This document shows, piece after piece, positions 1-34,436 of a DNA stretch of 34,436 nt. Positions within the stretch are counted from its first letter, which is position 1, and every line of letters begins with the position of its first letter. Source of the DNA: Gammaproteobacteria bacterium (GTDB taxonomy: Bacteria > Pseudomonadota > Gammaproteobacteria > SG8-11). The notes under the pieces are model-generated. The model saw only the letters and a program-made list of their open reading frames with translations. It did no database searches and was not told the origin of the DNA. The DNA is taken from positions 1-34,436 of the forward strand of contig JAHECY010000041.1 in assembly GCA_024641505.1 (NCBI GenBank), in the 5' to 3' direction. Both the position numbers and the translations under genes were made by a program.

Positions 1-2893
1 CGGCATCTTCCAGGGTCTGCATCAACTGCAACACATTGATGGGCTTGGTCAGATATTTGAGGAATCCCGCCTGCTCGCCACGCTCCACATCCCGCGGCAT
101 GGCATTGGCACTGATGGCGATCACTGGAATACGAGTGGTCGCACCATTTTCCTTGAGCTTCTTCATCACCCGGTAACCGTCCATACCGGGCAGATTGATA
201 TCCAGCAGGATCACATCCGGTAACTGCGTCTGGGCCAGCTCCAGGCCCAACAAGGGTTCAGGGGCCGAGAACATTTCCACACCTTCATACTGCGACAGAA
301 TATTCTCCACCAGACGCAAATTCGCGGGGTTGTCTTCAACATAGAGAATACGCACGCGTTGGCGCCGCAATAAGCCACCGGGCAATTGCGCGAGATGTTG
401 CTGCCGCTCCATGCGCAATTCCTCGCTACCGAGACTGATCGGCAGTTCAAAACTGAACTCCGATCCCGTGCCCAGGGTACTGCGCACCGAGATGCTGCCG
501 CCCATCAGCTCCAACAACTTCTTGGCGATCACCAAACCGATGCCGGTGCCTTCAACTTCGGTCTTTTCCGCGCCCATGCGCTGAAAGGGCGTGAACAAAT
601 GCGCCAGTTTGGCCGCCTCCAGACCTTCGCCGGTATCCGATACGCTCACGCGCACCCGCTCGCCGGCAACTACCTCGCTTTTGATGGTGATCACACCGCC
701 CTGGCGATTGTATTTGACGGCATTGGACAACAGGTTCAACAACACCTGTCGCACCCGGGTGCGATCCGCCAGCACCGGTTCATCATTGAAATTTTCTTCC
801 TCCCGAACAACGCTGATTTGCCGGCGCCGCGCGATGGGCGTGATCAGCGTCTCGGTTTCATCGATGACGCTGGCCACCGATATTTCTTCGATGACCAGCT
901 CCACCCTTTGAGACTCGATTTGGGACAAATCCAGAACTTCATTAATCAACTCCAGCAGATGATTGCTCGCCCGATGTATTTCCGCGATCGCCTGCCGGTG
1001 CTTGGAATTCAGACTGACGTCCATTTCCAACAATTGCGTGAATCCCAAAATAGCATTCATGGGAGTTCGCAGTTCATGACTCATACTGGAGAGAAACTCG
1101 GATTTGGCCTGATTCGCCCGTTCCGCATCCTCCTTGGCATCAATCAGCATCTGTTGTTGCAACTTGGATTCGGTAATATCCTGCACGATACCGAAAAATG
1201 ACATGACGTTTCGCGCCTGATCATGCATGGATTTTGACACGGACGCCAGGGTGCGCAGGGAGCCATCGGTGCGCACGATGCGATACTCCATGTCCGGTAC
1301 TTCGCCCTTTTCAAACAGCATGGTCATATTCTGCTGTAATAAAGGCTTATCTTCTGCATGCACCATGGATAAGAACAAATCGAGATCAGGCTTATGAGTC
1401 CCTCTGTCGAGTCCGAAAATTTCATATATTTCGTCTGACCACTCCACTGATCCGGTCCCCGGCTCCAACGCCCAGTAGCCGATATGCGCAATGCGCTGCG
1501 CCTCAGTGAAACGCTCCTGGGTAAGCTGCAGCGCATGCTCGTTACGCTTGCGCTCAGTGATATCTTCGGCATGCACCATAACGGTGTCCGGCGGCACAAA
1601 TGCAAATTTTAACGACAGGTAACGCTGCCCCTTGGATGAAATATAGTAGGGAATTTCCCGCTCGATCGAACGCCGTGACCGAAAACACTCGGCGATCAGT
1701 TCGAGGATTTCCGGGTCATTCCGGTGCAGGTCACCGGCTTTAATGCCGAAGTACTCCTTGATTTTGCCGTCGGTATAACGCATCGCGGCATCATTGGCAT
1801 CGCGCAACACGAAATCATCGCCCTCCCGCTGCCAGGTATAGGTAGGGATGGGAATGGCGAGATAGTGGGCACGAAGCTTTTCCTCGTTCCGGCGCAACTG
1901 TTCCGCCTGATCCATAACCGCGGAAATGTCGCGCGCCAAAGCCAAAAAATTCTTGGCGCCGCGCTGACTGAACGCGCATACATTGACATCCACTGAAATT
2001 TGGTGACCATCCTTGCACCGGTGGTTACCCTGCAGGCGGACACAAGCTCCGGGCGCCAGCTCTGACCATGCCTGGGTAAGCAGTTCCGGGGCGACCCCCT
2101 TTTCCAGATCGAACACCGTCAATGACAGCAACTCATCCCGCGTATATCCCAGGATGTTGCAAGCCGGCGAGTTGACATCCAGCAGCCGTCCCTGGTCATC
2201 ATGGAGAAACATCGCATCCGCAATATTCTCCACCAGGGTGCGGAAGCGGTTTTCACTTTCCTGTACCAAGGAAAATTGCTGAAAATTTTGTTGCGACGTC
2301 GTTAGATTACGCAGCATGTTGATATGCAGGCGCCGCGCGCTGATCAAACTCACACCGAGGAATAAGCTACATAACAGTGCCAATTCGTTAGAGGCCGCAT
2401 TCATTTCCCACAGCAGACGGCCAATCACCGGCAACAGACTGAGAATTTGAAATATGACAAACAAACGGAACACATAGACCAGGCTGGACACCAAAGCAGC
2501 GGAGAGCGCCACCAGCGCCAACACCAGAAGTACTTGATGGGTATGCAAGCCCGAGGGAAACATCAATAACCCTGCGGCGCCCCATACCCCACCCAGGAGT
2601 GCCACGCCGATCGAAACCCGGAGCAACCACTTTGATTCATTTGCATGACCGGGTGCGGCGCGGCGATATAACACCAGGTTAACCCACTGATAACCGATCA
2701 CCAGCAATATCAACATCAACCAGGACAACCATTGCTGCGGAGCCAGCACCGGCGCCAACATCAGCGCCAGAGTGACGGCGACCAGGAAGGTGCTGCCGAG
2801 CATAAAGGGTAGCGCCTGAACTAATTGATTCACTTGCCATGTTTTAAATGGTAACAACGACGTTGATCCGGACATGGAATCGGCTATGGGCAT
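1..2893 (-). CDS. Membrane-anchored hybrid sensor histidine kinase with PAS domains and receiver (3' end outside window)
   Basis: The frame is open from ATG 2893 to the left edge, about 964 codons, so the C-terminus is missing. ATG 2875, six codons in, is an equal start candidate; neither has a clear Shine-Dalgarno. The first ~200 residues hold about six hydrophobic segments. Three PAS-like domains follow: one near residue 216 (ENRFRTLVENIADAMFLHDD), one near 334, and a PAS with PAC near 456. The HisKA H-box reads SHELRTPMNAILGF with phospho-acceptor His near residue 606. The HATPase N-box NLLSNAVKYN lies near 720, and a G-box region (GTGIGLVIAKKL) follows. The receiver domain begins ILYVEDNPANLRL, has phospho-acceptor Asp near 898 in LLDINLPGMDGY, and Lys in LTKPI. 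It is probably an inner-membrane sensor that passes phosphate from His to its own Asp. No HPt domain or separate regulator is visible. It lies 238 bp downstream of the giant cytochrome gene on the same strand, but a functional link is only inferred. The signal sensed is unknown. Confidence 0.93.
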   Translation of the reverse strand, partial: MPIADSMSGSTSLLPFKTWQVNQLVQALPFMLGSTFLVAVTLALMLAPVLAPQQWLSWLMLILLVIGYQWVNLVLYRRAAPGHANESKWLLRVSIGVALLGGVWGAAGLLMFPSGLHTHQVLLVLALVALSAALVSSLVYVFRLFVIFQILSLLPVIGRLLWEMNAASNELALLCSLFLGVSLISARRLHINMLRNLTTSQQNFQQFSLVQESENRFRTLVENIADAMFLHDDQGRLLDVNSPACNILGYTRDELLSLTVFDLEKGVAPELLTQAWSELAPGACVRLQGNHRCKDGHQISVDVNVCAFSQRGAKNFLALARDISAVMDQAEQLRRNEEKLRAHYLAIPIPTYTWQREGDDFVLRDANDAAMRYTDGKIKEYFGIKAGDLHRNDPEILELIAECFRSRRSIEREIPYYISSKGQRYLSLKFAFVPPDTVMVHAEDITERKRNEHALQLTQERFTEAQRIAHIGYWALEPGTGSVEWSDEIYEIFGLDRGTHKPDLDLFLSMVHAEDKPLLQQNMTMLFEKGEVPDMEYRIVRTDGSLRTLASVSKSMHDQARNVMSFFGIVQDITESKLQQQMLIDAKEDAERANQAKSEFLSSMSHELRTPMNAILGFTQLLEMDVSLNSKHRQAIAEIHRASNHLLELINEVLDLSQIESQRVELVIEEISVASVIDETETLITPIARRRQISVVREEENFNDEPVLADRTRVRQVLLNLLSNAVKYNRQGGVITIKSEVVAGERVRVSVSDTGEGLEAAKLAHLFTPFQRMGAEKTEVEGTGIGLVIAKKLLELMGGSISVRSTLGTGSEFSFELPISLGSEELRMERQQHLAQLPGGLLRRQRVRILYVEDNPANLRLVENILSQYEGVEMFSAPEPLLGLELAQTQLPDVILLDINLPGMDGYRVMKKLKENGATTRIPVIAISANAMPRDVERGEQAGFLKYLTKPINVLQLMQTLEDA

Positions 2894-3130
2894 CAATCAG
2901 ATATGAAATATTGAAAGTACTCGTAGAATAGCCTACTGCCGAGCCAAGAATCAATGCGCATCGTGACCGCGATGCCCGCCGAATTTCATGCGGATAATTG
3001 GTGTATTACCGAATACGCCGGGCAATACCCTACCCAGGACATGATTTTGCGCGATATCCGCGCGTGCCACCCCCGTATCCGGTGGACACCGAAGCATCCG
3101 CGATTATCTCCAGTTCGGCCCGGTTGCCGG

Positions 3131-6100
3131 CTACCAGTGCGCGTCGCCAGCGGTATGATGGCGCTCGCGTATTTCAACAGCAGCGTCACGCAGGTAAACA
3201 TGACAGACGCCGGTGCAATCTGCCAATTCAGCGACGGAATATGGCACCCGTTGCGGCAATGCGAATTTAAGATGCCGCAGCGCACGGTAATCACCCGCAT
3301 GACAACCGGCGCATTCTGACCGATAAGCCGGATACAGCCAGTCGACGCCCTGACGATTACCGGTATGACACCGCACGCACTGCATGTTGGCATGATACGC
3401 GCCAGGATATGCCCGGCTGCTGTGCTCGAAGTGCAGCGGCAACCATTTTGCGATGCCATGACAAACATCACAGCCCAAGTCACTCATGATGTGGCCGGCG
3501 GGCATGGCGGCGGCGCTCCCGCCTGCGCCATTATGGCAGGCGCTGCAACTGCCGATGACCAGACGGTGATCAAAAACCACCGCCGCCCAGGCGCTGACTT
3601 CATGGCACCCCTGGCAATCCGACTTGGTTTGCACATGCATCGGGGGTTTGGCGCGCGCCACGCCACCATCATGGCAGATACTGCAGTAATTGATTATCAC
3701 GAGCTTGTGATCGAAATGTACCGGTGTCCAGGCCTGAACGTCATGACAACCTTGGCAATCACCGGTAGTGGTAACATGGGTCGCGGATTTGCCGGTGCGC
3801 AACACGCCATTGTGGCAGCTTTCACAGATGCCATCGACCACGCCATGATCCATGGTCACCGGCAACCAGGTGGCGGTACCGTGACAACCGCCGCAACCTG
3901 CCGTGGTTGGCACATGCAGGGCAGGTTTTCCGGTCTCGTGTCGGCCGTCGTGGCAATCGGCACAGGGCATTACCAGCAAGCTGTGATCCAGACTGACGAC
4001 CCGCCAGGCGGCGGTGTTATGGCAGACGTTACACTGGCGCGTGGTGACCAGATGTTGCGCCGGTTTCCCCCGAGCCTTTCGGTCATCGTGACAGAGACTG
4101 CATGCTCCGCTGATACCGTCGTGATCCATGGTAACGGGCAACCAGGCGCCGGCACTGTGACACAGACCGCAGTCACTGACGGTTGGTATATGGGCAGGCA
4201 TCATGCCGGCGGCGCTACCGCCATCGTGACACGATGCACAACGACCCGCCGTGCGTTTATGATCTACCACCGCTGGCGCCCAGGCGCTGGCAGCGTGGTG
4301 GCATACCTGACATGGTTCCGAAGTGCGCACATGCGTGGCGGATTTACCGCGCGCCAGAACCGTGTCATGACAGCGTACGCAAGCGCCGGTAATGCCCGCA
4401 TGATCCATTACGCCCGGTTTCCAGGCCGCAACCTGATGACAGAGCGCACAATCCACGTCTGTGGGAATGTGCACAACTGGTTTACCCCGCGCCTGCGTTC
4501 CGTTATGACAACTTGCGCAATTACCCGTGACCCGCGCATGATCCACGTGAGCCGGTCGCCACGCCTGGGTCCCGTGGCATGCCTTGCAGGATTCGCCGGT
4601 CGCGACATGGTGCGCGGGCATGCCGGTCGCCCGGGTACCGTTATGGCAGACCAAACAATCACCGGTAAACGTGTCATGGTTAACCTGCGCCGGCCGCCAG
4701 ACGTCGGCTCGATGACAAACAATGCATTCATGGTCGGTGACGATATGAGTCGCCGGCTTGGCCGTTGCCTGCACGCCATTATGGCAGGCGAGACAATTGC
4801 CGGTAATGCGCGCATGGTCCACGCGCACCGGCTGCCAGGCACCCACCCCATGACAGGTATTACACTCCTGATGGGTAACGATATGAGGATCGGGTTTGCC
4901 TTTGGCGGCACCACCGTTATGGCAGGTACTGCAACCGCCTTTGAAGCCTTCATGATTCGACGCCGCAGGCATCCATGCGGCTGTTTCATGACATAACGCG
5001 CAATCACTATTGGTTGGAATATGGGCGACAGGCTTACCATCGGCCTGGTCGCCGTTATGACAAGCCGCACAGGGACCGCTGATATTGCCGTGATTCATGG
5101 CCACCGGCAACCAGGCGTTATTGCCATGGCACAACGAACAATCTTCCCGGGTGAGGATATGCGCGGAAAACTTGCCCGTGGCATTCGCGCCGTTATGGCA
5201 GGCACCACAACCCTGCTTGATATCCTGGTGCGCAAAGCGGGACGGTAGCCACGCCCGTATATCATGGCACTCCAGACACTCTCCGGCGACTGGAATATGA
5301 TCCGGGTCCTTACCGGTCGCGCGCTTGCCGTCATGACAAAAACCGCAGCCCCCGGCAACCGCGGTATGTTGGAAGTTCACTGTGCGCCAGTCTTTGACCT
5401 CGTGGCACTGCCGGCAATCCGCCGCCACCGGCACATGTCTTGCCGGCAGACCGGAGGCCAGTTTGCCTGTATGACACACGGCGCAAGTACCGGTATCCAC
5501 GCTCTCATGCCGCATGGTCGCAGGCGCCCATGCGTCGGTTTGGTGGCATGACGCACAGCCTGCCGATGTTGGAATATGCAGCGGACTTTTCCCTACCGCC
5601 TGGGAATTGTTATGGCACGCGGCGCATGCCTGTTGCTCGCTGCGGTGATCCATGCGCACCGGTAACCACCGGTCCACAGCGTGGCACCTGACACAATCTG
5701 ACGTCGTCGGTATATGGCGCGCCGGTTTCCCGGTCACGGCTGGTGACTGACCATCGTGACAGGTCTCACACTCGGCGCGGGGTTCACCATGAAGATAATG
5801 CGCCGGCAGCCAGGCGCCGACCACATGGCAAATATCGCATTCCAGACCCGTAAGTATGTGATCCCGGCCCATACCGCGCACATTAATTCCGTTATGACAC
5901 GTGCGACAGGCGGCAGCATCCGCGCCATGATCAAAATGCACGGGCAACCAGGCCGTGGTAACGTGGCACCGGCTGCACGGACCGGCACTCATCCGCAAAT
6001 GGCTGCGTCCCGGGCCGGACGCCACCTTGCCGTCATGGCAGGTCAGACATGGGGCGGCGACTTGCGCATGGTCGACGCTGGCATTCTGGAAACTTGCGGT

Positions 6101-6376
6101 GATGTGGCAGGCCGCGCACTGTTCCGACACCGGTAGGTGATCAGCGCCCTTGCCATGTGTTGCGGCATCGTGGTGACACGCCGCGCAGGCGCGTGGTGTT
6201 CCAAGGAAGGTGCCATCGACATGGCATGAGGTACAAGTAATATCACGATGCTTCCCGGTAAGATCGAAGCCGGCATGGGCATTATCGCCCAGCGACGAGA
6301 CCAGGTCTGCGGCGTTGAGCGGGGGCCATGCCGTGAGCAGCAACAGTAGTACTATCGCGTACGATTTGGCAGTCAT
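3131..6376 (-). CDS. Giant secreted multiheme c-type cytochrome (43 CxxCH plus one CxxxCH)
   Basis: This 1,081-residue protein starts with a signal peptide (MTAKSYAIVLLLLLTAWPPL then NAAD), which decides ATG 6376 over the in-frame GTG at 6409. I count 43 CxxCH heme-attachment motifs and one CxxxCH (CTGVCH at 3200-3217). The body is a tandem repeat of about 46 residues. Each unit has one motif followed by AWxPVxxDH and a second of the form CxxCHNG, then a GKPxxHI/V segment. Every unit therefore holds two heme sites and two further conserved His that could be distal ligands, which fits bis-His low-spin hemes. The family resembles paired-CxxCH (cytochrome c3-like) proteins. A periplasmic or extracellular electron-conduit role is inferred. 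No porin, other cytochrome or heme-maturation gene is adjacent. The C-terminus is His-rich (HHTAGDAHW). The reading frame is intact, with no break through about 20 repeats. Confidence 0.95.
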   Translation of the reverse strand: MTAKSYAIVLLLLLTAWPPLNAADLVSSLGDNAHAGFDLTGKHRDITCTSCHVDGTFLGTPRACAACHHDAATHGKGADHLPVSEQCAACHITASFQNASVDHAQVAAPCLTCHDGKVASGPGRSHLRMSAGPCSRCHVTTAWLPVHFDHGADAAACRTCHNGINVRGMGRDHILTGLECDICHVVGAWLPAHYLHGEPRAECETCHDGQSPAVTGKPARHIPTTSDCVRCHAVDRWLPVRMDHRSEQQACAACHNNSQAVGKSPLHIPTSAGCASCHQTDAWAPATMRHESVDTGTCAVCHTGKLASGLPARHVPVAADCRQCHEVKDWRTVNFQHTAVAGGCGFCHDGKRATGKDPDHIPVAGECLECHDIRAWLPSRFAHQDIKQGCGACHNGANATGKFSAHILTREDCSLCHGNNAWLPVAMNHGNISGPCAACHNGDQADGKPVAHIPTNSDCALCHETAAWMPAASNHEGFKGGCSTCHNGGAAKGKPDPHIVTHQECNTCHGVGAWQPVRVDHARITGNCLACHNGVQATAKPATHIVTDHECIVCHRADVWRPAQVNHDTFTGDCLVCHNGTRATGMPAHHVATGESCKACHGTQAWRPAHVDHARVTGNCASCHNGTQARGKPVVHIPTDVDCALCHQVAAWKPGVMDHAGITGACVRCHDTVLARGKSATHVRTSEPCQVCHHAASAWAPAVVDHKRTAGRCASCHDGGSAAGMMPAHIPTVSDCGLCHSAGAWLPVTMDHDGISGACSLCHDDRKARGKPAQHLVTTRQCNVCHNTAAWRVVSLDHSLLVMPCADCHDGRHETGKPALHVPTTAGCGGCHGTATWLPVTMDHGVVDGICESCHNGVLRTGKSATHVTTTGDCQGCHDVQAWTPVHFDHKLVIINYCSICHDGGVARAKPPMHVQTKSDCQGCHEVSAWAAVVFDHRLVIGSCSACHNGAGGSAAAMPAGHIMSDLGCDVCHGIAKWLPLHFEHSSRAYPGAYHANMQCVRCHTGNRQGVDWLYPAYRSECAGCHAGDYRALRHLKFALPQRVPYSVAELADCTGVCHVYLRDAAVEIRERHHTAGDAHW
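3460..6000 (-). repeat. Tandem ~138-bp coding repeats of the multiheme cytochrome
   Basis: Within the cytochrome gene a unit of about 46 codons (138 bp) recurs roughly 18-20 times. Each unit encodes two heme motifs separated by about 23 residues. Recurrent peptide words are AWLPVTMDH, CHNGxxAxGKP and HIPTxxDC. Unit edges are approximate and units vary in length by a few codons (for example an extra residue in CHHAASAW). The repeated composition also leaves long spurious open frames on the opposite strand. The DNA copies are diverged rather than identical, which suggests old duplications. Confidence 0.85.
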
Positions 6377-6601
6377 GATGGCTGATCTTTGACAATAAGC
6401 AACCGACACTCCCGGATAACGCGCGGCAATTCGCCGTAGCGCGCGTATTACGCACCGGCTGTTGTCGGCTTCGCACTAGAAAAACAATGATGCGTGACAC
6501 GCACCCTACCCGCTCTCCGACCGAGAGCCATCAAACAAAATGCGTCAGCATGCCCCACCCGTAACAGGTGGTGGAAAACGCCAGGCGCAACCACCAATGG
6601 G

Positions 6602-6698
6602 AATATTTGTCACCATATCATATCCGTAGAAAGACGCGTATCACGAACCTTTGCACCAATCACAGAATACGGTTCGTGACACCTACCTGACAAATATT
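6602..6698. repeat. Nested inverted repeats in the der/multiheme intergenic region
   Basis: The 393-bp gap between the cytochrome start (6376) and the der stop (6770) holds no convincing gene. It contains two perfect inverted repeats. The outer pair is AATATTTGTCA (6602-6612) and TGACAAATATT (6688-6698). The inner pair is TCACGAACC (6641-6649) and GGTTCGTGA (6671-6679). No T-run follows either hairpin, so an intrinsic terminator is unlikely. They may be regulator sites or RNA structure in the leader of the minus-strand cytochrome gene. I could not place a convincing -35/-10 pair for that gene. Confidence 0.55.
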
Positions 6699-6769
6699 TT
6701 TATGTGGAAATAGGAGAACGGCGCGTCCCTGGCATAAGCATTGCGCATCCGCCGGGATGATGTTCAGGA

Positions 6770-8155
6770 TTATTTTTTCACATGCCGCATCAAACGTTTG
6801 CGACGTTGTTGCTGGCGCGGAGTCAACTTATTCTTGCGCCCTTCAAAGGGATTCTTGCCGGTTTTGAACTCCAGGCGCACAGGAGTGCCATGCAATTTAA
6901 GCACATCGCGAAACACACCGACCAGGTAGCGTTTATAGGAATCCGGCAAATTCTCGGTCTGGTTGCCATGAATGACGATCACCGGGGGATTCTTGCCGCC
7001 TTGATGCGCATAGCGCAGCTTGATACGACGCCCATGCACCAAGGGCGGTTGGTGTTCCGTGACCGCCTGCTCCAGGATGCGCGTCAATTGCGGTGTCGCG
7101 AAATTCCGGAAAGCGGCGGCATGGGCTTCGGCAACAAAGCCGAACAAATCACCGACGCCTGAACCGTGCAATGCGGAAATATAATGCATGGTGGCGAAAT
7201 CCAGATACGGCAATTTACGCGCCAGCTCTTTCTTGATGAAATCGCGCTGCTCGGTCGCCAAACCATCCCATTTATTCACCGCCACGATCAACGCGCGACC
7301 TTCATCCATGATATACCCCAGCAGATGACTGTCCTGGTGGCTGATTTCCTGCTGCGCGTCCAGCACCATGATCACGACATGCGCGTCTTGAATGGCTTGC
7401 AGCGCTTTGACGATACTGAACTTCTCCACCGCCTCCTCAATATTCTTGCGGCGGCGCACGCCTGCCGTGTCGATCAAGACATAGTTCTGCTGTTCGCGCT
7501 GAAACGGCACGTAAATACTGTCGCGAGTGGTGCCGGGCATGTCGAAAACCAGCACCCGATCCTCGCCCAACATGCGGTTGACCAGGGTCGACTTGCCGAC
7601 ATTGGGACGGCCGACGATCGCCACCTTGATGGCATCCTCCGGCAGCGGATCAACACCGACATCCACCGGCACATCCGCCAGCGCTTCTTCCAGCAGCAGC
7701 TTGACACCTTGTCCGTGGACGGCGGCGATCAAGCGCGGCTCCCCCATACCCAAGGCAAAAAACTCGGCACGGGCAATATCGGGATTCCTGCCATCCACTT
7801 TATTGACGACCAGGTAACAACTCTTGCTATGGGTGCGCAGAAAACGGCCTACGGTTTCGTCGCCGGCTACCAGCCCATCATGGGCATCGACAAGAAAGAA
7901 AATAATCGTTGCCTCGTCGACAGCTCGGCGCGCCTGATCGGCCATCAAGCCATCGATGCCGGTTTCCTCGTTGCCCAGGCCCCCGGTGTCGATGACGATA
8001 AAACTTTTACCGTCATAACTGCCGGTACCGTATTTACGGTCGCGCGTCAGCCCTGGCTGGTTCGCCACCAGCGCGTCGCGGCTGCGGGTAAGCTGATTGA
8101 ATAATGTCGATTTGCCCACATTCGGACGACCGATCAGGGCGATAACTGGGCGCAT
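6770..8155 (-). CDS. der: Ribosome biogenesis GTPase Der (EngA)
   Basis: This 461-residue protein has tandem GTPase domains, the hallmark of Der. Each has a P-loop GRPNVGKS, at residues 9-16 and about 182-189. G3 motifs are DTGGL and DTAGV; G4 motifs are NKVD and NKWD. A C-terminal KH-like domain ends in a basic tail ([15 protein letters not shown]). Der acts in maturation of the 50S ribosomal subunit. ATG 8155 is chosen because the protein then begins [16 protein letters not shown], as in the family; the frame stays open upstream to 8308 but that extension has no family features. It is the last gene of the long minus-strand block and lies 181 bp downstream of bamB. Confidence 0.97.
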
Positions 8156-8307
8156 GGGACTTGCCTGATAATGGTTAAATACTTGGACGCGCGTCAGCGC
8201 ACGTTCGGACGAAACACATCTCGCCAGGATGCAAAGCACGCAATGCAACTGCGCGTCGCCTTGCGGGGCATGGTTTGGCTCCCGCTCCGCACCTTGGCGT
8301 CCTGGCA

Positions 8308-8321
8308 AGCAATATATTGCT
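8308..8321. repeat. 14-bp perfect palindrome between bamB and der
   Basis: AGCAATATATTGCT at 8308-8321 is a perfect palindrome located 15 bp past the bamB stop, within the 181-bp bamB-der gap. It has no T-run on either side. It could be an operator or an RNA hairpin in the transcript leading into der. Nothing else recognisable lies in the gap. Confidence 0.3.
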
Positions 8322-8336
8322 GTTCGTGGCTGCGCA

Positions 8337-9566
8337 CTAGTTAAGCGCTTTCAGGCGGTAGGCGGCAAGTACGCCACTGCGATCCGTAACATAGAGCAGA
8401 TCGCGATCCACGAAGGGCTGTGCCGGCACACCGGTGATATCCACATAACGGTGCAACGGGTCCTCCTCCGGATATTCGACCTTGCCCAGAACACGGGCGC
8501 GGTTCTCCGCCTGCTTCATCAACGCCCGACCGACTATTTTTCCGTCTTCCAGACTCAGCCAATGGAGGTAACCTTGATAGTCACCCACCACCAGGTAGTT
8601 CTCTTGCACTACCGGTGACGTCAATTTACGTCCATGCAAATCATCCTGGCGCCACATGGTCGCACCGGAGGCGCGGTCCAACGCCCATACCTGGCTGAAT
8701 TCATCGTGCAGAAACAGCAGATTGGCATGTACCGCGATATCCGCGAACGACGACAGGTCCCGCGCCCAGATGATCTGGCCGTTTTGCAGATTCAGAGCCG
8801 CGACCTTGCCCTGATAGCTGCTGATATAGAGCACGTCGTCGACGATGGCGGCGCGCCCATCCAGATCCACCAGGCGTTCCAGCTCGGTACGTCCACGCGC
8901 CGCGCCCAGCACTGTTTCCCACAATTTCTTGCCGTTGCCAACATTAACCGCGGTTATCTTGCCGTTGGCGAGACCGGTGATGACGGCATCGTTCCACACC
9001 ACGGGAGTGCTGGTGCCGCGCAGGGTCAGCGTCGGCAGACTATTGCCGCTCACCCACACCCGCAAGCCAGTGACCGCGTTGATCCCGATCAACTTGTCGT
9101 CACCGGTATGCACCAGCACCATATCGTCAACGGCCACCGGGGACGACAACAATTCACTGGAAACCTGGGCTTTCCACATAACGTCGCCGCTATCCCGATT
9201 AATCGCCCACACTTCCGCGCCGTCGGTTCCCACGATGAGATTGTCCTTGCTGGACGTCATACCGGCGGAAAACGTGGCATCATACAACCGATCCCAGAGT
9301 AAATCGCCATTGCGAACTTTATGTGAGGCAATCCGTCCGCGCGACTCCGCCACAAACACCACATCGCCCAAGATCAGCGGTTGCAACTTGAAGTCCTGAT
9401 AGGTATCAAACACATCCAATTGCACACTCCAGGCAAGCCGGGCCTGGACACTCGCGGTGATCGGTTTCAATTCCGCCGGTTGGCGCAGATCGCCCTGTAC
9501 GAACTCATTCACTTCCGTGCACGCCGCCAGGGCCGCCAGCAGCACGAGAAGGCATAGCTTTTTCAT
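8337..9566 (-). CDS. bamB: Outer-membrane assembly lipoprotein BamB
   Basis: This 409-residue lipoprotein has a signal peptide and lipobox ending LAALAAC, with Cys16 as the lipidation site. That fixes the start at ATG 9566 rather than further upstream. The rest consists of PQQ-type beta-propeller blades (for example [50 protein letters not shown]), as in BamB of the outer-membrane beta-barrel assembly (BAM) complex. Length is close to the family norm of about 390. It starts 1 bp after the yfgM stop, so the two are very likely cotranscribed, an arrangement common in gammaproteobacteria. Confidence 0.95.
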
Positions 9567-9567
9567 A

Positions 9568-10224
9568 TTAGCTACCCGCTTGCATGGCACTATCGACGGC
9601 ACCCAGGTTATCAAGCTTCATCTGTACAATCTCGCGCATAGCGGCTGAGGGATCAAGATGCTGCATGGCGCTCGCATAAGCGGCGCGCGCCTGTTCCGGC
9701 TGCTGCTGACCCAGGTAGGCGTCACCTTTGATTTCCTCATAGGTACCCAGGAACGGTCCGTCACTCGTCACGGATGCCAGCTTCAGGGCTTCGGCGTACT
9801 GACCTTCACTCAACATCAAACGTGCCAGGCGAATGCGTGCAACATGCTTTATTTCCTCCTGGCTGGCGTTATCAAGCGCCCACTGCAGGTGGGCGCGGGT
9901 CGCATCTTTGTCTTTCGCTTCCAATTTGACGCGTGCGCTGGCCAACGCCGCGAATGCCGCATACGGCGAGCCGGCGTATTGGGTCACCAGATTATTGGCG
10001 AACTCCAGGCCGACATCCTTCTGCCCCGAATTCACGGCCGCCATCATCGCTTCAAAGGTGGATGACGCAGCCCGGGTATTGGCAGTCTGGTTTTGCATCC
10101 ACATTCTGCCCGCGACAATAATGCCAATACCGATTAGCGCGCCGCCGATGACCGACGCCCAATTCTCGCGCCACCATTTCTTGATGGCTTCAACCTGCTG
10201 TTCTTCTGTTGTCAGTAAATCCAC
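9568..10224 (-). CDS. yfgM: YfgM-family periplasmic TPR chaperone-like protein
   Basis: This 218-residue protein starts with GTG, preceded by a good AGGAG site about 7 nt upstream. It has a short cytoplasmic N-terminus (EEQQVEAIKKWWRENW), one membrane span at about residues 24-42 and a periplasmic TPR-like region rich in Ala. This is the architecture of YfgM, known in E. coli as an ancillary SecYEG subunit that works with the chaperone PpiD. It lies between hisS (28-bp gap) and bamB (1-bp gap), the usual position. Confidence 0.92.
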   Translation of the reverse strand: MDLLTTEEQQVEAIKKWWRENWASVIGGALIGIGIIVAGRMWMQNQTANTRAASSTFEAMMAAVNSGQKDVGLEFANNLVTQYAGSPYAAFAALASARVKLEAKDKDATRAHLQWALDNASQEEIKHVARIRLARLMLSEGQYAEALKLASVTSDGPFLGTYEEIKGDAYLGQQQPEQARAAYASAMQHLDPSAAMREIVQMKLDNLGAVDSAMQAGS

Positions 10225-10252
10225 GTTGAGCTCCTGTTACCGGCCGCCGCGT

Positions 10253-11524
10253 CTAGCCAGCCGGGTTGGTTAACAATTCGATTACCCTCTCCAGGGAAAC
10301 GGTTTCCTGCGGCTTATCCGCCCGTAAATATTTTACGCCTATCGTGCCCGCGGCAACTTCCTCATCTCCCAACAGCAAGGCAACGCGCGCACCGCTTTTA
10401 TCCGCCCGCTTGAATTGGGTCTTGAAACTGCCACCCCCACAATTGACGGTGAGGCGCAACGCCGGCAAACGTTGCCGTAACTGTTCCGCCAGACGCAGGG
10501 ATTGCGCCTGGGCCTGATCGCCCGAAGCGATCAGAAAGGCATCGGCAGCGGCCGCCGGTGGCAGCAACGCCTGTTCTTCCAGCAGCGCCAGCAAGCGCTC
10601 CATGCCCAGCGCGTAACCGGCGGCGGGCATGCTTTTACCGCCCAGTTGATCGACCAGGCCATCGAACCGGCCACCGGCACACACCGTGCCCTGGGCGCCG
10701 AGCTGCGTGGTCACCCATTCAAACACCGTACGGGTATAGTAATCCAGACCACGCACCAGCCGGGTATTGATAGTGTAACCGATATCCATGGCATCAAGAT
10801 AAGTCCGTAACCGGTCGAAATGTTCCACGGATTCCTCGTCCAGATACTCCATCAGGCGCGGCGCGCCTTCGATCAGGTCTTGCATTTCCGGGTTTTTACT
10901 GTCGAGGATACGCAAGGGATTGGTTTCCAGGCGTCGGAGACTATCCTCATCGAGCCGTGCGCGGTGTTGTTGCAGATAGGCGACGAGCAGTTCCCGGTAA
11001 TCACGCCGGCAAGCCGGAGTGCCCAGGGAATTGATTTGCAGTTCCAGATCCCGCAATCCCAGACGCTGCCACAGGCGCGCAGTCATGGCAATCAGCTCGG
11101 CGTCCATGTCCGGCGTTGCCACGCCGAAGGTTTCCACGCCTAACTGGTGAAACTGGCGATAACGGCCCTTCTGTGGCCGTTCATGGCGGAACATGGGGCC
11201 CATATACCAGAAACGCAGACTTTGCCCCTGCATCAGACCGTGTTCGATGGCGGCACGCACGGTGCTGGCGGTGCCCTCCGGGCGCAGCGTCAGACTTTCG
11301 CCGTTACGGTCTTCGAAAGTGTACATCTCCTTCTCGACGATGTCTGTTACCTCGCCGATGGAACGCTTGAACAACTCGGTCTTTTCCAAGAGTGGCATGC
11401 GTATTTCCTGATAGCCGTAGCTCGCCATCAGATCGCGCATTACAGTTTCCACATGCTGCCAGCACATGGTTTCTTCCGGCAGCATGTCTTTCATGCCGCG
11501 TACCGCCTGGATACCTTTACTCAC
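10253..11524 (-). CDS. hisS: Histidyl-tRNA synthetase
   Basis: This 423-residue class II aminoacyl-tRNA synthetase charges tRNA-His. Visible motifs are the N-terminal [10 protein letters not shown], motif 2 with RPEGT and [16 protein letters not shown], the His-specific [15 protein letters not shown], and motif 3 GGRFDGL. An anticodon-binding domain occupies about the last 90 residues. The start is GTG 11524 with a GGAAGG site upstream. Length matches E. coli HisS (424). It follows ispG with a 19-bp gap. Confidence 0.97.
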
Positions 11525-11543
11525 GACGCCTTCCTTGCACGCA

Positions 11544-12665
11544 TTAACTGATTTGCTTGATGGGAATATACTTGGCGGATACGCCGTTCTGCCGCTGGCT
11601 CACGGCCGCACGCACCACTCGCTCCAATTCGCCCACCAAATCTTCGTTATGTACTTTATGATCCGGCGTGCCGTTGATATACAGCAGATTCGGCGTACCG
11701 CCCGCCAAGCCGACATGCGCCTCGCGTGCCTCGCCCGGCCCATTAACCACGCAGCCGATAATCGCCACATCCAAAGGTTCGGTGATATCTTCCAGGCGTT
11801 GCTCCAACGCATTCACCGTGGCGATAACATCAAAATTCTGCCGTGAGCACGAGGGACACGCAATAAAATTGATACCTTTACTGCGTATGTGCAGACTTTT
11901 CAATATATCGAAGCCGACTTTGATTTCCTGGACCGGATCGGCGGCCAGGGAAACGCGAATGGTATCACCGATACCTTCGGCCAGCAGCATGCCCAGGCCG
12001 ATCGCGGACTTGACCGCACCTGAGCGGAATCCGCCGGCTTCGGTAATCCCCAGATGCAGCGGTTGTTCAATCTGCCCGGCGATCAAGCGGTAGGCGGCGA
12101 CGGTCATGAACACATCGGATGCTTTGAGGCTGAGCTTGTACTCCTGGAAATCCAGGCGGTCCAGAATGTCGATATGACGCATGGCGGATTCCACCAACGC
12201 CTCGGGCGTGGGTTCACCATATTTTTTCTGCAGATCCTTCTCCAATGATCCGGCGTTAACGCCAATCCGAATGGGAATATTGCGGTCACGAGCCGCATCC
12301 ACGACCGCGCGCACCCGGTCTTCGCGGCCGATATTCCCGGGATTGATGCGCAAACAATCTACGCCCAGTTCGGCAACGCGCAGCGCGATTTTGTAATCGA
12401 AATGGATGTCGGCGACCAGGGGCACCGTCACTTGCTTGCGAATGGCGCCGAAAGCATCGGCGGCCTCCATTGTCGGCACCGATACCCGGACGATATCGGC
12501 GCCTGCCTGGGCCAGGGCCTGAACCTGACCGACGGTGGCCGCCACGTCGGTGGTTTCGGTATTGGTCATGCTCTGCACCGCCACCGGGGCATCGCCCCCC
12601 ACCGGTACATTGCCCACGAAAATCTGCCGGCTGCGGCGACGTACAATTGGACTCTTGTTATGCAT
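11544..12665 (-). CDS. ispG: 4-hydroxy-3-methylbut-2-en-1-yl diphosphate synthase (IspG/GcpE)
   Basis: This 373-residue protein catalyses the penultimate step of the MEP isoprenoid pathway. It has an N-terminal TIM barrel and a C-terminal [4Fe-4S] domain. The cluster ligands are visible as Cys270 and Cys273 (ACPSCSRQ), Cys305 (GCVVNGPGE) and Glu312. As an Fe-S enzyme it is a likely client of the ISC system in the same block. It begins 8 bp after the rodZ stop. Confidence 0.97.
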
Positions 12666-12673
12666 AGTTACGG

Positions 12674-14101
12674 CTAGTCGAATAGATTGGTGATGGGCGC
12701 GGGACCACTGCGGGTGCGTCCCTCACTTTTATTGCTCGATGTGGATTTGTCACGAATTGGCGGCGCCATTTGCGCGCCGAAATCATCACGTTCCGTTTTA
12801 CGTTGCACCGGCGCCTTAGTCGCGGTTTTCTTGCCGGTTCCGGGCGACGCTACCGCGGTAACTTGCGCGCCATCATCGGCCACCGATTGACGCAGCACCT
12901 TGCGCGCCTGTTCCAAATCCTGATCCGCCAGTTCCGGGGCTTTGTCCGCAAGGGTTTCCGTGGTTTCATCCGCACGCACGGTAAAGGCGAGCGTATTGTG
13001 CCGTTTTGATCCGATCTTGATATTGACCTTCGCCATGGACTGGTAGGGAGTCATGTTCACGGGATCGCCGTTGAGCGTCAACGCGACGCCCGGCGCATAG
13101 CCGAAAAACACACGAAACGGCGCCACACCGGTGAGCATGATTTGCGAACCTGCCCGTCCCAGCTTGTATAGTAAATGCATGTCGCGGGCATCCGTGATAT
13201 CGGTCCAGGAATCCTGCGCATAGGTGATCACCAGCTGGCTGGCGGGTAACAGTTCCGGCGACGACGCGCTATCGACGGCCGTGACCGCCACGCGATCCGG
13301 CACGCTGGCGGCGATAGCAGGCGCGGCTGGAGTAGCGTCTGTTGGCATATCCACAGTCGATGTAACTTCCGGCTCGGCCGCCACGACTGCCGCCGACGCC
13401 GTCTCAAGCTCGGCTGACGCACTGGATGCAACAGCAGGTACCGAAATTTCCTGGGCGGCATCGGTGACGGTCGCCACGGCATCATCCGCGACCCGGGACT
13501 CGGGCATCTGCTCCACTGCTAAGGCGGGCGTCGCGTCCGGTGTCACGAAACCATCACTTTCCGCCTCCTCCGCGGTCAGCGTCGGCACGGTTTCCGGTAT
13601 CGGCGTACTGTCGACCGTGGGTTGTTTTGCGGAAATTTCCAGGGCACTCGGTACCACGGAAGTGTCGCTATTACGGCTGAAATACCAGGCGGACACGACC
13701 ACGAGCAAGACGGTCAAAGCCGCCAGGGAAAACGGGATGTCCGCATGGACCGCCGCCAGGTCCGCGCTCGTTATCCTGGACTCCACCACCGGCACCTTGT
13801 CGGCACGCAAGGCTTCCAGATTGGGATAAGCATCGACGACCTCGTTGGAGGCCAACTGGAGAAACTTTGCATAGGCCCGCACATACCCGCAAACATAAGT
13901 AGGTTCCGGCAACTGAGCGAAATTTTCTTCCTCCAGGGCAATAATCTGCCGTGGCGTCAGACGTAACTCGCTGGCCACTTGGTCCACGGACAGGTGGCGT
14001 GATTCCCGGGCTTGCCGCAAACGCGCACCACCGGACGGTCCGGTAACACGGGGTGTCACCAAGGTCTCAGCTTCAGCAGCCTGTAACTCGACGGGTTCCA
14101 T
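12674..14101 (-). CDS. rodZ: Cytoskeletal membrane protein RodZ with long C-terminal tail
   Basis: This 475-residue protein is built like RodZ. It has a cytoplasmic helix-turn-helix (about residues 25-95, [19 protein letters not shown]), a single membrane span at about 124-141, an Ala/Val/Thr-rich periplasmic linker (about 145-285), and a globular DUF4115-like domain (about 290-370; [16 protein letters not shown]). RodZ links MreB to the elongation machinery and maintains rod shape. A further ~105 residues of charged, low-complexity sequence follow, making it longer than E. coli RodZ (337). It sits 3 bp after pilF and 8 bp before ispG. Confidence 0.93.
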
Positions 14102-14104
14102 GAT

Positions 14105-14872
14105 TTACCTCTTGTTCGAGTTTTTATGCAAGCGTCTGGCTTCCGCGGAATCCGGAAACCGGCTTTCGAGCAGCGTGGCATTACGGTTTACGGCTTGTTC
14201 ATCTCCCAAGCTGCGCTCCGTCTCGATCGCCAACCACAGCGTCTCTGGAGTAGGATTGCTCACCTCCTCAAATCGCTGTAAAAACGCCCGGGAACGAAAA
14301 AAATCGTTCCTGTGAAAATTGACCCGCGCCATCGCCAACAGCGCCGCGGGCAGCTTGGGTTGCAACTTCAACGCCGTGCGCAGGTATTTCTCCGCTTTGT
14401 CATAATCGTTATTTTTCAGCGCGCACACCCCGGCATTTTCCCAGGCCCGATCCGGTGTTGCATAACCAGGATCATTGACGGCAGCGAGAAAATGCGTTTC
14501 CGCGTCCGAGAAACGTTTTTGACTGCAAAGAAAAGCGCCATAGTTGTTATGCAGGTTACTGTCCGTGTCGTCAAGACTCAGGGCGCGACGGAAATGTTTA
14601 TCCGCCAAGTCCGTTTGTTCGTATTCCTGATAGGCCAGCGCCAGACCATGGTGCGCCGTCGAAAAATCAGGATCAAGCTCCACCGCTTTCCTCAATTTCT
14701 CCATGGCAATTGCCCGTTGACCTTGACGCATATAGGTCAGGCCCAGTTCGACATTGTTACGAGATGCGCGCCGTGTCTGGGTTTCCGGCTCTTGCACGGG
14801 ATTAGATGCGCAAGCGCTCAGCACCACCGTGATCAGGAGAAAACAGCATAATCCGGCAACATTCCTGGTCAT
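14105..14872 (-). CDS. pilF: Type IV pilus biogenesis TPR lipoprotein PilF/PilW
   Basis: This 255-residue lipoprotein has lipobox VVLSAC with Cys21, followed by TPR repeats ([58 protein letters not shown]). PilF/PilW is the outer-membrane pilotin for the PilQ secretin of type IV pili. The assignment rests on these repeats, the lipobox and the conserved rlmN-pilF-rodZ-ispG order. Its ATG overlaps the rlmN stop by 4 nt (ATGA), indicating translational coupling. Confidence 0.92.
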
Positions 14873-15963
14873 AGCGCTGGCGCCAGGGTCGTGGTACTAC
14901 GCCGCGTGCGATCCATGACGCGACCGGCCAATTGGCCACAGGCGGCGTCAATATCATCGCCACGGGTTTTACGGATCACAGTCACGAAGCCGGCACTGCC
15001 CAATTTGTCCCGGAACCGTTCCACGGTATCCCGAGACGAACACTCGTAGGAAGTGCCGGGGAAGGTGTTGAACGGGATGAGGTTGATTTTCGATGGCACC
15101 TGGCTCATCAGGTTGATCAACCGTTTGGCGTCTTTTTCACTGTCGTTGACGCCTTTGAGCATCACGTATTCAAACGTTACCTTGCGATTCTGAGGTGAAC
15201 TGGCATCGATATAACGTCGGCATGCGGCAAGCAGTTCGGCAATCGGGTACTTCTTGTTGATGGGTACCAGTTGGTCCCGGATGTCGTCGGTTGTGGCATG
15301 CAGCGAAACAGCCAGACTGATGTCACACTTCTGGGACAAGCGGTCGATGCCCGGCACCAATCCCGCAGTGCTCAGCGTAATGCGACGTTTCGACAGCCCG
15401 TAAGCAAGATCATCCAGCATCAGATCGATGGCAGTCACGACATTATCAAAATTCAGCAAGGGCTCACCCATTCCCATGAGGACAACATTGGAAATTACAC
15501 GTTTATCATGGGTATGATTCAATAATCGTGCCGCTTGCCAGATTTGACCGATAATTTCCGCCACCGTGAGATTGCGGTTGTAACCCTGGCGCGCGGTCAT
15601 GCAAAAGCTGCAATTGAGCGTACAGCCTACCTGGGAAGATATGCACAAAGTACCGCGCTCGGTTTCCGGAATGAACACCGTCTCGATGCAATTGCCGTCG
15701 GCCAACTGCAGCAACATCTTGCGGGTCCCGTCGGTCGCCACCTTATCGCTCACCACCTTTGGCACCGCCAGATCGGTTTCCGCCAGGAGCCGCTGCCGCA
15801 GGGACGTTGCCAGATCGGTCATGCGCATGAAGTCCGGCTCACCCAGCTGATGTATCCAACGCATCACTTGCGCGGCACGAAAAGGTTTCTCACCCATACC
15901 GGTGAAAAACGCCTCCAGGGCGCGACGATCAAAATCGAAGAGGTTGGCTTTGCCGGCGCTCAC
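14869..15963 (-). CDS. rlmN: Dual-specificity RNA methyltransferase RlmN (radical SAM)
   Basis: This 364-residue radical-SAM enzyme makes C2-methyladenosine in 23S rRNA (A2503) and in some tRNAs. The [4Fe-4S] cysteines are CTLNCSFC (residues 114, 118, 121). Cys342 in DAACGQLAG matches the methyl-carrying Cys of the family. The start is GTG 15963, with an AGGAGA site 7 nt upstream and 16 bp after the ndk stop. The frame stays open to 16065, but that would overlap ndk and add an uncharacteristic basic extension. Confidence 0.96.
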
Positions 15964-15979
15964 ACGCCATCTCCTGTGA

Positions 15980-16405
15980 TTAACGGGAACAGATTTCGCC
16001 CGGTTTAAAAAAATACGCGATTTCGGTTTTCGCGGTTTCGGCAGCGTCGGACCCATGCACAGCATTGGCTTCGATAGAGTCCGCGAAATCCGCGCGTATC
16101 GTCCCCGGTGCTGCGTCCTTCGGGTTGGTGGCGCCCATCACTTCCCGATTACGGGCAATGGCGTTTTCACCTTCGAGCACCTGCACCATCACCGGTCCCG
16201 AGGCCATGTAAGTGGTCAGATCTTTAAAAAACGGGCGCTCCTTGTGTACCGCATAAAAACCTTCCGCCTGGACCTTGGACATATGAATCATTTTCGAGGC
16301 AACAATGCGCAGACCGGCCTGTTCAAAGCGACGATAAATTTCACCGATGACATTTTTGGCAACCGCATCAGGTTTGACAATGGAAAAAGTACGTTCAACT
16401 GCCAT
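15980..16405 (-). CDS. ndk: Nucleoside diphosphate kinase
   Basis: This 141-residue protein transfers the gamma phosphate between nucleoside triphosphates and diphosphates through a phospho-His. The active-site His117 lies in NAVHGSDA, and the N-terminus [12 protein letters not shown] is typical. Length matches the family (about 143). A GGAGAAA site precedes ATG 16405. A 188-bp gap separates it from iscX, so it may have its own promoter and head the rlmN-pilF-rodZ-ispG-hisS unit. Confidence 0.97.
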
Positions 16406-16593
16406 CTGTTTCTCCGTTATATTAACTGTCTGAATTTTCTGAAATTTAGTATATATGCCCAGGTGCGCCCACCGATAGGCGCAAGCGAGATAAAAGCCGA
16501 CTATTTTACCTGTTGGTGGGGCGTCGCTGCAATGAGGGTTGGCGTTTTTCCAAAGAATAAATGTGGATGAAAGAAGGAGACATCAATCCCCAA
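16406..16593 (-). promoter_or_regulatory. iscX-ndk intergenic region with possible ndk promoter
   Basis: The 188-bp gap has no gene. On the minus strand a TATACT hexamer (16448-16453) could serve as a -10 about 40 bp before the ndk ATG, but no good -35 lies at the right distance. A short hairpin GCGCC/GGCGC (16465-16469 with 16478-16482) is just upstream. The promoter call is tentative. Confidence 0.3.
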
Positions 16594-16794
16594 TCAGGAC
16601 CGTTCATCCATCCAGGCCATTTGTATTGCTTCCAGGATTTTCTCTCCGGAGTGCTCTGGATCGTCATCAAACTCCTCCAGAGCGCATACCCAGGAGCGCA
16701 AATCGGTAAACCGAAGGGCCATCGGGTCGATTTCCGGGTATTTTTCATCCAAAGCAATGGCAATATCCAGGGAATCGGTCCATTTCAGACTCAT
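16594..16794 (-). CDS. iscX: Iron-sulfur cluster assembly protein IscX
   Basis: This 66-residue acidic protein (MSLKWTDSLDIAIALDEKYP, then FTDLRSWVCALEEFDDDPEHS) is a clear IscX. IscX binds IscS and iron and modulates cluster synthesis. The start at ATG 16794 is supported by a strong GGAGGAGGGAG site just upstream and the usual 66-residue length. It is the last gene of the isc operon, 16 bp after fdx. Confidence 0.96.
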   Translation of the reverse strand: MSLKWTDSLDIAIALDEKYPEIDPMALRFTDLRSWVCALEEFDDDPEHSGEKILEAIQMAWMDERS

Positions 16795-16810
16795 ATCTCC
16801 CTCCTCCTCA

Positions 16811-17149
16811 CTAGTGGCTTTCAGATACCATATTAATGGTGTACTTGGGAATTTCCACAACCAGATCGGCCGCCGACACCTTAGCTTGACAACTCAACCG
16901 GGATTCGGGTTCCAGGCCCCATGCTTTATCCAGCAAATCCTCTTCATCCTCGGTGGCGGGCGCCAGCGTGTCGAAACCCTCGCGGATAATTACGTGACAG
17001 GTGGTGCAAGCGCAGGATTTTTCGCAAGCGTGCTCCAGGGCAATGCCATGTTCCAGGGCAGCATCGATAATCGTAGTCCCGGCCCGCGCTTCAATGATAG
17101 CGCCATCCGGACAAATTTCTTCATGGGGTAAAAAGGTTAACGTCGGCAT
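16811..17149 (-). CDS. fdx: ISC-type [2Fe-2S] ferredoxin
   Basis: This 112-residue adrenodoxin-type ferredoxin has cluster ligands Cys42, Cys48, Cys51 (HACEKSCACTTCH) and Cys87 (RLSCQAK), the same numbering as E. coli Fdx. In the ISC system it supplies electrons for cluster assembly. It lies 12 bp after hscA. Confidence 0.97.
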   Translation of the reverse strand: MPTLTFLPHEEICPDGAIIEARAGTTIIDAALEHGIALEHACEKSCACTTCHVIIREGFDTLAPATEDEEDLLDKAWGLEPESRLSCQAKVSAADLVVEIPKYTINMVSESH

Positions 17150-17161
17150 ATTGGTTACATG

Positions 17162-19039
17162 TCAGGTTTGGCTGAATTCCGTAAGTTTGTGACCCTTAAG
17201 CGCCCGCTCAATACCGGCATTCATGCGCCGGGCAGCAAACTCCCGCGTGATCTGTTCCAGGTCGTCGATAGCGCGTTTGATGGCATTGCCATCGACGCCC
17301 TGATGCACCTGATCGAGCAGGGTCATCTGATGTTCAATGGCGATACGTTCGTCAGCGGACAATAAACGCGCGCCGTCTTCCGCCAGCGCACCGCGCAGAG
17401 CTTCCAGTACGCGATCCGCTTCCACTTGCTGTTCCCGTAACATGCGGGCAGCGATATCCTCGCGCGCATGGGTCATGGACTCCCCCAGCATGCGGGTGAT
17501 TTCATGATCCGTCAGGCCGTAGGAAGGTTTGATCTGAATCCCGGCCTGCACTCCCGTGACCTCTTCGCGGGCGCTCACCGACAACAGACCATCGGCATCC
17601 ACCTGGTAGGTAACGCGAATCCTGGCCGCACCGGCCACCATCGGGGGAATGCCGCGCAGCTCAAAACGGGCCAGCGATCGCACATCGGTGACCAGTTCGC
17701 GTTCTCCCTGCACCACATGGATAGCCATGGCGCTTTGACCATCCTTGAAGGTAGTAAAATCCTGGGCTTTGGCCACTGGAATCGTGGTATTACGCGGGAT
17801 CACTTTTTCCACCAATCCTCCCATGGTCTCAATACCCAAGGAGAGAGGAATCACATCCAGCAGCAACATTTCCGTATCCGGTTTGTTACCGGCCAGGATA
17901 TCCGCCTGGATCGCGGCGCCAATGGCCACTACCCGGTCGGGATCGATATTCACCAGTGGTGATCGCTGAAAAAATCTGCCGACCATGTCGCGCACGCGCG
18001 GCACCCGCGTAGAGCCGCCAACCATTACGATCTCGCGAATCTCGTCAATGCCGATGCCGGCGTCACGCAGCGCCCGTTTGCAGGGCAGCAGGGTCTTCTG
18101 CACCAACGAATCGATCAAGGCATGTAATTGTTCGCGATCAAGCACGCCGTGCCAATCCAGACCATAATCCGTGAGTTCAACATGCGTTTGCTCGGCGTCG
18201 GACAATTGCTCCTTGGCCTGACGCGCCACCTGCAACAGGCGTCGCATCTGGCGGTGATTAACGGCATCACCAAGACCCGCTTGCGCCATGAGCCAATGCG
18301 CAATGGCATAATCGAAATCGTCGCCACCCAGCGCCGAATCACCGGCGGTCGCCATCACCTCAAACACGCCTTTATTGAGGCGCAAGATGGAAATATCGAA
18401 AGTGCCGCCACCCAGATCATAAACGGCATAGACACCCTCGGCTTCCTGGTCCAGACCGTAGGCGACGGCAGCGGCAGTAGGTTCGTTGAGCAACCGCAAT
18501 ACCTGCAAACCCGCCACCCGTGCGGCGTCTTTGGTGGCTTGACGCTGCGCATCGTCGAAATACGCAGGCACGGTGATTACCACGCCCGTCAACGGGCCGC
18601 CCAATGTCGCTTGCGCACGCTGTTCCAAGGTTTTGAGAATCTCTGCCGACACTTCCACTGCGGTGACCGGGCCGGCAACTGTTTTGATCCGTGGTACCGG
18701 ATCATCAACCGTTACAAATTCATAAGGCAGATTGCCGCCCAGGGAGCCGACATCCTCCAGGCCGCGCCCCATGAAACGCTTTACCGAACTAACGGTATTC
18801 AACGGATCACTCACCTGCAGGGCCGCTGCCGCAGCCCCGACCAATACTTCACCCGACGCCGCGTAATGCACCACCGAGGGCAACAAATGCCGACCCTCGC
18901 CATCGGGCAACGTGGCCGGCTGCCCGCTGCGCACAGTGGCAATCAGGGAATTGGTAGTACCCAGATCGATACCGGCCGCCAACCGATGCGCATGAGGCGC
19001 CGTGGACTGACCGGGTTCGCTGATTTGCAGTAAAGCCAT
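17162..19039 (-). CDS. hscA: Fe-S cluster assembly Hsp70 chaperone HscA
   Basis: This 625-residue Hsp70 has the nucleotide-binding signature [10 protein letters not shown] (residues 23-32), [13 protein letters not shown] and [14 protein letters not shown], followed by a substrate-binding domain ([16 protein letters not shown]). HscA uses ATP to drive cluster transfer from IscU, recognising an LPPVK motif in IscU. That gene is not in this operon, so its partner must be encoded elsewhere or replaced. It follows hscB by 22 bp. Confidence 0.96.
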
Positions 19040-19061
19040 AATCTATTCTGCATCAATGGAG

Positions 19062-19598
19062 TTAAACAAGCTCGTCTTCCAGACGATCAATCTCATCCTG
19101 CAAGCGATACATAAATTGCAATTTCTTTACCCCGACCACCGCCGGCCGCCAGTCCACCACATCTGACGCACGAAAACAATCGTGCAAATTGCTTAGCAAA
19201 GTCTCCCGCCGAGCCGCAACTTGCGCCGCAATCACCGCCAGTTCGGCCACCGGCGCCGGGGTCTCGCGCACCGCGCCGAGACGCTCCCGCAATTCCATCT
19301 GCTCCATCAGAAATGCCGGCTCCAGCGGGTCGCCATTGGTGGCATCGACATCGACGCCTTTCAGGTGCAGCAAATACTTGGCGCGTAGCAAAGGATCCTT
19401 TAATACCTGAAACGCATCATTGATTTGCGCCGCATGTTGCACCGCAAGACGCTGTTGCTGGGCGCCGGCATTGGCATATTTATCCGGATGCACTACCTGT
19501 TGCAACTGCCGATAACGTTCTGCCAATGCTCTGCCGTCCACATCGAAAGCAACGGGAAGATCGAAGATCTGATAATGATTCTGGCTTTGGAGAGTCAC
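19062..19598 (-). CDS. hscB: Fe-S cluster assembly co-chaperone HscB
   Basis: This 178-residue J-domain protein has the HPD motif at residues 37-39 (QQVVHPDKYAN) and a C-terminal helical domain that binds IscU in characterised systems. It stimulates the HscA ATPase. The start is GTG 19598 (protein begins MTLQSQNHYQIFDLP, in line with the family), with only a weak upstream AAGAAA. It follows iscA by 20 bp. Confidence 0.95.
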   Translation of the reverse strand: MTLQSQNHYQIFDLPVAFDVDGRALAERYRQLQQVVHPDKYANAGAQQQRLAVQHAAQINDAFQVLKDPLLRAKYLLHLKGVDVDATNGDPLEPAFLMEQMELRERLGAVRETPAPVAELAVIAAQVAARRETLLSNLHDCFRASDVVDWRPAVVGVKKLQFMYRLQDEIDRLEDELV

Positions 19599-19618
19599 TT
19601 CGATTTCTTGCGTGGTCG

Positions 19619-19942
19619 TTAGACGGTGAAACTTTCACCACAGCCGCAGGTATCCTTGACATTGGGATTGTTGAACTTAAATCCCTCGTTCAAACCATCT
19701 TTGCCATAATCAAGCTCGGTGCCGTCGAGATAGACGAGACTTTTAGGATCGATGATGATAGTCACCCCCTTGGCCTCAAACACCGCGTCCTCCGGCGCCA
19801 CCTCATCAACAAACTCCAGCACATAGGCCAGACCGGAACAACCCGTGGTTTTCACTCCCAACCGCAGGCCCACACCTTTGCCGCGATTGGCCAGAAAGGT
19901 CTTGATGCGCTGTGCGGCGTTATCAGACAAGGTTATCGCCAT
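19619..19942 (-). CDS. iscA: A-type Fe-S carrier protein IscA
   Basis: This 107-residue protein begins [17 protein letters not shown] and has the A-type ligands Cys in TTGCSGLAY and the pair in DTCGCGESF. IscA carries iron or Fe-S clusters to targets. ATG 19942 has an AGAGGTAG site that overlaps the iscS stop region. The gap to iscS is only 10 bp. In the canonical operon iscU lies exactly here, so IscA directly follows IscS without the scaffold gene. Confidence 0.96.
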
Positions 19943-19952
19943 ACTGCTACCT

Positions 19953-21170
19953 CTAGTGGTGCGCCGCCCATTGGACAGTGTTGAGATCGATGCCATCCTT
20001 GAACATCTCCCATAACGGCGACATTTCGCGTAGTTTCGCGATTTTGTCATGGACCAGCTTGATAACAAAGTCTACTTCCTGATCGGTAGTGAACCTGCCT
20101 AGAGTAAAACGGATAGAGCTGTGCGCCAATTCATCGCTGCGGCCCAGCGCTCGCAACACATAGGAAGGCTCGAGACTGGAGGAAGTGCACGCTGAACCGG
20201 ACGACACCGCCAGCTCCTTCATGGCCATGATCAGGGACTCCCCTTCCACAAAATTGAAGCTGACATTCAGATTATGTGGCACCCGGTGCTCCAGATCGCC
20301 ATTAAGATAGACTTCTTCAATGTCCTGGAGCCCGTGCCACAGGCGATCGCGCATAGCGCGAACGTGGGCGTTCTCCGACGCAAACTCCTCCCGTGCCAGG
20401 AGAAATGCCTCGCCCATTCCAACGATCTGGTGGGTCGGCAGCGTACCGGAGCGCAAACCGCGTTCATGCCCCCCGCCGTGCATTTGCGCTTCCAGCCGGA
20501 TGCGAGGTTTGCGACGCACATACAACGCGCCGATGCCTTTGGGTCCGTAAACTTTGTGCGCAGACAGTGACAGCAGATCCACTTGCATGGTCGTCACGTC
20601 GATGGGTGTTTTACCGGCACTCTGTGCGGCGTCTACGTGGAAAATTATACCTTTCGATTTCACCAGGGCGCCAATGGCGGCGATGTCCTGAATGACACCA
20701 ATTTCATTGTTAACGTGCATGATCGAAACAAGTACAGTGTCATCCCTTAGCACAGCCGCCAGCTTGTTGAGATCGATCAATCCGGAGGCTTCGGGATCGA
20801 GATAAGTAACCTCAAAACCTTCCCGTTCCAGTTGCCGGCAGGTATCCAGAACCGCTTTGTGCTCGGTCTTGCAGGTAACAATGTGCCGGCCTTTTTTCTG
20901 GTAAAAATGGGCTGCGCCCTTGATGGCCAGATTATCGGATTCCGTGGCGCCGGAGGTCCAAATGATTTCCTTGGGATCGGCGTTGATCAGCGCCGCGACC
21001 TGTTGTCGCGCCAGCTCTACCGCCTCTTCGGCATGCCAACCGTAGGCATGGGAGCGGGACGCAGGATTTCCAAATTCAACGTCAGGCGTAAGATATTCCA
21101 TCATTTTCTTCGCCACGCGGGGATCAACTGGCGTGGTTGCAGAATAATCCATATAAATCGGACGCTTCAT
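19953..21170 (-). CDS. iscS: Cysteine desulfurase IscS
   Basis: This 405-residue PLP enzyme takes sulfur from cysteine for Fe-S clusters and tRNA thiolation. Visible are the PLP-lysine region [13 protein letters not shown] and the active-site loop [17 protein letters not shown] with the persulfide Cys. The C-terminus [20 protein letters not shown] matches housekeeping IscS, so the gene end is intact and the missing iscU is not due to a truncated iscS. The start is ATG 21170 ([19 protein letters not shown]). It is preceded by a 267-bp gap after iscR. Confidence 0.97.
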
Positions 21171-21437
21171 CAATTCAATTCTCGTCAAAGATGTTGAGAA
21201 AAAATCAAGGGTATTAAAAAAGCAGATGTGGAACCACTCCCCAATAGGGGTACCACCGCGCAAGCGGCGCTGCCAAAACTATTATTATCGATTTAGGCTG
21301 TAGAAAAATCCCCACTTGGGAAAAACTTTCTCTCGCTGACAGGCGCCGTCTTTTTGCGCGACTGCCAGACCCCCACTCCCTTCAATGGCTGCAGCGGTCT
21401 TTGCGAGAGAAATATTTAGTCCCCATTGACGAGAACG
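21171..21437 (-). promoter_or_regulatory. Structured iscR-iscS intergenic leader
   Basis: The 267-bp gap holds no convincing gene but several short hairpins. ATTGACG/CGTCAAT with a 4-nt loop (21425-21442) overlaps the iscR stop. On the minus strand TCCC-AAGTG-GGGA followed by TTTTT (near 21310-21326) looks like a weak terminator. CCGC-TTGC-GCGG and CCCC-TATT-GGGG lie closer to iscS. In E. coli this interval controls iscR versus iscS-UA mRNA stability; a similar role here is inference. Confidence 0.4.
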
Positions 21438-21908
21438 TCAATTCGTTGCATGGAATACCCGTTGTTCAATGATTCGTTTCTCCTGGCGCTCGGCCACTTC
21501 CTGAATTGCTCGGTTTTCCACCAAATGTCCAAGACTGATGCCACTGAGAAATTCAAAAATCTTGTCACTGAGATCACACCACAGCTCATGGGTCAGACAG
21601 GAGTCATTATCCTGGCAGTTACCCTTACCTTCACAACGCCGTGCATCAATTTTTTCGTCAACCGCGGTAATTACATCAACCACGGCGATTTGCTTTGCAT
21701 CACGACTCAACCGGTATCCACCACCGGGGCCTCGGGCGCTGGAGACCAGCCCGTTCTTCCGTAATTTGGAGAATAGTTGTTCAAGATAAGACAGAGAAAT
21801 TCCCTGACGTTGAGAAATATCGGCGAGTGTAATCGGGCCCTTGTGATCGTGAATGGCAAGATCCAACATCGCGGTCACCGCATAACGGCCTTTTGTCGTC
21901 AATCGCAT
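21438..21908 (-). CDS. iscR: Fe-S-sensing Rrf2-family repressor IscR
   Basis: This 156-residue Rrf2-type winged-helix regulator ([20 protein letters not shown]) carries the [2Fe-2S] ligands Cys92, Cys98, Cys104 and His107 in [21 protein letters not shown] (identical numbering to E. coli). With its cluster it represses the isc operon; loss of cluster relieves repression. Autoregulation of the downstream genes is expected from the family and the position at the operon head. Confidence 0.97.
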
Positions 21909-22032
21909 TGTCGCGTTTCCTTTTTCAGCTTCATTCTAAAAAGTTGCATTTGAAATATACCTTAAATTTTCCAGATTGTCTCAAATTCCTGACAAGAGAG
22001 AACAGTATATTACTTGCGTAATTTATAAGTAA

Positions 22033-22061
22033 ATTTCAACAAAACCCAGTGGCTGTGTCAA
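22033..22061 (-). promoter_or_regulatory. Candidate iscR promoter
   Basis: On the minus strand TTGACA (22061-22056) and TGAAAT (22038-22033) are spaced by 17 bp, about 125 bp before the iscR ATG, inside the 181-bp cysE-iscR gap. Closer to iscR a dyad TTGTC-N10-GACAA (21976-21995) could be a regulator site. I could not match an IscR consensus with confidence. Confidence 0.35.
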
Positions 22062-22089
22062 GTTAATTCCTCCTGCGTTTATAAGTCTT

Positions 22090-22887
22090 TTATTTGCCAG
22101 CCTTTTCTTTAATCGTGTCCCGAACAACAGCAGTAACCGGACTGATTTCACAAGAATCCAACTGAGGCAATTTATCAACATTAAACTCAAGGTTTATCTC
22201 TTTAATTGCGGTACACATGGTCTCCAGCCGGCTATCCACAGCGTGAAGATGGTCTAACATGCAGTTGATGGCATGCGCCACAGGGTCCGGCATGTCCTGG
22301 GTAGTACCGTAGGCATCGAAGCCAATCTTCCGGGCCATGGCTTCACGCGCCTCATTCACACCGTCCGACTGACGCGGCACCATGCGCCCTGGCACACCTA
22401 CCACTGTCGAATTATCCGGCACATCTTTCACCACGACAGCATTGGAACCGATGCGGCTCCCGGCGCCGATATAAATTGGCCCCAATACTTTGGCCCCCGC
22501 GCCCACCACTACGCCATTGCCCAGAGTCGGGTGACGCTTCCCCTTCTCCCAACTGGTCCCTCCCAAGGTAACACCATGGTAGAGCGTGCAATCGTTACCG
22601 ATTTCCGCGGTCTCTCCAATAACCACACCCATGCCATGATCGATGAAAAATCGTTTGCCGATGGTGGCACCGGGATGGATTTCAATCCCGGTAAGCCAGC
22701 GTGCGATGCCGGACATGAAACGCGCCAGCCACTTTATCCCCAACGACCAGAGAACATGATTAAATCGGTGGGCCACGACCGCGTGTACGCCCGGATAGGT
22801 GGTAATGACTTCAAATACATTACGAGCTGCAGGGTCGCGCTCGAAGACACATCTGATGTCTTCTATGATATCCCCCAGAAAAGCCAT
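22090..22887 (-). CDS. cysE: Serine O-acetyltransferase
   Basis: This 265-residue left-handed beta-helix (hexapeptide-repeat) enzyme makes O-acetylserine, the direct precursor of cysteine. The active-site segment reads [26 protein letters not shown] (split here: [11 protein letters not shown], then [12 protein letters not shown]). The catalytic His is in DHGMG, and Glu stands where the long enteric form has Asp, as in the short EpsC-like SAT group. Placement between trmJ and iscR is conserved in Pseudomonas and fits cysteine supply to IscS. Confidence 0.94.
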
Positions 22888-22958
22888 AGCAGTTACTCAC
22901 GGTTGTTGGTCGCAGGACTGCTGTCCACACGAACCTGGTTAACACCCCTTTCCCAGGG

Positions 22959-23693
22959 TTACTCGGAAGTCTCAAACTTCTTCTGCACTGAAGTGAGGAT
23001 TCCGCGCAGAATATTCAACTCCATCTTATCAGGCCGCAGGCGGTTAAACATACGTTTGAGCCGCCGACTCAGCTGTCTTGGATTGGCGGGATCATAAAAT
23101 CCCACCTGCTGCAGCACCTCCAGCAAGTGCAGATAAAACCGATCCATGTCGTCACCGGTGGCATAGTCCTCGTCCACTGCGGCCACAGCCGGGGCGGACA
23201 GCTGCGCCATGCGACACTCATACCCCAAAACCTGCACGGCACTGCCGATATTAAGAGAAGCGTATTCCGGGTTGGCTGGGATATGCACCAGATAATGACA
23301 ATGCTCCAATTCCTGATTGGTCAGCCCGATTCGCTCCCGGCCGAAGACCAGGGCGCTGTTGACAGCCGGGGGTTCCTGAGCGATACGTTCGCCACACTGG
23401 CGCGCATCCAGTTGGGGCCATGAGATCGTGCGCAAGCGCGCACTGGCCCCGAAGACCAAAGCGCAGTCCGCCACGGCTTCCTCAAGACTGGCGACACACC
23501 GGGCCCGATGCAACACATCATCCGCCCCCGAAGCACGGGCGGTGGCGTCTGGATGCGGGAAGTAGTCGGGATTCACCAGCACCAGGTGCTCCAAACCCAT
23601 GGTCTTCATGGCTCGGGCGACAGCGCCAATGTTTCCCGGGTGAGAGGTATTAACAAGAACTATACGGATATTCTCGAGCATGGTTCGCTTCAT
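22959..23693 (-). CDS. trmJ: tRNA (cytidine/uridine-2'-O-)-methyltransferase TrmJ
   Basis: This 244-residue SPOUT-class methyltransferase has NTSHPGNIGAVARAMKTMGL at the N-terminus, ALVFGRERIGLTNQEL in the middle and the SAM-binding knot segment IPANPEYASLNIGSAVQVLGYE. TrmJ 2'-O-methylates position 32 of tRNAs. The start may be ATG 23693 or ATG 23681 (MLENIRIVLVNTSHPGN, with a GAAGCGA site); the choice is uncertain. It is divergent from suhB and upstream of cysE by 71 bp. Confidence 0.94.
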   Translation of the reverse strand: MKRTMLENIRIVLVNTSHPGNIGAVARAMKTMGLEHLVLVNPDYFPHPDATARASGADDVLHRARCVASLEEAVADCALVFGASARLRTISWPQLDARQCGERIAQEPPAVNSALVFGRERIGLTNQELEHCHYLVHIPANPEYASLNIGSAVQVLGYECRMAQLSAPAVAAVDEDYATGDDMDRFYLHLLEVLQQVGFYDPANPRQLSRRLKRMFNRLRPDKMELNILRGILTSVQKKFETSE

Positions 23694-23860
23694 GGAGGAA
23701 TTACGGGATATGTTACCGGGATCGCCGTCGATTTACGACGCCGCCATAAAGAATCCCCCGGAGAACCGGCACATACCGCATTTTAACCGGCGATCCTGTT
23801 ACAATGCGTGCTCGCTTCCGTGAGCACCGGAAGGTTGTAGAACATCCTTGGAATACTCGC

Positions 23861-24655
23861 ATGCACCCATTACTCAATATCGCCACCCGGGCCGCCCGTA
23901 ACGCCGGTAAAATCATCACCCGTTCCATGAACAAACTGGAATCCCTGGAAGTCACCACGAAGTCACAAAACGATTTCGTCAGCGAAGTGGACTTCCAGGC
24001 GGAACAGGCCATTATCGAAACCATACGCAAAGCCTATCCCGATCATGGCATCATGGCGGAGGAAAGCGGTATCCACCCGGGCGATGAATATCAATGGATC
24101 ATCGACCCCCTTGACGGCACGACAAACTATTTACACGGCTTCCCCCAATTCGCTGTTTCCATCGGCATCAAACACCGCGACCGGCTCTCTTACGGGGTCG
24201 TCTATGACCCGCTGCGGGAAGAACTGTTTACCGCGGCACGCGGCGAGGGTGCACAACTGAACAGCAAACGTATTCGGGTATCGAAACGCCAAAGCCTGGA
24301 TGGCGCGTTGCTGGGCACGGGGTTCCCTTTTCGGGAACAACGGTATCTGGATGCTTACCTCAAGACTTTCGCCGCACTGGTGGGCCAAACCGCAGGTATC
24401 CGACGCCCAGGCTCAGCCGCCCTGGATCTGGCTTATGTGGCCGCAGGCCGCACCGATGGATTCTGGGAGTTTGGACTCAGCCCCTGGGACATGGCGGCCG
24501 GTGTGGTATTGATTCAGGAAGCAGGAGGCCTGGTTGGCGATTTTGCCGGCGACAACAATTATCTGGACAAAGGCAATGTGGTGGCAGGTAATCCCAAAGT
24601 TTTCAAAGCGATTCTGCAGGCCATCCGACCACACCTCCCGGACGGCCTGCTCTAA
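23861..24655 (+). CDS. suhB: Inositol-1-monophosphatase family protein SuhB
   Basis: This 264-residue Mg-dependent phosphatase has the family motifs EESG (Glu67/Glu68), IDPLDGTTNYLHGFP (Asp82, Asp85) and LSPWDMAAGVVLIQEAGG. SuhB hydrolyses inositol monophosphate and in E. coli also acts in rRNA transcription antitermination complexes. ATG 23861 gives the usual length and N-terminus; the frame is open upstream to 23804. A hairpin CTTCCG/CGGAAG (23815-23833) and a TACAAT -10-like hexamer (23800-23805) lie upstream. It is the only plus-strand gene in the core block. Confidence 0.95.
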   Translation: MHPLLNIATRAARNAGKIITRSMNKLESLEVTTKSQNDFVSEVDFQAEQAIIETIRKAYPDHGIMAEESGIHPGDEYQWIIDPLDGTTNYLHGFPQFAVSIGIKHRDRLSYGVVYDPLREELFTAARGEGAQLNSKRIRVSKRQSLDGALLGTGFPFREQRYLDAYLKTFAALVGQTAGIRRPGSAALDLAYVAAGRTDGFWEFGLSPWDMAAGVVLIQEAGGLVGDFAGDNNYLDKGNVVAGNPKVFKAILQAIRPHLPDGLL

Positions 24656-24715
24656 ATCTGATCTTTTACTGCTTCATCCCCTTCTCCCTGCTGTTTACGC
24701 AGGGCGAGGATCCCG

Positions 24716-25051
24716 TTACGCTCCCGACGTCAAATCCGGCTTGCGTTTCATTTCCTCCCAGCGGGTAAGGGCCTCTTGTGCCTTCTTAAAACCGGATTTG
24801 GCGGACTTGTTGATCCAGCTCTTGGCTTCCTGCTCATTCGGATCGGTACCATGTCCGAAGAAATGCATCATACCGATCTGAAATTGGGCACAGCCATCAC
24901 CCTGCTTCGCTAATGCCGCAAATGTTTTCATGGCACTCTTGGCGTCGCCATCCATGTATTGCTCCATGCCCGAGATACAATCTGCTGCATTGACACCGGA
25001 ACAACTTACCAGTAAGCCTATGACGACAAAAACTCTATTCACCATGTTCAT
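24716..25051 (-). CDS. Small secreted Sel1-repeat protein
   Basis: This 111-residue protein has a signal peptide (VNRVFVVIGLLVSCSGVNAADC) and Sel1-like helical repeats (SAMKTFAALAKQGDGCAQFQIGMMHFFGHGTDPN; EAKSWINKSAKSGFKKAQEAL when read in pieces). Sel1 proteins are usually protein-interaction modules; no specific role can be assigned. The start could be ATG 25051 or ATG 25045; a GGGGGAG stretch lies about 12 nt before the first. It is convergent with suhB and downstream of petC. Confidence 0.8.
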   Translation of the reverse strand: MNMVNRVFVVIGLLVSCSGVNAADCISGMEQYMDGDAKSAMKTFAALAKQGDGCAQFQIGMMHFFGHGTDPNEQEAKSWINKSAKSGFKKAQEALTRWEEMKRKPDLTSGA

Positions 25052-25207
25052 GCAAGAAACAACTCCCCCGGTTCGGTCAGCGGACATCCCCAAGGATATC
25101 CTGCAGTATTGTATAACTATCTGGACGACGTTACGCTGTTATATCGGCACGGCTGCGCCTACTTTAAGAGAAGTTGGGTGGGAGTTTCAATTGAAAGTTG
25201 AGAATCC

Positions 25208-25234
25208 GAGGAGGCGCGCGCTTGACGCCTCCTC
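25208..25234 (-). terminator. Hairpin between petC and the Sel1 gene
   Basis: GAGGAGGCG (25208-25216) and CGCCTCCTC (25226-25234) form a perfect 9-bp stem with a 9-nt loop, 61 bp past the petC stop. The minus-strand tail (GGATTCTCAACTTTC) is only weakly T-rich, so this may be an imperfect terminator or a 3'-end stabilising hairpin for petABC. Confidence 0.5.
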
Positions 25235-25295
25235 CTGACTAAAAATACATCGCCGTTACATATTCACATTTAAGGTGTGATATTCGTCATCGGTG

Positions 25296-25943
25296 CTAGT
25301 GAACGTCAGCCCAAATGCGACGTTTCATCACCCCCAACATCAGGGTAAAAATAATCAAATAGATCAAAACATAGAAACCCAAGGACTCGCGTTCCTCCGC
25401 ATTGGGATCCGACGCCCATTCCAGAAACGATGCGACTTTCTTCATGGATTCCTGGAATGCCTTCTTATCCGGTCCCTCGCCCATGGCCGCAACGCCCAGC
25501 ACATCGGGCATACGAATCCCCGGGAACAGGTGATTGTCCACATTTCCGTCTGCGCGCATGTAGAAGTTATTGAACAAGGTATAGACATAGCGCCCCTTCC
25601 CCGCACGCGCCTTGGCAATGAGCGACAGGTCCGGGGGAACCACTCCGTAAGTATCCTTCAACATATCCGGCGGCGACAAACTCATGATGGGCGCGGTCAT
25701 TTCCGCCGCTCCGCGCAAATCGTCGATCTCCTGCTGGGAAAAGCCGACCGCCTGCAAATCCCGGTATTTGATGTATTTTAAATTGTGACAACCGGTGCAC
25801 ACCGTGAGCACAACTTCCGCACCCTGCTTGCGGGTGCCGGCATCATGCGCCAGATCCACCTGCATCAGCGGCACTTCACCACCGGAGGCCCAGACCGACA
25901 ACGGCGCTATCATTAGCGTAAAAAGGATCTCTATTTTTTTCAT
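25296..25943 (-). CDS. petC: Cytochrome c1 of the bc1 complex
   Basis: This 215-residue protein has a signal peptide (first ~19 residues), the heme c motif CTGCH at residues 49-53 (VLTVCTGCHNLKYIKYRDL), a likely Met ligand in FPGIRMPDVL, and a C-terminal membrane anchor (FYVLIYLIIFTLMLGVMKRRIW). It passes electrons from the Rieske protein to soluble cytochrome c. Its ATG overlaps the petB stop by 4 nt, showing translational coupling. Confidence 0.96.
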   Translation of the reverse strand: MKKIEILFTLMIAPLSVWASGGEVPLMQVDLAHDAGTRKQGAEVVLTVCTGCHNLKYIKYRDLQAVGFSQQEIDDLRGAAEMTAPIMSLSPPDMLKDTYGVVPPDLSLIAKARAGKGRYVYTLFNNFYMRADGNVDNHLFPGIRMPDVLGVAAMGEGPDKKAFQESMKKVASFLEWASDPNAEERESLGFYVLIYLIIFTLMLGVMKRRIWADVH

Positions 25944-27214
25944 TCTTGTTCCCGCCTGCGTTCGTTTTTACGCCGATCTTTTTCGCGTCGGCGCCGATCG
26001 TCGTCCTTTTCCTCAGCAATCATAGCCATGACTTCCTGAGGTAAACCACGCACGAACAACCAGGCCTCCTCCTTCTTGGACATGATGGGCAATAACATAA
26101 ACATGGAGAAATAAATCGTGGTGGCAATGCGTCCGATGATCGTCATCTCATCCGTGGCAGGCTGCGCCCCAACATAGGTCAATAACGCGATATCCAGCAC
26201 GAACACTCCGAACATTGCCCGGTATAAGGGACGGTAGCGTGATCCCCCGGGAATCTTACTGCGATCCAGATAGGGCATTGCCGCAAACACCATCACGGAC
26301 AGCGTCATCGCGACCACGCCTCCCAACATATCGGGAATAGCGCGTAAAATGGCGTAAAACGGCAGAAAATACCATTCCGGAACAATATGCGGCGGAGTCT
26401 GCAGCGGATTCGCCGGAATATTATTGTCCGGTTCGATAAAAAAATCCGGACTGAAAAATACGAACGCGCAAAAAATGATAAGAAACACACCGAGACCAAA
26501 CAGGTCTTTGAAAGTGAAATAGGGGTGCAGAGAGATATTCTCTTCCGCACGCAGATTGATACCCGACGGATTGCTGCTGCGCACGAAGTGCAAGGCCACC
26601 AAATGAACCAACACGATACCGCAGATGAGGAACGGGAAGAAAAAATGCAAGACGAAAAAGCGGTTGATGGTCGCATCACCCACCACGAAATCACCGCGCA
26701 ACCAGACCACCACATCGCCACCGATAATCGGGGTTGCGCCAAACAGATTCGTGATCACCTGCGCTCCCCAATACGACATCTGGCCCCACGGCAACAGATA
26801 ACCCATGAATGCCGTCGCCATCAGCGACAGTAACAAGACCTGGCCGGTCCACCACATGATTTCCCGCGGCGCCCGAAAGGATCCGTAGTACAGGGTGCGC
26901 GCCATATGGATATAAATCACGGCAAAAAAGGCCGACGCCCCCGTGGAATGCAGGTAACGCAGCAACCAGCCGTAATTCACTTCACGCATAATATGTTCGA
27001 TGGAATCGAACGCAAGTTTCGCGTCAGGTTTGTAATGCATGGCGAGGAACACGCCACTGACAATCTGCAACAACAGGACAAAACCTGCCAGGAAACCAAA
27101 ATTCCACCAATAGCTCAGATTGCGCGGAACTTTATATTCCGTTAACTCGTGTTTTACAAATGCGGTGAAGGGAAAACGTCTGTCGATCCACTCTATGACC
27201 GGATGTTTACTCAT
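25940..27214 (-). CDS. petB: Cytochrome b of the bc1 complex
   Basis: This 424-residue multi-span protein holds both b hemes and the quinol sites. Visible are the His pairs in LLRYLHSTGASAFF and VIYIHMARTLYYGS and in VLHFFFPF and VHLVALHFV, and the Qo-site motif PEWYFLPFYAILR. The C-terminal ~25 residues are extremely charged (EEKDDDRRRREKDRRKN), unusual for the family. It lies 8 bp after petA. Confidence 0.97.
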   Translation of the reverse strand: MSKHPVIEWIDRRFPFTAFVKHELTEYKVPRNLSYWWNFGFLAGFVLLLQIVSGVFLAMHYKPDAKLAFDSIEHIMREVNYGWLLRYLHSTGASAFFAVIYIHMARTLYYGSFRAPREIMWWTGQVLLLSLMATAFMGYLLPWGQMSYWGAQVITNLFGATPIIGGDVVVWLRGDFVVGDATINRFFVLHFFFPFLICGIVLVHLVALHFVRSSNPSGINLRAEENISLHPYFTFKDLFGLGVFLIIFCAFVFFSPDFFIEPDNNIPANPLQTPPHIVPEWYFLPFYAILRAIPDMLGGVVAMTLSVMVFAAMPYLDRSKIPGGSRYRPLYRAMFGVFVLDIALLTYVGAQPATDEMTIIGRIATTIYFSMFMLLPIMSKKEEAWLFVRGLPQEVMAMIAEEKDDDRRRREKDRRKNERRREQE

Positions 27215-27222
27215 TATTCCCC

Positions 27223-27735
27223 CTAGGCCTTGCCAATGATGATTTTATTGTCGGTGACAAACTGATAGGGCGGCAATTCGAGATTGCGTGGCGCCGGCCC
27301 TTTGAGAATTCGTCCCGACAAATCATACTGGCTACCGTGACAGGGGCAAGACCATCCGGTCGCACTGCGATTAGGCACGCAACCCAGGTGCGTACAAATG
27401 CCCACTATCACCAGCCATTCCGGCTTGATCACCCGCTGACCATCGGGCTGGGGGTCCTTACCACCGGGACTTTCGTTCATGGCCCGGATCTGATCCTCGG
27501 TACGATGCACGATGAAAACCGGCTTACCCTGCCAGGCAATGGTCTTGGCTTCGCCCTTGGATATCGATCCGATATCGACTTCGGTTGTCGCTTTCGAAAG
27601 TACGTCGGTGGCGGGATTCATACTGCTCACCAGCGGCCAGCACGCGGCTGCCGCTCCAGCGCCGCCAACCACCGCAGTGGCTTTACCTAAGAAATCACGT
27701 CGTTGGGGGTCTTTTACTTTGTCATCGTCAGACAT
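27223..27735 (-). CDS. petA: Ubiquinol-cytochrome c reductase Rieske iron-sulfur subunit
   Basis: This 170-residue protein has a Tat-type N-terminus (QRRDFLGKATAVVGGAG) that also forms its membrane anchor. The Rieske [2Fe-2S] motifs are CTHLGC (Cys114, His116) and SCPCHGSQYD (Cys130, His133). The start is ATG 27735 (MSDDDKVKDPQRRDF) with GAGAGAAC upstream; the frame is open to 27834 but lacks family features there. It heads petABC, which transfers electrons from quinol to cytochrome c. Confidence 0.96.
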   Translation of the reverse strand: MSDDDKVKDPQRRDFLGKATAVVGGAGAAAACWPLVSSMNPATDVLSKATTEVDIGSISKGEAKTIAWQGKPVFIVHRTEDQIRAMNESPGGKDPQPDGQRVIKPEWLVIVGICTHLGCVPNRSATGWSCPCHGSQYDLSGRILKGPAPRNLELPPYQFVTDNKIIIGKA

Positions 27736-27823
27736 ATCGTTCTCTCGGTTATTCCTACGCATGGCCGCAACTTCACGGCCCACCCTCTGGGCAACCCCCA
27801 CTCGCGAACCGCAAAACGGCCCC

Positions 27824-27849
27824 GAATATATCAAGAATATTCGAATATT
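27824..27849. promoter_or_regulatory. AT-rich palindromic region upstream of petA
   Basis: The petA-kinase gap is 537 bp. About 90 bp before petA lie three GAATAT hexamers (27824, 27835, 27843) and a perfect 14-bp palindrome AATATTCGAATATT (27836-27849), in an AT-rich tract that contrasts with the flanks. This may be an operator or promoter region for petABC, or shared with genes to the right. No clean -35/-10 pair could be assigned. Confidence 0.4.
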
Positions 27850-27947
27850 AATATATTAGGTAATGCAAATATTTTTTAGTGTATGCAAATTTTTACTTAT
27901 AATGCTACGCCTGCCGGAACCTTACCTTTAATATAGACTGGTCCTTA

Positions 27948-28154
27948 TTATCGTAAATACCGATTATGGCCTATCTCTATCCCTTTGATAATGGTCAACT
28001 CATGTTGCCGACCATAGTAAATCGCGCCCGCGGGACATTGTTGCAAAATATCCGCCAACTTGGCTTGCCAGGCCTGAACCCTTAATGTGAAAATGCGTGT
28101 CGAACATTTGTAAAGCATGGGATAACAGAACGTTGCCACGGCAAAACGGCACAT
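27948..28154 (-). CDS. Possible small hypothetical protein
   Basis: A 68-codon frame whose second half (VQAWQAKLADILQQCPAGA, then IYYGRQHELTIIKGIEIGH) looks protein-like, while the first third (MCRFAVATFCYPMLYKCS) does not. No Shine-Dalgarno precedes ATG 28154. It could be a short gene, a decayed remnant, or chance. I do not recognise it. It is the only coding candidate in the 537-bp petA-kinase gap. Confidence 0.25.
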   Translation of the reverse strand: MCRFAVATFCYPMLYKCSTRIFTLRVQAWQAKLADILQQCPAGAIYYGRQHELTIIKGIEIGHNRYLR

Positions 28155-28272
28155 AGGGAGATGTCGACAATCTTCATGCGGGATCCCTCACCCGCAACAT
28201 TCAGGCTGATCGCGGCCTTCATGTTGTTGCATAATATTTTATAAATGAGTATGGCCTACTAGATTGTCATTC

Positions 28273-30651
28273 ATGCTAACGAATCTCCAATCAGGAAAAT
28301 ACGAAATTATCCGCGAGCTTGCTCAAGGTGGCATGGGCAAAATCTATCTGGCCAAACACACCACGCTCAATCGGAACGTCGCAATCAAGGCCCTGCACCA
28401 GCAATTCAGCAGTGACGAAGCGTTTATTGAAAGATTCCTGCGCGAAGCCCGCGCCATGGCGCAGTTGGATCACCCCAACATCATCAGTGTGTATGACGTC
28501 TTCGAGGACAAAGGGTCATACTATATCGTGATGGAATTCTGTCCGGGTCAGTCTCTGGAAGCAAAGATCAAATCGTCCGGCACCCTTACTGCGAAATATA
28601 CGCTGGATGTGGCCATCCAGGTCGCGCGTGGCCTCCACTACGCGCACGAGCGCGAAATCATCCACCGGGATATAAAACCCGCCAATATTATGGTGGAGGA
28701 CAATGGCAGGGTGAAATTAACCGATTTTGGCATCGCCGCCGCCAAAAACCTGTCGGGTTTGACCGCCACAGGCCAGGTTATCGGCAGTCCGCAGTATATG
28801 TCGCCGGAACAGGCATCCGGGGCCGAGCTGGACGGTCGCAGCGATTTGTATTCCCTGGGCATGGTCATGTATAAAATGCTGAGCGGCAAAACCCCGCTGG
28901 AAGGACACTCACTGATCTCCATTATGGGCAAGCTGGTGTACCAGGCCGAGGACCTTGAGTACCTCTACCCGGAGGCGGTGCCCAAAGCTGTCGCGGACCT
29001 GATCAATCAGCTGGTGCATCGGGATCCGGAAAAACGGGTGGATAGCGCCGACCATTTGATCGACATCATTCAGTCGGTAATAGAAAATCCCAACAAACCG
29101 GCCACCCAACGGAATACCCGGGGGGAAGATGCTACGGAGTTTCTATCCGCCAGGGAAGCACGCGCGTTGATCGCTGAGCGGCAACAGCAGGCCAACAGGC
29201 CAGCAAGCCCCCGCGCCGCTGCCCCCCACACGCCCACGCACGGTATCATTTCAAAACTATGGCAACCCAAGCTTCTGATTGCCGGTGGTATCACGGCCGT
29301 GATCGCGGTCGGCGGCTTGACCCTATATTTGGTCACCGACCATTCAACCGGAAACGGCAAATCTCCCGATCCGGTGGCAACCGCCGTTCCTGCCAAACCT
29401 CAGGCTCCGGCAAAACCTGATGAGCAATTGCTCAAGCTGAAAACATCAGTGACGCAACTGACCGAAGCCATCGACGGCATGTTTCAGGAAGCGGATAAAG
29501 TCGTCCGGGATGATCTGTTGAAACCGCAGTTACGCACCAGCGGCGAGCTGGAGAGCAAAGGTCTGGAGCTGTACCAGCGCGCGGAAACCGCTTTCACGGC
29601 ACAACAATACGCGCAGGCAGAGCCTCTGTACCGAGACGCGCAGTCGTTTCTGTCCCAAGCCAGAGACCAATACGAGAACCTGATGCGCACCGCAACCCTG
29701 GTCTCTGACATCAGCTTTCTGCGCGCGGAAGTAAATTCACTGGCAAGCCTGTTTGACGTCGTGGCGGCGAACCATAAATCCGCCAATGACGTCGCCGCCG
29801 AACGCTACGCGCCCGCCTTATTTAACACCGGCGCATCCGCGGAAAAAGACGGCCTGGCCACTCTTGACTCCAGCCGCAAAGCGGAAAAAAACGGTCATCT
29901 CCAGGATGCGAAAAAATTACTGGCGCAAGCGCGCCGTCTGGCGGAACAGGCAAACCTGGCCTTCAAGGACGCGACCGCCAATGCCGAAACAGCGTCGCTC
30001 TCGGAACGTCTGGCGCGCTTGAAAAAGGACGCCTTGGACGCGTCCGCGAACGTGACCAAAGCGCGCGACTCGGCGCGTGAAAGTGGCGCCCCAACCTATG
30101 CCAGCGCCCGTTATTCGGAAGCCAGTGCACAGGAATCCCGTGCTCAGGCACAGCTCATGGAAGCCGAACGGTTATACGACGCCGGCCGGATGACCCAAGC
30201 CGTTACCCCGTACAGCCAGGCAATCGCGCTGTTCACGACATCGCAGCGCGATTACCGGAATGCCGCCAATGATGCCCAAGCCACCCGGGACCAGCGCGCA
30301 GCGGCCAATCGCGCCGCCAGCGAAAAATCCGATCAGGACATCGTTTCCGCGCGTCTCCTGGACTTCAAGCGCGCTTATGGTGATAAAGATCTCGCGGAAC
30401 TGGAGTCATTAACCCAAATGTCTCAGCGGCGACGTGATTTCCTGGAACGGTTGTTCAGCAGCTATGACGCCATTCAAATTTCCATCTCCAGCTTTGCCAT
30501 TAATGCCACGGGTAATTCCGCACAAGCGGTGATCAGGATCGATAAACTCGCCAACAAATCCGGTGACCAGGTCATTCCCGGCGACTCCTGGAAAGACGCC
30601 AAAGTCGAACTGGAGAAACAGGGCGACAATTGGGGTAAAATCCAGTGGTAG
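28273..30651 (+). CDS. Transmembrane Hanks-type Ser/Thr protein kinase
   Basis: This 792-residue protein has an N-terminal PknB-like kinase domain (about residues 8-270). Visible are the glycine loop LAQGGMGKIYLA, ATP-binding Lys39 (VAIKAL), the helix-C Glu58, the catalytic loop HRDIKPAN with Asp133, DFG with Asp151, and SPEQ. One membrane span follows at about 334-354. The C-terminal half is Ala-rich helical, probably coiled-coil, with paired segments around YxxAEPLYRDAQ and YDAGRMTQAVTPYSQA. The last ~100 residues resemble an NTF2/SnoaL-like fold (LLDFKRAYGDKDLAELESL to WGKIQW). All catalytic residues are present, so it should be active. ATG 28273 is chosen; TTG 28264 is in frame. No good Shine-Dalgarno is seen. 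Target and signal are unknown. Confidence 0.94.
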   Translation: MLTNLQSGKYEIIRELAQGGMGKIYLAKHTTLNRNVAIKALHQQFSSDEAFIERFLREARAMAQLDHPNIISVYDVFEDKGSYYIVMEFCPGQSLEAKIKSSGTLTAKYTLDVAIQVARGLHYAHEREIIHRDIKPANIMVEDNGRVKLTDFGIAAAKNLSGLTATGQVIGSPQYMSPEQASGAELDGRSDLYSLGMVMYKMLSGKTPLEGHSLISIMGKLVYQAEDLEYLYPEAVPKAVADLINQLVHRDPEKRVDSADHLIDIIQSVIENPNKPATQRNTRGEDATEFLSAREARALIAERQQQANRPASPRAAAPHTPTHGIISKLWQPKLLIAGGITAVIAVGGLTLYLVTDHSTGNGKSPDPVATAVPAKPQAPAKPDEQLLKLKTSVTQLTEAIDGMFQEADKVVRDDLLKPQLRTSGELESKGLELYQRAETAFTAQQYAQAEPLYRDAQSFLSQARDQYENLMRTATLVSDISFLRAEVNSLASLFDVVAANHKSANDVAAERYAPALFNTGASAEKDGLATLDSSRKAEKNGHLQDAKKLLAQARRLAEQANLAFKDATANAETASLSERLARLKKDALDASANVTKARDSARESGAPTYASARYSEASAQESRAQAQLMEAERLYDAGRMTQAVTPYSQAIALFTTSQRDYRNAANDAQATRDQRAAANRAASEKSDQDIVSARLLDFKRAYGDKDLAELESLTQMSQRRRDFLERLFSSYDAIQISISSFAINATGNSAQAVIRIDKLANKSGDQVIPGDSWKDAKVELEKQGDNWGKIQW

Positions 30652-30775
30652 CTGCTCGCACTATCGCCATAAGTTTAATCTATATATTAGGGAGCGACTG
30701 GAACGGACCGCCGCAAAAAGTAAGCCGAGTGTAAGATAGGCCCGGTATCCTAGCGAGAATACGATGAGGTGATAA

Positions 30776-31420
30776 ATGAACAATAATGTACACGGGTTGA
30801 TCACTCTATTGGTGTTGATCGGAAGCACGCCGGCACTGGCGGATAGCACCCTTCCGCTCCCCAATCAGACCGTGGATATTTCCCCGCCGACAATCGAGCA
30901 TGCCCCAAACAGCGAGGACACGGCCTCCGGCAAGGCGGCCATCGTCAGCGCCACAGTTACCGATATCGATTCCGGGGTAAAAGTCGTAAGTTTATTCTTT
31001 CGCACCAAGGGAACGAGTCAATACAATCGCCTCCCGATGGAATCCAAGGACGGCAGCGCAAACTACATCGCGGAAATTCCCGAGCGCTACGTCCAGGATC
31101 CCGGCGTGGAATACTACATCGAGGCGGTCGACAACGTGGGTAACAAAATTTTGCGCGGCGTGAATTTCTCGCCATTACTCATCACCGTAGCGCCAACCAG
31201 CGCACCGGAGCACGGCCTCGCGGGTATTCCTACCGGAAGCGACGCTGAATCCTCACCCGCGGCAGCCATGAGCAGTGCGGAATCACAGAGCAACAAAAAG
31301 ACCTGGCTGTACATCGCCGGCGGCGTTGTCGTTACCGGTGTTCTCCTGGCCAATACGGGCGGCAGCGACAAAAATAAGAGCGATACCGGCTCGGTCACGA
31401 TAAAAGCGCCGGCGCCCTGA
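30776..31420 (+). CDS. Secreted Ig/FN3-like protein with C-terminal membrane segment
   Basis: This 214-residue protein has a signal peptide (cleavage likely after TPALA, residue 22) and one beta-sandwich, FN3/Ig-like domain (about 36-140: PPTIEHAPN, VSATVTDIDSGVKVVSLFF, then PGVEYYIEAVDNVGN). A low-complexity linker and a hydrophobic segment at about 174-191 (WLYIAGGVVVTGVLLANTGG) follow, with a short polar tail. A GAGGTGATA site precedes ATG 30776. It lies 124 bp after the kinase on the same strand and shares its terminator, so the two may act together at the envelope; that is inference. Confidence 0.8.
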   Translation: MNNNVHGLITLLVLIGSTPALADSTLPLPNQTVDISPPTIEHAPNSEDTASGKAAIVSATVTDIDSGVKVVSLFFRTKGTSQYNRLPMESKDGSANYIAEIPERYVQDPGVEYYIEAVDNVGNKILRGVNFSPLLITVAPTSAPEHGLAGIPTGSDAESSPAAAMSSAESQSNKKTWLYIAGGVVVTGVLLANTGGSDKNKSDTGSVTIKAPAP

Positions 31421-31447
31421 CACCAACCACCGCACACAGTAGTAAGC

Positions 31448-31476
31448 CAGCGGGCTTTACGCCCGCTGTTTTGTTT
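31448..31476 (+). terminator. Intrinsic terminator after the kinase/FN3 pair
   Basis: CAGCGGGC (31448-31455), loop TTTAC and GCCCGCTG (31461-31468) form a perfect 8-bp GC-rich stem followed by TTTTGTTT. This is a textbook Rho-independent terminator for the plus-strand genes, sitting in the 61-bp convergent gap with metZ. Confidence 0.93.
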
Positions 31477-31481
31477 CTGCC

Positions 31482-32669
31482 TCAGCGCAACGCTTCGAAC
31501 CCGTGCGCCAGGTCGTTCTGAATATCCGCAACATCTTCCAGACCGACCGCGATTCGCAATAAGCCGTCACTGATTCCCGCCGCCTGCTTTTCTTCCGGGC
31601 TGAGACGGCCGTGGGTGGTGGTCGCCGGATGCGTCAAGGTGGTTTTGGTATCGCCCAGATTCGCGGTGATCGACACCAACCGGGTGGCATCGACGAATTT
31701 CCAGGCTTCCGCCTTGCCACCGGCGATCTCGAACGACAGGACACCACCAAAATGTTTCTGTTGCCGACACGCCAGATCATGCTGCGGATGACTGGGCAGT
31801 CCACTGAAATTTACCTGCCGCACCACGGATTGCTGTTCCAGCCACAGGGCTATGCGCAACGCGTTGTCACTGTGGGCACGCATGCGCAGACTCAAGGTTT
31901 CCAGGCCCTTGAGAAACACCCAGGCGTTAAACGGACTCATGGTGGGTCCGGCAGTACGCAAAAAGCCGAAGACGTCTTTACCCACCAGCTGTTCAGTGCC
32001 CACGACCGCACCGCCGATGCAACGGCCTTGACCATCCAGATATTTGGTTGCCGAGTGAATTACGATGTCCGCCCCCATTGCCAGCGGCTGCTGCAGCGCC
32101 GGCGTCAAAAAACAGTTATCCACCACGAGCAGGCAGTGGTGTTTGTGGGCCAATTGTGCCAGCGCCTGAATATCCGCAAGCTCCGACAAGGGATTGGATG
32201 GTGTCTCCAGAAACAACAACCGTGTCTGCGGTCGAATCGCCGCTTCCCAGGCCGCCATATCACTGAGGGCCACGAAAGTGGTGTCTACGCCGAATTTTTT
32301 AAGATAGTTATTGAACAACACGACCGTGGTGCCGAAAACCGAGCGTGAAGAAACGATGTGATCCCCGGACTTGAGGATTCCCATGCACGTTGAGAGAATC
32401 GCCGCCATGCCGGATGACGTGGCCACGCAGCGCTCACCACCCTCCAGGGCAGCCAGCCTTTCCTCGAAGGTACGCACTGTCGGATTGGTAAAACGTGAAT
32501 AAATATTACCCGGGATGTCACCGGCAAATCGTGCCGCTGCTTCCGCGGCACTGGCGAACACAAAACTTGACGTGGGAAAAATGGGCTCGCCCTGCTCGCC
32601 TTCAGCCGTGCGTCGATGGCCGGCACGCACCGCCCGCGTATCAAAACCGTAATTGTCATTTTCTGTCAT
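31482..32669 (-). CDS. metZ: O-succinylhomoserine sulfhydrylase MetZ
   Basis: This 395-residue PLP enzyme of the Cys/Met metabolism family makes homocysteine directly from O-succinylhomoserine and sulfide. Motifs are YSRFTNPTVRTFEERLAALE, ATSSGMAAI and the PLP-Lys region HSATKYLDGQGR. The sequence fits MetZ of Pseudomonas rather than MetB/MetC. ATG 32669 has an AGGTG site at good spacing; the in-frame ATG 32684 lacks one. The purF-metZ order is conserved in related bacteria. A SAM-II-like riboswitch precedes it. Confidence 0.93.
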   Translation of the reverse strand: MTENDNYGFDTRAVRAGHRRTAEGEQGEPIFPTSSFVFASAAEAAARFAGDIPGNIYSRFTNPTVRTFEERLAALEGGERCVATSSGMAAILSTCMGILKSGDHIVSSRSVFGTTVVLFNNYLKKFGVDTTFVALSDMAAWEAAIRPQTRLLFLETPSNPLSELADIQALAQLAHKHHCLLVVDNCFLTPALQQPLAMGADIVIHSATKYLDGQGRCIGGAVVGTEQLVGKDVFGFLRTAGPTMSPFNAWVFLKGLETLSLRMRAHSDNALRIALWLEQQSVVRQVNFSGLPSHPQHDLACRQQKHFGGVLSFEIAGGKAEAWKFVDATRLVSITANLGDTKTTLTHPATTTHGRLSPEEKQAAGISDGLLRIAVGLEDVADIQNDLAHGFEALR

Positions 32670-32708
32670 AACAGCACCTGTCATTTATCGTGAGTAAAAT
32701 GCGGGCAC

Positions 32709-32740
32709 AAAAAAACCCGCTCAGCATAGCTAGGCAGGTT
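32709..32740 (-). terminator. Intrinsic terminator in the metZ leader
   Basis: On the minus strand AACCTGCCTAGC, loop TAT and GCTGAGCGGGTT form a stem of up to 12 pairs with one C-A mismatch and two G-T pairs, followed by a run of T (32713-32709). It starts 8 nt after the riboswitch-like aptamer and ends before the metZ ribosome-binding site. It is therefore placed to attenuate metZ transcription when SAM is bound. Confidence 0.75.
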
Positions 32741-32747
32741 GCCATCG

Positions 32748-32798
32748 CTTTAGCTGAATTTGTTACGCGCCCGCAAGCTGATTTCTCAAATCGGCGCT
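32748..32798 (-). ncRNA. SAM-II-type riboswitch (SAM_alpha) upstream of metZ
   Basis: The minus strand shows the order of elements of the SAM-II class: P1 strand GCGCC, then GATTTG, GCTTGC, P1 strand GGCGCG, TAACAAAT, and the 3' pseudoknot strand AGCTAAAG. GCGCC pairs with GGCGC. GATTTG pairs with CAAATT, where the known metX SAM-II has AUUUA with UAAAU, so the pair covaries. Length is about 51 nt, as in the class. Position between promoter and metZ fits SAM feedback on methionine synthesis. The class call rests on recall of the SAM-II consensus, without a covariance search. Confidence 0.8.
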
Positions 32799-32807
32799 AT
32801 AAACCAG

Positions 32808-32837
32808 AGATTAATGGAACTCCCGGCTGCTTGTCAA
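32808..32837 (-). promoter_or_regulatory. Candidate metZ promoter
   Basis: TTGACA (32837-32832) is a perfect -35 just 5 nt past the purF stop, with TAATCT (32813-32808) as a modest -10 at 18-bp spacing. The predicted start near 32801 is 3 nt before the riboswitch P1 strand, which supports both calls. Confidence 0.6.
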
Positions 32838-32841
32838 CCAC

Positions 32842-34359
32842 TCAAGCGGTATTATAAAGCTCAATCACGGAATCCTCGCCATCCTTGTCCTGACGCTTGC
32901 GCTTGGCGCCGTCATTGCGCTGGACTTCCAATTGCCGCAGATAGGCCTCCGTGACATCGCCGGTAATGTAATTGCCATCAAATACCGAAGTATCGAATTG
33001 CTTGATATTCTTGTTACCCCGCCGCGCCGCCTCGATGAGATCCTCAATATCCTGAAACACCAGCCAATCAGCCCCTATTTCCTGACACATTTGCTCCACC
33101 GTCCGGCCATGGCCTACCAGCTCACTGGCGGTGGGCATATCGATGCCATACACATTGGGATAACGTACCGGCGGCGCCGCGGATGCAAAATAGACTTTTT
33201 TGGCGCCGGCCTCCCTGGCCATCTGAATAATTTGCATGGAGGTGGTACCACGCACGATGGAATCATCCACCAACAGTACATTCTTGCCGTTGAATTCCAG
33301 GTCAATGGCGTTGAGTTTCTGGCGTACGGATTTGCGCCGCTCCTTCTGTCCGGGCATGATAAAGGTGCGACCGATATAACGGTTCTTGATAAAACCTTCG
33401 CGGTACTTAACTCCCAGTTTATACGACAATTGCAGGGCCGAGGTACGACTGGTATCGGGAATCGGGATAATGACATCGATGTCGTGATCCGGCAGCACCT
33501 TGAGAATCTTGTTCGCCAGAAATTCACCCATACGTAATCGGGCGCGGTATACCGAAATGCCGTCGATGATAGAATCGGGGCGGGCAAAATAGACGTACTC
33601 GAAAATACACGGCGCGTAATGCACTTCCTGGGCGCATTGCCTGGTGTGCAGCCGACCATGGATGTCGATAAAGATCGCCTCACCCGGCTCTACATCACGC
33701 ACCACCTCAAAACCCAGAGCGTCAATGGCGACACTTTCCGAGGCGACGATATATTCTGGACCATTGGGTGTAGCGCGCTTGCCGAAAACGATCGGCCGGA
33801 TACCATTGGGATCCCGGAACGCGACGATGCCATAACCAATAATCATTACCACCACGGCATAGGCGCCGCGGCAACGTTCATGTACCCGCGTCACCGCCTG
33901 AAAGATATCGTCCTTGGTGATCTGGATCTTGCCATGCGCCTGCAACTCGTGAGCAAACACATTGAGGAGTATTTCCGAGTCGGAATCAGTGTTGATGTGG
34001 CGCAGGTCGTCCCGAAAAACTTCCTTTTTCAACTCGGCGGCATTGGTCAGGTTGCCGTTATGCGCCAGCGAAATGCCAAACGGTGAATTTACAAAGAATG
34101 GCTGGGCTTCCGCGGAAGAAAATGAACCCGCGGTAGGATAGCGCACGTGGCCGATGCCCATATTGCCCAACAGGCGCAACATGTGGCGTGTGCGGAACAC
34201 ATCACGCACCAGACCGTTGCTCTTGCGCAAGTACAACCGCCCTTCGTCACAGGTCATGATTCCCGCCGCATCCTGGCCACGATGCTGCAACACCGTCAAT
34301 CCGTCGTACAGGGCTTGATTAACGTTGGATTGTCCAAAAATTCCGATAATGCCACACAT
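32842..34359 (-). CDS. purF: Amidophosphoribosyltransferase PurF
   Basis: This 505-residue enzyme performs the first committed step of purine synthesis, transferring glutamine amide nitrogen to PRPP. The start is fixed by [10 protein letters not shown], where Cys2 is the glutaminase nucleophile after Met removal, and by a GAGG site. The PRPP loop [14 protein letters not shown] is visible, and [14 protein letters not shown] is conserved. Length equals E. coli PurF (505). There is no propeptide. Confidence 0.97.
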
Positions 34360-34436
34360 GAGTAACCTCGCCGGGAGCACGGGCAGGCGCACCGCCTGTA
34401 GGAAAACGCCATTTTACCACCATAGGTAATGGGCAG
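34360..34436 (-). other. purF upstream region at the window edge
   Basis: The last 77 bp contain a short hairpin CAGGCG-CAC-CGCCTG (34384-34398) and the purF ribosome-binding site. In related genomes cvpA lies here, but I cannot recognise its end in this short stretch. Confidence 0.3.

Follow-up and report, generated by a model that had tools for sequence, protein, structure and literature searches.

A putative orphan paralogue of the PCC3 extracellular cytochrome with 44 heme motifs in a gammaproteobacterial genome

A cytochrome gene between der and a hybrid histidine kinase

The window, by which we mean the whole stretch of 34,436 nucleotides analysed here, contains a multiheme cytochrome gene situated between the housekeeping gene der and the gene of a hybrid histidine kinase (Table 1). 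A preliminary description had reported 43 CxxCH motifs and one CxxxCH in its 1,081 residues, and our recount in the translation (6376 to 3131) gave exactly these numbers, against a maximum of 4 CxxCH (mean 0.7) in the shuffled protein. The strand of the gene, absent from that description, is the minus strand. The mature protein, of about 1,059 residues, carries 44 motifs and so has a heme density of about 24 residues per heme. Pfam and NCBIfam searches with the protein returned partial multiheme matches only.

The reading frame runs for 3.2 kb without a stop codon or frameshift, and all heme motifs are intact. Comparison with a paralogue on contig C52 of the same genome (pN 0.38; pS 0.75, the latter saturated) suggests that the gene has evolved under purifying selection. 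Since the frame, the heme motifs and the regular distal histidines described below are all preserved, and pN is about half of the saturated pS, the encoded protein is probably functional.

The host assembly is a draft of 222 contigs, 99.5% complete with 3% estimated contamination. In a genome of the same genus the block ispG-hisS-yfgM-bamB-der occurs in the same order, with 65-91% identity, indicating that the contig belongs to the host lineage, and we rejected contamination on the basis of this shared gene order. At the same locus of that genome the kinase directly follows der and the cytochrome is absent; the gene would appear to have been either gained in the host or lost in the sister genome. 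The upstream non-coding gap is possibly the cytochrome gene's own promoter region, and its two sigma-70-like matches are weak, with 7 such matches found over the whole stretch versus 3.1 expected. Elsewhere in the window, the isc operon (16811-21908; iscR, iscS, iscA, hscB, hscA, fdx) lacks an iscU gene between iscS and iscA, and the sole IscU/NifU_N match of the genome is on another contig, C47.

Table 1. Features of the cytochrome locus, in window coordinates.
Feature	Position	Strand	Description
Multiheme cytochrome gene	3131..6376	minus	1,081 aa, ATG start; 43 CxxCH and 1 CxxxCH
Type I signal peptide, residues 1-22	6311..6376	minus	MTAKSYAIVLLLLLTAWPPLNA/AD; read from the sequence by inspection; no lipobox Cys
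N-terminal cap, residues 23-86	6119..6310	minus	GFDLTGKH....CxxCHxxGxFxGTPxxCxxCH; two hemes 16 aa apart
Repeat array, residues 87-968	3473..6118	minus	38 one-heme units of ~23 aa, types A and B alternating
C-terminal cap, residues 969-1081	3134..3472	minus	three CxxCH, one CX3CH, HH, terminal Trp; typical of PCC3 extracellular subunits
Atypical heme motif CTGVCH (CX3CH), residues 1054-1059	3200..3217	minus	both Cys and the His in 34/34 aligned caps
Upstream non-coding gap, 393 nt	6377..6769	minus	two weak sigma-70-like matches: 6693-6664, 6644-6617
der (GTPase)	6770..8308	minus	open frame; upstream neighbour, housekeeping, synteny anchor
PAS-PAS-HisKA-HATPase-receiver hybrid kinase	2..2896	minus	cut by contig end

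Alternating one-heme repeats

The central array is built from two 23-residue unit types, type A (CALCHGTAAWLPVHMDHAGVTGA; pattern CxxCH...AWLPV..DH......) and type B (CAACHNGGQATGKPAAHIPTTAD; pattern CxxCHNG..A.GKP..HIPT...). Successive CxxCH motifs are spaced by exactly 23 residues in 33 of 42 cases, and a heme motif is present at every register position. All 32 regular units compared retain, besides the two cysteines and the histidine of the motif, a histidine at position +16, providing one candidate distal ligand per heme. The two-heme repeats of about 46 residues with an extra histidine that had been proposed earlier are thus borne out as alternating A and B units, and at the sequence level these histidine-rich repeats fit the long heme chain for which the spacing had been judged regular enough.

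Collapse or expansion of the repeats during assembly, which would have undermined the heme count, left no sign in the gene, where no exact repeat exceeds 17 nt and the two-heme units share 28-62% DNA identity (mean 45%). Exact repeats this short and units this different indicate that the array is not recent, making such an assembly error very unlikely.

End domains shared with PCC3 extracellular subunits

By inspection, the signal peptide proposed earlier is an ordinary type I peptide without a lipobox. It is followed by a cap that in most capped relatives reads FDHxxxTGFxLxGxH....CxxCHxxGxFxGTPxxCxxCH; the window protein has lost two residues of the FDH...TGF segment, leaving its N-terminal cap partly eroded. 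The last 122 residues, with the CX3CH motif and the terminal Trp, recur twice in its own genome, in a PCC3-cluster cytochrome on contig C128 (40% C-cap identity) and in the C52 paralogue, a 945-residue orphan (44%, and 46% in the full alignment, which leaves the C128 value at 40%).

We found the C-terminal cap in 32 of 369 genomes of the class, and the surroundings of the fetched matches were mostly complete PCC3 clusters, in which an FeS-NAD oxidoreductase, an inner-membrane protein, a periplasmic multiheme cytochrome, the capped multiheme cytochrome and a porin are encoded together. The capped subunit in these clusters has 16-70 motifs (median 24, n=24), which places the 44 motifs of the window protein within the family range. 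Because the caps are common to PCC3 relatives with differing motif counts, the architecture can be described as two constant caps, N- and C-terminal, enclosing one-heme units that vary in number. Across the clusters at loci L091-L123 the periplasmic subunit nearly always has 21 CxxCH (18-24) and the extracellular one 15-69, as if the length of one were fixed by the envelope and that of the other were free.

The density of 24 residues per heme also lies within the 22-39 published for PCC3 extracellular cytochromes (PMC5566968), and the C-terminal cap is complete. The gene neighbourhood differs from that of the family: der and the hybrid kinase are the neighbours, and no porin, periplasmic multiheme cytochrome or inner-membrane partner stands beside the window cytochrome, which counts against its being a PCC3 subunit. 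In a tree of 34 C-terminal caps its end branch was the longest (2.18 versus a median of 0.33) with the heme ligands kept, and this long branch, together with mostly open forks, left the window copy unplaced. Being the most divergent of these caps, and having suffered partial loss in the N-terminal one, the protein may have altered or lost its docking.

Judged from these sequence comparisons, the window protein appears to be an orphan paralogue of the PCC3 extracellular multiheme subunit, a known part and not a new kind of wire, and the shared end-pieces favour an extracellular over a periplasmic location. The earlier proposal of a stand-alone periplasmic or extracellular wire therefore holds insofar as the gene is an orphan at its locus, but not as regards a new kind of wire, its caps being those of the PCC3 subunit.

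Genome contigs searched with the window protein alone yielded no match, nor did viral contigs and PHROGs, and a plasmid search gave one distant Emticicia cytochrome. A three-protein alignment retrieved eight distant multiheme loci from genome contigs (Melioribacter, Ignavibacteriales, Deltaproteobacteria and others), which we rejected as orthologues; several are PCC3-like but have three-heme repeats of about 71 residues.

Electron conduits elsewhere in the host genome

The host genome encodes two complete PCC3 clusters (contigs C128 and C200) and two MtrB/PioB porins next to decaheme genes (L124 = G000:C209, L125 = G000:C222), giving at least four outer-membrane electron conduits, as well as the heme-attachment proteins of c-type cytochrome assembly. 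One of the two MtrB/PioB loci also includes an 831-residue, ten-heme protein of MtrC size. The earlier remark that no partner porin lies nearby is correct for the neighbourhood but does not extend to the genome, and with PCC3 clusters and MtrB porins at other loci a missing neighbour porin does not imply a missing partner.

Structural models and comparison with named systems

AlphaFold2 models built without hemes were of low confidence, both for the full single sequence (pLDDT 28.5, approaching 60 only in helix 4-15 of the signal peptide) and for a 10-heme segment with a three-row alignment drawn from segments of the protein itself (pLDDT 39.7, pTM 0.19). A profile of the repeats, compared with the PDB, found its best solved relative in MtrA of the MtrCAB crystal (6r2q_A, E 2.5e-6), a match that rests largely on heme motifs; the chain is oddly labelled in the entry, and PMC7198977 identifies 6R2Q as the Mtr complex. 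MtrA is a linear ten-heme wire of 80 Å with little secondary structure (PMC7198977). The MtrA/DmsE decaheme (MtrCAB, 6R2Q) thus resembles the window protein in its repeat-unit profile and in a likely linear bis-His chain poor in secondary structure, whereas MtrA has 10 hemes and threads the MtrB porin and the window protein has 44 motifs. Membership of the DmsE/MtrA family itself (TIGR03508) was rejected, with 140.2 bits in eight partial matches falling below the cut-off of 192.2. The MtrC/OmcA decaheme lipoproteins were likewise rejected, given the absence of a lipobox Cys, the 44 motifs and only partial matches to PF22113.

PCC3 extracellular cytochromes (PMC5566968; Gallionellaceae clusters 241/242, PMC10734462) are secreted, as is predicted for the window protein, and like it composed of heme-bearing repeats, and those of the clusters examined here share with it the N-terminal cap, the one-heme units of about 23 residues and the CX3CH cap. 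Unlike them, the window protein lies outside a cluster, has the most divergent C-terminal cap aligned and is present or absent within a genus.

Proposed role and alternative readings

Taken together, the homology of the end domains, the PCC3 clusters and heme-attachment proteins of the host, the intact motifs, the MtrA profile match and the density of 24 residues per heme favour a PCC3-subunit identity, which is weakened by the lack of adjacent partners, the divergent caps and the absence at the sister locus. On balance we consider it fairly probable that the protein is a paralogue of the extracellular PCC3 subunit, encoded outside any PCC3 cluster, and that it serves as a surface electron conductor or capacitor that works with PCC3 conduits in trans. 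It would be exported, with hemes loaded by the Ccm system, and would reach the cell surface. If packed as in MtrA (80 Å per 10 hemes), its hemes would by extrapolation form a mostly linear bis-His chain of about 35-40 nm. Through this chain a PCC3 or Mtr porin conduit would exchange electrons with a donor or acceptor outside the cell, iron minerals for example, and the chain would buffer them as well. The conduit would be supplied by other loci, with docking presumably through the conserved end-pieces, and electrons might flow either way.

An extracellular cytochrome that functions like OmcS/OmcZ, alone as a wire or by forming filaments, and without PCC3 conduits, would agree with the orphan position of the gene and the non-coding gap upstream of it, with the divergent end-pieces and with other orphan capped multiheme cytochromes of 46-52 motifs in unrelated families (L100, L111). 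Such a function shares with Geobacter OmcS/OmcZ the proposed long-distance extracellular conduction, although those proteins carry 6-8 hemes per subunit and gain length by polymerisation, whereas here the length lies in one chain. The caps, however, are common to conduit-bound subunits, and the PDB sequence matches contained no named filament cytochrome that would point to an OmcS/OmcZ-type relationship, so we regard this option as improbable. Similarly doubtful is confinement to the periplasm, where the protein would act as a wire or store electrons: a signal peptide without a lipobox, a 44-heme chain long enough to span the periplasm and the storage roles proposed for such proteins (PMC11495043; PMC10734462) would all suit it, but the capped relatives are predicted extracellular subunits, and PCC3 clusters encode a separate periplasmic subunit, whose heme number is nearly constant at 21.

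That the gene was acquired recently or is decaying, and now has no role, might be suspected from its presence and absence at one locus in two genomes of a genus and from the longest branch of the cap tree, yet with its uninterrupted frame, intact motifs and regular distal histidines, and pN well below pS, we hold this to be very unlikely. An assembly or binning artefact, whether expanded repeats or a foreign contig, would be conceivable in a fragmented draft with some estimated contamination, but is made almost negligible by the 17-nt longest exact repeat and the five syntenic genes.

Larger cytochromes and a possible family of surface conductors

Contrary to what the preliminary description had implied, the heme count itself is not new. 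PCC3 was described in 2017, and its extracellular cytochromes, which have heme-bearing repeats and 22-39 residues per heme, reach 85 hemes, the median being 34 (PMC5566968); Gallionellaceae members have 10-35 (PMC10734462). An 86-heme protein occurs in ANME-2c (PMC9012536), a 112-motif protein in a Paludibaculum MAG (PMC11495043), and a 113-heme protein, in 2020 called the largest in any microorganism, in Ca. Methanoperedens (PMC7327174). With PCC3 cytochromes of comparable heme count already published, the window protein adds to a known class, which is widespread though its function is still unverified in the literature (PMC12442390). Particular to it are its orphan state and its divergence.

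A family of proteins of this kind is encoded in the host genome, with some members larger than the window protein. A 3,306-residue frame on contig C131 (L009 5888-15805, plus strand; G000:C131:13887-23804) has 129 CxxCH with spacings of 16-29 residues and a longest exact repeat of 33 nt, and further open frames have 79, at least 51, 43, at least 40 and 37 CxxCH. In a distant genome of the class (G216), a 4,086-residue frame (L110 2977-15234, plus strand; G216:C17:42976-55233) with weak C-cap similarity has 133 CxxCH, ten CX4CH and one CX3CH; its longest exact repeat is 74 nt, so its assembly needs checking. The Ca. Methanoperedens Mn-2 and Paludibaculum proteins, also very large single-chain multihemes, are by heme count, not sequence, larger than the window protein and smaller than these two frames. 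The frames, more surprising than the window protein, exceed the maxima of 112 and 113 found in a partial literature search, and priority cannot be claimed; how chains of this length acquire their hemes, are exported and stay conductive is a question that they pose.

More speculatively, and with considerable doubt, cytochromes with related end-pieces and from about 20 to 129 hemes, many encoded by orphan genes, might act as plug-in surface conductors that share or compete for a few PCC3 conduits and set the distance of electron exchange, the window gene being one module gained or lost between species. The protein with 129 motifs would then rank among the largest known cytochromes formed by a single chain. 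With two PCC3 clusters, relatives of varied length and an orphan capped subunit in one genome, one can test whether the caps serve for docking and whether heme-array length governs reach or storage.

Proteins at the end of contig C125 (L013 5279-8689) and the start of C133 (L017 3-1964) have common sequence, which suggests one lipoprotein-type cytochrome of more than 60 hemes split over two contigs; the DNA of the C125 end and the C133 start showed no exact overlap. A second group of large cytochromes has, in place of the CX3CH cap, a linker of Pro, Ala and Gly followed by a tail rich in Gly and in most cases dotted with Met (GGGMGGGG), and is encoded at L009, L010 (two genes), L014 and L015, as well as in the sister genome (L122).

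What the first reader, a model, noticed from the sequence alone, without database searches (positions are those of the whole stretch)
19943..19952. isc operon lacks iscU, the Fe-S scaffold
iscR, iscS, iscA, hscB, hscA, fdx and iscX are all intact and in canonical order, but only 10 bp separate iscS and iscA, where iscU normally sits. The join is clean: iscS ends with a normal C-terminus and iscA has its own ribosome-binding site. HscA/HscB are specialised to act on IscU, so their retention implies that the scaffold is encoded elsewhere, or that another protein has taken over.
Basis: partly seen in the sequence, partly recalled or inferred. Interest (0 to 1): 0.82.

Follow-up and report, generated by a model that had tools for sequence, protein, structure and literature searches.

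The report
Relocated iron-sulfur scaffold gene iscU
The bacterium has not lost the protein scaffold on which it builds iron-sulfur clusters; the gene has left its usual operon and sits elsewhere beside a look-alike of the operon's sensor-regulator that lacks the sensor's usual cluster-holding residues, an arrangement that recurs in many gammaproteobacteria.

Summary
Confirmed: the window's isc operon (iscR-iscS-iscA-hscB-hscA-fdx-iscX) has no iscU, with exactly 10 bp between iscS and iscA. It is no assembly error: a same-genus genome and another genus of the family share the join, as do 37 named gammaproteobacterial genomes found with one strict DNA pattern. The scaffold is encoded in trans: the window's genome holds one NifU_N protein, a full IscU (CGD, YGC, LPPVK, HCS) on contig C47, 26 bp downstream of a second IscR-like regulator ("IscR2", my name). 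Of 40 distinct split genomes with a located iscU, 37 have an IscR-like gene directly upstream of it, and 36 of those 37 lack the Cys3-His cluster ligands. Four other genomes carry both an operonic iscU and such a pair, so duplication followed by loss of the operon copy is the likely route, more than once. In an even class sample, 13 of 122 ISC-bearing genomes are split, in 8 families. Many iscR2-iscU promoters carry a near-consensus IscR type-1 operator, suggesting that cluster-loaded IscR still controls iscU in trans; the window's own genome shows no such site. The role of IscR2 is inferred, not shown.

The parts
19943..19952 (-). 10-bp iscS-iscA spacer where iscU normally lies; ribosome-binding site of iscA
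   Evidence: same join in G001, G004 and 37 named genomes
21438..21908 (-). iscR1, [2Fe-2S]-type regulator with Cys3-His motif intact
   Evidence: TIGR02010 210.8 bits, cut-off 207.55; ligands seen in alignment
19953..21170 (-). iscS, cysteine desulfurase (ATG start at 21170)
   Evidence: TIGR02006; only IscS above cut-off in the genome
19619..19942 (-). iscA, A-type carrier
   Evidence: TIGR02011
19062..19598 (-). hscB, J-type co-chaperone
   Evidence: TIGR00714
17162..19039 (-). hscA, Hsp70-type chaperone
   Evidence: TIGR01991
16811..17149 (-). fdx, ISC ferredoxin
   Evidence: TIGR02007
16594..16794 (-). iscX (likely ATG start; the open frame runs to 16860)
   Evidence: TIGR03412

Best explanation
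A complete but split ISC system. Shown by sequence: iscU is missing from the operon and is encoded once, elsewhere in the genome (C47:3402-3806, minus strand), as the second gene of a two-gene unit behind an IscR-family regulator, IscR2, without the usual Cys3-His ligands. Inferred from comparison: an iscR-iscU pair arose as a second copy in an ancestor, its regulator lost the cluster ligands, and the operonic iscU was later deleted several times in different lineages, after which the trans copy is the only scaffold. Inferred mechanism: IscS, HscB/HscA (through LPPVK), IscA and Fdx act on the trans-encoded IscU as in the textbook cycle. In many lineages cluster-loaded IscR1 binds a type-1 operator over the -35 region of iscR2-iscU as it does at the isc operon, so the two units rise together when clusters are scarce. 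IscR2, made together with IscU and unable to bind a cluster in the usual way, acts like a permanently apo IscR and lets the IscU level be set apart from IscS/HscBA.
For: One NifU_N gene in G000. Same block (TPR protein, iscR2, iscU, nucleotidyltransferase) in same-genus G001 and same-family G002, so C47 is not a contaminant. 32 of 37 named join genomes have an IscU elsewhere, 30 of these 32 directly downstream of an IscR-like gene. Over 40 distinct split genomes with a located iscU: 37 with an IscR-like neighbour, gap 13-151 bp where measured, 36 of 37 without Cys3-His. All 33 relocated IscU that my expression caught keep CGD, YGC, LPPVK, HCS. Both-state genomes G002, G040, G282, G294; family f1 and family f37 each hold a both-state genome and a split genome. 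Ten of 14 split genomes lack SufB/SufD matches. Type-1 site of at least 20/25 in 17 of 31 iscR2 upstreams (99th percentile of shuffles 19) against 5 of 266 other upstreams. IscR2 is 98% identical between G000 and G001 at 43% fourfold-site identity, the highest of ten genes.
Against: The window's own iscR2 and iscR1 upstreams score 17 and 16 of 25 for a type-1 site, which is background. The 1-Mb genomes L124, L125, L127, L128, L131 also lack it. G290's iscU neighbour keeps Cys3-His. A single-Cys IscR of Rhodobacter sphaeroides is reported to bind a cluster (PMC4618611 passages), and most IscR2 keep one Cys, though not at a shared position. Three split genomes have a lone iscU without IscR2. Five of 37 named split genomes showed no IscU; of these G219 (identical to G077 by contig coordinates) is 95% complete. 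No expression or binding data.
Confidence: 0.8

Rival explanations
1. Assembly or binning artefact: iscU was dropped from the operon contig by the assembler, or C47 belongs to another organism.
For: The genome is a 222-contig assembly with 3% contamination.
Against: Same join in independently assembled G001 and G004 and in 37 named genomes, including a single-contig record (CP070738.1) and single-contig G121 where both loci lie far apart on one contig; same C47 gene block in G001 and G002.
Confidence: 0.02
2. Another protein (IscA, SufB or a NifU/SufU type) replaced IscU as scaffold and HscA/HscB act on it.
For: G000 also encodes SufB/SufD-type proteins.
Against: A full IscU with LPPVK is present and is the only NifU_N protein; ten of 14 split genomes have no SufB/SufD match at all.
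Confidence: 0.03
3. Simple neutral relocation: iscU was copied next to a convenient promoter and the operon copy decayed; IscR2 is a passenger with no role in regulating iscU.
For: Three split genomes have a lone iscU without IscR2; no shared single Cys among IscR2 groups; no type-1 site in the window's genus.
Against: 36 of 37 IscR-type neighbours lack the ligands across 7 or more families; IscR2 is the most conserved protein of ten compared in G000/G001 despite saturated silent sites.
Confidence: 0.2
4. IscR2 still senses a cluster through a one-cysteine or non-cysteine ligand set and is a second feedback sensor dedicated to IscU.
For: Precedent: R. sphaeroides IscR with one Cys (PMC4618611 passages). 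Most IscR2 keep one Cys.
Against: That Cys lies at three unrelated places (wing, helix, C-terminal part) in different groups, and L126, G002, G040, G295 have none.
Confidence: 0.15

Closest known systems
Canonical iscRSUA-hscBA-fdx-iscX operon (E. coli type)
   Same: Same genes, order and flanks trmJ-cysE-isc-ndk as relatives with the canonical operon
   Different: iscU absent from the operon and encoded in a separate iscR2-iscU unit
E. coli IscR and its C92A cluster-free variant (type-1/type-2 regulation; PMC12594620 and PMC6599224, passages)
   Same: IscR2 aligns over its length with solved IscR (4hf1, E=1e-35) and keeps the DNA-reading helix and wing
   Different: Natural, ancient ligand loss; encoded beside iscU; target sites unknown
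Rhodobacter sphaeroides IscR (PMC4618611, passages)
   Same: IscR lacking the three conserved cysteines
   Different: There it is the operon's own regulator in a combined isc-suf operon without IscU; here it is a second paralog beside iscU while the operon keeps a normal IscR
Myxococcus xanthus RisR (PMC9973013, passages and section 6)
   Same: Rewired control of Fe-S biogenesis by an Rrf2-family protein
   Different: RisR keeps three cysteines and controls an intact iscSUA operon

Membership tests
IscU scaffold (C47 protein) | NifU_N domain over its whole length | tested here: met
   PF01592 3e-53, residues 2-126 of 134
IscU scaffold (C47 protein) | Three cluster cysteines and Asp (CGD, YGC, HCS; numbering C37, D39, C63, C106 recalled) | tested here: met
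IscU scaffold (C47 protein) | LPPVK motif recognised by HscA (role recalled) | tested here: met
   present in the C47 protein and in all 46 IscU rows examined
IscU scaffold (C47 protein) | Assembles and transfers a cluster with IscS and HscA/HscB | not testable with these tools
   needs biochemistry
Canonical isc operon | iscU between iscS and iscA | tested here: not met
   10-bp spacer
IscR, cluster-sensing (for IscR2) | Rrf2 winged-helix domain | tested here: met
   PF02082 3.5e-34; solved IscR best match
IscR, cluster-sensing (for IscR2) | Cys3-His ligands (C92, C98, C104, H107) | tested here: not met
   31 of 31 rows without the cysteines; 40 of 40 caught neighbours without the motif, G290 the exception
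IscR, cluster-sensing (for IscR2) | Binds type-1 or type-2 operators | not testable with these tools
   type-1-like sites lie upstream of iscR2 in 17 of 31 loci, but which protein binds is unknown; type-2 sites not enriched
NCBIfam IscR TIGR02010 (for IscR2) | Score above the curated cut-off | not tested
   only the window's IscR1 was scanned with NCBIfam

The most novel reading that the evidence does not exclude
A recurrent regulatory design in gammaproteobacteria: the scaffold IscU is removed from cluster-feedback control at the isc operon and paired with a dedicated cluster-blind IscR paralog, which by competing with, or forming mixed dimers with, cluster-loaded IscR1 sets the IscU:IscS ratio and turns IscU/IscR2 into a separate output of the Fe-S demand signal. 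Repeated loss of the operonic copy suggests that the split state is favoured.
Probability: 0.3. Interest if true: 0.75.

Novelty: new variant of a known kind. Interest (0 to 1): 0.6.

Why it matters
The isc operon is a textbook co-expressed module, and IscU is its centre. A natural, repeated separation of iscU from its partners, always functional by its motifs and usually tied to a ligand-less IscR, gives a ready comparison set for what control of scaffold dose is for, and offers a natural version of the apo-locked IscR that has been studied only as the C92A mutant. It also warns that annotation pipelines scoring ISC completeness by operon will call these genomes incomplete.

Tried and rejected
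Replacement scaffold: rejected, one full IscU exists. Assembly error: rejected. I guessed that G004 keeps iscR2 at the edge of contig C357; the contig end turned out to be iscR1 behind trmJ-cysE, so for G004 no IscU or IscR2 was found, in a 78% complete genome. IscU tree: poorly resolved; the relocated copies do not form one group in any of 200 bootstrap trees, at least two changes forced, so a single relocation is not supported. IscR tree: IscR1 and IscR2 rows need 3 changes at best, one origin not excluded (22% of bootstrap trees), long branches. Type-2 operator upstream of iscR2: not enriched. RNA families near either locus in L031, L032 and window: none. Of 17 class-sample genomes whose IscU is not next to IscS, four (G148, G138, G265, G010) are a different case: iscS has moved and iscU is still near iscA or with hscA; I left them out of the split count. 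G106, G250 and G281 have an IscS-type match but no 130-aa IscU match and were not followed; G219 has the join without an IscU match.

Full report
OBSERVATION. The window lies on contig C84 of a 4.78-Mb, 222-contig gammaproteobacterial genome assembly (99.5% complete, 3.1% contamination; the class is inferred from the record titles of relatives). On the minus strand the order is trmJ, cysE, iscR, iscS, iscA, hscB, hscA, fdx, iscX, ndk. iscS stops at 19953 and iscA starts at 19942, with 10 bp between them. No iscU lies in the window.

THE SCAFFOLD IS ENCODED ELSEWHERE. A search of the whole genome with NifU_N finds one match at E<=0.001: C47:3429-3803, E=1.3e-52. The gene (L031:3402-3806, minus, 134 aa) keeps CGD, YGC, LPPVK and HCS, and matches E. 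coli-type IscU over its length (solved structures 2l4x, 3lvl). The genome has one IscS above cut-off, that of the window. It also has SufB/SufD-type genes on C162 but no SufU or NifU.

C47 IS OF THE SAME ORGANISM. The block TPR protein, hypothetical protein, iscR2, iscU, nucleotidyltransferase is shared with G001 (same genus) and G002 (same family). G001 and G004 (a third genus of the family) share the iscS-iscA join; G002 keeps an operonic iscU as well as iscR2-iscU.

HOW COMMON IT IS. A strict DNA pattern (IscS C-terminus, stop, 0-30 bp, IscA start, IscA Cys motif), checked first on the three known joins, matches 37 stretches of the 84,980-species collection. The titles name only gammaproteobacterial MAGs (one is titled Proteobacteria), among them Thiohalobacter, Thiogranum, Ectothiorhodospiraceae and Methylophaga. 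The isc genes around all 37 joins are in the usual order as far as each stretch reaches. An IscU is found elsewhere in 32 of the 37. In an even sample of the class (274 genomes), 122 have an IscS match at E<=1e-190 and 124 a NifU_N match at E<=1e-36. Comparing the coordinates by eye, 13 of the 122 have iscU away from an otherwise usual operon (G000, G001, G093, G098, G121, G142, G182, G234, G245, G259, G290, G295, G304; 8 families; 11 of 120 without the window's genus). G193 is a further case whose IscS is cut by a contig end, so it is not in the 122. The operons were looked at.

WHAT STANDS BESIDE THE MOVED GENE. I put the two sets together and removed genomes present twice (G093=G078, G142=G079, G182=G068, G193=G065, G304=G062, G219=G077, G001=G063, G004=G087, judged by identical coordinates or contig lengths). 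That leaves 40 distinct split genomes with a located iscU: 32 named, plus G000, G098, G121, G234, G245, G259, G290, G295. In 37 of 40 an IscR-family gene lies directly upstream (gap 13-151 bp where measured, G290 not measured). The three others (G079, G061, G259) have a lone iscU; in the first two it lies near sat. Of the 37 neighbours, 36 lack the Cys3-His motif of cluster-binding IscR and one, G290, keeps it. In the alignment of 31 rows none has a cysteine at the three ligand columns. The operon's own IscR1 keeps them in the window and in the 39 rows from which upstreams were taken, but those rows were found by that motif, so this is not a count. IscR2 keeps the helix SYLEQLF and the wing RGPxGGY; position E43 (recalled as the residue that bars apo-IscR from type-1 sites) is Glu in all but L189, where one inserted residue shifts the numbering.

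ORIGIN. Four genomes hold both an operonic iscU and a pair of IscR-like gene plus iscU: G002, G040, G282, G294. In G294 the neighbour keeps one of the three cysteines, which looks like an intermediate. Family f1 contains G002 (both) and G000, G001, G004 (split); family f37 contains G040 (both) and G219 (join, IscU not found). Other second IscU copies, in G165, G130 and G247, have no such neighbour, and G052's lies at a contig end. The IscU tree forces at least two changes between operonic and moved. I read this as duplication first, then repeated loss of the operon copy.

REGULATION. The published type-1 consensus (PMC6599224, passages) scores at least 20 of 25 upstream of iscR2 in 17 of 31 loci (mean 19.5; shuffle mean 15.8, 99th percentile 19, maximum 20 in 620 shuffles). 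Three of the 31 (L119, L121, L130) are cut short by the contig end. Among 266 other upstreams 5 reach 20, and random slices reach 22 at most. Upstreams of iscR1 reach 20 or more in 20 of 39 rows, which include two genomes twice (L105/L141, L093/L147). Later loci: G245 24, G121 22, G098, G290 and G295 20, G234 19; lone iscU 20 in G259 and G061. Against this, G000 scores 17 (iscR2) and 16 (iscR1), which is background, and G001 iscR2 scores 18. In the sites I read, the operator covers the TTGAC of a likely -35 box (my reading). Since P. aeruginosa IscR without its ligands does not bind isc type-1 sites (PMC6599224, passages) and E. coli IscR(C92A) does not repress PiscR (PMC12594620, passages), the likely binder is holo-IscR1; that is inference.

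CONSTRAINT. Between G000 and G001, IscR2 is 98.0% identical in protein with 43% identity at fourfold sites; IscU is 86.6%, IscS 87.4%, HscB 52.8%. IscR2 is thus under the strongest protein constraint of the ten genes compared, which speaks against a passenger.

PRINT. Searches of the open-access library gave no paper, by title and abstract listing, that describes an isc operon without iscU or a ligand-less IscR beside iscU; subscription journals are not in it. I read passages of PMC9973013 (and its section 6), PMC9628965, PMC12594620, PMC6599224 and PMC4618611.

VERDICT. The gene has moved, not gone. The new part is the recurrent pairing with a ligand-less IscR paralog; its function is open.

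Noticed in passing
L188:4919-6337 (G036:C129): The operonic IscU of a relative is one 472-aa frame in which the scaffold is interrupted just before the YGC cysteine by about 310 aa with weak Hint-domain matches (below Pfam cut-offs) that begins with Cys and ends HN before Cys: an intein-like insert in IscU. A search for intein with IscU listed no paper on one.
   Followed up: partly
L071, L076, L085, L086, L088, L092, L094, L095, L096, L097, L100, L104, L105: A second NifS-like cysteine desulfurase (36-41% identical to IscS) lies between iscR and iscS in many split isc operons, and also in some canonical ones (G005, G037, G049).
   Followed up: no
L144, L145 (G079, G061): A lone relocated iscU without IscR2 lies near sat (ATP sulfurylase) in both genomes, apparently a second kind of relocation.
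   Followed up: partly
L169/L170, L177/L178, L179/L180, L181/L182: The mirror case: iscS stands apart while iscU stays with iscA and/or hscBA (G148, G138, G265, G010).
   Followed up: no
L031:4298-4490 and L032:4482-4690: The non-coding stretch upstream of iscR2 is strongly conserved between G000 and G001 although silent sites are saturated; no Rfam match.
   Followed up: partly
L174:2860-3351 (G290): The one relocated iscU whose IscR neighbour keeps all cluster ligands; that genome has two apparently cluster-binding IscR proteins.
   Followed up: no

Follow-up and report, generated by a model that had tools for sequence, protein, structure and literature searches.

The window, by which we mean the whole analysed stretch of 34,436 nucleotides, carries purF and metZ in succession on its minus strand, and the gap between the two genes is filled by a compact regulatory region. 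A promoter, a SAM-II aptamer and an intrinsic terminator all lie on the minus strand of this gap, within 32709-32837. This confirms the packing described in the original prediction, which also placed a SAM-II aptamer and a terminator ahead of metZ. In the direction of transcription, the features are:

32842-34392, minus strand: purF, the upstream neighbour, with its stop at 32842 (TIGR01134, 528 bits)
32832-32837, minus strand: promoter -35 box TTGACA, read from sequence, 5 nt past the purF stop codon
32808-32813, minus strand: promoter -10 box TAATCT, read from sequence, with a spacer of 18 nt
32733-32807, minus strand: SAM-II aptamer, RF00521 model positions 1-79 (28.0 bits where the cut-off is 36; E 2.2e-4 in a search of 501 bases)
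32793-32797, minus strand: 5' strand of P1, GCGCC, from the alignment pairing
32778-32782, minus strand: 5' strand of P2b (A32782, U32781, C32780, G32778), partners 32744-32747
32772-32774, minus strand: 5' strand of P2a, GCG, partners C32753, G32754 and C32756
32767-32771, minus strand: 3' strand of P1, GGCGC, from the alignment pairing
32753-32758, minus strand: UUCAGC, a possible antiterminator strand that pairs with 32720-32725 (GCUGAG) in a folding prediction
32746-32756, minus strand: SAM-pocket strand CAGCUAAAGCG, complementary to the terminator 5' arm in many relatives
32715-32739, minus strand: intrinsic terminator hairpin ACCUGCcUAGC-UAU-GCUgAGCGGGU, 10 pairs and one mismatch
32709-32715, minus strand: U-tract of 7 U, read from sequence
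31482-32669, minus strand: metZ, O-succinylhomoserine sulfhydrylase (NF006003, 699.7 bits against 522)

The probable start of metZ is the ATG at 32669 behind AGGTG, rather than 32684. This codon lies 15 nt inside the longest metZ frame, and in a locus of the same genus (L020) the protein begins at the equivalent position. The listed purF frame opens at GTG 34392, and an ATG near 34359 yields MCGIIGIF, which we take to be the usual purF start with the catalytic cysteine. Judging from position, transcription is expected to start near 32801, a few bases ahead of P1. A generic scan called no promoter in the leader, because the -10 box agrees with TATAAT at just three of six positions, and the sole "terminator" it returned is another hairpin, not 32739-32715; both real elements were overlooked. 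In relatives' leaders TAnnCT is seen by eye at 17-18 nt spacing, and a TTGACA-like -35 box (at least five of six positions) occupies the expected place in 72 of 91 metZ leaders; a control stretch lying 200 nt farther upstream yields 12.

At Rfam gathering scores nothing is reported in the window. At a relaxed threshold RF00521 gives the best match, significant and of full model length. The original prediction had named the SAM_alpha covariance model as its check; the full-length minus-strand match stood, but the score stayed under the cut-off. Across the whole genome (4.78 Mb) the window's match, with E 4.9e-4, is the sole one to RF00521 with E below 0.5, the next having 0.889. No Rfam SAM-V model matched in 32500-33000 up to E 10, and an isrK match, at 11.2 bits where 50 are required, was rejected as chance. 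We assign the element to SAM-II by features and not by score, because a gathering score is a database threshold and not a biological feature; the pocket elements GAUUUG, UUGC and GCUAAA are all present in the window.

Applied alone to 55 genomes, the window's own included, RF00521 exceeds its cut-off in 4 and gives weaker matches in many more. A purF-metZ leader like that of the window is found in many of these loci, for example at 31.3 bits in a genome of the same genus (G001) and at 36.4 bits, above the cut-off and again in the purF-metZ gap, in one of the same family (G002). Common to the leaders are GCGCCGAUUUGA, UCAGCUUGCGGGCGC and CAGCUAAAG, along with a terminator whose pattern is ACCUGCUUUAGC to GCGGGUUUUUUU. 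Comparison with other gammaproteobacterial metZ leaders, suggested at the outset, showed that many relatives have this leader at the same site. From 19 such leaders, including that of the window, a model was built (R1) whose only structure is P1. Its score on the window (32737-32800, 77.2 bits) is no independent evidence, since the window is among its 19 source sequences. Of 274 genomes sampled evenly from the window's class, 133 contain R1 matches (E at most 0.001), while RF00521 reaches its cut-off in 24 and E 1e-4 in 71; metZ itself (NF006003, E at most 1e-140) is present in 181. The 36-bit cut-off looks too strict for this lineage, because only 24 genomes reach it compared with the 133 with an R1 match. 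Very probably, the element in the purF-metZ gap is a genuine SAM-II riboswitch, and its kind is an ordinary one.

For a tally, R1 was run on 136 of 166 loci, after duplicate copies of a site and two sets of weak RF00521 loci (L002-L007 and L026-L036) had been set aside; the run yielded 145 aptamers from 123 genomes and 78 families, none dropped afterwards and the 19 source sequences of R1 included. The gene downstream is most often metZ, which follows 91 of them, one per genome, in 57 families; the order purF-aptamer-metZ is seen in 57 genomes of 40 families, counted where purF lies within the fetched stretch. The other downstream genes include metK (12), metF, metN and metE (4 each), and metX, bhmt and an OAH-type sulfhydrylase (2 each), all named from their resemblance to reference proteins, one or two for each gene, whose own names were assigned from sequence. 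In 42 rows the gene is neither metZ nor metK; for 22 of these the references used identify no methionine gene, 13 matching unknown or AAA-type references and 9 being unplaced. The NCBIfam check covered metZ, purF and three other proteins of the window. SAM-II precedes metK in L063, L069, L073, L089, L091, L093, L096, L099, L102, L122, L123 and L126.

Tandem SAM-II-like aptamers about 90-120 nt apart were seen at L094, L095, L104, L113, L115, L124, L133, L212, L245 and L258. The terminator mostly follows the first aptamer of such a pair and the second lies near the start codon; several of these loci precede non-methionine genes, such as those of a MoxR-like AAA protein and of short unknown proteins. 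One genome (G250) has nine R1 matches. Tandem SAM-II is already on record, with 44 examples given in the accessible text of PMC9481103.

Covariation was assessed in an alignment of 106 aptamers (104 distinct sequences), in which 90.9% of structure cells pair. Changes on both sides are observed in 8 of 13 pairs, against a shuffled mean of 3.4, and the cells with such changes number 65 versus 26.3 in shuffles, with none of 500 shuffles as high. Structures slid along the alignment are 26-44% paired and have at most 4 pairs with both-side changes. In P1, 95.8% of cells are paired and five of six pairs show both-side changes, in an alignment made with a P1-aware model, a circumstance that helps P1 and gives no advantage to P2a or P2b. 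P2a is paired in 99.7% of cells, one pair being changed on both sides in 2 sequences. For P2b the figure is 76.4%, with both-side changes in two of four pairs, and at three of the four 23-46 of 104 sequences are unpaired; in the window all four P2b pairs can form. Support is firm for P1 and P2a and modest for P2b. The covarying P2-type helix of the original prediction proved right in kind: the pair of columns 33-54 is G-C in 101 of the 104 distinct sequences and A-U in 2. The minimum free energy of the leader, calculated for a fold without the pseudoknot, is no better than that of shuffles (z 0.02).

The terminator hairpin of the window has a computed energy of -11.9 kcal/mol, or -12.7 with one pair more. 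Downstream of 109 of the 145 aptamers, and in 77 of the 91 metZ leaders, there is a terminator-like hairpin and its U-tract; the rule-based call found none after the other 36 aptamers. After the U-tract, a GCCYG motif appears by eye to be kept in many leaders (32702-32708 in the window, and relatives), where it could pair with the terminator 3' arm.

An uninterrupted 9-nt partner of the pocket strand GCUAAAGCG, G-U pairs allowed, lies within the next 80 nt for 62 of 145 aptamers, and dinucleotide shuffles give a mean of 3.2 and a highest value of 7. In leaders inspected by eye, the terminator 5' arm is the usual partner, and the partner tracks changes in the pocket strand: GCUAAAACG goes with CGUUUUAGU in L156 and L157, and GCUAAAGAC with GUUUUUAGC in L150. 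The window has no 9-nt partner of the pocket strand downstream, its longest run being 5. Among control segments, GAUUUG shows no excess (a partner of at least 7 nt in 36 of 143, versus 49.6 in shuffles). The segment around UUGC does (93 of 144 versus 34.9), mostly with the terminator 3' arm via G-U pairs, and therefore the pocket strand is not alone in being complementary to the platform. In the window the folding prediction offers UUCAGC paired with GCUGAG, formed in the nascent transcript at 79-82 nt and replaced by the terminator by 85 nt; this alternative helix is 1.3 kcal/mol short of the terminator state, both predictions being made without the pseudoknot. In the metK leader L073, the terminator 3' arm repeats the aptamer's GCUAAAGCG.

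We consider it highly likely that a SAM-II riboswitch at this site switches metZ off by transcription attenuation. The computations show the aptamer's family and covariation, the terminator and the synteny; SAM binding, the direction of the switch and the antiterminator are inferred parts of the following model. A sigma-70-type promoter just past purF would produce a leader starting a few bases before P1. When SAM is low, the would-be pocket-lining strand would pair with terminator sequences, the terminator would fail and metZ would be read. In many relatives this pairing would involve GCUAAAGCG and the terminator 5' arm; in the window folding alone predicts it, between UUCAGC and GCUGAG in the 3' arm. 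Once SAM suffices, the aptamer would close into the P1/P2 pseudoknot and occupy the pocket strand, upon which the hairpin 32739-32715 would form and polymerase would stop in the U-tract, leaving metZ off. The same hairpin would also cut read-through from purF.

The aptamer might instead act mainly on translation or RNA stability, the terminator being constitutive. According to the accessible text of PMC9373788, some SAM-II riboswitches mask the Shine-Dalgarno sequence, and the metA terminator of Sinorhizobium is not predicted to be SAM-dependent; a textbook antiterminator is, moreover, weak in the window. However, the ribosome site of metZ lies about 60 nt downstream of the aptamer, past the terminator, and terminators together with a complementary pocket strand recur in many metZ leaders. 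Such control of metZ appears unlikely to us. For attenuation there are described precedents. The metZ riboswitch of Sinorhizobium meliloti, as presented in the same text, likewise has SAM-II before metZ and a predicted SAM-dependent terminator, and the sRNA RZ rises with high SAM; it differs in being alphaproteobacterial, and the likeness is one of description rather than of compared platform sequences. The accessible part of PMC2258182 describes the terminator type as more frequent than any other SAM-II type in alpha- and betaproteobacteria.

A related pseudoknot with another ligand, for example SAH, or SAM and SAH alike, is a further alternative. A few pocket changes have sufficed to alter the ligand of aptamer classes, as in the spermidine variant of SAM-I (PMC10853860, in the text available), but here the pocket is conserved. 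GCUAAA is invariant in all 106 aligned aptamers, and GAUUU, UUGC and GCUAAA, the SAM-contact bases according to the available text of PMC11508383 (the mapping onto alignment columns being ours), are unchanged or nearly so. The downstream genes, too, are mostly methionine and SAM genes, and we find a ligand other than SAM very unlikely.

How the element came to this site is a separate question, since a recent move from an alphaproteobacterium would be compatible with attenuation. In a sample of the phylum, R1 matches occur in 64 of 299 genomes. Most matches outside the class score 28-36 bits, which argues against such a move; its support comes from four out-of-class genomes (G282, G289, G510 and G543) whose aptamers reach 64-72 bits with R1, as high as within the class. 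Each of these four (L167, L170, L171 and L173) carries the gamma-type aptamer and a second, lower-scoring one. The distance between aptamers agrees weakly yet positively with that between MetZ proteins in 73 of the 91 metZ loci, namely those that alignment A2 contains and for which an open frame was identified (Mantel r 0.20, a value reached in 2 of 2000 permutations; r 0.11 for pairs more than 15% apart). One recent transfer looks unlikely because 133 of 274 class genomes carry the element, mostly before metZ, frequently between purF and metZ, and in dozens of families. Because aptamer distance tracks MetZ distance weakly, older exchanges may have taken place. The spread within the class, the purF-aptamer-metZ synteny in 57 genomes of 40 families, the out-of-class scores and the Mantel result rule out transfer from alphaproteobacteria as the main reading, and a recent arrival is scarcely credible to us. 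The original prediction had suggested a transfer of the regulatory element.

Of 119 stretches listed in a pattern scan of named genomes, 80 were examined, with 81 sites. Among the matches listed are betaproteobacteria (Rhodocyclaceae, Zoogloea, Thauera, Nitrosospira, Herminiimonas and others), gammaproteobacteria (Halomonas, Chromatiales, Legionellaceae, Thiogranum) and some alphaproteobacteria (Bosea, Microvirga, Kiloniellaceae). Among the matches listed, the core also turns up in a handful of assembled genomes assigned to other phyla, which may have been binned wrongly. At the 81 sites, again among the matches listed, metX (22) and metZ (16) lead, and 29 are without gene assignment.

SAM-II beyond the alphaproteobacteria, presented as an oddity in the original prediction, is neither new nor rare, given the 133 of 274 class genomes and published gamma- and betaproteobacterial cases. 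The accessible text of Corbino 2005 (PMC1273637) lists it in Coxiella, Bordetella and Bacteroides, Barrick and Breaker 2007, as far as accessible, treat gammaproteobacterial SAM-II as sporadic and perhaps transferred, and Meyer 2009, in the accessible portion, gives Alpha-, Beta- and Gammaproteobacteria. The window element is one instance of a version of SAM-II that is widespread among proteobacteria and poorly annotated; it is unusual only in how far its lineage stayed unannotated. With SAM-II/SAM_alpha as described in the available text of PMC1273637 and in RF00521 it shares P1, L1 GAUUUG, CUUGC, GCUAAA, P2a and the P2 pseudoknot, as well as a promoter a few bases before P1 and a terminator before a methionine gene. 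Elements of the window type differ from RF00521 in a P2b that is shorter and weaker than the 6-pair pseudoknot we read in its consensus, in a near-invariant GCGCC/GGCGC P1, and in scores mostly under the Rfam cut-off.

Two elements described earlier may belong here as well. In the accessible text of Leyn 2014 (PMC4239095), SAM_alpha is reported only in Rhizobiales and Rhodobacterales among about 200 genomes, and a new "metXZ" element is reported in betaproteobacteria, mostly before metX but before metZ in Methylophilales and Nitrosospira. A pseudoknot is among its six conserved regions and a terminator is present; in that text it is not named SAM-II. Our SAM-II loci show the same distribution among the matches listed, lying before metX in records of Burkholderiales/Rhodocyclales type and before metZ in Nitrosospira and Methylophilales. 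Judged by this pattern of genes and taxa rather than by comparison of sequences, the betaproteobacterial metXZ element is very probably SAM-II. Betaproteobacterial SAM-II before metX or metZ, likely metXZ, was noted at L150, L159, L177, L178, L196, L199, L205, L244, L261 and others.

The second element is Rfam RF02424 (Bp2_287), filed as an sRNA. The printed consensus, when reverse-complemented, reads GCGTCGATTTGATTTCAGCTTGCGGACGC and further on CAGCTAAAGCG, a SAM-II core; GATTTGA, CTTGC and GCTAAAG stand in SAM-II order, as in none of 20000 shuffles. RF02424 also matches, always under its cut-off, across from the SAM-II strand in the window and at L094, L212, L258 and G470 (L315, G470:C26). 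In G470, R1 at 42409-42469 on the plus strand overlaps RF02424 at 42375-42524 on the minus strand. No RF02424 match above the cut-off was found in 80 genomes of one family or in 8 other sequences. Because of the printed consensus and the opposite-strand overlaps at G470, L094, L212 and L258, we suggest that RF02424 is probably the antisense strand of a SAM-II riboswitch, filed on the wrong strand. That the window itself encodes a plus-strand small RNA of this family, as the match at 32723-32793 (16.9 bits, E 0.15) might imply, has next to no probability, the score being far under the cut-off of 70, the promoter, terminator and genes all indicating the minus strand, and the consensus reading and the overlaps ruling out RF02424 as a real plus-strand sRNA. 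In the accessible text of Khoo 2012 (PMC3521395), Bp2_Cand287 is drawn beside purF, metZ and metX, the same kind of site as that of the window's SAM-II, and is suggested to be a cis element for methionine metabolism; it differs in that it was classed as an sRNA and its model follows the other strand. In the literature searched, which includes few subscription papers, no paper ties metXZ or Bp2_287 to SAM-II.

Taken as a whole, we lean slightly toward a wider reading, in which the window would belong to a proteobacteria-wide and mostly unannotated SAM-II subclass, old at the purF-metZ site, with the SAM-contacting strand GCUAAAGCG itself as the antiterminator, making ligand binding and the decision on the gene rivals for one set of bases, and with metXZ and RF02424 as the same riboswitch. 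A single Rfam cut-off conceals most of these elements, and one Rfam family is probably on the wrong strand. SAM-II, until now "alphaproteobacterial, sporadic elsewhere", becomes a methionine switch that is common in gamma- and betaproteobacteria, offering a regulator for metZ, metX, metK and metF leaders in which the regulon study of about 200 genomes, in its accessible text (PMC4239095), had no SAM-II. It may also serve as a compact model of how a pseudoknot aptamer could drive a terminator through its own pocket strand.
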